64,000 nucleotides of DNA from Coffea arabica (Eukaryota > Streptophyta > Magnoliopsida > Gentianales > Rubiaceae). Positions 1 to 64,000 of this stretch are shown here, one piece after another; the stretch's first letter is position 1; every line of letters starts with the position of its first letter. The stretch is taken from assembly GCF_036785885.1 (NCBI RefSeq), contig NC_092329.1, positions 2,294,001 to 2,358,000 of the forward strand, read 5' to 3'. The translations under genes and the position numbers were made by a program. A model generated the notes under the pieces. The model ran no database searches. It was not told the DNA's origin and worked only from the letters and a program-made list of their open reading frames with translations.

Positions 1-2522
1 CCGTTCCGGCCCTTCCTCCTGCAGTTTGTTTTTGCTGGTTTGCGACCTCGAGACGGGATCTTATCTTTTGGAACAATTGCGCTTTGTTATATGTTTCGAA
101 CTCGCGGCTAGCTGCTTGTTCTTTTGAGTCAAAATCATTCTTCTTCATCGACTGAATACTATAATCTTCTTCTATCTCATCAATTAGTCTCTTTTTCATT
201 GCGATTTCACACAAAACCTAATCTAGCTACAATTCCAAAATTTTAATTTAGCCTCGAATGTTACAAGAACACTCCCTTCAATTTCAATTACAGTGCAGAC
301 TGTCACCCTTATCATCACCCAAACTTTTTGCAGTACATTGATTCTAGTCAGTTCTTTAATAAGCCACAAACTTGGAAAGAAGAGCAAAGAGAAACGCACC
401 ATTAACTCTAAGCACTTGCGCTAAAACAAAAAAAATGGTGAAGACATCCACTAAATCATTTGTACTATTTGCCAAACTAGAAGCAAACACTCCATGCCAC
501 TCTTCTCTGAACTTTTGGAGCCTTTTATAGCGGCGGATGATTTGCAACTTTTGCATCTACGTGGATAACGAGTCGAGTGGTTTGCCAAATTTTTTGCGTG
601 TAAAAATGTTGGCGGCGTCGAGTGTTATGATACCATGTTCAAATAAATGAGAGTCTTAATAATCTACTATCTATGCAAAAGATTCATGTCGCTATTCCAT
701 GAACTGTACAAGATGAGTACACTCCTAGCATTCGTTTTAGTCCAAACTCCAGCAAAAAATATTAAGCAAAGGGAATAGTGGGAGCAACAAACAAAATGTT
801 CGAGAGCTTTTAATAATAATGTCTTATTTTGTTTTATTTTGTTTTGTCTGCTTGTGAGACGCTTAAGTAGTATAGTAGTAGTTTGTCAAATTGTTGGTTG
901 ATGCCTTGATGTCTAAAAGCAGAAAACAGATTGGTTGGTTAACGTTTTGATGATAGGTTTTATGGTCAAAACAGTGGTTTTTGATTTTTTATTCTTTATT
1001 GTTATTATTATAATTAGTGTGTTTTGGCGTACGGCTTAACTGAACTGTCAAGTCTCACGTTGATGATGGGCGGATAACGGACCGAAAGCAGCAGCTACTT
1101 ACAAGAGTCGGAGTCCTACGCGTGGCTTCAATTCCGCGACCGCCGTTTTCGGGGTTCCGCGTTTTTCTTATTAGCCCTACTTTTGGACAAAGATGTCCAG
1201 CTGCGAGCCTCATTGTCATTGCTGGTCCGTACTGAGTGGTGACTGCTGTTGCGTTTTGGACAGCCCAAGTCCAGACATCCCACTGTTGAGCGGGCCCTAC
1301 CCAAACCAACCCGACATCTCCGCCTGTATTTCTATCACTTCACCTGACCTTTTCCTTTTTTTTTAAACAAAAAAAAAAAAAAAAAAAGACATGATGGGCT
1401 TCGCAGTCTGGTAAGCGGAAGAATAATGAGGAGAATAAGGTATGGTAATAAGTTTACAACGTTAACAATTGATCCACTTTCCTTTTTTTAAAAAAAAAAA
1501 AAAAAAAAAGTGCTTACAGCAACAAATTGAAAAGACCAAAAAACGTTTAGCCCTTCGTAGCGTTTTAGATTTATACATAATTCAGGTGTCTCTTTGCTAG
1601 CAATTGATTCTCTTCCTTTCGCTTTCCACTTGTATGCTTGCTTCCCTAATTCACGATACGGTCCAACTTTCAATTCAAAGTTTTCTACTTCAAGAGCTGT
1701 GCTTGATTTATTCTGCAAGTTCATTATGAAAGATAATTTGTATTCTAATTCTATTGTTGTTTAAAATTACACAATGTACCAACCATTGTTGCGGGAAAAT
1801 CAACCCAAATTTGGTTGCTGGAAAATCATTAAAAACAGAAAGTTATTGTTAACTTCTTCCCATTCACTTGTATTCGTAATGATTATATGTGTTCGTGCTT
1901 TGCCATTTTATAGAAATGCGATCGCTACATTGATATACAAAATTCCATTCCTCTTTAAAAACTGAGGTAGACCAAAGGACAAGCAATGCGAAAATGAAAT
2001 CCGAAGCATAATAGTAGTGACACCATGAAAAGTTTGTGTGATTGAGACCAGCAATGGACGGCGATGAAGAAGGCTTCCTCTACGCTCTTAGTCCTGTTCC
2101 AAGACTATACCGCATCAGTGAGCTCTTCATCGCAGAAAAACTACACCTACTTGTGATTTTCTTTTTCTTTTTTTTCTGAGTACTAAACTTGGAAGAGAAC
2201 TAGTACACGTTCTAAATGGACTATACAGCAATGTTCCATACCTTACGAGAAGGTACGTTCCAACTACTCAAAGAGAACAACGGGGCGAAGGGGAAAAAAC
2301 ACGAAGAATTACGAAAAGAAAGGGGTCAGCTTCCATTAATCTGTGGAGGGTTCCGACCCGTTAGATATGCAATCGCTGGTGTAGAAAATTCTTTTGGACA
2401 AAATTGCTTCTTTTGCTTCCACTCGCTCTTATGCCGCTTAGCAGCAGGGGGAACACTTCCGCCTCTTCTGCAACTTGGGTAGCTACGCAAGCAACATGCA
2501 GCATTTTCACTTTCTTGCCTGT
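1..2522. other. intergenic DNA, no gene recognised
   Basis: AT-rich sequence with several poly(A)/poly(T) runs (for example near 1370-1387 and 1490-1509). The short open frames here lack codon bias, family motifs or splice structure that I recognise. The last few hundred bases probably include the 3' UTR of the minus-strand kinase that ends at 2523. Confidence 0.5.
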
Positions 2523-5500
2523 TCAGCCCAATACATCCATGAGCTGATAGGGTTCTCCAAGGCTTTTCCTTTTGGGGGCCCGCTCTTCTTCAACAACCTA
2601 GGCTCAAGAAGTAAATTTTAGTAGTCTAACAGTCCTGAAAATGGAATAGTAAGGGAGGCATTATACCCTATTTGCCATGTCTTGTAAGATTTCAACAATC
2701 TCGGAGAACTCTGGCCTTGAGGATGGATCTTGCTGCCAGCATCTCTCAAGTAATTCCACCACCAAGGGATGAGTTTGCCTTGGTATGGAAGGCCTTAGAC
2801 CCTAGAATCCCCATCACAAAGAACAGCCACCCAAAAGTTAACTAAAATTCTTGATGGATCCTTCCATTTAAGAAATATGCTCTTCATGATGAAAACAACC
2901 ATTCAACTTCTGAAGGTACTTGTTGAGCAATGATATGTCAATCAACGCTAAGGTTTCTAACATAATGGAACATGACATTCATCGATTAACATGGTGACAG
3001 ACATGGAATCCATAGGAGTTGTAGTTCTCTTCACTATTTGAGGAAGAAAGAAAAAAGTCTATATGAGCAATGCAGACTGCTGGGCTGAGGGTGGATAATA
3101 ATCTCGTCACGTCTAAGAAATTACCTTCTGGACCACACCAACTGCTGCTTGTAATGGGGTCATATGCTCATAAGGAAGCTGGCACATCAGAATAAATGAT
3201 CATTGATACATGGAAATCATATATCTACAATCTAAATGGGAATCATCACCTATGTTCCAAGAGTTGAGTGAAGAAATCATTTTAGACAATCTTCCATATG
3301 ACTTAATTAGAGAACTAATAACATTGTAAACAGCAACAGAGTAGGACCTTTGTTGTCAGCAGCTCCCAAAGAACTATTCCAAAGCTGAAAACGTCAGCCT
3401 TATGATTATATGGCTTGTGTTCAATAACCTTCAAGAATCAAAACAAATAAGCAGAATGAGAGCCAACCATATACGACTGAATTGTGTAAAGTACTAATGC
3501 TGACAGTATACTAGGATGGTACTTCCTTGACTATCGATTTCAGGTCACATATAATTTGTAAGGGAAATAATCTCTAAATACTATCAAGCTGCATGAAAAT
3601 AGTGAGTCATAACTGAAGAATGAACTGTGTTATCAACTAACATTGGAAGAGCTAAAAAAAAAAAAAAAAAACTAACATTGGAAAAGGTAATTGTGTTTCC
3701 ACAGAATTCAAAGTAGAGAAGAAAGTTGACCTCAGGAGCCATCCAGCGATATGTTCCTGTCTCAGCAGTCATGACACCAGATTGAACTTGCACTCTAGCT
3801 ACACCAAAATCAGCGATTTTAACTACCTGTCAGTTCATACACGCACACACATACAAAATCCCGTCAGCAACTAAAACCTATCCACAAGCTTGATACAACT
3901 ATTATTCAGATGATGAAAACATTCAAGCAAGCACAAACATATCTTACATTTCTATGAATTATTAATTTGAAGAAGTAACCTCAGGAAGAAAACCATTATA
4001 GCTAGATGTAATTGGCGTTTAGAATGCAGAGACCATAAAACATCCATCTAAAAACAATAATTCATTTACTGACAAACTGAATTCTCTTTTTACTTTCGAT
4101 TAGAAAATGAAAAGCAAAAATCATCTGAGAAAAACAAAGTAATCTTCAAGATCCTTACTTCATTCTCATCCAAGAGAAGGTTGGCTGCCTTAAGGTCTCT
4201 GTGGATTATATTATTCTGGTGCAAATAGCTCATTCCTCTTGCAACATCAACAGCGACTTTGAGTATGGCAGGTAGCTTAAGTACACCATTCTGTTTATGC
4301 AGGAGATCATAGATGCTTCCTCCATGCATATATTCTGAGAACAAAATCAAGAAAGAGAACCAGATAAGGCTGGCTTCCATGATGGACATCTTCAACAAAC
4401 ACAGATAGAAGTATGATTGGAAAGGTGGACCTTGACACTGAAAAAGGATAAACAAAGAAAGAAGTAATTAATCAAATAAATGTTCACAAGATCCATTCTA
4501 AATCAGAGCAGGATTTACCAGTTACAATGCACAAGAGTGGAGGTCTTGTACATGCACCAATAAACTGCACAACATTCTTGTGCCGAACTTTCCTTCAAGT
4601 ACAGAATTACTTGGTTTAGATTGGAGAATCAACAACATAGATGATGGGATCACAATATATAAATAAATCAGCAATATGGTTATATTCCAGTATACCGCAT
4701 AGAGCTGGAAAGGTATGCTTCTGCTAATTGAGATATAACTATATTTTAGTTTTTCTGTAAGTCATGACCATGGAGAAATAATTCTGCTTGGTACAAAACA
4801 AAATGTTTCTCTTTGCTAGAACATAATCACTTAGTGCAAACATTGAAAGCAATAGTCACCTTTCATGTTACTTTCATTATGTATTGATTCTTCTTTAGCA
4901 ATCTACCAACTTATTTCACGCTAAAAACATCCAAGGTAAATCTTGAATGGCAACATGTAGCAATCTTGAAAATTGATTTAAAGCAAAAGTATCACAAAGC
5001 AGCTCTGCAGAACATCATTAGAAAATTTTATTTCTAGGGAATTAGCAGCAGAAATTGATGAACCTATAACAGTCCCAAATTTAAATCAGCAAAAGCCAAC
5101 CATCACGAGGAAATTTTATGTCTAGGGAATTAGCAGCACAGATTCATCAACCAATGGGAAGGGTCCCAAATTTGCAGGATGCAAAACATTCGTGCATCAA
5201 GGACACCATGGGACATTTCTTTCACAAAAATGTTCAGCCAAACTAGGTGCACTTCAGTTACTTTATTTTTTCTTTATTTGTCTGTTAAGAATCATTTCAC
5301 CATGTTAGTAGGTTGCAGACTAAGATCAATATTTATTGGACAGGTGCTTATTCTGTGGTAAACACAGAATACCTTGTCATTGAAGAGATCACAGCAACAG
5401 CATATAATGAACTCAAGAAAATACACTTGTTGAAAAGCGTGCATGGACTTAAGATAAAACAAAAGCTTCTCAATATTATCCAACAAAACTTAGATATACA

Positions 5501-8500
5501 GCCAAAAGAATTGCACATAGTGAAGAAAATGAACCTCAAAATGTAGACTTCTTGAGCAAATTCTCTTTGTACTGTTTCAGTTAAGTGCTCAGCTTTAAGA
5601 ACTTTGATTGCCACATCCTGACTATGAAAGATGCCCTTGTATCTGTTTGGCATCAAAAGATTATATTTAAAGGAAACTAATGGATTAGCAGAACTATACT
5701 TTAAATAGCATAGCACTCACAGATCACCATTTGATCCTGTGGCAATTTTATGCTCAAATTTCACCAGCTTGGCATCGATTTCCCAGACATCACTATCATC
5801 AATTGGTATGTTGACCTCATCTGGGAGAAGTGCAATCTTACTATGCCCCAACTTTACACGAGAAGGCAACATTTCTGGATTTAATCCAGAATATTCCTGC
5901 ATTGTACTTGAAAAGTATGTTAACTGGAAAACAGTCCAAAACAAGTTCTAATGAATCAAGTTACCTCGATCTTTGGAATTTCTTTCTCTAATACTTTTAC
6001 GAGCTGGTCTGTTCCCTAGCAAAATATTTGCAGCAAGCAAGAAAGTCAACTTGTGGAGAAATGAATAATATAGCACCAAAAATATTAGGGCTTTAAAACA
6101 ATGATCTTAAAATTCTAGAAGATACTTAAAGTTGTAATATTGAGGTATTAATATTAGCAGTGCAAGATCCAATGACAAACTCAAGGTCCACACATGCTGT
6201 TGTACATGCTATAGCAGCTAACATTTAATCAAACTTAGATCAAACTAAGCACTAGAACACCAAATGAAAGAGTGTATATAATGCTGAAATTCTTCCTTCT
6301 GATAAAATGCTATTCTTTTACGTCCTTATTCCTCCTCTCCTACAAAATAATTACCTTGAGGACTAAAATTCTACTGTCACCCGCCTAAATTAAGAAGAAT
6401 GTAATGCAAGTCATGCATTGGTTATTTGATTGCTTCAGTAAAAGATTTGTAATCAGCCTCATTCCCAGCTACCTGATGCATATTCTCTGACCATATAGCT
6501 TCAGAGCATCAACCTTTTTGGAACACGAGTAAGAGTAAATACAGCAGAGCTTCCATCAACCTGAAGATCAGCTGGCTAAAAGGCTCGAACGCACAGGAAA
6601 TTTCCAAATCCTTCCATTACAAACTACATATATGAAGCTGGAGCATCTAATCACGAAAACATTACCCTAAGGTACAAAAAATGATGCAGTGGATGTTCAA
6701 ATTTCCATGTATAAAAGCATTAAAGCAATAGCCAAAAGTCTAATACTTGCGATACACGTAATAATTTATTGCATGTATTGCTTTGACATGGACATGGAAA
6801 GCTGCTGATACAGACGATACATGCATGTTAGTCACAGCAAACCACACCACCAAATTTACAGTCTGCAAAGGTTCTTCATGATCTCATACACAATAAATCG
6901 TACTTCTCATGAAGAATAGCTACATAAACAGCTAAAAAACAAAACACATACCTCATAGGCCCAACCATCAACAACAAAGACATCCAAGGAGTAGCCATCT
7001 GATGTCGAAAATGCATGAGCTTCTTGAATGTTCAGCCCAACCTCAGAAAGCAAGGAAGTCAACTGAAAATATAGATATACAAACTCAGATAAAAACTTAG
7101 TTACAATCATTTCACATAAAAGCAAAAAGATCAGTAGAGAGGAGAAGGAAGAAAACAAGAAAGCGGATGAGGTCACTCACGCGACTGAGGAGTTTTGGCT
7201 TGTCATTTGTAGAAATTGTAACTTCGTGCAGAGGACTGCAAGGATTTAAAGATCAATGTTACAAAGATGCTAATAAAAATCTGCCCAGAATCCATAAGAT
7301 GTTCTCCCTGGAAAAGTCATCAGGTGACAAGAAAGAAAAAGAATAGCTCAATGAGGCCCAAACCTTTCAGAGTATTACCGATATAAGTGTGAATGTCCAC
7401 TCACAGAACTATCTCCACGCTGAATAAAAGCTCTGTTTGCTTCTTGTGCAAATTCAGAATTAGATGACAAGTTGAAAGCCGGTGGAGGATGAAGTCTACA
7501 GATCAGGGCAACCAACTTGTGTCAGATAAAGAGGGGTCAATCACAGTTAGTACATGGTCATGGTGTCTCTACCTGCAAGGATGATTGTACTTCTGAACGC
7601 TTTTTGTGAAGCTTGAATGAACTGAATCATCAGCATTTCCATCAGAGAAAGGATGAACCTATATGAAAGATAAAGTTAACTGATATTTTGAACCTTTGAA
7701 CAAGTTAAAAGTACATAGCCAGTACATAGCCAATTTTGATCGAAACACAAAGAAATACCAAAGATTGCACAGATTTAAACACACACATATGGTTTAACTA
7801 ACAAATGCCATCGCAAGACAAGATATGCAACAGTTAATATAAGCAGCATATATCTTGGATTAAGTAGGACGGTACTCTAGAGCAGATTTACTAGGCCACG
7901 TGCCAGTGTCCAAGATAGCTCATAGACAACAGTGAATAGAGATTGACGTATCAGAAAAAACAAAAATAATAAAATTGTACAAATTTAGCGTGTAATCATG
8001 TTTATTGCACTTCCTCAATGCATAAAACTTTCGTAAATCAGAGGTTAAATCAGTTGATTGTGGCGGAGAACTCTGAGCCAAATAAAACACCATGTAACTT
8101 TCACTTCTAATATGAGTTAAACAATCTGTGTAGGAAAAGATTTTCCAAAAGACTCTGGCCTTTTCTGGGACAGTCTGAACAAAAGCTATGATAAAAAAGA
8201 TTAAGTGAAGATGGCTCCAATTTGGTACCTGCACAAGGCGGACTTCAAATGCTGGCCTGGTGTAAGGGTCATGTGCCAAATGAAGCAATTTCTTGTGCAC
8301 AAGGACATCTTGTGCCCTTTCAGTATTTACATCCAAAGCATAACTGCAGTATCCAAAAGAACAAATCAGCAGCAGAGCAACCTACCCTTTATCCCAGTCC
8401 CTATTTCGTTAAAAACACTCTATCTCTTCCAGATACGAGATTTCATGTGAACGGTTCACTCAAAATTTCAAATCATTGAGTTTAATCAGCAAGTTGCTCC

Positions 8501-9210
8501 TGACAAATTAAACTGAAATTGATTATCAATTCAAAACCATGCCTATTGTCTCTTTCAACTACAGTAGTTGCACTACAAAACGTCTAATCCACGAGCAGAA
8601 TCATATATTTTCGCAAAGCAACTACTATGCAAATGAAGACTTTAGTTAACGCAAGCAAATCCATGATAACGACATATTAACAGCGCGTCTCTCACACAGC
8701 TATTACGAAGATAAACAAAGTAGATGGCGATGAAATCAACTAGCCTTGACCACCAATGTTCGGTGGTTGTAACGAATTAAGGTCGAATCTAACACAAGGA
8801 ACTCGCCTTCTAGACTTAAATCCTCACCGTTTTTACCCTTTTTTTTTTTTAATTTTGCTGATGTATTCGGCGATCACCACACCAAAACTCCAAATTAAAC
8901 AACTTAAAAGCGTCAAAACTAAGTACTTCCTACTGAATTAAGTATAATTCAACTTAATCATCACCAATCCAATGAAGGAGCAACATGCAGAAAGAAAAAA
9001 GAGAAGACGGTATATGCGGTACCGAAGAGGAAGCCTAGTGAAGTGATTCCAGAGCTCATCTTTAAAACCAGGCCGGCTAACTTCTTCGACTTCGGACTGC
9101 TCAAGTCTTCGGAGAACGTCGTGGTAAACCTCGACCTTGAGACGCCGTTTCCGACCGGGACTCGGCGAAGATTCTGATGCTCTGCTGCTGCAACTCTCCG
9201 TATCTTCCAT
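2523..9210 (-). CDS. STY46: ACT-domain serine/threonine/tyrosine protein kinase (STY8/17/46-like), 16 exons
   Basis: Raf-like plant kinase; Arabidopsis relatives phosphorylate chloroplast transit peptides in the cytosol. Exons read on the minus strand: 9210-9023, 8343-8229, 7658-7573, 7495-7379, 7235-7181, 7062-6952, 6015-5965, 5896-5721, 5642-5535, 4592-4519, 4334-4159, 3826-3731, 3429-3348, 3178-3125, 2801-2667, 2597-2523. The product is about 565 residues, close to the family length of about 570. An ACT domain lies at about 170-224 (LHEVTIST ... [11 protein letters not shown]). The kinase domain starts near 290, with glycine loop GSNGD (295-299), ATP lysine K313 in VAIKVLK, catalytic HRD (405-407), DFG (425-427) and WMAPE ending at 451. 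All junctions keep frame except exon 13, which is 82 bases where 81 are expected: GAAACAC stands where the family VIEHKPY codons need GAACAC. This is a frameshift or a sequencing error. The first two and last exons are the least conserved and least certain. Confidence 0.9.
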
Positions 9211-10408
9211 ATTGAGTTGGGATGGGAGTTCACCACCGCTATAGAGTCATCACACCAACAAAAAAAAAAGCCAGCATCAGAATATGCAAATGGATCCAGA
9301 TTCCCTAACGAGTAATAAATAAATTACTCCGGTAATTGACCAGTGTAATGCATACTGCATAGCTAAGAAAGATAGAGGAGAGAGAGAGAGAGAGGGGAAA
9401 ATACTAGTACTACTAAATAAAGACTGAGAAGAGTTGTTGGAGTTTACCAGTTTGTTTTTGGTATTATAGTTTATATTGTGTAGTATTATAGTTTATATAC
9501 CATGGGAGTAGTAGTAGAAGTGGAGAGAGTATTTGTTTATGACCGCTTGCACGAATTGAAAGCGAAAAGCAACGAAGCAAATACAAAATTGCAGACTTGG
9601 CTGTGTATCGACGTGGATTCAAACGATGATGCGAAGCTTTGCTCATATCACCTCCTCCTGTCCGAGTGTCCTCTCCCCTCCATTTTACTATTATATTATT
9701 ATTCTTCTAGTGTTAGTAACTAGCACTCCGTAGAGTATTATCTTATTATGGATCTGTAAATATATCCATGTCACCGTCATTATAAAAATAAAATATGACT
9801 ACTAACTACTGTACAACCTCTTGAATAAATATTTATCTATATGAATAAATCTTACATGCACTGATAGACAGGCAGTGTATATATTATCATCATCGTTGGA
9901 TTCATGACATGTATATAAAAATTAAATTTTATATAATTATTATTTATTCAATGCTGAATGACAGTATACACACTGTCAGTATAAAAAAGATTAATTTATA
10001 TTTATATTTATAATTACAGTATAATATAATAAAAAGGAGGTGGGACACAGACTGGGGCCTGGACCCATTTCCAATCTCATCCAATTGGCGCGATTCCATT
10101 CTTGTGACCTGCTGCTTATTGCTTCAAGCCAAGGAATGGATAATAGAATGGATAATACTACTAAAATACAGATTGAATTGTAAAAAGAACTTTGGCACGT
10201 TCTAAGGGAGATGTAACGCTTACACTAACTAGTACTGTGATGAAATCATGAAATAAAAGTTTTTGACTATGGAATTGTTGTAATAATTTCAATCACTTTT
10301 TTTAAAAATAATAACAAAAAAAAAAAGCATCTCACTACTACACTACAGTGAGTGGTGCTGCCATTAATCATTCAATATGAACAGGGGGAGCAGTGACATC
10401 CTAAAGCA
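9211..10408. other. intergenic DNA upstream of the kinase
   Basis: Contains the kinase 5' UTR and promoter side, a GA microsatellite near 9376-9396, and a repeated GTATTATAGTTTATAT motif near 9460-9500. A degenerate small inverted-repeat element lies near 9853-9990. No coding gene is recognised. Confidence 0.45.
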
Positions 10409-10427
10409 ATCAAACTACTACTACGAG

Positions 10428-10625
10428 CCCCCAGATGCCCCTGTGAGCCCCTGTAGCTCCATTGAGTGAGAAGGGCCTGGGTTCGATTCCGAGCTCGGGC
10501 AGCCGGGGTAAATTCCTGATGATTCGGTGGGGCCCGCTCTCTCAGGCGCAGTGGGATTAGTTGGGGTTAATGGCGGTGTCAGGTATCCAGTCCCAGACCG
10601 CTACCCCCAGATACCCCTGTGTTGA

Positions 10626-10655
<30 letters not shown>
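10428..10655 (+). mobile_element. tRNA-derived SINE with poly(A) tail
   Basis: A pol III-type head with B box GGTTCGATTCC at 10480-10490 and an A-box-like stretch (TGTAGCTCCATTGAG) about 25 bases upstream is followed by an unrelated body and a long A tail. The element is flanked by a perfect 19-bp target duplication, ATCAAACTACTACTACGAG, at 10409-10427 and 10656-10674. Such a duplication with an A tail is the signature of LINE-assisted SINE insertion. It looks full length and young. I do not assign it to a named SINE family. Confidence 0.88.
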
Positions 10656-10659
<4 letters not shown>

Positions 10660-10674
10660 AACTACTACTACGAG

Positions 10675-11823
10675 AGAGGACTTTCTATCTAGGAACGAGG
10701 CTGCCACGCGCTTCCACAACGTGATTTTCGAGCAATGCACATAGAAGTACTTGAGATTTTAGGGAGGGCAAGCCAGACTCATGAAGTATACTTGCTTGAC
10801 TTGAGTGGGCATTCTTAGATTTTTATTAAATAATTTAAAACAAAAAATCTTTTTCTTGAGGCAAAATTTAATATATTTTTAAGGATACAATAATGATAGA
10901 AAAATTGAACCTGAACTTCCAAAATTCGAGAGGGGACAAAGTCTAATTTTAAAAACATATGGACAAACCTTTTTTAATTGTTAATGGGAATGTTTAAACA
11001 TTTCTAAAATCTTGGAGAGCAGCTGCCACTCCCGCCCCATTGCATCAGCGAATGATACTTGAGTTGAATTTGCTTTGCTTTGCTTTTCTTCGGGTTGGGT
11101 CAATTCTAATTTCATTGCGCCCGTCCTTCTTTAAACTAAAATAGTTCTAAGTTAAAACCCAGAATGTTTAAGAACAATAATGTCCACTCATGACTATGAT
11201 GTGAATTTAGTGGAAAGGTGTGAATTTAGCATCTATCCAAATTGTTCAAGACCTAATTATTTTGTACAAGAGAGCATATTAGTCGAATTAAAAATTGTAA
11301 GACTCACAAAAAGTGAATTTATCCTCGTTAAACGTTAGTCTTCCTCTTACTATTTGTGCATTGTTACTTGTATAACTATAGTGTATATATGTATATATAA
11401 AAAATAATAAAAAAAAAAGACTGATTCTAATTAGAACGCCTCATATTTTTAGAATAAAATATATTTTTAGGATAAAATAACAAGTTTGCGCAGGAATGTG
11501 GGCCAGGAGAGGTGCAAGGAAAGGATATCATGAAGATGCTTGTTCCACTCCCGCAAAGGTCTGGCGGCCCTACCGGGAGACGAGGCGGTGACAAGCCTCT
11601 GGGGAATGTTGCAAGTAACTGTACAAGGATGTCTAGCTTTTCCCAGCGAATCAGGGGCTGTTCACATGGGATTATTGTACCCACCATGGTAACTCGTTAC
11701 AAACTCTCAATGGCTAAAGTCGCACTCCCTGTTCTCGCGAGGGATGCAATTTCCGGATCCACACTCGTTTTATTTTAAGCGACAGATCTTGAATCAAACA
11801 TCTACTAGTTACAATTCTTTGTA
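10675..11823. other. intergenic DNA
   Basis: AT-rich sequence without a recognised gene. The open frames at 11427-11778 on both strands overlap each other and match no family I know. The 9-bp duplication TTCTTTGTA at 11815-11823 belongs to the adjacent Mutator-like element. Confidence 0.45.
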
Positions 11824-12102
11824 GGGAAAATCGCCAATTTAGTCCTCAAACTATTTTACTAAAGTCGATTTGGTCCCTAAAAGTTTTATCGCACCAATTA
11901 AGTTCCTTAACTAAAATACTTGTGCCAATTGAGGGCTTATACGGCGTCGCCACCCAAAACTCATATATCTGTACAGAAAACAACGGCCAGGCAGGGGCCT
12001 TTTTGGAAGTTCGCATCCTAATTTCTACGGGAAGCAAGGCAGAGCCCATTTTGCATCCGAATTGGGGGAAACCTATGAAATTAGGGGTTTTCCAAGACAG
12101 AA
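11824..12102 (+). repeat. left terminal inverted repeat of the PPR-carrying Mutator-like element
   Basis: Complementary to 13486-14138 once the nested MITE is left out. Matching runs from GGGAAAATCGCC to CCAAGACAGAA with scattered substitutions. Confidence 0.9.
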
Positions 12103-12138
12103 TATAGCTGCTAGCATCAGTGGTAATAAATAGTTCAT

Positions 12139-13455
12139 CTACGTTCTACCATTTTGATGCATTTTTCCAGTGAAAATATCCAATCCAATTTGAAGCTTCC
12201 CTACTTTAGTTAGACCTATCAGCAGAGAAGTAGATGTGGAAACAGGAGGAGTAAGACCAAATTTTGTCATTATGTTATACACTTCAAAAGCTTTCTCATG
12301 CAGTCCTGCTCTGCTGTAAGCACAAATGAGCGAATTGATGGCAATTATGCTAACAGGTATGCCCTTCTCAAGCATAGTCTTCAGTAAGTGCAAAGCCTCA
12401 TCTAACCTTCCTGCCCAACACAATCCTGAAATGGACATGTCAGATATTGAACAATCAGGAATCAAAGCCATCATAGATAATTCCCTTAAGAACCTGTTGC
12501 CATCATCTTCCCTCCCATATTTGTAGTTTCCTGCAACCAAAATGTTAAAAGTTATACCATCAGGAGCAACTCTCATATTCCGCATTTCCTCATAGAGCAT
12601 ATTAGCCTCACCAATTTCTCTTGCCTTTACATGGCCATCCATCAAAGCATTGTATGTCACAGTGCCTGGTGAAACACCCATTTCTTGCATTTCTTCAAAT
12701 ATTTTCCTTGCTTCTACAATGTTGCCCTCCTTGCAGAGTGCATTAATAATTGTAACAAATGTGGCAGTGCTTGGTTCACAACCGCTTTCCGCCACAAAAT
12801 GCGCCCAATTCAGAGCATGAGATGTCCAGCCTCTCACACAATATGCACTTATTAGCAAATTATGTGCAATTACATCAGGTTCACAACCATACTTCCTCAT
12901 CAAAAACAACAAGCTTTCTCCTGTTCTAACACACCCTTTTCTACAAAAGCCAAGAATCATCACATTATACACAAAAATATTCGGGCAAGGTCCCCTTTGG
13001 ATCATATCTCTAAATAACTTCCATACACTACCATAATCACCAACTCTAATTAGCGGCGCAAAGAAAATGCTAACAGCTGATAAACTTGGTCTAATTCTGA
13101 CCTTCCTCATTCTATCCCAGATTTTCAATGCTTGGGAACCCATATCTGCATTCACAAACGCCCTCATCAAAGAATCAAGAACCGAGAAATCTGACTCATA
13201 CTTGCTATGCTCTCTCCACATAAACTCTACCAACTCATTACTCCTACATTCACCAATTCTACTAATTACACAAGAGAGAACATCCTGTGCCATCAACCTC
13301 AACCCCTCAGCAGCCAAGACATGTGCGACAATACAACACGACTGGACTATGAATTCCGAAGCATCACAGAAGACCAACTTGAAAAATGCAAATGAGACTT
13401 CGCGGTTTTCAGATAATTTCAAGGTTTCTACAAGCAAATAGGGGCAAACCCCCAA
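12139..13455 (-). CDS. P-class pentatricopeptide repeat protein, truncated copy inside a Mutator-like element
   Basis: PPR proteins bind organellar RNA in plastids or mitochondria. The open frame holds a continuous array of 35-residue P-type repeats, for example VYNVMILGFCRKG, HNLLISAYCVRG, TFVTIINALCKEGNIVEARK, TYNALMDGHVKAREIGEA and TFNILVAGNYKYG. There is no internal stop for about 438 codons. The frame opens just after an in-frame TAG at 13465-13467, and the only near-start codon is a TTG at 13455. The first in-frame ATG is at 13293, giving 384 residues. The N-terminal targeting peptide is missing, and the stop falls 36 bases from the left TIR, so both ends look cut by the element. Captured segment: about 12103-13485. 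It could be expressed as a shortened protein or be a silent gene fragment. No parental copy is in the window. Confidence 0.75.
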   Translation of the reverse strand: MGVCPYLLVETLKLSENREVSFAFFKLVFCDASEFIVQSCCIVAHVLAAEGLRLMAQDVLSCVISRIGECRSNELVEFMWREHSKYESDFSVLDSLMRAFVNADMGSQALKIWDRMRKVRIRPSLSAVSIFFAPLIRVGDYGSVWKLFRDMIQRGPCPNIFVYNVMILGFCRKGCVRTGESLLFLMRKYGCEPDVIAHNLLISAYCVRGWTSHALNWAHFVAESGCEPSTATFVTIINALCKEGNIVEARKIFEEMQEMGVSPGTVTYNALMDGHVKAREIGEANMLYEEMRNMRVAPDGITFNILVAGNYKYGREDDGNRFLRELSMMALIPDCSISDMSISGLCWAGRLDEALHLLKTMLEKGIPVSIIAINSLICAYSRAGLHEKAFEVYNIMTKFGLTPPVSTSTSLLIGLTKVGKLQIGLDIFTGKMHQNGRT

Positions 13456-13485
13456 TTTCTTCCGCTATTTGCATGTAAAATGGGT

Positions 13486-14138
13486 TTCTGTCTTGGAAAA
13501 CCCCTAATTTCACGGTTTCCCCCAATTCGGATACAAAATGGGCCCTGTCTTGCTTTCCGTAGAAATTAGGATGCGAACTTTCAAAAAGGCCCCTGTCTGG
13601 CCGTTGTTTTCTGTATAGATATATGAGTTTTGGGTGGCGACGCCGTATAAGTCCTCAATTGGCACAAGCATTTTAGTTAAGGAATTGGAAAAAAAACCTG
13701 AGCGGCCACTAAACTATTGGTCAGATCATGTTTTGGCCATCAAACCATTTTTCGTCAATAATTGGCCACTAAACAACTTAATCAGTAAGTCCGTGACCAT
13801 TTAGTCAATAATTACTCTTAATCTATGAAATTAGCATTACACGTTGCAAAGCACAAGGGTAATTTTGTCTAACAACTACGCGACTCTATTTCATAGATTA
13901 ACTGTTAATTTCATCAATTAAGAGTAATTATCAACTAAATGGTCATGAGTTTACTGATTAAGTTGTTTAGTGGCCAATTACTGACGAAAAATAGTTTGAT
14001 GGCCAAAACATGATCCGACCAATAGTTTAGTGGCCGCTGAGATTTTTTACCCTAAGGAATTTAATTGGTGCGATAAAACTTTTAGGGACCAAATCGGTTT
14101 TAGTAAAATAGTTTGAGGACTAAATTGGCGATTTTCCC
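13486..14138 (-). repeat. right terminal inverted repeat, interrupted by a nested MITE
   Basis: Reverse complement of the left arm at 11824-12102. It is split at 13687-14052 by a MITE with its own target duplication. Without that insertion the arm is about 278 bases. Confidence 0.9.
13687..14052. mobile_element. Mutator-type MITE nested in the Pack-MULE right TIR
   Basis: A 366-bp element with inverted repeats of roughly 130 bp. The left end reads AAACCTGAGCGGCCACTAAA and the right end, reversed, AAATCTCAGCGGCCACTAAA. The 9-bp target duplication TAAGGAATT is at 13678-13686 and 14053-14061. Removing the insert and one duplication copy restores continuity with the other TIR arm, so this insertion came after the host element. 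It has no coding capacity. Confidence 0.92.
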
Positions 14139-14147
14139 TTCTTTGTA

Positions 14148-15900
14148 CCTTACGATCTATTTTAAACGCGAACCACTCCTGAGTTTTGGGATCAGTATTG
14201 CAAACACCTCTTGTGGTTCTTCCTTCCCAATATGATAGTGTATTAGCTAGGGTATCCGATCCCTGGACCATTGAACTGATCCAATCGGTATTTTATGGGT
14301 CAATCTTTTTTTTTTTTTTTGACTCTTATCCGACTCACATATTAGCGATTATTCGATGCGGGAGTCTGAATATTGGATACCAGTGAGAGCCGGATTAATG
14401 GATACTCGTTCCGTCTAGCTCATCGTTTAAGTTTTTTAAAAAATAAATTATACTAATTTAATTTTATATTTTACATATTCATCTAAAACTCAACATAAAT
14501 TTTTTCTAGCAAAAATCTCGTTGAGAAATAAACATGCAAAGAGAATACAAGAGAAAGGGAAAAAACAAAAGAATTCAAAACAAATGAAAATTTAAAATAA
14601 ATAGTACCATTTTTTTAATATATATCTTCACATCAATTAAACTCTTTCCTAAAAAAATATAAGATTATGACCTATACAAATTAATCTTATAAACAGACCA
14701 TAGTCTGTAATTTATTCGATAAAATTACTTAGTTATTTCTAAAAATATTGTTTTATAGTATATGTATAAAAATGAAAAAAAATAAAAAACATATATGCAA
14801 GGCTAGTCAAGCATTCGCAAGTTCTTAATCCCATGACTCTAACCTATATAGCATATAAACAGGTACCCGACTTTATTTAACTTGGTCAAATCATACAGAT
14901 CGGATACCCTATTTTTGGGATTGGATCAAATCGAATATCGCGAGTTTTTAAATATTATTTAAAATAAACCGCTGACTCAAACCATATGAAATAATCAACA
15001 CAACTTTTCAATAAGGTTGAAAGATGAATCGAACTACTCAATATTCGAATCGACTTCAACTTGATTTGCCAACTAATCAATCCAAAATTGAATAATGTTT
15101 TATATTTGATAATATTCAAATTCGACAAAAAAGTTCGTTCAAATTCGATTTAACAAATAAGCAATCTAAATTTGAACAAAATTTATAACTCGTATAAATA
15201 ATCAAACAAATTTAAATTTGATTTGATTAGACTCATTTACGTTACTACTTTTCAATCGGCTAAAGTCAATAGAGAAGGCATGCCCGATTGATGGTTAAAA
15301 GTGAAAAAGATCCTTTACTCCTTCCATGCCGTAGTATCCCTCCATAATGCTGTCACGAAGTAACTGCATGGCTTCAGGGAGTCACTTCTTTGAATTGAAG
15401 TTGATCCATTGCATGCCGGTAAATCAATTAATAGTTGGCCAACCGTAGACAAAACAGTCCGGCCGGTGAGTCTGATGGGAGATTCCACAAATAGGAATTA
15501 ATATACTACTGCCAAACTGCTCAGAGGAAGGAAAAAAGCAGAGAGTGGACAGTTATGGGGTGATTCCTTTCTTCATTGAATTCATTGCAGATAGAGATGA
15601 AGGAGAGAATATTGTGACTTTAATTGGGGTCGTGGGTTGCCATTAATGGTCCGGTCCTCCTTTCCTGAATCTTGGGTTTGGTGGTCGACGGTTTTAATTC
15701 AATGCACAGATGCCCTTCTCTCTTTCTTCTTCTTAAAAAAAAATGACAGGACCGAAATATAGTCGTTCCCTTTCCCATTTCCCATCCATTTCTCCTTGTC
15801 TTCTACAAAACCATAACCCAAAAAAAAAGAAGAAAAAACAAATCCTTTCTCCTTCCTCTTCTTCTTCTTCATCGCAATACTTCTGACCGATGATCAGAGC
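14148..15900. other. intergenic DNA, AT-rich repeat remnants
   Basis: From about 14400 to 15240 the sequence is degenerate and rich in TCGAATT/AAATTCGA-type words, resembling the stretch at 54070-54420. It is probably an old dispersed repeat of unknown class. From about 15580 it becomes pyrimidine-rich and probably forms the 5' part of the MIR171 transcription unit. No protein-coding gene is recognised. Confidence 0.4.
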
Positions 15901-15919
15901 CTGCTATTTTTTGTGTAAG

Positions 15920-16081
15920 AATTTTGAAATAGTCACTGTGATATTGGTCCGGTTCACTCGGATGTTGAGGCGCGCTTTGCACTATTTGTTTTGCGCTGAA
16001 GGCGTATACGCAAGCAAGCCTTGTCCAGTAGTACTATAAACAATCTGATTGAGCCGTGCCAATATCTTAGTGTCTTTTCAT
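15920..16081 (+). ncRNA. MIR171: MIR171 primary hairpin
   Basis: The 3' arm at 16046-16066 is a perfect 21-nt miR171 (TGATTGAGCCGTGCC followed by AATATC). The 5' arm at 15940-15962 (GATATTGGTCCGGTTCACTC...) pairs with it with few mismatches, and the predicted star at 15942-15962 has the usual 2-nt offset. Pairing extends beyond the duplex (AGTCACTGT against TTAGTGTCT), and the loop is about 80 nt. Known role: miR171 directs cleavage of HAM/SCL6 GRAS transcription-factor mRNAs and so controls meristem and branching programmes. The pyrimidine-rich DNA from about 15710 is the likely transcript leader. I could not place the start or end of the primary transcript. Confidence 0.93.
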
Positions 16082-18498
16082 TACTAGTAGTTGGCTTGCT
16101 TGCCTGCCTGCCCGCCCGCCCTATGTATATCAAGGTTTGAACCCTTTTTTTCCATCCTTTGTAATCTTATTTTGGTTTTCTTTGTGGCTGCCTATAGTTA
16201 GTTAATATAGTAACTATTACTAGTTATTTTTACTAGTAATTATTCCTTGTTTTCGCTCTTTTTCTAACTTTAAATTTCTCCCCTTTCCTTTCTACATACT
16301 CTCCGGATCCGTACCAGGAAAAAGTTAAGTAGATTACGAGCTCCTATGATTGTCATTTGTTCCACAGAAGAAGCTTTGCATCTGTTTACCAGTTTTAATC
16401 TAACCCAAAAAAAAAAAAAAAGAATTGTAATCAACTATCAATTAATGCGACGAGGTTTAATGGGTTGGCTCGTTTTTGGTATTACACATCACATGCAGCT
16501 CGTCTAGAAATTAAATAAGAAGCTTGTGGAATGGGAAGCCTCAGCCTTTCTTCGGCCCGTTTCATGTTGAGTTTGTTATTGCCATTGGCCATCCTCATTT
16601 TTTTCTTTGATTCCCCCCCCCCCCCCCCCACCAAGTTTCCTAGCTGATCTTTTGAGTTAAATATAGTATCGTTTTTTTTTTTTTAACAACGCAAATCTAG
16701 GAGAAACATGGGAGAGGGAGTCAGATTTGGAGGCTGCAACGTTAATGGCACGAGCTAAACTTCATTAATTTAGCAAATTTAAGTAAAGAAACCTTTTATA
16801 ACAATTAAAACATGCATCTTATGGGAGGGCTCACCGGTTCAGTATTTGAAATAAGAACAGGCGCTTCTAGGCCCAAGGAAAAGTTGTTTGTTTGAAAGCA
16901 AGAAACTTGAGTCTCTAGGGAGAAGAAGAGTTCATTTTCCTGTACATAATAGTCATGCACCTGGAAATTATTGTGATGGGATGCAATGCAGCCTTAATTT
17001 CTTATTGTCAAACAAACGAAAGAATACAAAGAAAGTTATAGTTGACGATAGTAAATGAGAGATCGATGTGAAGAGCAGGTGCAGGGCAGACAATCTTAAA
17101 TGACATACGAGCAAATTGCAGATTTTATGCATGGACGATGACAAGTGTTGTATTCATTACATACTTCACCGACAGCCGGCGGGGCCGAGGTGTGGTCTGG
17201 TTGGTTTTAATTTTGCAGTCAGACAAAGATTCCCTCAGTCAATTCGCTATTCAGTCCGCGTGCGTTTTGTTGTTGATTGGTAGATGGTTCATGATCTTGT
17301 TGATTACACAAAATTAACACTAGCACTTAAATAAATAAATAAAAGAGCTGATCCGCTGTTTTTTTTTTCTCCCCTTTTGAGTACAACATATTTACAGCTA
17401 ATTCTATGCTTGGTCGAGGGGGGATGGACTCAACTAAACTATTGCAAATTCGAAGGAAACTTAGGTCCCGTTTGGATTGCATTTTTCGTCATTTTTCATG
17501 GAAAAATTACTGTAACGATTTGATGTATGCGAATAAAAAAGATAATAGAGAAATGTGTTCACGGAAAATGACGAAATTTTTCTACGGAAAACAGCAATTC
17601 AAGCAAGACCTTAATTACTTTCAAAAAATCGTAGACGGGACGGGAAGTGCAAGCAAGAGCTTTGAATCCCTAGCCTACACCCAACAAAGCTGTTATTTAT
17701 TAGTAGTAGTACTACTAGTACTTTTTACTAATTCCAAAATTTTTTCTCAGCAACATTTGGCATACATTTTATCACATTAGGGACATTATAAAAATGTGCA
17801 CAGGTGTCTGATTAATAAGCTGATTTAACATCCTCGAGGCTTCCTTTGGACCGGGAGACAAGTAATGAAACTTATTTATTAGTCATCATCATCAAAATTC
17901 TTAAAACCATTGAAATGTGACGTGACTAATGAGCTTCTTTCTACAGGGAAAATAGAGCGCTATATAAAAAAATGTTGACGTTGAACAAGGATTCAACTGG
18001 AGACCCGTCCGGTCCAGGTGGAGTCAAAGCGTTTAAATAAGGCACCTGATTAGTTGTGGCTCCAATTTCAAAAGCCAGCCATTTGGGCCTAAGGCATTGG
18101 AGTGAGCAGTGAAGGGGCCTGCCGGAGCGGATACCAAGGACAAACACTGGACTGGACCGGACCGGACCAGAAGGCTGCAAAAATGGGGCAGGGATGCATT
18201 CTCATCCACACTTCAATGGGGTTAACTGACATTTAACCACACCTCGAGGGCTATTATCGGAAAATCGCCCACCCAAAAATCTACCACTTGCGGAGCCAGC
18301 TGAAAATCATCGAGTCAGTAAAGTCGGTTCCGCTGAAACTGAGCTTTACCAACCATGATACAGTACATATCTTGATCCGATCCGGCACCACCGCCACCGC
18401 CGCATTCATTAGTATACTGTCCTACTACAAGCCACCCGCCAAACCCACCCGGACCCCGCCAAATTTTACAGGCTCCGACTACTCTTTCCAACCCGGAA
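16082..18498. other. intergenic DNA between MIR171 and the DNL protein gene
   Basis: Contains a poly(C) tract near 16613-16630, several poly(T) runs and one Tourist-like MITE (17464-17610). No coding gene is recognised. The last few hundred bases are the promoter and leader of the following gene. Confidence 0.4.
17464..17610 (+). mobile_element. Tourist-like MITE (147 bp)
   Basis: Starts GGTCCCGTTTGGATTGC and ends GCAATTCAAGCAAGACC, an imperfect inverted repeat. It is flanked by TTA on both sides (17461-17463, 17611-17613), which fits a PIF/Harbinger-type target site. The internal core ATTACTGTAACGATTTGATG recurs in related copies near 31971 and, inverted, near 42822. Confidence 0.65.
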
Positions 18499-19552
18499 AT
18501 GGAAACCCTCGTTAACTCCGCCACGGTGGCAGCTATAGTCTCCTCCTCTACTTCTCCTCCTTCTCTCCCTATTTTCTCTTCCAAACCCAAGGACTCGTCA
18601 TCACCAGCATCATCCTCCTCCTCCTCTTCCTCGAGAAGACTCCTCCGATTCTCCACCTCACCCAAAAGTACCTAGGCTGCGCCTCCTTTGCTGCTCTCCT
18701 TTTCTTGCTTTCCCTCTTTATCCCTCCGTTTCTTACACTCGTTTCCTGTCCTAACCTCTTTCTCTCTCGCTCTTGTTTCAGATAATGGCAACCAACCGGA
18801 TATCCAGTCCGATTCCAACGACTCCAGCACCAGTCTCGTCCCTATGCTCCGCAATCACACCCTGTCCAAGGTACTTTGTAATTTTTTTTTTGGTTTGTTG
18901 AAATCAAGACCCGCACCCCCCCCGGGTTTTTTTTTTTTGGAAATTCTGTTTGTGATTTGAATTAATTTCGTTTGCTCACTTTTTAGGATGCAGCGATGGG
19001 GTTAGTGTTGAGTGCCGCTAATGTCAGGGGTTGGACTACGGGGTCGGGTATGGAAGGCCCTTCCGTTCCTGCCGGTGCTGGTTCAGATTCCGAATCGGGT
19101 ACAGAGCGGATATCCACCTTCCCCTGGTCGCTCTTCACCAAGTCACCACGACGTCGTATGCGTGTGGCCTTCACTTGCAGCGTCTGTGGTCAACGCACCA
19201 CTCGCGCCATCAATCCTCATGCTTATACCGATGGGACTGTTTTCGTTCAGGTAAAATTTTTTTTTTTTCAAAAATAATTTCTTGTTTCAATTTTCTCGTG
19301 GCTTTCTATTTATTATTTTTATTATCAAGCTGTAATCTTCACTTTTGGCTCACGTGTATATTCTTTGGGTAGTGTTGTGGATGCAATGTATTTCACAAGC
19401 TGGTGGACAACCTGAACCTTTTTCATGATATGAAATGTTATGTGAATCCCAGCTTCAATCCTAATGTAAATGCTGATTTGGGGTTCAAGTATTTTGGCTT
19501 CAACGATGATGACAACAACAACAACAACAACGAGGATTTTCCTCTTTTCTGA
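18499..19552 (+). CDS. DNL-type (Zim17/HEP-like) zinc-finger protein, 4 exons
   Basis: Zim17-family proteins are escort factors that keep organellar Hsp70 soluble; plant members act in mitochondria or chloroplasts. Exons: 18499-18667, 18782-18870, 18987-19250, 19373-19552. They join in frame to 233 residues. The N-terminal half is rich in Ser, Ala and Arg with few acidic residues, like an organelle transit peptide (RRLLRFSTSPKS near 46-57). The zinc domain has CSVC at 150-153, TTRAINPHAY after it, and CCGC at 175-178 followed by NVFHKLVDNLNLFHD; these are the two CxxC knuckles and the HxxxDNL signature. The tail ends in a run of Asn (DDDNNNNNNEDF). Length and domain match a full plant member. 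Mitochondrial versus plastid location is not decided by the sequence. Confidence 0.92.
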
Positions 19553-20683
19553 GGTGAAATAAGAATATGGACAATGGTGGGAAGGGATGTACATTACATA
19601 TTTACATTGCTTCTTTGCGGAAACTACAGAATATAGTTTATTGTGCTTGTAAATAGCCGGAAGATATCTCGTCATATATGGCTAGAGTGATTTGTGTGAC
19701 TGTACATACATAAATATATATATGTTCCTTGCTACATAGTACATACTTTTTTGGGGGGATCCAATCTTTACAGCTTTCTTTGTTTACTTGTGGTGGTTTC
19801 CTATGCATTCCGTCGTTCACGGTTAGTATGTCTGTAGGGTTAATGCTTTGCCCAAATATGTGTGACATGGCTCACAAGATGTTCACGTAGATGCTGGCTA
19901 ATATTTCATGCATTATGGAGAACTTAATTGTGCTATGGATCTTAGCATACAATTCAACTATATTGTGTTTATCAGGCAGGCTTACTTGTTATTCCTGTGC
20001 ACGCCTTTTTACCGGTGAGCTTTGTTTTGTGGTTTCCTCGACTATTAGAATGCTACCAAATCTGCTTTGCAAAACATTCGATGTTTCCCTTTCATTGATC
20101 GCTGAACCTTGTTAATCATTTCCTGGTCATGATGTCCAATGGTCTAGGATATGGCAAGTGTTCTTGATGCATGGAGTGGAAGAAATATTGTAGATTGCCT
20201 AGCCCAATGAAAAGGTAGAATATGTGGCCGAAGCTGGATGACCTAAACATAACGGTTGGACTAAAAATTTTCTTGCATAAAGGGATAACAAGACTGGGTT
20301 AGAGGTGGTCTGGCGTTGAATAGTCATCTCATAAGTGTGCGAGGAAGGGAAGCAAGAAATGCAGGTCGAGAACTACTGCTAAACTAGGTGCTTAAACTTG
20401 TGAACAAATTCACTTTTTTTTTTTCCCAATTGTCTGGCGGCATGTCCCTTGTTCTGTTTGTTCGTAAGAGGAAAATTTTGTTTTTAATTCTTTTCTTCAG
20501 TCTATCTCTTTAGAGAAGGGGGAAGATAAGTTGGAAATTCTTTGAAGAAGGGAAGTAGATGCATTGGAGTAAGACGCTGAAATTAAATTTGTGAGCATCA
20601 GTGAAGTGCTTCGTCTGATGGTTCCATAGGATGATCTCTTTCTTAGTGCAATTTCTGTTGACAAAGCAATTAGGTAATTAGTA
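19553..20683. other. intergenic DNA downstream of the DNL gene
   Basis: Probably the 3' UTR for the first two to three hundred bases, then unassigned sequence. No gene recognised. Confidence 0.4.
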
Positions 20684-20685
20684 CT

Positions 20686-21003
20686 CCCTCCCTTTTTTTA
20701 TAACTGACGTTTAAGAAATTTGCTCTAGTGTACTTTTATCTGTCGTTTTATTATCCCCATACAGTATTAATTATTTTTTCACAATTTTACCATTTTATCT
20801 CTCTTTTCCAATACAGGGTTCTTAATTACTACTTTTGACCTAGTAAAACAGCACCATTTAGTACTCTAGTGAGAGAAAATATGGGTGAATTGGACAATTT
20901 ATGAGGGTACAAAAGGAAAGTAGTGTACAGATTTAAGTAATGAAAAACTTTTCTTAATTGGTGTGCAAAATCTTAAACGTCAGTTATAAAAAAAGGGAGG
21001 GAG
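20686..21003. mobile_element. Stowaway-type MITE (318 bp)
   Basis: Inverted ends CTCCCTCCCTTTTTTTATAA and CTCCCTCCCTTTTTTTATAA (opposite strand), continuing as CTGACGTTTAAG on each side. It is flanked by TA at 20684-20685 and 21004-21005. The CTCCCTCC terminus and TA target site are typical of Stowaway (Tc1/mariner) MITEs. No coding capacity. Confidence 0.9.
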
Positions 21004-21005
21004 TA

Positions 21006-22410
21006 TGATTTGTAATGGGTTTGAGATACTATCATTGGATTCCGTGGTGATGGAGTATTATCTAATTTTTGAGAATTTGAAGTATTGGGATTGGGGTGGT
21101 GAATTGATATAGATGTTGGATGGAATTCTGGTCATTGGCAGAACGAAATTGAGGAATCTTTGAGGGGAACATTCTTGTGGATTTTGGCTTTGCGGAACAT
21201 TTTTCAGTAGTGCACCAAACACTTGAAAATGAAGGGAAATAATTGTTCCCATGAAAATGTTTTCCTTGGGAAAAAAACATTACACTGACACAAACGGACC
21301 CTAGAGGTGAAAGCAAAAGATGTCCGCAATACAGACATTAGAAATTCTTCCATTAATTTAGACCTTTCCATCTACATTTCGCTTCAGTTCAGTGTGAAGC
21401 ACGAGGAGTAAACAACAGGGATTCTACTATAATTTTTGATGCTTTGAGGCGGAGGTTCTATAATTCCAAGTTAAAAGAATAGAGAAATCACCTGTCTTTT
21501 AGTGGAAAGTGGAAACTAGGAGTTAATATGAATGATAAACTTGGTTTCATCATTTTCCAGGCGATGAAGTATGAACTCTTCAGATTGTGGATTTGGACTC
21601 TTATTAGGCAAGAAGTTCCAAAGCCGAATTTTCAAATTGGCCAACTCCTTCCACAGCCTCAATGTTTATCCTTACTATATGTTATAATAAAGACGTGTGA
21701 GTGGAATGGATTGTTGAATTGCAAACTTGATTGCATATATTATTCGGCCCCGACGATTGCTGTAATCTTTCTTGACCAATATTAGCGGCAATTTCATATC
21801 GTCAATGGTGGCGATTGCTGTAATTTCCTAATTCAGTCGAATGAGAATGAGGGCGTTCATTCAATTTGTCCCACTTTTCCTAATTTAGTCAAGTGAGGGT
21901 GCTCCCTTGCCCTGAGTCCCACATCGGTTAGTTAGAGTGTGCGCGAGTTCCACTTAAGTTCCATGGATGCAGCCAGAAGTCAGCAACTGCCTTTCGGTTG
22001 TACTTGTGAGGTTCGCTTAGGTCTAGTTTGTGAAAATTCTTGCTAAAAGGGTGTTCACCAGAGGTGGAATTTATAATCTCTTCGGCTTTCTGTCCCCTCC
22101 CTACTTATTAGTATATTTTCCCAAAGTTTCTGCGATTCTTCGGTTTAGAAAATCCCAATCCAATAATGTCTTTCTTGATTTTGTTTCTGGTTGTTTTAGT
22201 TTGTATGATTCTGTAGGAGTTGCAATTTCAGATTGTCTGGACTCCCTCACGAGTCAGCGTGAGCCCAGTTTCAACTTGCATACACGTTATACTTCTGGTT
22301 GATTGGACCGAAATGTGTCGTAGTGATTCAAGTGAATGAAGTAGCAAAATCGTATTTGTGCATAATGTTTCTCTGTATTTTTCCACCTCACACAAGAAAA
22401 ATATCCGTTC
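21006..22410. other. intergenic DNA upstream of plastocyanin
   Basis: No gene recognised. An exact plant snRNA-type upstream sequence element, GTCCCACATCG, occurs at 21916-21926, but no recognisable snRNA follows and no clear TATA box is at the expected spacing. Confidence 0.4.
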
Positions 22411-22438
22411 CACGTGGTAGGATAGCATCCAATCCAAT
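22411..22438 (+). promoter_or_regulatory. G-box and tandem CCAAT boxes in the plastocyanin promoter
   Basis: CACGTG at 22411-22416 is followed by two CCAAT pentamers at 22429-22433 and 22434-22438, about 270-300 bases before the plastocyanin ATG. G-box and CCAAT elements are common in light-regulated plant promoters. Their use here is inferred from position only. Confidence 0.5.
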
Positions 22439-22708
22439 CAACAGGTTGGATCTTCAAGGGATAACCTCCCATTTCTCCCATGTCTGCGTCTGCCCAATCA
22501 TTCTCACCATGCGTTCTTCCATTATCTCTACTCAATCACCCCTCCTTAAACCTGAGCCACACAGATACAACCTCTCAAAACATCATCCTCACCCACGTAT
22601 TAAACTGCACTCCTCTCCTCTTTTTGGCTTCTTGATTTCCATCCAGAAGTCTACTCAAAACAAAACAGCCCATCTTCCACCCACAACTCCTAGCTATTGA
22701 GTTTCGAA

Positions 22709-23215
22709 ATGGCCACTGTCACCTCCGCTGCTGTTTCCATCCCATCATTCACCGGCCTCAAGGCCTCCGGTGCACCAGCTTCTAGAGTGAGCAGCAGCAC
22801 TGTTAAGGTCTTTGCTGCCTCTCCCAAGCTCGCCGTGAAGGCTTCCCTCAAGGAAGTAGGTGCTGCTGTAGTTGCTACTGCTGCCAGTGCAATGCTCGCA
22901 ACCAACGCCCTGGCCGCCGAGATCTTGCTTGGTTCTTCTGGTGGCGAGCTGATTTTCGTCCCAAGCGAGTTCAGTGTGGCTTCTGGAGAGAAAATTGTTT
23001 TCAAGAACAATGCCGGGTTCCCCCACAATGTAGTGTTCGATGAGGATGGAGTTCCTTCCGGTGTTGATGCATCTAAGATCTCCATGTCGGAGGAAGACCT
23101 TCTCAACGCACCAGGAGAGACCTTCTCGGTCTCTTTGACAGAGAAGGGAACTTACAGTTTCTACTGTTCACCTCACCAGGGAGCCGGCATGGTTGGCAAA
23201 GTCACTGTTAACTAA
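22709..23215 (+). CDS. PETE: plastocyanin precursor, chloroplast thylakoid lumen
   Basis: Copper protein that carries electrons from cytochrome b6f to photosystem I in the thylakoid lumen. Single exon, 168 residues, standard length for eudicots. Residues 1 to about 70 form a bipartite transit peptide: a stromal part rich in Ser, Ala and Lys, then a hydrophobic Ala-rich lumenal signal ending NALAA. The mature protein starts at about 71 with [15 protein letters not shown]. The copper ligands are all present: H106 in FPHNVVF, C153 and H156 in [10 protein letters not shown], and M161. The ATG at 22709 sits after a pyrimidine-rich leader. It is tail-to-tail with the phospholipase D gene, whose stop lies about 570 bases downstream on the other strand. 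Confidence 0.98.
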
Positions 23216-23788
23216 ATCTGTATTTTTATTATAACTTGTTTCTCAATTCTGATTTCTTCTTTTTGCTGTTTCGTTTTCTCATCAGAGGATTGCATATATC
23301 ATGTATGAGGTGAACTTAATTTTAGCTTTCACAAAGTCATTCAAGAATGCTGCTATTGGGGCGTTCCAGCACATTTTCATGTTTCTATTACTACTTTAAC
23401 ATTTCGTTCGCTACTTCTTAATCATCTTCATCAGGGAAAATAAACATAATGGGGTTGAAACAAAGGTTATCCGTGTAATCAAAATGAACTCATAAGATAC
23501 AACCTGGGCTTTATAGTAAAGATCACATTGAGATCATTTTACGCATACCTGTAGCAAAGAGTCAGGGAAAGAAAAAAGAACTTAATAATATTAAGCCCAA
23601 CCCGGTAGGCGGCAAAAGAATAATTTACACGTTACAGTTACAGGCCATGGTAAATTGTCAATTTGACAAGCCTTATTTTGTTTGGTGCTTTTACCTTCGG
23701 GAAATCTTTCCTAAGAGTATTCTGGCTGGGTGCAAAAGTGAATAGATTGGACCTTATGCAGACGTATAGAACCCCAAGCTACTTGAGG
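23216..23788. other. convergent 3' region between plastocyanin and PLD delta
   Basis: Holds the two 3' UTRs in opposite orientations. No further gene is seen. Confidence 0.5.
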
Positions 23789-26700
23789 TTATGTAGTCAA
23801 AGCATCTGGGAGAGTAGAATGTGCCCCCAGCACCTTTCCACCAACATCCGGAAAAGTTTCATAATCGGGCATAGGTTTCACCTTTCCATCGCCATCAACT
23901 TCCAAAGGGTATTGAAGAAGATGGCCCTGCAATGGAGTGAATTTCTCTGCTGTGAATTTCTTCCAGTTATCTTTGGCAATCTTGTTGACATGCTGCACGC
24001 ATTTCAAACTCTCAGGTTTCATAAAGCAGTCATCTATCTTTCCCAAATGTTCAGCCCATAAAGACATCCTGTACCCGTATATCTGCAAACATGTTTCTAA
24101 CAACCTGATCAACTCTGTTTCTTAGACGACGACTAATTAGAGTGACAAGTAATTCAACATAAACAGCACTGTTTCTAAATGCCAAAATGGATATCAGTTT
24201 GAGCACGCAAAACACAAGATAAGATACTTGTGGTTATCTGAAAAGGTGTTGACTTCATGTTCTTAATTTGTCTTGGCACTTGATATTTCAAAGTGAATTG
24301 GCGGCTACAAAGAAAATTATCAAAAACTAACCTGGCCATTTGGATGTTTTTGTTTCTTGGACCATGTGTAATGGGGTTGATATGCACCCATGGCAATCTC
24401 TGTGTCTCTTGAACCAGCCATAGATCGTTGATTAATGTTGGCAGACCCCAATATCACGTACTCATCATCTACTATCATTCCTTTGGCATGGACATATATC
24501 ATAAAGCGCCGATATTTTTGTGAAGCCAAGGCCTGAGGGAGTTTAATCATTCCAAATTACTTCCAAGTAGTCAAAAACACAATTCCTTGTATATATCAAG
24601 CAGCAATAATTGTTGTTTCAAATGATAATGTAGCTCCCAATATGGATACAACTATCTAAAGTCTCATTTCCTAAAAGGATTGGTGTTAAGGAGTGTCATA
24701 CAGCATCACCGAACAAGAATCTGGACAATTTGGTAGCAGGTCTTTTTTCTGTCAGCATAAATTTTTGTTCCTTTAATTTAATCCATCATCAAGATTAGAT
24801 AATTCAGGTTTTCCTGCAGGATACTGAGCATGACAGTATTTTAATGGGGAAAAAAAAGAACAAGTCATAAACCAGAAATTCCTCTTTTGTACAGCGAACA
24901 TAGTAAGGGAAACCCAAAGTTTGCAGGGTGCATGGCTTGTCAAGGGTTAAGTGCATTATCGTTACCACTTCACCACTAGATGAAACTTTAGCAGCTGAAT
25001 TGGATTCTTCATGCCATTCCTCCCGATTGCCAAGACAATAGAAATTTAGGTAGTCAGTAGGATCTGAGTTCTCAAGCCCTGAGGATTTCAGCTCCTTTGC
25101 TATGATGCCATACATCATTTGCATTGTCTGACCCTGAAACCCAAAGTAGAAATGCATGAATTCGAGAAGTGCTTCACCAATGTATGCAAAAGAATCTTGC
25201 ACTATAAGTTACTTTATATATTTTGGCATGCCATGTTTCCTTGGGAGATTACCAGGAGGAGAAAAAACTGAAGTCCTATGAGGACTTGAATGCATTCACC
25301 AAAACTTAATGAATTAATTCGAGTATAAAGGTGAACTTAAACAGAGTATTGACAGCCTTATAGTCAAAGCTTTCACAACATTAGCATGCGCATCAAGCAG
25401 CCATCTCTTCTGTATTGCCATTGGAGTAAGAATTTGACCATATAAATCATCTAAAAAGAATGGTGTTCATACATTGAGAAAGCAGTCAATAAATGCAACG
25501 ATTACACCCATTGGGTTGTTAAAAAACCTCTGCAATGACAATAAAGCAGTCTCTTGTTTCTGTTTAGAGTGCAAAAGTTTTATGCAGCATTACCTGCCAA
25601 TACAGAATTTCTTGCACTGAGGCAGAAGTGGGGGCACCCTCAGGCCACATTGGGATAACCACGTAAACAGAAAATCTCTCCTTTGCCCGTATTTTACTAG
25701 CAATCTTTAGTGCAATCTCCATTGGAATTAAGTTATCAGCACCTGACATATCCATATAGAGATTGCGTGGTCAATGTGCCAATGTATCACTTGGACATCA
25801 AGACAAATAAAGCTCCATCAACTATGAATAGCTGCTTGAGATTGTGAATTGGGAGAAATGCATCCTAAGTGCTGTCATACATTCAAGATTTATAGCACTT
25901 CTTGGGAGCAATACACAAATCAGTTTGTGAGTTGTTCCATTCCCCAGTAGCAGCATCTGAGAAAGATTTACCTGCATCTTTATAGGAAGGCCAAGCATAA
26001 GATGACCCAAGAAAATACTGATTCTCGATGTAAATGAAGTGCTGGGCAGATCTGATTGCCTGAATATAAGCCATCTGAATACTCCTGTCTATTACAAGAT
26101 CTTTAGCACAGACTAAATTCTGCAATTAAGCGGAGAACTAGCTGTTACTGATTAAGAAAAGCACTTGAATGCAGAAGTGAACCCAATTTTCAGATGCAAT
26201 GTAGATGCATTGCTAATCTTGTACATATTGAATCAATTAATAAAGCAACAACACCTGAGCCTCGACTTCTTTAACATTCTTGGGAAATCCTTTCACAGAA
26301 CCTGAATCTATTGATCGGAAAACCTGTCAACCAAGACTTGATTCAAGTTTACATCACAAAGAATAAATAATCTGGATTTCAAGAAGAAATGCAGTCAAAT
26401 GGACCTGAACATGCCAATTTTCGGGATCATCTTCTGTGGTAATCTGTAGTGAAGGATCATCATTTGGAACAGATGAGGATGGACTAATTATCCAAGAGAT
26501 CCTCTCAATTTTCAGTAAAGCATCATCATGCCAATGAGTAATCTTTTTAAAACGCCTTCCAAACTTTGACCATTTTGTAGCTTTTCTCCAACGTTGTTCA
26601 AAGTTTGTGAGAACATCATATGCAGCAGGTCCTTCAATTTTGCAATGTAAATCATGCCATGGTTGTCTGGGACCCTTAGTTCCTGCCTATTAAAATGAAG

Positions 26701-29700
26701 AAGATGAGAGATAAAATCCATCCTAGTAAAGAGTCCATAACTGTACATCTGAAGCAACATGAAACAAGCATGATCTTTTGGAATTTGTATCAAGCAAACA
26801 ACAAGCAAGTAAAGGAAATGATGAATTGATTTGGTGGTGCTATAGGCACATTTTAAGCAGGATAAAGACATAAAGTGGGCAATAGATCAAGAACCACTAT
26901 TGTACGGCCAAGATTCTTCTTGCAACACAAATATTACTTATCCTACATGACTAGCTCCATATAGCCGGTGCATTGAGAAGCAATGCTAGAACAATCCAAC
27001 TAGCTTTGCCTGGGGGAAGCAAAAAAGATGTAGTTTTATAAGCTCAAGTCAGAAATGCCTGTCCAGTGAGTTTCAAGTATCTGCGAGCTCCAAATCAAGC
27101 ATTTAATGTTGGAAAGCTAGAGGACCGCAAAGTAAGAAGGAAGTTCGAGTTTCGCAATTACTTACAGCAAAAGTTGGATTGTGGTAGTCATCCACAAAAA
27201 CAGTGTCAAGATCACGACAGAGTCTATGCTGAGGTGTATCATAGCGCCCATCACAGAGGTCAAGGCCTCCAATAAATGCACTTATCTTCCTGTTATTTCC
27301 ATGGGCTTGTGTGTCCACAATCACGCATTTTTGATGGTGTGTGTATAGGGTCCCAACCACCTGAAAAAAATTTAAACACAAAATTTGCCGTCTTGAAAAG
27401 GGGAACTCCTGATAATAGGCAAAGAGCAATCAGGTGGCTAAGATTCCATGAAATTCCATCCTAAAAGTAAGGTTGATACTCTCGGATTCCTGATGTTTTT
27501 GATGGATAATATGGCTGAATTCTGGATGCTTAAAATTTTTTTATCAAACTTTGTCAAAGTCTTTAAGGACATGAAAAGAGGTCCTTTAAGCATATTACTT
27601 CCAGGAGGTCAGCTAGAAGCCCCTTGGAACAACACAAAGTTGCATCTTGGTCTTCATGCATCAATGTTGACTTAACTTGATTACTGGTGGATAGGATACA
27701 GGTAATTCGCTGACACCATGTCAGGAAATGAATGGATAATTGTGGACTAAAAAAGTGATGAGAGGTCAGAATATGAATCTTTGATTGAGTCAGCCTAATG
27801 CTGTTTAAATTTACTGTATATGGAGCAGGAGAAGCGGCCATAATTCCCGCCTAATGTCATTATTGAGCTTACATCATTCATTTAATTGGAAACTTCAACA
27901 AAGACTCGAGATAGTTTTATATTGGAAACTTTAATTCAGACAGTATCTTGAATTGCAATTTGCAAATACCAGAAAAAAAACAATCAACTTGAATAGTTAT
28001 TATTGTAGCTCTGTTTAGGTCTCAAATAATGAAATGAAATTCAAATCAAGAATGGGCATGTTAACCCCGGAAAATGAGGAAAGAAGGGCTGCTGTGGCAC
28101 TGATTCACAACCACCCCCATAAAATGCAAGCAAGGGAATGCACAAATAGATGTAGTCAAGCCCAGGAAGAGACTACAGAGGTGTTGAGTTTGGTGACCTA
28201 AACCTGCAGTCAGTCGCATCGGGTATTTGTGCTTGTTAAATTTACAAGTACTGTTGGTTTAAAGCTACATTTTCATGCAACAAAGGATAGTGAATGTTAG
28301 GTAACGAAATAAAGCATGCCTGCTGCTTGAAAATGCTGAGCTTACTGCTAGCATATCGAGGTGATAGCACACAAGTAACAGAGGAGTGCTTGAAAAACTT
28401 CCGAGTTTCTTCATCATGAGTTTGCATCACTCCTCCCTGCACAATCAAGTGCGCAATAATTAGATTTTGGGATATATGTACCTTTTGCTATCAGTGAGAA
28501 TTCGTAAAAGAAATTGATCAGTGTGAACTCCAAAAGGATCTACGGCTGACAAGAACATCAATATGAGCACGTAGTGAAGACACAGACAGAAGCACATTCT
28601 TGCCATTAGTGGTCAAAGAACTTAAAAGAATAAAATTTGAAGTAGTCTAACTCAAAGATTATCTTTTAGTGGAAATTAATCTCTCATTCCTCATTACCAA
28701 AACCTAATGTGTGATGTAAACAAAGGCAATTGGCTAGTGAAGCAATGGTCAAAGTATCGAAATAAACTAAGTTTGAGGAGCAAGAATTAATTCAATATGC
28801 AAGCAAAAAACTGTTTAGAGAAACTAACTGTTTCTTTTATGTTCTGATTTTGATGTGGCATTGGTCTTATTGATAGGAAACTAACTGATCGGCTCTTCCT
28901 ATCCTGGGTAAGTAGGAAGCTAGCAAGTGCTTAATTGAGATGCAAATAGCGCAGGGATTGCTAAGCATATTACTTTCCAGAAGCAGTCCAGAACTTGTAG
29001 CCTAGATGGAAATTCACAGACAAACTTTGCCTTGCTTGCCAAACTTGGCTCTGACACATAAGCATATGTGGATGGTCCCAGAAAGGGAAAAGCTACTCTT
29101 TTTCCTATTTAGCAGGAGTAGCATTTTAGAGCTGCTTCTGTCTTTTTTAAGTGTTTTAGAGTGTTTAACCAAGACGAAAAGCCCTAAATTTATTCATTTG
29201 ACTGGTGGACTTGAAAATGCTGCCTTGTCTTCAATATAAAAAAAAAAAAAAAAAATGCTGCCCTTAAAATTCTTTTTGAATTTCCTACGGAGTGAGACTC
29301 TCCTACGTTCCTTTTTTAAGTACGACAAGAAAAGTGGGGGAAGAAGGAACCGGAAATCTTACAGTATTAATAAAGAACTTGCTGTGAGAAGTCTTGTCAT
29401 CCCAAACCAACAATAACACCCTAACCCCCTCCTGGGACTTGTACTTAAGCAACTCCCCGAGACTCAAATTCCCGCCGCTCGGCAAAGGCTTGCTTGGCTC
29501 TCTAACCAACTTCACCTTGTGATAGATAGACCATCCCACTATATAAACCAGATGATGAGCCTCCAATATTGCATGACAGATATCTTCCCAACAATTTTCG
29601 TGCTCAAATATTCTCTTCTCATCCAATTTAATTTCCGGCAACATCCCATCTGGCACGTGAGCATCCTGATACAGAGTCACTCCCCCTCCGGGCCTCACCG

Positions 29701-30277
29701 GAAAATAACTCTCTTTCAGCCCATGATTCTCTGCTACTCCCCGGCTGTGTAAAGGGTTGTCTTCGCACTTGGTGAATTTCATCTTTAGCCGCACAGCTGT
29801 ATCCGGCTTCGGAGGCTTGCCGTAGGGCCCAATGATCGGAAACCAATCATCAATGAGCTCGCCGGAGACAAGTCTCTGAGCCGGGACGGTTGCGACGCCG
29901 ATGAAATCCGCTCCGAAAACATCATTATCCTTGACCTGAAACTCCACCTGGGAAACCGGGTGGGCCAATGGGATCTTGAAATGCTCGTTCCAGATGGGGT
30001 CCTGGGAATTGGGGATCACCCGGGTACGCGCCACTGTAGCTCCGGCCAGGCAGACGGTGACGTAAGGATCGCTGGTGATAATCCTTCTGTGGCGATGGGT
30101 CTTCCGGCGAGCCGCGAATGGTCTCCGGCAGACGTCGAATGCCGTGAAGCATCGCCGGAGATGCTCGGAGACTAGGTCCATATTGGGCAAGAACCGAGCT
30201 TCCAGAATATTGAGATCGAGTTCTCCATGGAGATATATGAAGTTAGCAGCATTCTCTTGCGACTCACCATCCGCCAT
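23789..30277 (-). CDS. PLDDELTA: phospholipase D delta, 10 exons
   Basis: Hydrolyses membrane phospholipids to phosphatidic acid; the delta isoform acts at the plasma membrane in stress and ABA signalling. Exons on the minus strand: 30277-29363, 28436-28320, 27360-27166, 26686-26405, 26323-26255, 26119-25972, 25742-25594, 25133-24966, 24532-24332, 24082-23789. They join in frame to 845 residues, near the family length of about 860, with the ten-exon layout known for this isoform. An N-terminal C2 domain covers about 12-170 ([19 protein letters not shown] ... [10 protein letters not shown] ... [10 protein letters not shown]). The two HKD catalytic motifs are HQKCVIVD (H353) and HAKGMIVDD (H696), the latter followed by [17 protein letters not shown]. 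All catalytic residues are intact. Intron 2 appears to use a GC donor (CAG|GCATGC). The C terminus, with [11 protein letters not shown] and a FPDVGG motif, is typical. Confidence 0.96.
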
Positions 30278-32703
30278 TGGGAGAATAAATGATCGACAAA
30301 ATTGTAAATTGTTCCTTCTGTCGAGGATATTGTTGACAATGGGGTGGTGGCTGGCTGGCTGGCTACCGGCGGAGAAAGAGGAGGAGGATAAATGATACAC
30401 GAGGGAGGGGGCGGTTTGATTGGGAGTTTGTGATCTTTGGTTTCTCAGTCGGAGCAAACGGTTGGGCAAATGGAGTTGGCAACGGCAGGGCGGAGGTGGT
30501 TAGTAATAATATAATAGCATATATAGAAAGGGTAGTGGGAAATGACGCTGTACACGTGGACTTTTGCATGCTGGAAAATGGTCAACTTTCATTTGATTTG
30601 ATGAGCAAAGACGGCGACTACGACGGCTTTCTCTTCTGTAAACGACGGTGATAATGATGTTTTGACTGCAAAAGTCTTCCCCCGAGGATGGGAGTATTCA
30701 CTTCTTTTACTAGATCAAAGAAAAAAAAGGGAATATTCACTTCTTTTAGCAGCAAAAATCTATCTTGCAAATGATACCATCTAGCCTTTTTTTTTTTTTT
30801 TTTTTTTTTTAAAAATCGTTTTTGTTTATTAAATGCAGTACACCCAAATCTCAGATGCATTAAAATACACACCACAAGAACCAAAGGTTACCGTAGCATT
30901 AGACTATAGATTCATTGATTAATATATATATATGTGTGTGTTGTACACGTATCCATATTTATTGTGGAGTAATTTTCTTTTTCTTTTAAAAATACAAGCA
31001 TTCGAGTCTAATTAATTCTTTTTTTTTTTGTCCTTTGGTCCTCTTTGTTGACTTGGTGAACTACTGCTACTTCTTTGACCGATGTTGGTAAACTACTTCT
31101 ACTTCTGCTTTTACTTCTTTGAACGGAATTATATAAGTCTTTTTGACTCGACAAATAAAGAACAAAAGGGATAAGGTTACATTAAATTGAGTGAAGAGGC
31201 ATTATTGAAGTTGCTACACAAAAGATTTAACTTTTAATAACTTCCAGTCATTATTATGCATTTGGTACGGATGGATAGTAAATAAGAAGATGTACGTAGG
31301 GAAAGTTAATAAAAATAATCATTTGGTGGTAGATAGTTATCTACTATTTTTATTTTGAAACGGAAAGAACCTGCACACCCAACTAATTTAAACTCATGCA
31401 CGAGTAAACGAAACATTGGTCCGAAAAGTAATCTAAAGGGGATCACAAAGAATCACTATTCAGCCAATTGGTGGTATATAGTTATCTGCTAGCTGACCGT
31501 GTATGGTGGAAGAAGAAGATGGAAAAAAATAAAAAAGAGAGAGAGAGAAGACGCCAGATGAACTCTTCTTCCTGCTTTCTAACCGGTCGTAATATTATCC
31601 ACTCGGAATAAGGTTTTGTAAATAGATTGGTAATTGTCATCGTTCCTGCCTGATATGGAACATGGACGCAGAAAGAAGTGCCTTCGCCATGATCACCTAA
31701 TGATCTTCGAAAACAAAAGAATTGGGATGCGTTCTCTTGTAGCTCTCAAGTTTTAATTAAGGAATGGGAATCCAGGATTGAATATTTTTCCTTTCATGGC
31801 CAATTTGCATAAAACAAGCTCTCAAAATTTGAAGTGAATGTAGGATGCAATATGAAGAAACCAAGAACAAGCATGTTGCTGCTGTAAAGGAAAGGCAATA
31901 CTAGCTCAGAACCTATTGATTGCAGGGGAATTATTACTAACAGATCCATAAACGAGAAAAGAATATATTTTCTTGTTTGGATTGCATTTTCTTGGATATT
32001 TTGTAGAAAAATTACTGTAGCGATTTAATGTATGTGAGAGAAAAAGGTAACAGACAAATGTGATCACTGAAAACGGCTGTCCAAACGGGTTAATGCATAC
32101 CAGCTCTGAAGAAAATGACGCTATCTTCTAAAATTTGATCCAGAAGCAGAGGAAAAAGCTTTTTCGACGTTTATTAGCAACATCTGAGAGAATAATAAAT
32201 CCTTTCTCTACAACCCTACTGAAGGAAATGCGTTGCTTCCACATGTTTATGGCTAGTTTGGGAGATAGGAAAAGAAAAGACGGGAAATGTTAAGTTATGA
32301 AAGAAAATAAAAGAAGAGAAAAGATTTTAAGTATTTGTTTGGGAGTTAAAAGTAAGAAATGACAAATGAGATGATTTTTCATATAGATGTCAACACAAAT
32401 TTGTTCAACACGCATTTGAAGACAAAATGGATGTTCAGAAAACATTTTATTAGGCATTCTCAGCTTTCCTTCCACCCAAAAACTTTTATAGGAAGCATGG
32501 CAGCACCAGCCCATCCGTCCAAATCATATGCTTTTCTGCCCCTCAAAGACTCCCAAATGACAGAAAACACGTCTTTTTGGTTCACTTTCCTTTCCTTTCT
32601 CATCAAATCACAGCTCTACCTTAAAATACAGCTAGTAAAACTTGAAACGAGAGATGACAGTTGTTGCTCTATAATTTAGCCACTGTGCTCAGTTTCTGTA
32701 AAG
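30278..32703. other. intergenic DNA between PLD delta and the MFS gene
   Basis: The PLD delta promoter and leader lie at the left, then AT-rich DNA with long poly(T) at about 30786-30810. A Tourist-like MITE copy is at about 31971-32089. The open frames here match no family that I know. Confidence 0.4.
31971..32089 (+). mobile_element. Tourist-like MITE copy, eroded left end
   Basis: Same family as 17464-17610: TTGTTTGGATTGCATTTTC at the left, core AAATTACTGTAGCGATTTAA, and CTGTCCAAACGGG at the right followed by TTA. The left target site is no longer clear. Confidence 0.5.
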
Positions 32704-35700
32704 CTAAGGCTCCACAGAGTTGAAATCCTCAACAATGCAACCTGGTTGTGCAGTCCTTACTGCGATACTCTGTGCAAAGGCTATCATCTGCCCAAAAACA
32801 TACAAAAATCTTTCATTCTGAGATCGTCACAAGCATAAAAAGATGAAAATTTTTTAGATGAGCATGTAGATAATCCATGAAGTGCCATGCATCTAGTTCT
32901 GGCTCACACCAGCCGCATGGGGATGCCAATGTGCAATTAACTTAAAAAAAAGTTCTGAAGAAAAAATCGCGTTCAGTATTTGTGGTTAGACGATTGAGCT
33001 CATCACATCAAACTAAACAAAGCCTAATTAAGACGAGTTGCAGCTCCTAATGACATCAGGAAATTTCATGAAGTATAAGGCTTCCAGTCCTCCAAAAGTG
33101 TCAATTTGCATAAAAAAAAAAGGCTTGTTCTAGATAATTGCATTGAAACACTCACCGCAGCAAAGGCAGCACACAAGATGCTGAATCCGGGAAAATGAAA
33201 TGGCGCACTTTCCGAAAGAAACAAAGCTGAAACGTCCAAGATTCATAATGTCAACATTGCGGTCCATCATCATAACACGTCAAAGAAGATGAAACAAACT
33301 TCAAATACCTGTCAAAGGACTGAAAGCCAATGGACAAACAACCTGGGCGAAAGAGCATATGCCCGTAAGGCACCCTTGAGCCTTCCCCTGGAATGGAATG
33401 GAGTAAAAATAGTGAATCAGGAAACCGTGATCAAGTTCAATACTGACAATGAACTCCAGTCAAATGTTCTGCCAGGAAGCTGCTATATCGAAACATAACC
33501 AATCTATCCGAAGGAAGCTGCCAAGCACGAGGCAATCCTTTTAAGTGATCATAACCAATTTGACGATTCAACCGTTGTTGGTGATTTCATTTCTTGTTCT
33601 TTATCTGTTCTCTATTTCCCTCTCATCCTCATTTGTCATTATGCTGAATATAACTCAACACGCAAGTACTGTAAATAACAAATTATATATGGAAAGATAT
33701 GAACTTCAACAGCACTCTAATTTCAGTTTCATCACGATGGATAATGACAAGAATAATTAAACGTGTTCAAGCAAAGATTCAGCAAATCTCCAGCCAAAAT
33801 TTCTGAGAAGTAACCTGTTCACAGGGCCCAATTTCTTTGGATGCAATGCTCCGTAACTGCAAAATAAGGTAAGTGCAATGAATATGACATGCTTATTGAA
33901 TGGAAAGGAATGCAATACGTAAAGAAGCAACAGACTTACACACGGCATGGCAAAAATAGCCACCAGAGAGAGTAGAGCTGCAGCATATGGAACCTGCAAG
34001 TCTCCATGCAATTAGCTAAGATGAGACTAAGCAAGATAAGGAAGAAGATAGCAAATGCCATCAGTTAGGCGCCCAACAGGGAGTCAAGAGTTTGACACAA
34101 AGACTCGAATAAAATGGCATTGTTAGGGAAAGCATCAATCTATTACCCAGGATGCCCACGCAATGCTGTAAAGCAACATCTGCATTCAAGCATACGTTTG
34201 TCAGATACAGCCCCTGGATACTTTCGCCAACAAGGTATGTGACAGAAATGTGTGAAAAACAGTTTTTTTTTTTTTTTACCCCTATCTTCTGCTCCAAGTA
34301 TGATGGAAATGGCAAAGACAAGGGGACCATGCAGTAAATGAAATTAAGTGCAAACTTAGAAATTTCGTACATTCAGACAGCTAAAAAAGAGCCCCACTGA
34401 AAGTAGCTTAGCTTCTCCAACAGCAGCAGCTAATATGGGCATGAAAATTAGCTGCACAGTTTTGAATAATAGAAATGACCATACTTCAGATGAATAACAA
34501 GTCTAAAGAAAATAAAAACAAACAAATAAAGCTGATTCGGCTGGCTACCTGTGACACTGTCCCCGCAATCCCATTAATAATCATCAAATCAGCAAATTGA
34601 TCTTTGTCAAAGTGAAATTGGGCCTTCAAGTAGTACTGCAGATCAAGATGCATATCCATATTATAGTTAATACAGAAAAAGCATGAACTTTAATACGAGA
34701 TTTCTGCATGTATAGGAGCCGTAAGACAATTATGTGGGCAAACTGCTACCATGGATCAAATCAGAGCCATCTGAACTTATTTTTTCTTTACACAGTTTGA
34801 TACTTTCTAAATAATTGGAGGACTTCTTTTGCTTCTATAAAATTGAGTGAGTGTAGGTGAATTCCACAAGGGCTTCCTTTACCAGAAAAATTCTGATTAT
34901 CATAGTTAAGAATTGAAAAGAAAAAAAGAGAGAAAAGGAATTACAATAAGAAGACAATATAATATCGAGAGAGGGATAGTTGGATAACATATGGCTGAAG
35001 GCCGGTCAAATTGGTATCTGCAGAAAAACTTGTCTTATGCTTTAGCAAACGATGATGTTTAGCCAGTGATACACCTCTTTCTGGTATCGTTGAACATGAG
35101 GTTCAGTTTCTCAAACTGTAGTAATGGATGAATAGTTGTATCATATAAGCTGCAATTCATGATGTGGTACGAGGAAACATACCAATAGAGAAGAATGAGC
35201 ACCAACTTCTGCAACAGTGCTGAAGAACGAAATAACAGCCGCCTGTGAAAATGTTTTGCTGAAAAACGGTACAAACACAAAAAATTCAATACCTACCATG
35301 TGAAACTGACACAAATTAACTGAGCCATTTGCAAAAAGTACATGCAAGTTAAACAGATACAGCAATATCAGGCAAAAAAGTTGCGGGGGAGATTTGAAAA
35401 AATAAAAATAAAAAATCCTTCTGAAGATAAATTGGAGGCTGACCTAGTCCTTAACATGCTGATCGTATCCTTCAAAGAAGGCAACGTCTTGAAGAGCTTC
35501 AAAGTCTTTTTGGGAGACTTTTCCAATAGAGAATCAGTCTCCGTTGCCTGTTCTGAAACAATAGAAGATCTCGACATGGACTCCGGAAGGAACATTCTCA
35601 TGTACACCAAAGATATTACCGTTCCTCCTGCAGCAACCTAATTCAAGCGAAAGCCAATCAAAGATTGAGGAACCCATCAGCAGAAACTCCATCGTTGTGC

Positions 35701-38700
35701 CAAATCCATGATCGAATAAATGTATCGAAAAAGAACGTTGAGATATGGGGTGAACCTGGAAAACTGCAGAAGTGGAAAGGAAACGAGTAGAGAGGTTCCC
35801 GCAGACAAAGGCACAAGAAACAATCCCCGACAAGATTCCAAATATCGAAACTCGTTTGCTCTCTGGTACATTATCCGCCTGATCAAAAAAGAAAACATCA
35901 AATTGTCAAGTTTTTAGACTAGTTGGTTCTGTTAATCACCTCTGATGTTTGCATTTTCTGGTGTCATCACTTTATGAGTTGCAAGACATTAGTCCAAATG
36001 GAATTGAACAAAAATATTTGAAGGCAAGAAAAATTAATAGGGAATGGATTAGATAGAAAGTAGAAATAGTTACCACGTAGGCAAGAGCAAGGCACTGTAC
36101 ACTTCCTTCAGTGACCATGGAAATTAGTGTTCTCAGAACACAGTACGCATAGAAGAATCCTTTTGTCCTGCTGTACGCCAATACGGCTGCCACCATCAGC
36201 TCACGAAGTTCAGTTTCACACCCCCCACGTATATATCCCCAAGAAAGCCAAAAAAAAAAAAAAAAAAAATCCCCCCAGAGATCAAAGTTTTAATGATTAT
36301 TCAACTTCATGTACTGAAACTTTTATGTAGAGGAATACAATGAATTAAAAAAGTTGGCATTGAGAAGGGGTAAATTCTATAGTCCCTTTAAGAAAATACT
36401 ATTGGTGACAGTATTGGTTTGTATTTTCTCAAGGCATAGCTATTTTTAGCTGTTATGTGCAGCCTATAATGTGTAATGTCTTCTCCTAAAAGAGATCTGA
36501 TCACTATCAGGAAAAAGCGTAATTCCCATTTGGTTTGTATATGTATGCGTGAAAACCACATAACTTTACAGCTTTTAATTAGAACTTTAGCCAAAAAAGA
36601 AAAAAAAAAAAAGAAAAAGAAATGGCTCTTTTTTTTCTTTTTTTTTTGGGTGTCATTTGAAGACGAATAACAGTCATTTTATTGGGGCCAAAGTCCCAAA
36701 CTCACGGAAACAACTGTTGGACTACTAGCCCACTCTCTTGAGTGAGCTTGGGTTTCAATGATATTAGTTTGGGCCATCCTTAGTCTGTTATGAGACAAAA
36801 CAAGCTCAAACCTGAAGATCTGACGAATGTGGGATTGGACCATATGACGAGCCTTGTCAACTAAGTAACTCAGTTGAAAAAGAAAATGGGCCCATACCTC
36901 AACAATTAAAAGGGAATGGCTAGTATGGACCCAAAAATCACAAAAGGAAAATTAAAAGAAGGGGAAAAAAAAAAGGAGAAAGGAAGCGTCGGCACCCCTG
37001 CTCTCCAAACTCCAAAGTAAAGCAGAAAACCAGTACAAAACTAGAATACTATGCAATTGCATGGTTGGTTAGCCCACAAGCCGAAAAAAAAAAAGGCGAA
37101 ATAAAAGAATCTGTTTTGAGTGGGATGCAAATGGAGATGTGAAAAGAAAAGACTGGGAGTGGGAATCCATTTTTTCTGTTCCTTTCTTTGGGCAAGATAA
37201 GTTCGTATGCTTTATTATGTACGAAATCTTTTGCTTTACATGAGCAGTCGCATTAGTCTCTTTTGGGTTCAAAGTTAAAGTTTACGCTGCTCAATACGTT
37301 TGTTCCTCCCATCCGTCTCATGTCCTTGTTTTCTTGGCTCAAGAGGAAGCCCTTCCTCTTATATGCAAAGAGTTTTTCTTCTATATTACTATCTACACAA
37401 GTACTGAAAATCGAGGACTCCAAGCCACCAGCCCTTTGCCCGGTGGTCATTGGCAAGCACTTAAGTTTTGGTGATGTTGGGAGATCAAGAATTCAACTAT
37501 TGACTTCCACCAAATTGCCACTATATGTGGCTGTCTTCGGTGGCTTTGTTCGATGGAGTTTCTACTCCCATCGGCTCCCTCTACCTCTAGATTAGATTAT
37601 AGAAATGTTACCGTTACGAAAAAAAAAAAAAAAAAAAAACGAGGACCGCATCCAAAGCAGCGATTTTTTCACCTTGAAAATGCACGTTTCTTGGTTCTTT
37701 TGCGTGAGAATGTGGTACTCTTAAAAAAAAAAATTAATCTAAATAGACCCCTTTATATGTCTGTTGCTACTAGTGATCAAAGGTGTGATCTCATCTATTT
37801 CTCCAAAAAACTCTCTCTTAATAGTCTAAAGGCGTGATCTCTTAGATTTGCTGGTTTTGACCATTTAAGTGTGCATGGGAATTGCGATAGGTCGGTTTTG
37901 ACTTTTTTTTAACCTAAAAAGCTGACGACGGTAGAAGATATTTGCAAACATTTTGACATACATACCACCCATTAATTCCACAAGCGAAAATTTGTTTCCC
38001 TCTGTTAACCTGAAGTCAGAACTTAGGCCGGTTTTACCGTTCTACTAAATCAACTTCGAGAAGGGACATAAAGGTGGTTTGATCAAGACTTCTGATTTGA
38101 AATGTGTGGCATGTCAATAAGTATGTTTTGAGAATTTGGCAGTCCGAACCAATTGTGTTAAATTGATATTTTCTTTTTCAAAAAAAAAATTATGGGAAAA
38201 AAGGGTTTTGCTTTGCCAACGGTGAAATGATTAATTGGGAAAGAAAATTTGTAAAGCAACAAATATATAAATTTGTGAGGATGTGGATGGATAATATATA
38301 TATAAAAAAAAAAAGAAGACTATGAGAGGGACAATAGGGAAAGAGTGGGCAGAGGTACCAAGAGGAAAAATGGAGAGAGTCATGGGGACCGTCAGCATGA
38401 CTTTCCTCCCATATCTGTCGGATAGATTCCCCACCAGAGGCATCATCACTAGTGATCCCAGTCCGATTATCTGCATTTGCGTGGATGGATTAATGAACAG
38501 GGGTCAACAAATAGATTGAGTATTCATGCACTAGGAAATGAAATGAATACAACCAAAAATAAAAAATAAAAATCAACGAAACATCTATGTTTACATGGAA
38601 AGTGTTTGACGATTAGCCCTAATGGAACCTTTTAATTTTTGCAATGATGGGAAGGATATTTAATTCTCTAATTTGGATTTTAAATTCCAGCAGACTCCAA

Positions 38701-40956
38701 ATAAAATAATACCGAAATTCCCGAGTTAACTTTTTTTTTTTCTTTTTTTTCAATAGGGGTGAGATTTAAAAATCGAGAAAAAGAAGGGAGAGATTTGAAC
38801 TCTGACCTCTGGTTTTTATGGGCTCTAATTCAGCTAAAATAATCCATTTGATAATAAACTACAAGAAATTAGCGTCCTGTGAGATTCCTATACATTTCTT
38901 AATGAGAGGCCGGGATAAGAAGTATTTTGCATATTTATTATTTCCCGAACCTGATCCCGCTCAATATGTTAGGGCTGTTATTCATTTTTCTCAGTCTAAA
39001 ATGATAAAGATCTTCTTGAAAAGCGAAAGCAAGGAAGATTTGGAAGCAAGGAAGATTTGGAAACTTTAGAATCAGCGATATACTACTACAATTGATCAAC
39101 AGTTAAAGGGAGACAAGAAAGAGGAGCAAAAATAGCTAACAAACGGGGCAAAAGGGATATCCCGGCCGAACCCGCAAGTTAATAAGAGTAGTAAAATTTC
39201 TGGAACTTTGTCCAAAGAAGAAGAAGAAGAAGGAAAAACGCAAATTCATGTTGAAAACTTTCTAGGAGCGGAGAGACACAGACAGGGAGGGTCGGGTAGA
39301 AAAAACGCAAATCCTTTCCAAATATGAATTGTTTGGATGATGATGCATCCCCATGCATGGTCATAAATTAAGGCAATAATAAAAGAATTTGCATGGTAAG
39401 TTATTCATTAAGAAATTATCTTCACAAATTCGACTTACTATTTTTGTACTCCTTTTTTCTTTTCTCCTTTTTCCTAAGTGTACAATTACAACAATGGCTG
39501 AAGATATGAAGCATACAAGTTTTACCTATACAAATGTGGGTGAAGACATTGATCAGATTATTATGATTTGGATTAAGTATCCACGGTCATAAATTAAGAC
39601 ACGTGGTAAATTTATTTGTTTGTTTGGTGTTTGTTGGGGGGGGGGGGGTCGGAAGGGTATGGGGATCCTCAGTGAATTTTAAGTGTCCCATCATCCGTCC
39701 TTGGTGTCTTATTCATATACCAAGAACCAATGGAAGTGCCGCAAGCGTCTGTTGGCTTTGGATTTGAGCTGAAGGAAACTTCCGAAAGGGCTGTCTTGTA
39801 AGACAAGGGGAGGGGACGATGAAGCTTCCTAAACTATATATCCGACCAAACAACACGGGTCTCCCAGCTCCTTCCACAATCGACAAATTTATACCGTACA
39901 AAATACAGGTACCCGCCAATTATATAGAGTATAGACTAAAATACAGGTACCTTAATTTTTTTTCTTTTTGTCAAATACAGGTACGTTATTTGACTGCCTA
40001 AATTAAATAGCGATCCCTGGCTTCTAAAAGAAGGACGCTGTTGCTTTGATGACAAGTCACTGATTAATTCGCCCTGAACTGTCAAAGATTCTACTATGTA
40101 TGGCAGATTTGTAAATGTATCATAAACATCAAGCTCGACAAGCCATGTCAGACTGCTAATTCGTTCACTAATACGTACGCAAGAAGGAAATCCAACATTA
40201 TTGAGAGTTTATGGATTTTAGAAATCCAACATTATTATTACCCTCCTACTTTGTAGCATGTTATAATACTTACGCAAGAAGGAAGGAAATCCAACACTGG
40301 GAATTGCTTAATGAGAAGCTTAAACACTTCGCTTTTGCTAATTAGGTAAAACGCGCAAGTGCCATCAAGGCTGGATATAATAGAATCCCCATCGAGATCA
40401 AAGGTAATTAGTGAAAATGAGATTAAAGAAGTGGAATAGAAAGATAGCAAGAATTCCCGACGACGGCCTGCAAGACCGAACATAATATAAAATGATCGCT
40501 CAACCCAACTGAAATGTCTCTCTGTTTCATTTTGTTAGTTCACTCCGATAAACAGTAAATAGTAGTTGAGCGGTCGCTTCGAGCGCTTTTTTTTTTTTTT
40601 TTTTTTTTTTAAGGTGGCAATGCAGACTGTATTAAGCTAGCCGGAGGTCGAGTCGAGGTTTTCTGGAACTAAAACAGGTCTATATGCAGAAATTGAGAAC
40701 AAAATATCCACATAGAGTAGGGGGGGGGGGAGGAGAAAACCATGAATGTGGAAGAAGAACAGGGCATAAAGGGACGAGAAGGTGTTACCGCTTGTTGGAA
40801 TCCAGTTAGATAGATGGCCAAGGAGCATTCATCTTTTCCAGGACAAACAGCAGACATGGTTACGTCGGTAATAGCCGGAATCACCATGAATCCCGAGAAG
40901 CAGTAAAGGAAGACCGTCATGAAGAGGTGGCTCAGCCCTGCAGAAAGCTTTTCCAT
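32704..40956 (-). CDS. MFS transporter, HIAT1/tetracycline-resistance-like, 14 exons
   Basis: Major facilitator superfamily membrane protein of the plant group annotated as hippocampus-abundant-transcript-like; the substrate is unknown. Exons on the minus strand: 40956-40789, 38470-38359, 36186-36074, 35878-35756, 35637-35444, 35258-35183, 34635-34549, 34451-34371, 34179-34147, 33993-33940, 33856-33815, 33387-33309, 33226-33156, 32787-32704. They join in frame to 438 residues. The MFS signature GNLSDRYGRK follows the first helices (LSHLFMTVFLYCFSGFMVIP at the N terminus). Further marks are ADNVPESKRVSIFG, a cytoplasmic central loop with LLEKSPKKTLKLFKTLPSLK, and hydrophobic segments such as PYAAALLSLVAIFAMPC in the C-terminal half. 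Introns 1 and 2 are about 2.3 and 2.2 kb, far longer than the rest. Short exons (33 and 42 bases) were placed by frame and splice signals and are less certain than the others. Confidence 0.88.
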
Positions 40957-41580
40957 CTCTTCTGCTAATTAACTCAGTGCTAGTATCTGTATCTCCTGAT
41001 AAACTAATAAGAAAGTTTGAAGTTGATGAACGTTTGTGATGGTAACTTCGTAGTAAAGAGAAATGTTCAGGGGTTCTTGCTACTAGCCTGCCAACCAGCA
41101 ACTACTCTTCCCTAGTCTTTCAAGTGGAATTTATAGCACAGGGGATGGCCTGAATTAAAGCGCCAGTGACTTGCGTACGTGTGTCTTTTGTCAGTAATTT
41201 GTTTTTTGAATTTTGGTCTAATTAGTCTACTCAAAAAAAATAAATAAATAAAAAAGGTCTATCAGTTCAGGAGTTGATATTTTGAAAAATTAAAGTTAAA
41301 ATAGATATGATATATAAATACAAGGAAAGAAATAATTGTCCGTGTATTGATATGATAAATTGAATGCGATTTAAGTATGTAATTGAGTACTCACTTAAAC
41401 GCCCGTTAGGCACAAAAGTAGAGCATTACGGAATATTGCTGTTGTGGATGTGTGATGATTAAGGCTGTGGAATATATAAAATACATGTAAATTAACACTT
41501 AAAAGACCTGGAATCTATCTAAGTACAAAATGTTGAATGGGAAAAGATGATTGTGCTTTGATTCTTGCTGCGTGTTTGGG

Positions 41581-41974
41581 CACAACGGATCTTCTGTCCC
41601 ACATCCTGTGCTATTCTCTGTCCCACTTTTTATTATATTGCTATTTCTCCTTCATAAACATCATGTTTATGTTCTTTTTTGTTTCATTAAGATCCAATAA
41701 CTATTAATTTAGTAATAAATAAATACAACAGCTTCAAAAAAATAATATATAATAGAAAATTAAAAAATATAGCAGAAAATGCATAAAAAATCTCATTTTT
41801 TATGCATTTTGATTTTTTGAGTTTGTTAAATTTTGTGTATTACTGAATTAATAGTTATTGGATTTTAAGGAAATAAAAAAGAACTAAAACATGACGTTTA
41901 TGAAAGAGAAATAGCAATATAATAAAAAGTGGGACAGAGGATAACACAGAATGTGAGACAGAAAATCCGTTGCT
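41581..41974. mobile_element. Mutator-type MITE, copy 1 of the CAACGGATC family
   Basis: 394 bp, AT-rich, with inverted ends CACAACGGATCTTCTGTCCC / AGCAACGGATTTTCTGTCTC. Flanking 9-mers GTGTTTGGG (41572-41580) and ATGTTTGGG (41975-41983) look like a 9-bp target duplication with one change. A second copy lies at 46554-46951. The interior contains a nested palindrome around TTTTTTATGCATTTTGATTT and paired ATCCAATAACTATTAAT segments. No coding capacity. Confidence 0.82.
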
Positions 41975-42821
41975 ATGTTTGGGGTGGGGGGTGGGGGGTG
42001 GGGGGGGGGGCTTAGGGAAAAATCGCATCCTTCTCTCATTTACATTTAACTGGGAGTAGTAGCTTTTAGCAGACAAATAAGTCAAAAGAGTAACGAAAGC
42101 GCGACGTTGAAAGAATGCGTAGCTTGTAAGTTCATGCAAAGGATAAATCACATTAGCCCCTCAAATTGTGGAAGCGTGTCGTTTTTCCTTACGCTTTCCG
42201 GCGTACAAGCGTGAATAACCTATTGCTATAGCCACTGCTGCCCAACTTTTTTCTTTTTCTTTAAATCTGTTCAAGTAGATAAAAAAAAAAAAAAGGGGCT
42301 AGAATTGAATCGGATAATCATCTCTCACCATGAAAACAAAATGACATATCTTTTTTTTTATTCATCTATATTTTATTTTGAGACAGAAATGTCAAAATAA
42401 GAGTCATTTTTTTAAAAGTCAGCACAAAATATTACTCTCTTGCTCAAATTTGCCATTGGAAAAATAACTTTTACAAATTCCAGTACACTCCAAACAAATA
42501 TAATTAGATGTAAATATAACCATTATTTGTTGTCTCTATTAAATGCTGAATTTTTAAAAAAAAATCATAAATTTGGGACTGGCAGATTACTTTATATTGA
42601 CGTCAAGCCCACCTTATCCAGTTCATGTGAGATGCATTCTTTCTAGTGACCCACAAAGAAACCAACCAATTCAATTTCTGGGCCGTCCAACGGGCTATTT
42701 CTTAAGAGGCCATTCTTGATCAGAATGTCCCTAGAAACCACAACACAGCCGAGTGTTTCACTCGCTGGAAAGGCACAATATCACGAGCCTTCTTTGTGGC
42801 ATTGGCTGCAAGCTTGTGGCC

Positions 42822-42984
42822 TTGTTTGTGATTTTTTATAGAAAAATATTTACTTTTTTTGATAAATATATTTCTTAACTTTTTTTTTTAACTCACCTTC
42901 AATTTTGTTTTTACTTAACATATATCAAATTGTTACGGTATATTTTTTATAAAATAAATTTTCGAAACAACAATCCAAACAGGG
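42822..42984 (-). mobile_element. Tourist-like MITE copy, inverted
   Basis: Read on the minus strand it begins CCCTGTTTGGATTGTTG and contains CCGTAACAATTTGATATATG. It resembles the copies at 17464 and 31971. The ends are degenerate and no target duplication is clear. Confidence 0.45.
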
Positions 42985-43259
42985 TCAGCCCGTATTTTTA
43001 ATCCGAAACTCCAAATCCAACCATAAGAATATACTATCCTACATCTAGTGGCAACAAAAAAGGTGCGAGATGGAAAAAAAAATCCACTCGGAAGTGTTGA
43101 TGTGGATAACATGAGCCACACTTTTGAACGAGTGGACATAATCCCACATCTTTGATAATATCACAGGATAATTATTGCGCCTACTCCACATGTGTTAGGC
43201 CATATTGGTCGGAGTTTCATCTCCAGCAACAACAACATAGCAAATTTCCTGCTCTAGTC

Positions 43260-44165
43260 ATGGCCACGGTCGCAAATTTCTTAGCCAAGCCACCAACCGA
43301 TCAACTTGCCGCCGTTACAAAGACAAGTCCCTACTTCTACCGCGGCTCTCCTCACCTTCCATTTTCCTTGAAACCCAGACAGTATTCTTTTCCAGGCATC
43401 CACAAACGTCAGGATCTATTCATTGTTAAGGCAGCAGCTTCAGCAGCGGGTGTTAAGAAGGAAAAGGCCAGTGATGAGAGAGTGAAAAAAGTCCACAGCA
43501 TTGAGGAATTCGATGAAGCACTTCGCTCGGCCAAGAACAGGTTGGTCGTAGTAGAATATGCGGCTAGCCACAGTTTCGAGAGCAGCAAAATCTACCCTTT
43601 TATGGTGGACCTCAGCAGAACATGCAACGACGTGGATTTCCTACTGGTCATGGGCGATGAATCCGAGAAGACTAGGGAACTCTGCAAGCGGGAGAAGATA
43701 GACAACGTCCCGCATTTCAGCTTCTACAAAGGCATGGAGAAAATTCACGAAGAAGAAGCGATAGGCCCTGATCGGCTCGTCGGGGATGTTCTATACTATG
43801 GGGACAATCATTCGGCTGTGGTGCAGCTTCACAGCAGAGAGGACGTGGAGAAGTTGATTGGAGAGCACAAAGTCGATCACAAGCTGATTGTTCTGGACGT
43901 GGGGTTGAAGCACTGTGGGCCGTGCGTGAAGGTGTATCCGACGGTGCTCAAGTTGTCGAGGCAGATGGCTGATACTGTCGTATTCGCCAGAATGAACGGC
44001 GATGAGAATGATAGCTGTATGAGGTTCTTGAAGGACATGGACGTGGTTGAAGTGCCCACGTTTTTGTTCATAAGAGATGGAGAAATTTGTGGGAGATATG
44101 TGGGATCTGGCAAGGGAGAACTAATCGGTGAACTTCTTAGATACCAAGGAGTTCGAGTGACTTAG
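43260..44165 (+). CDS. CDSP32: CDSP32, chloroplast double-thioredoxin stress protein
   Basis: Stromal protein of two thioredoxin modules that supplies electrons to 2-Cys peroxiredoxin and methionine sulfoxide reductase under drought and oxidative stress. Single exon, 301 residues from the ATG at 43260; the frame is open upstream, but this ATG begins a clear transit peptide. Residues 1 to about 57 are rich in Ser, Pro, Lys and Arg and poor in acidic residues. The first thioredoxin fold (about 75-180) lacks CxxC, having AASHSFES at that place. The second fold (about 190-295) carries the active site HCGPC, with the cysteines at 219 and 222, and the cis-proline in EVPTFLF. This asymmetry is the known hallmark of CDSP32. 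The start is about 2.3 kb from the divergent MFS gene. Confidence 0.96.
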
Positions 44166-46544
44166 GTCAAAAGAACAAACTGGAAGATTCACCAGCAAAT
44201 TACACAATTCAATTGGCTGTGTGAAACTCTGTAACATAAAAGCAAAAGAAATATAGCTTATTTATTTATTTCTTTCTGTTTGTAGTCTAGTTACTTGAAG
44301 TAGTTTCGGCGGTTAATCAAGCTTTAATTTTATCACGCCACAATTCTGTTTTAAGACCGAAAATCATTGTATTTCTCCGTCTGGTTCTCCATCGGAACTG
44401 GGGGGTCGAAAGCTTTCATTTGGAGTCGATATGCCATAAAACTGAAGCTTTATTTACTCAATTGCAATTCTGATAGGAAATCCTACGCAGGATCAATAGC
44501 AAGCAACTGATGACTAAAATCGAAGATCCCTTAAATATTCCAGCAAGCATGGTTGATCAGGGTTGATAATCAAGAATAGGCAGTGTTTGGGGTGGAGAAC
44601 GTCCAACGTTAGACAGAACTGCAGGCTACAGCCTTTGGTGCCATATGTACTAGAAGTTTTACATAAAACCATTGGGAATAGAAAGCAAAGATAGCAAATG
44701 TTGATTTCGTTTGCGAAAATGAAAGTCCAAAGCTTAATCAGTCGTACTAATCAGCTACAGCCGGGTATCATGAACACCTGCAATCGACAAGAAACTAAAG
44801 TTAATTAACTCGCAGGATGGCACGTGCCCGCCCCAAGTGTGGACTGAATTTAGGAGCACCACCAAAATAATGCCAAAATTGTGAATAAGATTCTACTAGT
44901 CTTATATAGATCTTAATCCATCATGTCATGTGTAACTATTGTCAGGACTAACTATTGTCAGGACTAAATGCAGCCAGCTACGTAAGTTCCACGAAATCTC
45001 CGATTGGACAAATCAAAGGCAAATATTGACTTGTATAAATCTGTAAGAGTACTCTCCCCCTTGGATTTTGGATAAAATTCCAAATTGTGGAGCGATTTGT
45101 AGAGCAAATACACGATTATGCTTTAAGGAGGTATCCGGGTATTCTGAAATTGTAAGCCTCAGATGCACTATAATGTGTATATTTACAAAACAAACATATA
45201 ATTATTTTAACGAAGGTAGATACTAGAACAACAATGTGTAAAAAAACATAATAAATATTTCTAAGCTGATAAAAATTGTATTACACAGTCAATTTCATTG
45301 ATTCATTTTTTTTTAAAACATTAATTTGTAGATGGTTTGTAGGCAACACAAAAAGGAAAAGAATTTCAATTTATTAAAAAAACATAAGGCTTTGATTATT
45401 CAATTGTTTAGATGGTTACCGCTGTTCTGTTTCTTTCTTTTTTTCCCTTAGCAACTGTTGCAAATAGTCTGACTTTATAATTTCTAAGGGTCGACAAAAA
45501 AACTCATTGACGTGTTGACTCGCAGAATCCATCCCAATTTCATTCTGAAATACCCGATTCACATTTTTTAACCGGGTTAGAAGAGGGTCGAGTGTCGGCT
45601 TATATGCGCAACGGGTTAGGAGTGTCGGCTTATAGTGCCCGACCTCCTCCTAAATATATATATACACACGCACATTTTTTACAGCTAACTAAGAAATTTC
45701 TTTGAGCAAATTGCAACCTAAATATAAGAGATTATATTTTGTTGACAATATTCACTTGTAAAGGTGATGATCTTATTTTTTTGAGAAAATGGTTAATTGA
45801 TGTAGAATATATATATATAAAGGTAATGCTCATCACAATTTTCATTGATTTTGGATTCTTTAATTTTTTTTCCATTCTCTTTGAATGTTTGTTTCTGGGA
45901 ATGAGACCTTTCTTTTGGATAAAATTTATATTGAATTTTAGATGAACATGTGAAAGACAAAATTGAATTAGTATAAATTATTTTTTTAGAAAAATTAAAT
46001 GATGAGAGGGACGGGATGAGATGGGTAGCAATTGATCTAACCCTCTTTCAGCAAGCATTCGTCGATACGCAAACAAATAAGAATAAAAAATGACTAACTT
46101 ACAAAGTGCAAGTTGAATCAATTAAATGTTACTTGTGCCCACCCCTTTTAATTTGTCCGCCTATGGTTAGGGTCAAAACTATTAAATGACGAAATAATGG
46201 AGCACCAAAATCGGATGCTGGCCTAATTGGTTAAGTCAAAACTAATGAATGACAAAATAATGGAGCACCAACATGAAATGAAATGCAGGAGGCCAACCGA
46301 AAAGGGGAAAAAAAAAGAACAGAGAGATAAAAAAAAAAAAAAAGAAGATGAAATGCACCATGTGAAAGTCTAGAAACTTCAAATTACGACAACTGGTTGA
46401 AAAATCAGGGTGGAATTTTTATTTTTTTTTAAATCCTCCCCCCCCTAAATCCCTGCCAAATTCGAACTCTGGTCAAAGCATCAGAGTGGAATTGTAATCA
46501 TAATCTCACAATGAGACATTTGCATAATTGCATATGCAAGTGCC
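44166..46544. other. intergenic DNA downstream of CDSP32
   Basis: Contains a perfect 16-bp tandem duplication (TAACTATTGTCAGGAC at 44933-44948 and 44949-44964) and a local imperfect repeat with CGGGTTAG...GAGTGTCGGCTTAT at about 45573-45633. The rest is AT-rich DNA with no gene recognised. Confidence 0.4.
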
Positions 46545-46553
46545 GATTTGCAC

Positions 46554-46951
46554 CGCAACGGATCTTCTGTTCCACATCCTGTGCCACTCTCTGTCACACT
46601 TTTTATTATATTGCTATTTCTCCTACGTAAATATCATGTTTTAGTTCTTTTTTTGTTTCCTTAAGATCCAATAACTATTAATTGAGTAAAAAATAAATAC
46701 AGCAGCTTCAAAAAAGCAATATATAATAGAAAATTAAAAAATATAGTAGAAAATTCATAAAAAATCTCATTTTTTTATGCATTTTGATTTTTTGAATTTG
46801 TAATTTTGTATATTACTCAATTAATAGTTATTGGATCTTAAGGAAACAAAAAAAAAAAAACTAAAACATGATATTTACGTAGGAAAAATAGTAATATAAT
46901 AAAAAGTGGGACAGAGAGTGGCACATGATGTGGGACAGAAGATCCATTGCG
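46554..46951. mobile_element. Mutator-type MITE, copy 2 of the CAACGGATC family
   Basis: 398 bp with inverted ends CGCAACGGATCTTCTGTTCC / CGCAATGGATCTTCTGTCCC. It is flanked by a perfect 9-bp target duplication GATTTGCAC at 46545-46553 and 46952-46960. Closely similar along its length to 41581-41974. No coding capacity. Confidence 0.92.
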
Positions 46952-47300
46952 GATTTGCACACATTCGAGTAAAGCTAAAATGACGTTACTTATCCAAATT
47001 TACCCACTTTTTTTTTTATCCCCTTTTGGGTTGTCCGATCTAAGCTCGTACACCTGCGTGCGTGGAAGAAATTTTGAATTATGCTCATTTCACACGTAAA
47101 ACATGTAAGATGAACTGAGCATTTTGTTTTAGTAATTCAAGATGTCCTCTGCGATAATTCTATATATTTACATTCACAATCTACGATAGAATTCTTGTAG
47201 GAGATGTTTAAACCTCTACAAGGAATTCACAACAACGAACCAACAGATCAAATATCAGGAAAAAGGGAAGGAAACTAAAACAAAATCCATCAACATGCTG

Positions 47301-48092
47301 TCACCAGGTATTTAGTTGAAGGGGCTTAGGTTGAGCCATGGTTCTTCTTTTCCACAGATTAATTTCTTTTCTTGGCTCCAGAGGCAAGACAGCTGCTCCA
47401 ACTTCACCTAAGAGGATTGGTGCAGAGAAAGGAATAATAACTTCATCTTCTTGTTCTTCTTCACTGCTATCTCTTTTCTCTTCATCTGAATAACACCGTC
47501 TGTTATCCGGCTCCTCTGGAGCAACCTGTACCGATGTCCAGTCAAAACTAGCAAAAGAATCCCGGCCACTTGCAAACCTCTTCATATGGCTCAGACTAGG
47601 TGCTCTATCGGGAAGTTTTTTAGACCGTTCATATGAAGCATCAGATTTTCTTCCCGGTTTCCCCCTGTTAAAGATATTCCCAGAAGCCGACTTTTTCTTC
47701 TTCTGCTCCATTGCTGATGGCTTGTTTCTCGAGTAAGCATGGAAGGATGAATAGGGATTGTAAATTACTTCTTTAGGCAGGGACATACTAGCAGCATTCT
47801 TCTTTTTGGAGGAAATCTTCTTCTTGTGCTTGATTTGGCCCATGCATGAAATCTTTGGTGAAGTTGGTTCTTTCGCATCAAAAGTGGAATTCTTTGATTT
47901 GTTTCTAGCTTCTTCCAATACTACTGATGTAATTGGACCGGAGAATCCTTTGTTCTGGTGGGATTTCAGCTTGTTCGCATTTACCTTCCCTGGACTGAAG
48001 GGGTGGCTCGGTAACTTAGCAGCTGCAGCTGCTGCTTTTGGTAATAACATCAAGAACTTGATTTTGGACTTGGCTATTGCAGGCTTCTCCAT
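47301..48092 (-). CDS. syringolide-induced protein 14-1-1-like, basic plant protein
   Basis: Plant-specific family of unknown biochemical function, named from a soybean transcript induced by the bacterial elicitor syringolide. Single exon, 263 residues; the ATG at 48092 (MEKPAIAKSK) was chosen over upstream starts because the family N terminus begins there. The protein is strongly basic and low in complexity. It has an Ala run at 20-25, the conserved block PTSPKISCMGQIKHKKK at about 77-91, further Lys/Ser clusters (nuclear-localisation-like), a middle SFDWTSVQVAPEE motif, an acidic patch DSSEEEQEDE, and a C-terminal block with PLEPRKEINLWKRR. No enzymatic domain is visible. The family assignment rests on the PTSPKISCMGQIKHKKK and EINLWKRR blocks from memory. 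Confidence 0.78.
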   Translation of the reverse strand: MEKPAIAKSKIKFLMLLPKAAAAAAKLPSHPFSPGKVNANKLKSHQNKGFSGPITSVVLEEARNKSKNSTFDAKEPTSPKISCMGQIKHKKKISSKKKNAASMSLPKEVIYNPYSSFHAYSRNKPSAMEQKKKKSASGNIFNRGKPGRKSDASYERSKKLPDRAPSLSHMKRFASGRDSFASFDWTSVQVAPEEPDNRRCYSDEEKRDSSEEEQEDEVIIPFSAPILLGEVGAAVLPLEPRKEINLWKRRTMAQPKPLQLNTW

Positions 48093-48696
48093 TGCAAGAT
48101 TGATCAGCAAAATCCAAGCCTGACTTTGTATGTTTGTGCTTTTGTTCCGCTGTGTATTTATATGGAGGGTTATCACTTACCAGGAGAGCAAAGATATACA
48201 AGAAGACATTATTGATTGATAATAGAGACCCTTTCAATTGGTGAAAAATAAGCGTCGTTTGGTCAAAGGAAGGGATCAAATGACTTAGCAAACCTACAAC
48301 GCCCACCAGCATTTAATTTTCAGCTAACTTTGATACGTATTTCATTTTCCTGCGTACCACAAACTAAATCTTCATTCAAAGGTCCTAAAAACCAGGCTCA
48401 GTCCACGACTGACTAGTGACTACTAGTAAGACCATGTATTTTCCTTCCTTTCCTTTTATTTTCTTTTCTTTTCTTTTCCTTTTTTTTTTAAAAAAAAAAA
48501 AAAATTGGGTTGAGATAACAGGACCGTATACTGCAGTTGGAACAATTATAACATGGCATGCTAAGTGAGATTTTTTTATTTTTTTTTAAATCTTGCACTT
48601 AGTCTATGTGCTCGTGTTGTTGACCAAGTGTCACAAATTGCTACCTGTTTCGAATCATACCGGCATGCAATCAAACTTATTATTTAGTTCCAAAAA

Positions 48697-49031
48697 AAGT
48701 TAAATTCCATTTTTATCCTTCAACTATACTCAAATTTTTACTTTAGTCCTTAAACTTTAAAATCGGACATTTGAGTCCTTAAACCGTAAAATTGTCTCAC
48801 TCAAGTAACATCACTCATGAAATGAGACAGATTTATGCCTAAATGGGTATATTTTAAGGATTAAATTAGGACAAATTTTACACTTTAGAAACTAAAATGG
48901 ACAAACTCTATACTTTAAGGACTAAAGTAGGACAAATTTTATAATTTAGAGATTAAAATGTCCCATCTTGAAGTTTCGGGACCAAAATGAGAATTCAGAT
49001 ATAGTAAAAAAGTACAGAGTGAAATTAACCC
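48697..49031. mobile_element. probable Mutator-type MITE, degenerate
   Basis: Long imperfect inverted repeats. The left arm contains ACTTTAGTCCTTAAACTTTA and GGACATTTGAGTCC; the right arm, reversed, contains ATTTTGGTCCCGAAACTTCA and GGGACATTTTAATC. The flanks TTCCAAAAA (48688-48696) and TTCCATGAA (49032-49040) match at 7 of 9 positions. The element is old, so the superfamily is tentative. Confidence 0.55.
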
Positions 49032-49515
49032 TTCCATGAATGTTATAACAACGGCGCACGACAAAAGCTTCACTAAAACTAAAACAACTGCATTAGCCAC
49101 GCTATATTGACTTGTCGGGCCCTATTAATCTCGAGAGGAATTACAAGAGCATGAATATAGGATTGTTGAAGTTTTGGGCCAATCACGTAAAAAGATACAG
49201 GGATTTCCAGCCTTTCCAAAATATTTTTCCCTAATAAATTTTTCAGTTGATCATTAAAAGTGGTACATGATGAGTGCATCTGTTTTCCTAGCAAATTATT
49301 TGGATTTGTGTGGGAGGTGAAAATGAAGATCTTAAAAAAAAAAGAAAGAAAGAAAGAAAAAGGTTTTGATGAGAAATTAGTGAGTGCCAAGCGCATCGTC
49401 AAGGATTCCCATGCATCATGTACTTTGGAGTGTTTTTGTTTTCTTGTACCGTGTGATGTAATTCTTTTATAAATATTTACAGTGACGATATTGCAATTTT
49501 AAGGTCTCGAAACAT

Positions 49516-50407
49516 CACTTAAGATCCTCGGTGACATATTTGTAATGCCAATTCAGTGTCACCTCTAATATTGCGCCAAGTGTCCTATTATTATTTATAC
49601 TTTAATTTTCTAATAATTCAAATTTGCGTGTAACTTGTTTTCCAGGTTATATTACAATTAGCGTGTAAGTAGTCAATTTGACCACTCAATTAATATTTAA
49701 TCTTTCCAAACTCACAATTCAATGTAAATTTCACTTTAATGGAAATTGAAAATGAAGATATAAAATTGCATAACATAAGGTAGGGTGATATTGCTTATGA
49801 GTTGTTAAAATACTTACGAGTTGTTGTCTATTTCCTAACTTTCTTAATATTAAAAAAATTGAAATTCAAAATCAAGATCATGGAGCAAATAGTGATATTG
49901 ATTTAATAAATCAAAGCTGAAAAAACTCAAGACTTAAACCGGATGCAAGGTTGGATAATTACCTGAATAATGTGAAACGTTTTGGTTTGTTCTTTGCTGG
50001 AGAAAGCTAGGGATGGTTGGGCTTTAATTTGAGTACTTCCTGAATCTTTGTAGTCAATTTGCTTCAATAGTCGGCGGCTGCAGTTTTGGCTTATTAGGCT
50101 ACGGTTGATTGTTCTAAGCAATCAACGATAAAAAGGCTTGGACTTTGGAGGCAATTGTTTAAGGTTATCTTTTTCTTTTTTCCAAAGCAACCGATCTTGA
50201 GTGGTTGCTGGACAAAAATATTGGTAATGGAATTAGACCGGTTGGTTAATTTGGTTCAAAGTTTTAGAGGATAGAGAAAATTTGTATGAAACCAAATCAA
50301 GTTGAATTATTAAAAAATTAAAGTGCAAATAATAATAGACCAAGTGGCACAATACTATAGGTGACATTGGATTGGCAATGGATTCATGTCACCGAGGATC
50401 CCAAGTG
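49516..50407. mobile_element. Mutator-like TIR element, 892 bp
   Basis: Inverted repeats of about 110 bp: the left begins CACTTAAGATCCTCGGTGAC and the right, reversed, CACTTGGGATCCTCGGTGAC. The arms continue with shared CCAATNCANTGTCACCT and TATTATTATTT segments. The perfect 10-bp duplication CTCGAAACAT lies at 49506-49515 and 50408-50417. The interior of about 650 bp has a non-repetitive part near 49927-50121, but no protein family is recognised and there is no transposase. Confidence 0.88.
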
Positions 50408-51909
50408 CTCGAAACATAAAAATAACCACCAACCTATATACTAGTATTGGAAATTACACCTACCTAATCGTTGCTTACGCGTTAACTCATCCACTGACCT
50501 TTCTTTGCTTATATTTCCCACTGGGATTATACTTGCAGCGACGGTATAAAAGTATCAGGCAGCTAGTAGTACTCGCCAAAACAAAAAGTCAAGATTGCAC
50601 GCTGCCGGATTATATTTAACACCATATAAGGAGCAAATTGTAAACTTTGCCGGCTTGAAAGAGAGATTAACCTTGAAAATCTTGTGACAAAGGAAAGTAA
50701 AATCAGTACTCCTATGTGAACTGTGAATAAAGCTGCTAAATCAGACGGCATGAATAAGACCCGCACCACACATAGCACTATAGCAGGATGAGGTGGTCGG
50801 GAGGATGTAGCTGCAAATTAAGGCGGCAGCTATCTCTGGTCCAGAAGACAGCGCCTTTGCAAGAATGAGGATAGGCATTCAACAAAGAGATAGATGGTCT
50901 TTTTTCCTATCAAAATCTTTTACGTGCAACGGAAGAAAGCAAGATTCGGTAACTTGGAAAAATTCAAAGAGCATCCCGTACGTGGTTGTGGCTGGGAATT
51001 GGATATGAACAATTTCATATATTAGCATATGTACGTCTCTTTATTTATGATGTACTCCGGAAGTTTTCAAAATAAGCATGTAGCTGGGAAAGTCGCACCC
51101 CTCTTCTGCGGTTCGGTTGTCAAATGTAGACTGCAGAAAACCTTTTACGCAACCATTTCTTGGGTTCTCTATTCCAAGGACATATGGAAGCTGAAGGATT
51201 CATTTTGGTGGTCTTACTTGTCTTTCGTTACAAGAAAAGACAATATTGAAAAGTCATGGTCTGATAAAATTTGTCACTACTCATTCAAGATGTTAAGTCA
51301 GAATAAATTTCCCCCGTGGCACATATTATATTTCTGCAGCTTTTGCCCCACACGTTTATAGGCGAATTTTATATCAATACAATTCAGCTGACATTATATG
51401 TGGATGATCCTAACTCTCCTAACTAAGGTTATGGATGACTCATGACCAAGTCCATATTCCATGTTTGGGCCTGTGGTTCCCCTCTTGGACTCGACTCATG
51501 ACCGTATCCCAAGTTTTGGCCTGCGGTTGCCTTGTTGATGAGGGTCCCAGGTCCAATTGAATGGTTGATCGCCCCCTAAGCAGCGTGCCTCTCCTTCCCC
51601 ACGCAAAAGAATGCGTAATTGGGTAGCGGAAGCCGATGAGCAGATGAAACTGGAGGGAAAGAGTATTGCCCATTTATGCTAGTCATTGGTATCACCCTAA
51701 TCTTCCTTCAGAATTTTGTAGATTTCTGTAATTCATCTTTTACATTGAAACCAACCCTATAATCCACGCGTCTGCTTCTTTAAGCAGTATGATTTGTGGA
51801 ACGTCGCAATAAAATCAATTATCAAGTTCAGATGCATCGACTTCTTGCGGTTGTACTGTAGTTCTAACCGGAAAGGAATTGGGTGTAAGTGGTGGAGAGG
51901 AATTCGGTG

Positions 51910-52695
51910 ATGGCGGTAGGGTTGCCGCTGGATTTGCGGGACTTCCTTCTCCGAGCTCGTGTGCTGAGGCTTTATCGACAAGCTCTCAGGACCATTCGCA
52001 GAGCTCCCGTTGACTCTAGAGGTGAACCTTCTGTAAAAAATTATCATGGTTTTCATATAACCTTTTAGTTTTCTCTTTTTTATTTATTTATTTTGGTCTT
52101 TCTGGTGTTGGAGATTTGTTTCCTGGGCTGAATTAACCCAGTTTCCCTCGTTCTAAGCACCATCTCTGAGAATGTGAGCATCTACTATGCACCAATTGCT
52201 GAAAGAATAATGTTTTTTCCCCCTTTTTTTTTGGGAAAAAAAAATTACGTTCTGTTGATCGTCTTTTGATTTATTTTCAAGTCCTGAGAGTTTTGAGTTG
52301 AACAGTTGATTCAATTATAAAAGCTAATCTTGTATGATGATGTTTTCTTTCCTAGTCCTTCCAGCTGGTCTTTGTGCTGCTTATTGTTTCTTTAATCTAT
52401 CAGGCAATTATGTGGGTTGTGCAACTAAACTCACTCGGGTTGGCATGCTCTGTTTTCCATCGATACTAAACTGTAAGACTAGGAACCCTCTTGTTTTTAA
52501 TTGATCCGGGACTCATGGCAATTTGGCATTGTCTCCTCCTTGTTGGTTGCAGCTGAATTGAGGGATATCATTAGACAAGAGCTGGAAACCAACAGGAATT
52601 GCAATGACAAACAGAAAATTCGGTTTTTGATTAGCGATGGATTGCAAAGATTGAAAGGACTGGATGAGACGCTCGATATGCAAGGCCGTGGCTAA
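51910..52695 (+). CDS. LYR motif-containing protein, LYRM2-like, 2 exons
   Basis: Small mitochondrial complex-1-LYR family protein. Such proteins bind the acyl-carrier protein and help assemble respiratory complexes or iron-sulfur proteins. Exons 51910-52021 and 52553-52695 join in frame to 84 residues, the usual length. The N terminus MAVGLPLDLRDFLLRARVLR leads into the LYR tripeptide at 21-23 (LYRQALRTIRRAP). The second exon gives AELRDIIRQELETNRN, then IRFLISDGLQRLKGLDETLD, the helix pattern of LYRM2. There is no long targeting peptide, as in LYRM2 relatives. It lies in the same orientation as another LYR gene that starts about 1.9 kb downstream. Confidence 0.92.
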
Positions 52696-54583
52696 TGTAT
52701 GCAAGCTATGTGCTTTGTACTTTCCTGATGTGTTCTATGGGGAATTGTCACCATTATCTTGAAGGCTCATCATCTTCTCCTTCCTGTCACATCCTTTAGA
52801 CAGATAAGTCACAATTGATAGGTATGCTCCTCTTCCTCAGATGAAAGACATCTTAGAAAAAGCTTTTGCAGATTGTAGGCCCCTTTCATTTCTTGATGCT
52901 GGATGTCAAAGCTTAATTAGTTTTGGCAGAAATTGTCAAAGTCAATTAGTACTATGCAATGACATGTTAGGTCTCTGACCGATTCTTTGATGCTGGATAT
53001 CATACTTCGAACAATCTTGGTGGTTGTGCCATGGTATACATTTCTCCCCTTGGAACTTTTTCAGATCCTTTTCTCCCATTGCGAGTGTTATATACTACCT
53101 ACGTGGTAGCAATAGTTATTTCAAGAAAACAGAACTGATCAAATCTGATCTTTTTCTAAACCTTCATCTTCTAAATAATCTTTTTTATTTTTAATTCTCA
53201 TCTTCATATACTCTTTAAAATCATCATTCATTTCTGCCACTAGGGTTTGTAACATTTGAAAAAGAAAATTCAGCATCTCTCCTGTTATAGCCCGCCCTCT
53301 TCTTTCAATCATTTTATTATCAGTTAGTGGGAGATGGTAACCCAACGCCAACACCACACAAATGTGTCCAGGATGGACAAACTTCCATTGATGTTCAGAG
53401 GCTTGAATGCATTCCAAAAGATTACACAATGCTCACGACTATAAAAGAAGGAAACATGCAATCCCGCCACACTCTACTGCATATCATCGGAAATTTGACA
53501 ATCCAAAATATCTCGATTTTTTTATTTTCTGTTTTTAATTTTGGAAATTGAAAGCTTTCTTTTCATAAACTTTGGACTCGACAAAATAACAATAAAAAAA
53601 AAAACTTCCATTTTTTGAAACAATACTGAATGCATTAGGCGTTTTCAGGGCTGAAATTGGAACCTAGCCTATCCTATATTCAAAACAAGCTCAAATTAGT
53701 ATAATTGTATAAGCTCCTTTGCTAATTGGTTGGTCAACAAACCAAAATGATACTTCTCTTTTTATAGTTTATTGCTATTATTATTATTATTATTTACTCG
53801 ACTCAATAATAGTAGATAGAAAACGAATCTTTATGCTAAGACTGCAAGATTTTTCATGCTTGAATTGCACTTAGATTTTGATATAAAAAAAAAAAGGTCA
53901 TTTAATCAAGCTAAAATTCAAACAAGCTATATAAACTTAGTAAAATCAACCTCAAATATTTATCAGTTTAAATCAGTATTATACATTACTGCGTGTATAC
54001 CCAAATGAAACAAAATTTAGTGCTAATTTAATGTAAGAAAATTTAGATACTAATATATGTTTATCAGAACTCCAAATAAGATTGCAAACGAATCGAACCA
54101 TTCGCGAGTCGATCGTGAGTAGCTAGAGTTCGAACTAATTAAATCAAATTCGATTTCAAACTTAAGTTTAAAAATATTTAACTCGTTAGCTCGCAAGTCA
54201 ATTTGATTATATATATATATATATATTAATAATAAAATTATATATATATTTAATATTTTATTATTTGTTAAAAATTTATTATTTTGTTCATTTTAAAAAA
54301 ATAAAATAATTATATTTTTACTTTTTTAAACTTAAACTCAAGTTTAAATTTGACTCGAATTTAAACCGAGTTCGAGATTGAATTTTACATTTTAAGCTTG
54401 TTGAGCTTGGCTCGAGTTCCATCTTTATGAAACTAAGTTGTGATTCGGTTTGGTGAGGCAAAGCCCTCGCTCATTTGCAACCCTGCCCCAAGAGGGGACA
54501 TGAAAATTGTTGTAAAAGCTTGATGGCTCTCTCATGGTGAAATCAAAAGACTGATATCACGCCTGCAAAAAATTCCCAAAAAA
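52696..54583. other. intergenic DNA between the two LYR genes
   Basis: Contains an AT microsatellite near 54210-54230 and, at about 54070-54420, a degenerate repeat rich in CTCGAGTT/TTCGAATT words like the one at 14400-15240. No gene recognised. Confidence 0.4.
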
Positions 54584-55051
54584 ATGTCAAGCAAGCTTCA
54601 CGCTTATCGAGCGCTCATCCTAACCCATCTACGTTCTCACCAGCCCAACAGCCATCTCCGTTTATTGCACCATGGCCCAGACACGGTGGAGGAGCTATTG
54701 GACAGACACGTGGTGAAGAAAGAAAAGAGCTTGGATGATGACGAAAACGAGCTCTTGACTCGCCAACGACTCACCAGCACCCGTCGCGAGGCGCTGAGTC
54801 TCTACCGAGACATCATCCGGGCCAGCCGTTTCTTCATGTGGCCGGACTCCCGGGGCGTTCTCTGGCGGGATGTTCTTAGAGAGAATGCCCGGAAAGAGTT
54901 CGAGGAGGCCCGTTTCGAAAAAGATCCGGAAATTATCACCCGGTTACTAATTGGTGGTCGTGATGCCGTCCAAGCCGCGCTTGATAAGCTTGTGGAGAAA
55001 CAGAAGCAGCAGATTGAAAAAGAACGAAACGATTCTACTGGTCCCCGATGA
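54584..55051 (+). CDS. LYR motif-containing protein (complex 1 LYR family), single exon
   Basis: 155 residues from the ATG at 54584. The LYR core is at 73-75 in REALSLYRDIIRASRFF, followed by a charged stretch with DVLRENARKEFEEARFEKDP and EIITRLLIGGRDAVQAALDK, the helical layout of the family. An N-terminal extension of about 65 residues (SSKLHAYRALILTHLRSH...) has basic and hydrophobic residues suited to mitochondrial targeting. It resembles the plant members described as Fe-S cluster biogenesis LYR proteins (the embryo-lethal EMB1793 type), but I cannot confirm orthology from memory. It differs clearly from the LYRM2-like gene upstream, so the two are not a recent tandem duplicate. Confidence 0.9.
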   Translation: MSSKLHAYRALILTHLRSHQPNSHLRLLHHGPDTVEELLDRHVVKKEKSLDDDENELLTRQRLTSTRREALSLYRDIIRASRFFMWPDSRGVLWRDVLRENARKEFEEARFEKDPEIITRLLIGGRDAVQAALDKLVEKQKQQIEKERNDSTGPR

Positions 55052-58000
55052 CTTTGGGTAAAGGCATTGTTCAATTTTCAATAAATACTCAATTTTTTTT
55101 TTTTAATTCAATTGACGGAGATGTTAATTTCAATCTTCTTGTTTATATTTTATTATTGTAGGCACTCGTATAAGCCCTAGAAAAATTGGGATTTTGATAT
55201 GACTTGTGTATTTGTTTTTTAACTGCTCTTTCCGGAGATAAGAAATGGTTCACCTGAAAGACCCAATTATCATAGATATAGTTGGTTCTGAATTTTCTTC
55301 TCTGAAATAGTCAGTTCATTTCTGCATATGGCCAATCAGTCGTCACAACTTTGCTTGTAATGTGAGCTTTGTCTGGTATGCTGATTACTCTGAATTGCTA
55401 ATTTTCAGCACTGCACTCTGTTTTCAATTGAGCTCTTTAGGTATATTTCAAAGAGGAAGACTTTTAGTTAAAAATGTACACAGGTAATATGGATCTTTAT
55501 AGGAAATATCATCCGTTGTTGTGTGAAGTGCAAGTGATTGATATACAGAGGTCGTTAATGACTATGATATTATGCCATACAAGATTCAAGGAATATAGTT
55601 CTGTTGAAGCTGAGCTGTGAGATATGCGGGAGAAGCATATATCATTCAGTCATAAACTCATATCTGTTGTACAGGCAGTAGGTCTCGGCTTTGGTTCTGT
55701 CCCTTCCTTTCTAAGCATACCAACAGAGGAATCGCAAATCAATTTCATCTTCTAAGTTATTATTTTCTGGTTTGTTTTATATCCAGTCAGTGGCTTGGTG
55801 GTTTCAAATACAAATTAAGATTTTGCTGTATTAAGAGCGTAAAGTTTGAATCCTGGTATCATAATAACATGTGAGGTTGATATGCACATTTTCAGCTGCC
55901 TGAAAGGGTGGACGATGACCTCGTGATTTTTTGGAATTCATGAATAAAGTGATGATTTGGCCACAAAATTATTATTGATTAGCTGTTGAGGCTCTTTGTT
56001 GTACAAGATGGAATTTGTAACCCGACAATGAGGGCAACAGACGTAGGAACTCTGATTCTTCTGGTCCTCATGTTTGACAATAGCGAATGAGAGCCTAGAA
56101 TGTGATTGCTAGTGTTTTCATGAGTTGACTGTAACAATATACAGAGTGGGCTGCCGTTTCAGTTCGGGACAATCTGAAGCTTCTTATTTCACTTTGTCTT
56201 AGATTCTTAGACTTGCTTCCTGTAGCAATGTAAAGAATTTTTCAATGACATGATCTCCTGTCGAGAGCCAAAAACTTTGTGTATGATGTACATCTTATAC
56301 ATGGTGAACAGAGTTCAAATGCTAAATCTCTTTCTAGATGGTACTGCTGCATAATGTAAATTGTCGGGTGTATAAGGTAACTTAAGTCATGCATGCATGG
56401 TTGTATTCATGTTTAGTATGTCTCATATGTGAATCTGTAGCTGTCCTCTGATATAATGCTTTCCCTCAGGCAAGTACCTTATTCTGTTTTGTATCAGGTT
56501 GACCACCGTGATTGGCATTGCAATGGTAAACAAAAGCTATGTCTACACCAGACTTAAAGAAAAACCCTTTTGAAGGTTGCGGTGATTGGCTGCTAAGAAT
56601 TCCATGATGTCAAGGGTGACAACGGATGAGCAATGACCTAATCAGAGAGCAAGGAGTTGCACATCTACCATACTATAAAGTTGATGAGTGCTCTTTTTTT
56701 TTGTTTATGCATTCAATATTCTAACCCCTTCTCATCTCAATTTTGAGCTTGGACGCCTATCAGCTCCTTTCTGTAAGCGTTGTGTTAGTCCTCTTCTTCC
56801 ATCCCTGTCACCCCTCTTTCACTCAGAACAATACTATTGTAATGTTCCTCCGGTAACCAATCTTGTAATTGAGTAAACCGGGGCGTGCCAGGCTCTTTTT
56901 TTAGGTGAAAAACTAGCCTTTTCCCCTCCCACGGGTTGCGTTTAAAATATCGAAGTAGTTTCGACTTAGGATGTTGTGGTACTGAAAAAGTAACTTCGGG
57001 ATCTTGATTTGCAAATGCAGATTTATGTTAATATTCTGGTTTCAGCAGATCAGCAAAGAAGCAACAGCCTGCAGCAACGATGCAGTTTTGACACCAGAAG
57101 AAGAGAAAAAGGAAGGGCAAATTATGCGCTCTCCAATAGTTCATGTACAGAGAATATGTTTGATACATAGGAACAAATGCCGGATCCTTGTCTTTTTGTT
57201 TTTTTTTTTTTTGGGGTCCTTCTATTTTCTGCACATAGTGACAGTTATCAGAATGCCAATTAGTTTGGATGCACTGCTAGCAGTTTTCAGAAACTCCCCT
57301 CTTCCTGATTTCTGTTCGTGTGAAGTTTGTATGATTGAGGTCCTTCAGCTGAAGCTAGCGGGACTTTTTTAAAGTTTGAGGGCCACCAAAAATGGTCATA
57401 AGTTTCCTCGAGATTAAGGCTTCGTTTGGGAGTTGAGAATTTGGACAGAAAAGAAATTTGTTTGTTAGTTCTTAATAAAAAAGAAAAGAAAGAAAATAGG
57501 AGGATTTAGGAGAATAAACAGCAGCCAAAATTTTTTCTCCTAAATTGGATGAAAATGGAAAGAAACTTTGAGGAAGCTTGTCAAATTTTTAGAAAATGCT
57601 TATTTTGTCCTTAAAATGGTCTTAAATAAATATTTAATGATTTCTATATTCAAAATCATTCCACTAATTTTTGAATGACGTACAATAACTTATTAAGTTT
57701 TTCCTTCTTTCTTTTCTACCCTAGACACCCAAACTAAGCCTAAAGCAGTAAGCAAGTCACTGTTTATTTGCGCTGATTCCGATTTCTAAAGTCAAATTTC
57801 AGCAGTCTTCCATCCCAAACCGGGGGCCGGTGTTGCCCACAGCGTACAGGAGTCATAGGAGTGGTGGAATATTTGCGAGCCGGGGTAATACAACAGCAGA
57901 AAAGTTGCAGAAAGTGACGGCATTTTAATACATGAACCTCGTAAAATCTACGAATTCAATGGACATTCTCGTCTTCTTGGCAGAAGTCACAATTTGGCTG

Positions 58001-58364
58001 CCTTTCTTCTCTTCCCACTTTCCACCTCTTCTGGCATTGAATACAATACAATAATATTATTGTAGGACTGTTACTCCACAAGGTCCACGTAAAACCCATC
58101 TGCCATTTGAATTCTGGCAGCAAACTGTTGTAAACCGTGGATCAGTCGTCGTCCCCGTATATTACTTCCCTCCTAAATTTTCTTCCCGTATAATAATAAT
58201 ATTACGTCCCTGGTCATCAGAAACATTATCTAAAGATTTTACGAAATTTTCTTCCCGTGATCGGTTAGGCTAAACCAATCCAAAACTGTACAGTCGAGCC
58301 AGCAGAATTGCATTCCCTAACCCTTTTGGCTTCCTTCTGAAAATCGGAGGGTTTATTGACGACA
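55052..58364. other. intergenic DNA with one MITE
   Basis: 3.3 kb without a recognised coding gene. The first several hundred bases may be 3' UTR. A Tourist-like MITE lies at 57418-57740. A short in-frame stretch at 57045-57125 (QISKEATACSNDAVLTPEE...) has splice-like AG before it, but no partner exon was found. Confidence 0.4.
57418..57740. mobile_element. Tourist-like MITE (323 bp)
   Basis: Inverted ends GGCTTCGTTTGGGAG and, reversed, GGCTTAGTTTGGGTGTCTAG. A TAA trinucleotide flanks it on both sides (57415-57417, 57741-57743), fitting a PIF/Harbinger-type target site. No coding capacity. Confidence 0.65.
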
Positions 58365-61300
58365 ATGGCGAAAGGAAGATTTAGTCGGCAGCAGCATCCA
58401 GGGAAACGGACGTCGACGGTGGCGTTGGTTCTTTCGATGCTTCTAATGTTAACAATCGTGCTATTAATGCTTCTGGCTCTCGGCATTTTTTCTCTCCCTC
58501 TCGGCTCCGACGATGGACCCTACCCTGTCTATGACCGCATCAAGTTCAAGCGCGTCGCTCTCGACATGTTAGACTTTGCTTCTCTCCTTTTCTTTTGCTC
58601 GTTTCCTTTAGCAAAAATGAAACTTTTTTGTTCTATTCCTACTGCATTTACACTGCTATGTTCTTATTTTCCCTCTCCTTTTCTTTTTCCTCCAAAAAAT
58701 AAATAAAATATGCAGCGGTGAGGGAGAAGGCTTGGGGAAAAGAGGCGAACAATGGACGGAGGTGCTCTCTTGGGAGCCTAGGGCTTTTATTTATCACAAT
58801 TTCTTGGTAATATTTCTTTTTTCCCCCCTTCCTTTTCCGTTTCTATGTGAATTGCATCAGAGATACATCAGTTCTCACCCACTGCTTCATTCTTTTTCCC
58901 TTTTACACATTATTTTGCATTAAGACGAGAACTTAGATTAGTATTGGTTCATTTATAGACTTCTCTTGCCAAAAAAGAAAAGATTTTTTTTTGTTTTTTC
59001 ATCTTTCTTTGAATATCAAATGTATCTATAACGTGGTATGAGCTATCTAAAAGCGTTTGCAGAATGAAATTTCAGAAAATATCATGTTTGTTGTAATTTT
59101 GTGCTATCTGAGAGAAAATGTGTTGAAATTATGAATTATATATATTGTTTCTGAAAATGTTGGCTCTGTTTCTCGTTTTCACAGTCTAAGGAAGAATGCG
59201 AGTATCTAATTGATCTTGCCAGACCTCACATGGTTAAATCAACAGTCGTGGATAGCAAAACTGGTCAGAGTAAAGATAGCAGGTTTGTACTGCTCCATTT
59301 CCACATGGTTTCTTGCTTTCACTAAATAGGTGAAAATTGAACTCTTCATTCTTCATTTTTTTTGTCTTTTTTCTAATGATCCACCTATACTATGGAGGTA
59401 ATAATGTCTTATTGCAGGGTGCGTACAAGTTCTGGAATGTTTATGAGGAGGGGAGGGGATAAAGTCATCAGAAACATCGAGAAAAGGATAGCAGACTACA
59501 CCTTCATTCCTGTAGGTATGACAGTTAAAGAGCCATTCATAAAACTTGTCCTCACTGCTGCAGTGCCTGCTGTTATAATAATTAATATGTTCTTATCTAT
59601 GTGCTCTCCTGTAATCTCCTTTCTAGTTGATAGTAAGTCCGTAGAGTTTTTGCTTTGATACTTGGAATTTAATTATCATTTAACGTGGAGGTTCAATATA
59701 AGCACAGCATGAAGTTTGTACAAGTTATAACCTGGTAGCATGGAGATGACATTTTCATGTCTGTGATACTACACAATGTTCAGATCGTATTTACCTAAAG
59801 TCTCTGATTTGCTATTCTTAGAGAATGTTAAATTTCTAGTTCTATGAGTTCCTCTTCATTACAATTTCCTAATCTTACAGAAGTGACGTGAATTATTGAC
59901 TTGTACTCGCACTTAGCTGACAGAAGTTGTTCTGACATGTGACCTGGCTGTAGTATGTTACAATGGAAATGAAGCAACTTGCATTATTCTCTTGTTCTGC
60001 TGAGTTTTTCAAGATTGCTTTTGTGATTAAGTTCTGAGATAAAAGATAGATAGTAGAGTTAATTCTATCTCCTATATGTTATGTTAAATTTGGACAACTG
60101 CTTATCTGTTGCACTAATTATAGATTAAAAGGTAATGCTGACATTGTGGATGCCACATCGTGAATGACTACAGCTGATGCTTCCACTCACGTAGTTAAGA
60201 TAGACCAGTTGGGCACATGTAAAGACCCAATGGTTCCCAAAAGAAGCACATTAGTCAAAAGACATATGATATTGAAAAAATAAACTTAAATTACATCTCA
60301 TCCTTCTTCAGACTCTGTCATTTCTATCAGAGGTCTTTCCATTGTTTCTTTTTCATCCTACTGTCCCTTTCTTAGATGTTTCTTTCTTGCTGTCATGTGC
60401 AAATTCCATCAATGGAATTAAATTGGATGTCATAAAATATTGTTGATGATGAATTCTGCATAATTTTATCGACAAACTTGTTCAGTTATGTGCTGCTTGA
60501 GCTGTGTATCTACCAAACACATGATGATGCTGTTGTAGTTTGTGGTTTGCTATAAACCTAAAATATGACTGTAATAGTCATTTTGATAGAAAGAATGTCT
60601 TTAATGCCCTGAGTAGTGTTCATCGAATTCTATGTGTTACTAGTGCAGGCATCGCCTGACTGACGTTTGATGATACCTTCGTTTTATCGACAAACTTGTT
60701 CAGTTACGTGCTGCTTGAGCTATGTATCTACCAAACACATGATGATGCTGTTGTAGTTTGTGGTTTGCTATAAACCTAAAATATGACTGTAATAGTCATT
60801 TTGATAGAAAGAATGTCTTTAATGCCCTGAGTAGTGTTCATCGAATTCTATATTACTAGTGCAGGCATCGCCTGACTGACGTTTGATGATACCTTCGTTG
60901 TAGAAAAATATGAGGTACCCTTATAGATTTGAATATTTTGCTTGTTATCTCTCAGCTGATATGGTTCGTTTGACGTTGTACTCTCCTAGATTTTTTTTTT
61001 TTTTGGGTGCTTTCTGACTAAACTGAGACTTGTTACAGACCATGGAGAAGGCCTTCAAGTTCTTCACTATGAAGTTGGGCAAAAGTATGAACCTCACTAT
61101 GATTACTTCCTTGACAAATACAACACAAAAAATGGCGGCCAACGTATAGCTACACTTTTGATGTATCTGTGAGTTGTATATCTTTTGTCTACAAATTGGA
61201 TCCCAGCATAGCTGTTAAAACATTGTGCTAACTTGCATTAAGATTAGTTCCTTGTGAAATTCTATTCACTACCTGATAAAGTTTTGGGTTTTTCTTTTCT

Positions 61301-61877
61301 GTGACGTGCAGATCAGATGTCGAAGAAGGTGGAGAGACAGTTTTTCCTGCTTCAACAGGGAATTTTAGCACCGCTCCAGGGTGGAATGAGATGTCAGAAT
61401 GTGCAAAAAGGGGACTTTCTGTGAAACCGAAAATGGGTGCTGCTTTGCTTTTCTGGAGTATGAGACCAGATGCCACTTTGGATCCATCAAGTTTGCATGG
61501 TAAAGTTCCTCCCTCAAGCAGATTTTCCACTCACCCCCTCTCCCCACTTCTTTCCCAACCTCTTCCATGGCTGCACAAAGAAAGAAGGTATAACCAGATA
61601 AGAGACAGCCAAAAGAAAGCTGAAAGCCACGTGGTAAAATTGGATAAAATTCTCATATTAAAGACTGATGCAAATATCCACTTTGTGGTTGTATCAGTTG
61701 ATATCATGTTGATTTTTCAAAGAGTGTCTTGTTAATTTAATATCCAGATTCCTTCACACGAGGAAGTAATTAGGATTTGATTTCTTTTCTCACTTTAATG
61801 CAGGTGGTTGCCCTGTGATTAGAGGTAACAAGTGGTCATCTACGAAGTGGATGCATGTTGAGGAATATAAAGTCTAG
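58365..61877 (+). CDS. prolyl 4-hydroxylase, type II membrane protein, 7 exons
   Basis: Fe(II)/2-oxoglutarate dioxygenase of the ER/Golgi that hydroxylates proline in cell-wall extensins and arabinogalactan proteins and in peptide hormones, before glycosylation. Exons: 58365-58567, 58716-58806, 59185-59282, 59418-59515, 61039-61168, 61312-61499, 61804-61877. They join in frame to 293 residues. A basic N tail is followed by one transmembrane segment at about 20-45 (VALVLSMLLMLTIVLLMLLA). The catalytic domain has WTEVLSWEPRAFIYHNFL, SSGMFM, the iron ligands H183 and D185 in EPHYDYF, the distal His H269 in SSLHGGCPV, and the 2-oxoglutarate lysine K279 in GNKWSSTKW. All catalytic residues are intact. 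It ends WMHVEEYKV without a ShK-type C-terminal domain. Intron 4 is about 1.5 kb and holds a tandem duplication of about 217 bp. Confidence 0.96.
60464..60897 (+). repeat. tandem duplication (218 + 216 bp) in intron 4 of the prolyl hydroxylase gene
   Basis: Copy 1 at 60464-60681 and copy 2 at 60682-60897 both start TTTTATCGACAAACTTGTTC and end TTTGATGATACCTTCG. They differ by two substitutions (TTATGTG/TTACGTG and GCTGTGT/GCTATGT) and a small indel near CTATGTGTTAC/CTATATTAC. The near identity indicates a recent event. Confidence 0.95.
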
Positions 61878-64000
61878 ATGTATTTTTTAAAGGTAACTCT
61901 TGGGGCACTTAGTAGTCAAATCCAGTATTTGGTACTTTCGGTGAGTTGGTCATTGCCAGCCAAATGGTAAATTATTTTGCAGAGCTGGTTTCGGTAAAAT
62001 ATGATAGATGTCTTATCTGTAATCATTTTCTTTAGTGAGTTCAAGCCCTTGGGCTTTGAGATATATGATTTTGACATGCAATTTCTGGACGCATGGCTGC
62101 ATTTCTCTTTCTGAACTGCTTAAATTTTCATGACACAAGGGACACGATCAATATCTATGTTCATATTTTCTTCCGATACATATAGGCCTCAGGTTTTTTA
62201 TATTCAATTTTCATTTGTTGCCAGTCGTGGACTGCCTGCATTACAACTGCTGTATTCTTGTATATAATGAAAGACATTTTGATTGTGTGGATAAAGAAAT
62301 TTTATCTTGTGATGAAGTTTACAAGATAATATTTCTAAATTTTGTGCGTGCAGACTTGATTTGTTGGTTTTGTGCTTAATTTACTGCTCAAATGGGGGCA
62401 TGCTGTTGATTTATTTGGCAACTATTTAGTTTACTGCCTGACCATTTCGCTGACTTTTAGTTCATGTGGCAGCATTTTTTTGAAGATACACAAAGATGAT
62501 AATAGTGGATTTTGACTCTAATTCAAATTGAAGGATGGTGTCTCTTAAGCTACAATGCTACCTTTACTGCTGACATGATGCTTCATTTTCTGAAAAGGCT
62601 TCCTGCTTTTTCTTGCCAGCAACCGGGTGCAGGTGGTTCCTAGTCTTGTTTTTGATGAAATAAAACCATTTTCTTGTGCGCTTGGCAACCTGTATGTATA
62701 AAGTTGACATAGATTGGTTACTACACTAGTATACGCGGCAATGACTTGAGAGCTAACTGTCAAATTGTAACTTCGGAGGTGCAATTTTTGATTATCAGAT
62801 GGTGGATTGGTGGTGGCTGGCTCAGATTTACTTTAGTGTTCGTTATTCATTTCATTTTTGGAGTAATGAAAAGCTGATGTTCATAATTTGTTCTCTTGCT
62901 GTATCATTGTTTCCCTCCCATTTGCCATTTGTGCTGCTTGAATTCTCTTTCTGCGTGCAGGATTTTTTTATTTTTTTTTTTGTTTGATCTTTTCTGACTT
63001 TGAAATAATAAGTAAGAATTTCATGTGTTTTAGTCTTGAAGATGCAATACTGGATTTGATTCATGATTACTCTTAGGACACAACAAGTGCAAACATAAGG
63101 GGAGCATGAGTCTGATAAAAATGTTCAGCGGTCTTAAACTAAGCACATATCAGCCAAAAAAAAAAAAATTTATTATTCGCTTGCTACTAGATTTTATGGG
63201 GACCTAAAAGTACAGAACTTCAACTCCTGAAAAAGTTAATAAAATCCCTTTCAGTTGGTCTTGTTCGTTGGTGATTACAATAAAGGCATGCTGAATGTCC
63301 GAATTGGAATTACAAGTTTATTTCTCCACCATGCCGCCGAACAGGTGGTGATCGACGGTCGACTGCATCTGCATCAAAGAGATGATGAGATGGGTACCCT
63401 TCAAATATTCACCCATGCAGGGTTCGAATATGGTATTAGCGCTACTATCTACACAGGTCTTATAATCGAGGTACCAATTCAGACACAAGGCTCGAATGGA
63501 CAGAGACCATCATGCTACTCTACAGGCTTCAAATATCACGCTGTTACTCTTCAAAGAATTTCAATTCAGACGCATAGCTCGAATCGATAGAGATGAGCAT
63601 GAGAAAGATGCTCCCATCAGCATCAGCAAAGTCGTCCAGGGAGTAGGGAAGGCCCAATTCAAGACCTCATGCCTCTACAACCACAAGTCCATGCTTCCAT
63701 CAGCATAGAAAAAGTCTGGTTTCCGGTACCCTGAACCCGTTCAAAGGACCGGTGGATTCATGAAGAAGAAGCCAGCGATGGCAAGACGGTACACGACCTT
63801 GAGGAAGCAAATAAAGCCAAGAGAATGGTTTCCCCGACTCCTCTTTGATGCTTTGCTATCAACATGAACTTAATGAGCCATTACAATCGTGTCTTCTTAG
63901 CGGTGGACCTGCTTGCTAACCTGGCGATCAATTCAATGTAGCTAATCAAATACAAAGAAAATCAGATGAACCACAAAGTAGCAGTTCCTAACTGAGGTTT
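61878..64000. other. 3' flank of the prolyl hydroxylase gene and intergenic DNA
   Basis: The 3' UTR probably extends to about 62280. The remaining sequence, including open frames at 63255-63708, matches no family that I recognise. Confidence 0.4.

Follow-up and report, generated by a model that had tools for sequence, protein, structure and literature searches.

Among the features that define Pack-MULEs, four are testable here, namely long terminal inverted repeats (TIRs), a target-site duplication (TSD) of 9-11 bp, a host gene or part of one, and no recognisable transposase; a parental gene at another genomic locus and TIRs in common with other MULEs and an autonomous partner also belong to the definition. 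A eudicot example is PM-ZIBP of tomato, for which three table rows give TSDs of 9-10 bp, outer arms that are 87-94% alike, and a zinc-ion-binding gene fragment of 0.9-1.4 kb; 13 copies carry tandem TIRs and one carries single TIRs (PMC3310237). A fragment of a pentatricopeptide repeat (PPR) gene inside a transposon is itself already known, according to the accessible text of a grapevine study, from the CACTA element Cactavine-5, a DNA transposon in which part of a PPR gene is reported in two copies and lies, with a 3' UTR, on the downstream side of the transposase frame, to which it runs in the opposite orientation (PMC2528002). No description of a Pack-MULE with a PPR fragment was found in the accessible portions of the literature on Pack-MULEs and pentatricopeptide/PPR, and no captured PPR genes were found in those of a strawberry study; priority is not claimed.

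Here, an element of this kind is described from a 64-kb stretch of Coffea arabica DNA (hereafter the window; GC = 38%). It is very probably a Pack-MULE carrying a truncated PPR passenger, the reading frame of which has most likely not been kept by selection for a protein. It resembles known Pack-MULEs in its long TIRs, its 9-bp TSD, its cellular gene fragment, and in that no transposase was seen, and it differs from them in carrying a long PPR fragment and in a foldback MITE nested in one arm. Relative to Cactavine-5, it is of the Mutator type and its interior is filled by the PPR segment. Its parts are as follows.

11815-11823, no strand: target-site duplication, left copy (TTCTTTGTA), identical to 14139-14147
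11824-12102, plus strand: left TIR, 279 bp, from alignment to the right arm
12103-13485, minus strand: interior between the arms, 1383 bp, GC 0.40, from the arm alignment
12139-13464, minus strand: P-class PPR open frame, 441 codons, from Pfam, a motif scan and structure matches
13409-13474, minus strand: 21-codon frame from an out-of-frame ATG, which overlaps the PPR frame at its start
13486-13686, minus strand: right TIR, inner part, ending in a copy of the nested TSD (13678-13686)
13687-14052, no strand: nested foldback MITE, 366 bp, with the 9-bp TSD TAAGGAATT at 13678-13686 and 14053-14061
14062-14138, minus strand: right TIR, outer part, from alignment to the left arm
14139-14147, no strand: target-site duplication, right copy (TTCTTTGTA), identical to 11815-11823

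The boundaries of the element are exact (11824-14138; 2315 bp) and coincide with those given in an earlier, sequence-only reading of this DNA. That reading had also reported a perfect 9-bp target duplication, and both copies of TTCTTTGTA indeed abut the element termini directly and without mismatch. Its inverted repeats of about 279 bp were recovered at 279 and 278 bp, the right arm being counted after removal of the nested element together with one of its two TSD copies; the splitting of that arm by a 366-bp insertion had gone unreported. The arm alignment spans 279 columns, with 265 matches, 13 mismatches, and 1 gap (K2P 0.049). A second copy of an arm was not found by blastn within the window (E 1e-3), and neither was DNA similar to the interior at the same threshold; at the protein level no other match to the PPR frame was found there, the best other tblastn row having an E-value of 0.67. 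Searches of collections of viral contigs and prokaryote genomes, which are non-plant and thus little informative, returned no instance of one exact TIR pattern in the former or of another in the latter, and of the stretches that fit the pattern for relatives of the PPR protein (14 in viral contigs and 23 in prokaryote genomes), none was confirmed.

All 13 arm mismatches are transitions (P = 0.005 if two thirds are expected), which the sequence-only reading had not mentioned, and on the inward-reading strand 11 of them are G/A changes (two-sided P 0.011, in a test that was picked post hoc). This pattern could have its source in methylated, silenced arms and could include a trace of strand-biased deamination, the sample being small. 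Transitions are expected from methylated cytosines. The element may give rise to small RNAs by which the element itself, and perhaps also the parental PPR gene, would be silenced. It combines inverted arms with a gene fragment in a single unit, and in a review of maize Helitrons, Pack-MULEs, and Sireviruses, captured fragments are described, in the part that could be consulted, as siRNA reservoirs able to silence related transposable elements and donor genes (PMC13317346). By analogy with the literature on other elements, transcripts across both arms could feed siRNAs against the element and perhaps against the parent gene. Transitions by themselves are, however, no demonstration of siRNA, and such a role, though compatible with a Pack-MULE carrying a passenger fragment, is considered possible but on balance doubtful.

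The insertion in the right arm is a foldback MITE with arms of ~150 bp, for which 150 aligned columns contain 135 matches, 14 mismatches (12 of them transitions), and 1 gap (K2P 0.103). It is bordered by two perfect copies of TAAGGAATT, a TSD of 9 bp and thus of the same length as that of the host element; this length suits a Mutator-type MITE, a candidate assignment that draws on TSD length. The MITE was inserted after the right arm existed, and both an insertion before and an insertion after the arrival of the whole element at this site are possible. Nested insertions are common among transposase-bearing MULEs, where the accessible text of one survey gives 36% of 530 maize elements and 41% of 476 rice elements, the latter figure being raised by 107 near-identical elements (PMC3903597). 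Elsewhere in the window, another foldback element of ~390 bp is present in two copies that are 88% alike (41583-41973 and 46556-46950), the former flanked by an 8-bp direct repeat (TGTTTGGG) and the latter by one of 9 bp (GATTTGCAC).

Between the arms, the PPR frame runs from 13464 to 12139 and is open for 441 codons from stop to stop, a length with a chance of ~1e-11 if codons are independent and stops occur at the frequency of the window. It encodes a protein matching PPR_2 in Pfam (2.3e-66); the same scan returned one BTAD match, which is under its curated cut-off. From residue 94 onward, ten windows of 35 residues follow one another in phase up to the end of the frame, the tenth being truncated. 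Their summed score with a PPR motif consensus is 545, whereas 500 shuffled versions of the protein score -152 at best (0 of 500 reach the score). The tandem 35-residue P motifs of a P-class PPR protein are therefore present, although the assignment to the P class is made on a segment without the C-terminus of the parent, where an E/DYW tail would show. The frame is separated from the right arm by 21 bp and from the left arm by 36 bp, the latter in agreement with the sequence-only reading. That reading had described 1.38 kb of uninterrupted coding sequence, which is the size of the interior, the open frame itself extending over 1.33 kb. Its figure of about 438 intact codons assumes a TTG start, the bacterial default of the ORF tool. 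An in-frame ATG first occurs at residue 58 of 441, from which 384 codons remain, and a TAG lies directly upstream of the frame. Upstream of that first ATG, at 13474, is the out-of-frame ATG that begins the 21-codon frame; five consecutive G (13449-13453) lie close to the point where this frame and the PPR frame meet. The short frame may be due to a chance ATG, or it may be the trace of a one-base frameshift near 13449-13453 since capture.

The missing start and the cut final motif bear on whether the segment is a fragment at all. Flanking repeats could instead have moved a working PPR gene, or two independent MULE insertions could have come to enclose one. PPR genes are usually intronless. Moreover, a gene-family table of Arabidopsis transposed genes with flanking repeats, seen in the accessible part of that study, includes 5 PPR genes (0.5%) (PMC2869330). 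Against this, a single perfect TSD surrounds a single matched pair of arms, the frame begins without an ATG, and the last PPR motif breaks off 36 bp short of the arm. An intact gene that was moved or bracketed is therefore considered very improbable. The description of the PPR piece as captured remains putative, resting on its truncation and on the arms that enclose it.

Comparison with solved structures places the predicted protein in the same family. In a sequence search, designed PPR proteins were the best matches and maize PPR10 was the top natural one. AlphaFold2, run on the single sequence, produced a model with 26 helices (mean pLDDT 70.4 and pTM 0.58 for the best of five), in which pLDDT peaks in the middle of the chain, whereas the first ~140 residues and the C-terminus score lower; the remaining four models had mean pLDDT values of 63.1 to 38.1. 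In a Foldseek search, the top match was a designed PPR protein (E 3.2e-16), for which the TM-scores were 0.44 and 0.50 and the rmsd was 12.3. Because of these TM-scores and this rmsd, the predicted model is taken to support the PPR fold family but not the detailed shape of the protein.

A transposase was not detected by Pfam in any of the eight frames of at least 70 codons that overlap the element, and the seven of these other than the PPR frame matched no Pfam family at E 0.1. Thus, all four testable features that define Pack-MULEs are present: TIRs of 279/278 bp, a perfect 9-bp TSD (TTCTTTGTA, twice), a host gene fragment in the form of the PPR frame with its PPR_2 match, and no recognisable transposase. 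Because of this combination, a Pack-MULE is the best reading of the locus, and the element is most likely an ordinary one, an example of an already known kind. The sequence-only reading had named it as such, and the anatomy fits that name well. The same cannot be said of its further suggestion that an intact frame points to recent capture or selection, which is not established and on which the following estimates bear.

If the arms were identical at insertion, ~32 substitutions would be expected under neutrality in the PPR frame at the age given by arm divergence. At that age, the probability of no new stop is 0.56 if nine tenths of changes are transitions, or 0.31 if only C:G to T:A changes occur, and the probability of no indel is ~0.09, a value extrapolated from the one event present in 557 arm bases. 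If stops and indels are independent, the joint neutral survival of the frame is 0.03-0.05; at half the arm-dated age it is ~0.17-0.22, which is unremarkable. Joint survival at the full arm-dated age tilts mildly toward a younger copy or toward constraint, and neutrality is not rejected. Furthermore, the arm clock is unsafe because the nested MITE, although younger than the arm that hosts it, has arms that are twice as diverged (0.103 versus 0.049). Dating by arm divergence is for this reason distrusted, as arm pairs here need not begin identical. An open frame alone is no proof of selection, and the default reading is that of a passenger that has no protein function. CpG depletion of the interior was also considered and then set aside. 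The observed/expected CpG ratio is 0.33 in the interior and 0.79 and 0.95 in the arms, as might be read as decay by methylation since capture; five coding stretches of the window, however, span 0.35-1.07, and the value of the interior is just under the lowest of them.

These considerations also weigh on the proposal that the right TIR drives expression of the PPR fragment and that this fragment has been selected as a new, truncated RNA-binding protein. If the frame were under selection, a transposon would here have given rise to a new RNA-binding protein of the organelle type. The 441-codon open frame, the 26-helix fold of the best of the five single-sequence models, and the joint neutral survival of ~0.03-0.05 at the arm-dated age are all consistent with such a protein. 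However, the first 57 codons lack an in-frame ATG and an out-of-frame ATG lies upstream, the final PPR motif is cut, the other four models are of lower mean pLDDT, and the low survival estimate depends on a poor clock. In addition, the promoter would be expected in the very arm that the nested MITE interrupts. An inward-reading TATA pattern is absent from the left arm (279 bp) and from the inner 201 bp of the right arm, which says little. Transcription from the right TIR would yield a PPR fragment without the start of its parent. Taken together, a selected new protein is judged very improbable. A particular form of it, in which the truncated protein would bind the RNA target of its parent without doing the work of the parent and would be selected as a competitor, is given only the slightest chance.

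The preferred reading, a Pack-MULE with a passenger fragment, can be accommodated by the following sequence of events. A non-autonomous Mutator-like element with long TIRs would have taken ~1.38 kb from inside a P-class PPR gene, possibly through gap repair or template switching between its arms. Mechanisms of this type have been put forward for gene capture, in which gaps are repaired and converted with ectopic sequence (PMC4858842), and for the animal Pack-TIRs, as gap filling or fork switching (PMC8277862), in the accessible portions of both sources. Mobilised by a transposase presumably provided from elsewhere, the element was inserted at its present site by way of a staggered 9-bp cut, as is apparent from the TSD. 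A foldback MITE with a TSD of equal length entered the right arm, as its own duplication shows, and may have done so either before or after the arrival of the element here. The locus presents a cleanly bounded, putative capture of a gene fragment, in a plant transposon one arm of which has itself received a nested insertion. It also carries a warning for annotation, since a frame of 441 codons is easily called a PPR gene.

Several other features of the window were recorded. To the left of the element are protein-kinase exons on the minus strand, one of which (4093-4467) is above the Pfam cut-off and another (3587-3829) below it. An AT-rich repeat of ~300 bp is present in inverted orientation at 14405-14706 and 45729-46020 (74% alike), its first copy lying ~260 bp to the right of the MULE. 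A MIR171 precursor is found at 15930-16078, ~1.8 kb to the right of the element, with 62.8 bits against an Rfam gathering score of 48. Farther along, an uninterrupted frame at 22709-23212 encodes a plastocyanin precursor, the mature part of which matches solved plastocyanins (E 1.1e-51), with 58 matches among solved structures in total; it seems to be of a eudicot type and not of the type found in grasses. Finally, a unit of 218 bp is tandemly duplicated at 60464-60899, its two copies having 97% matches.
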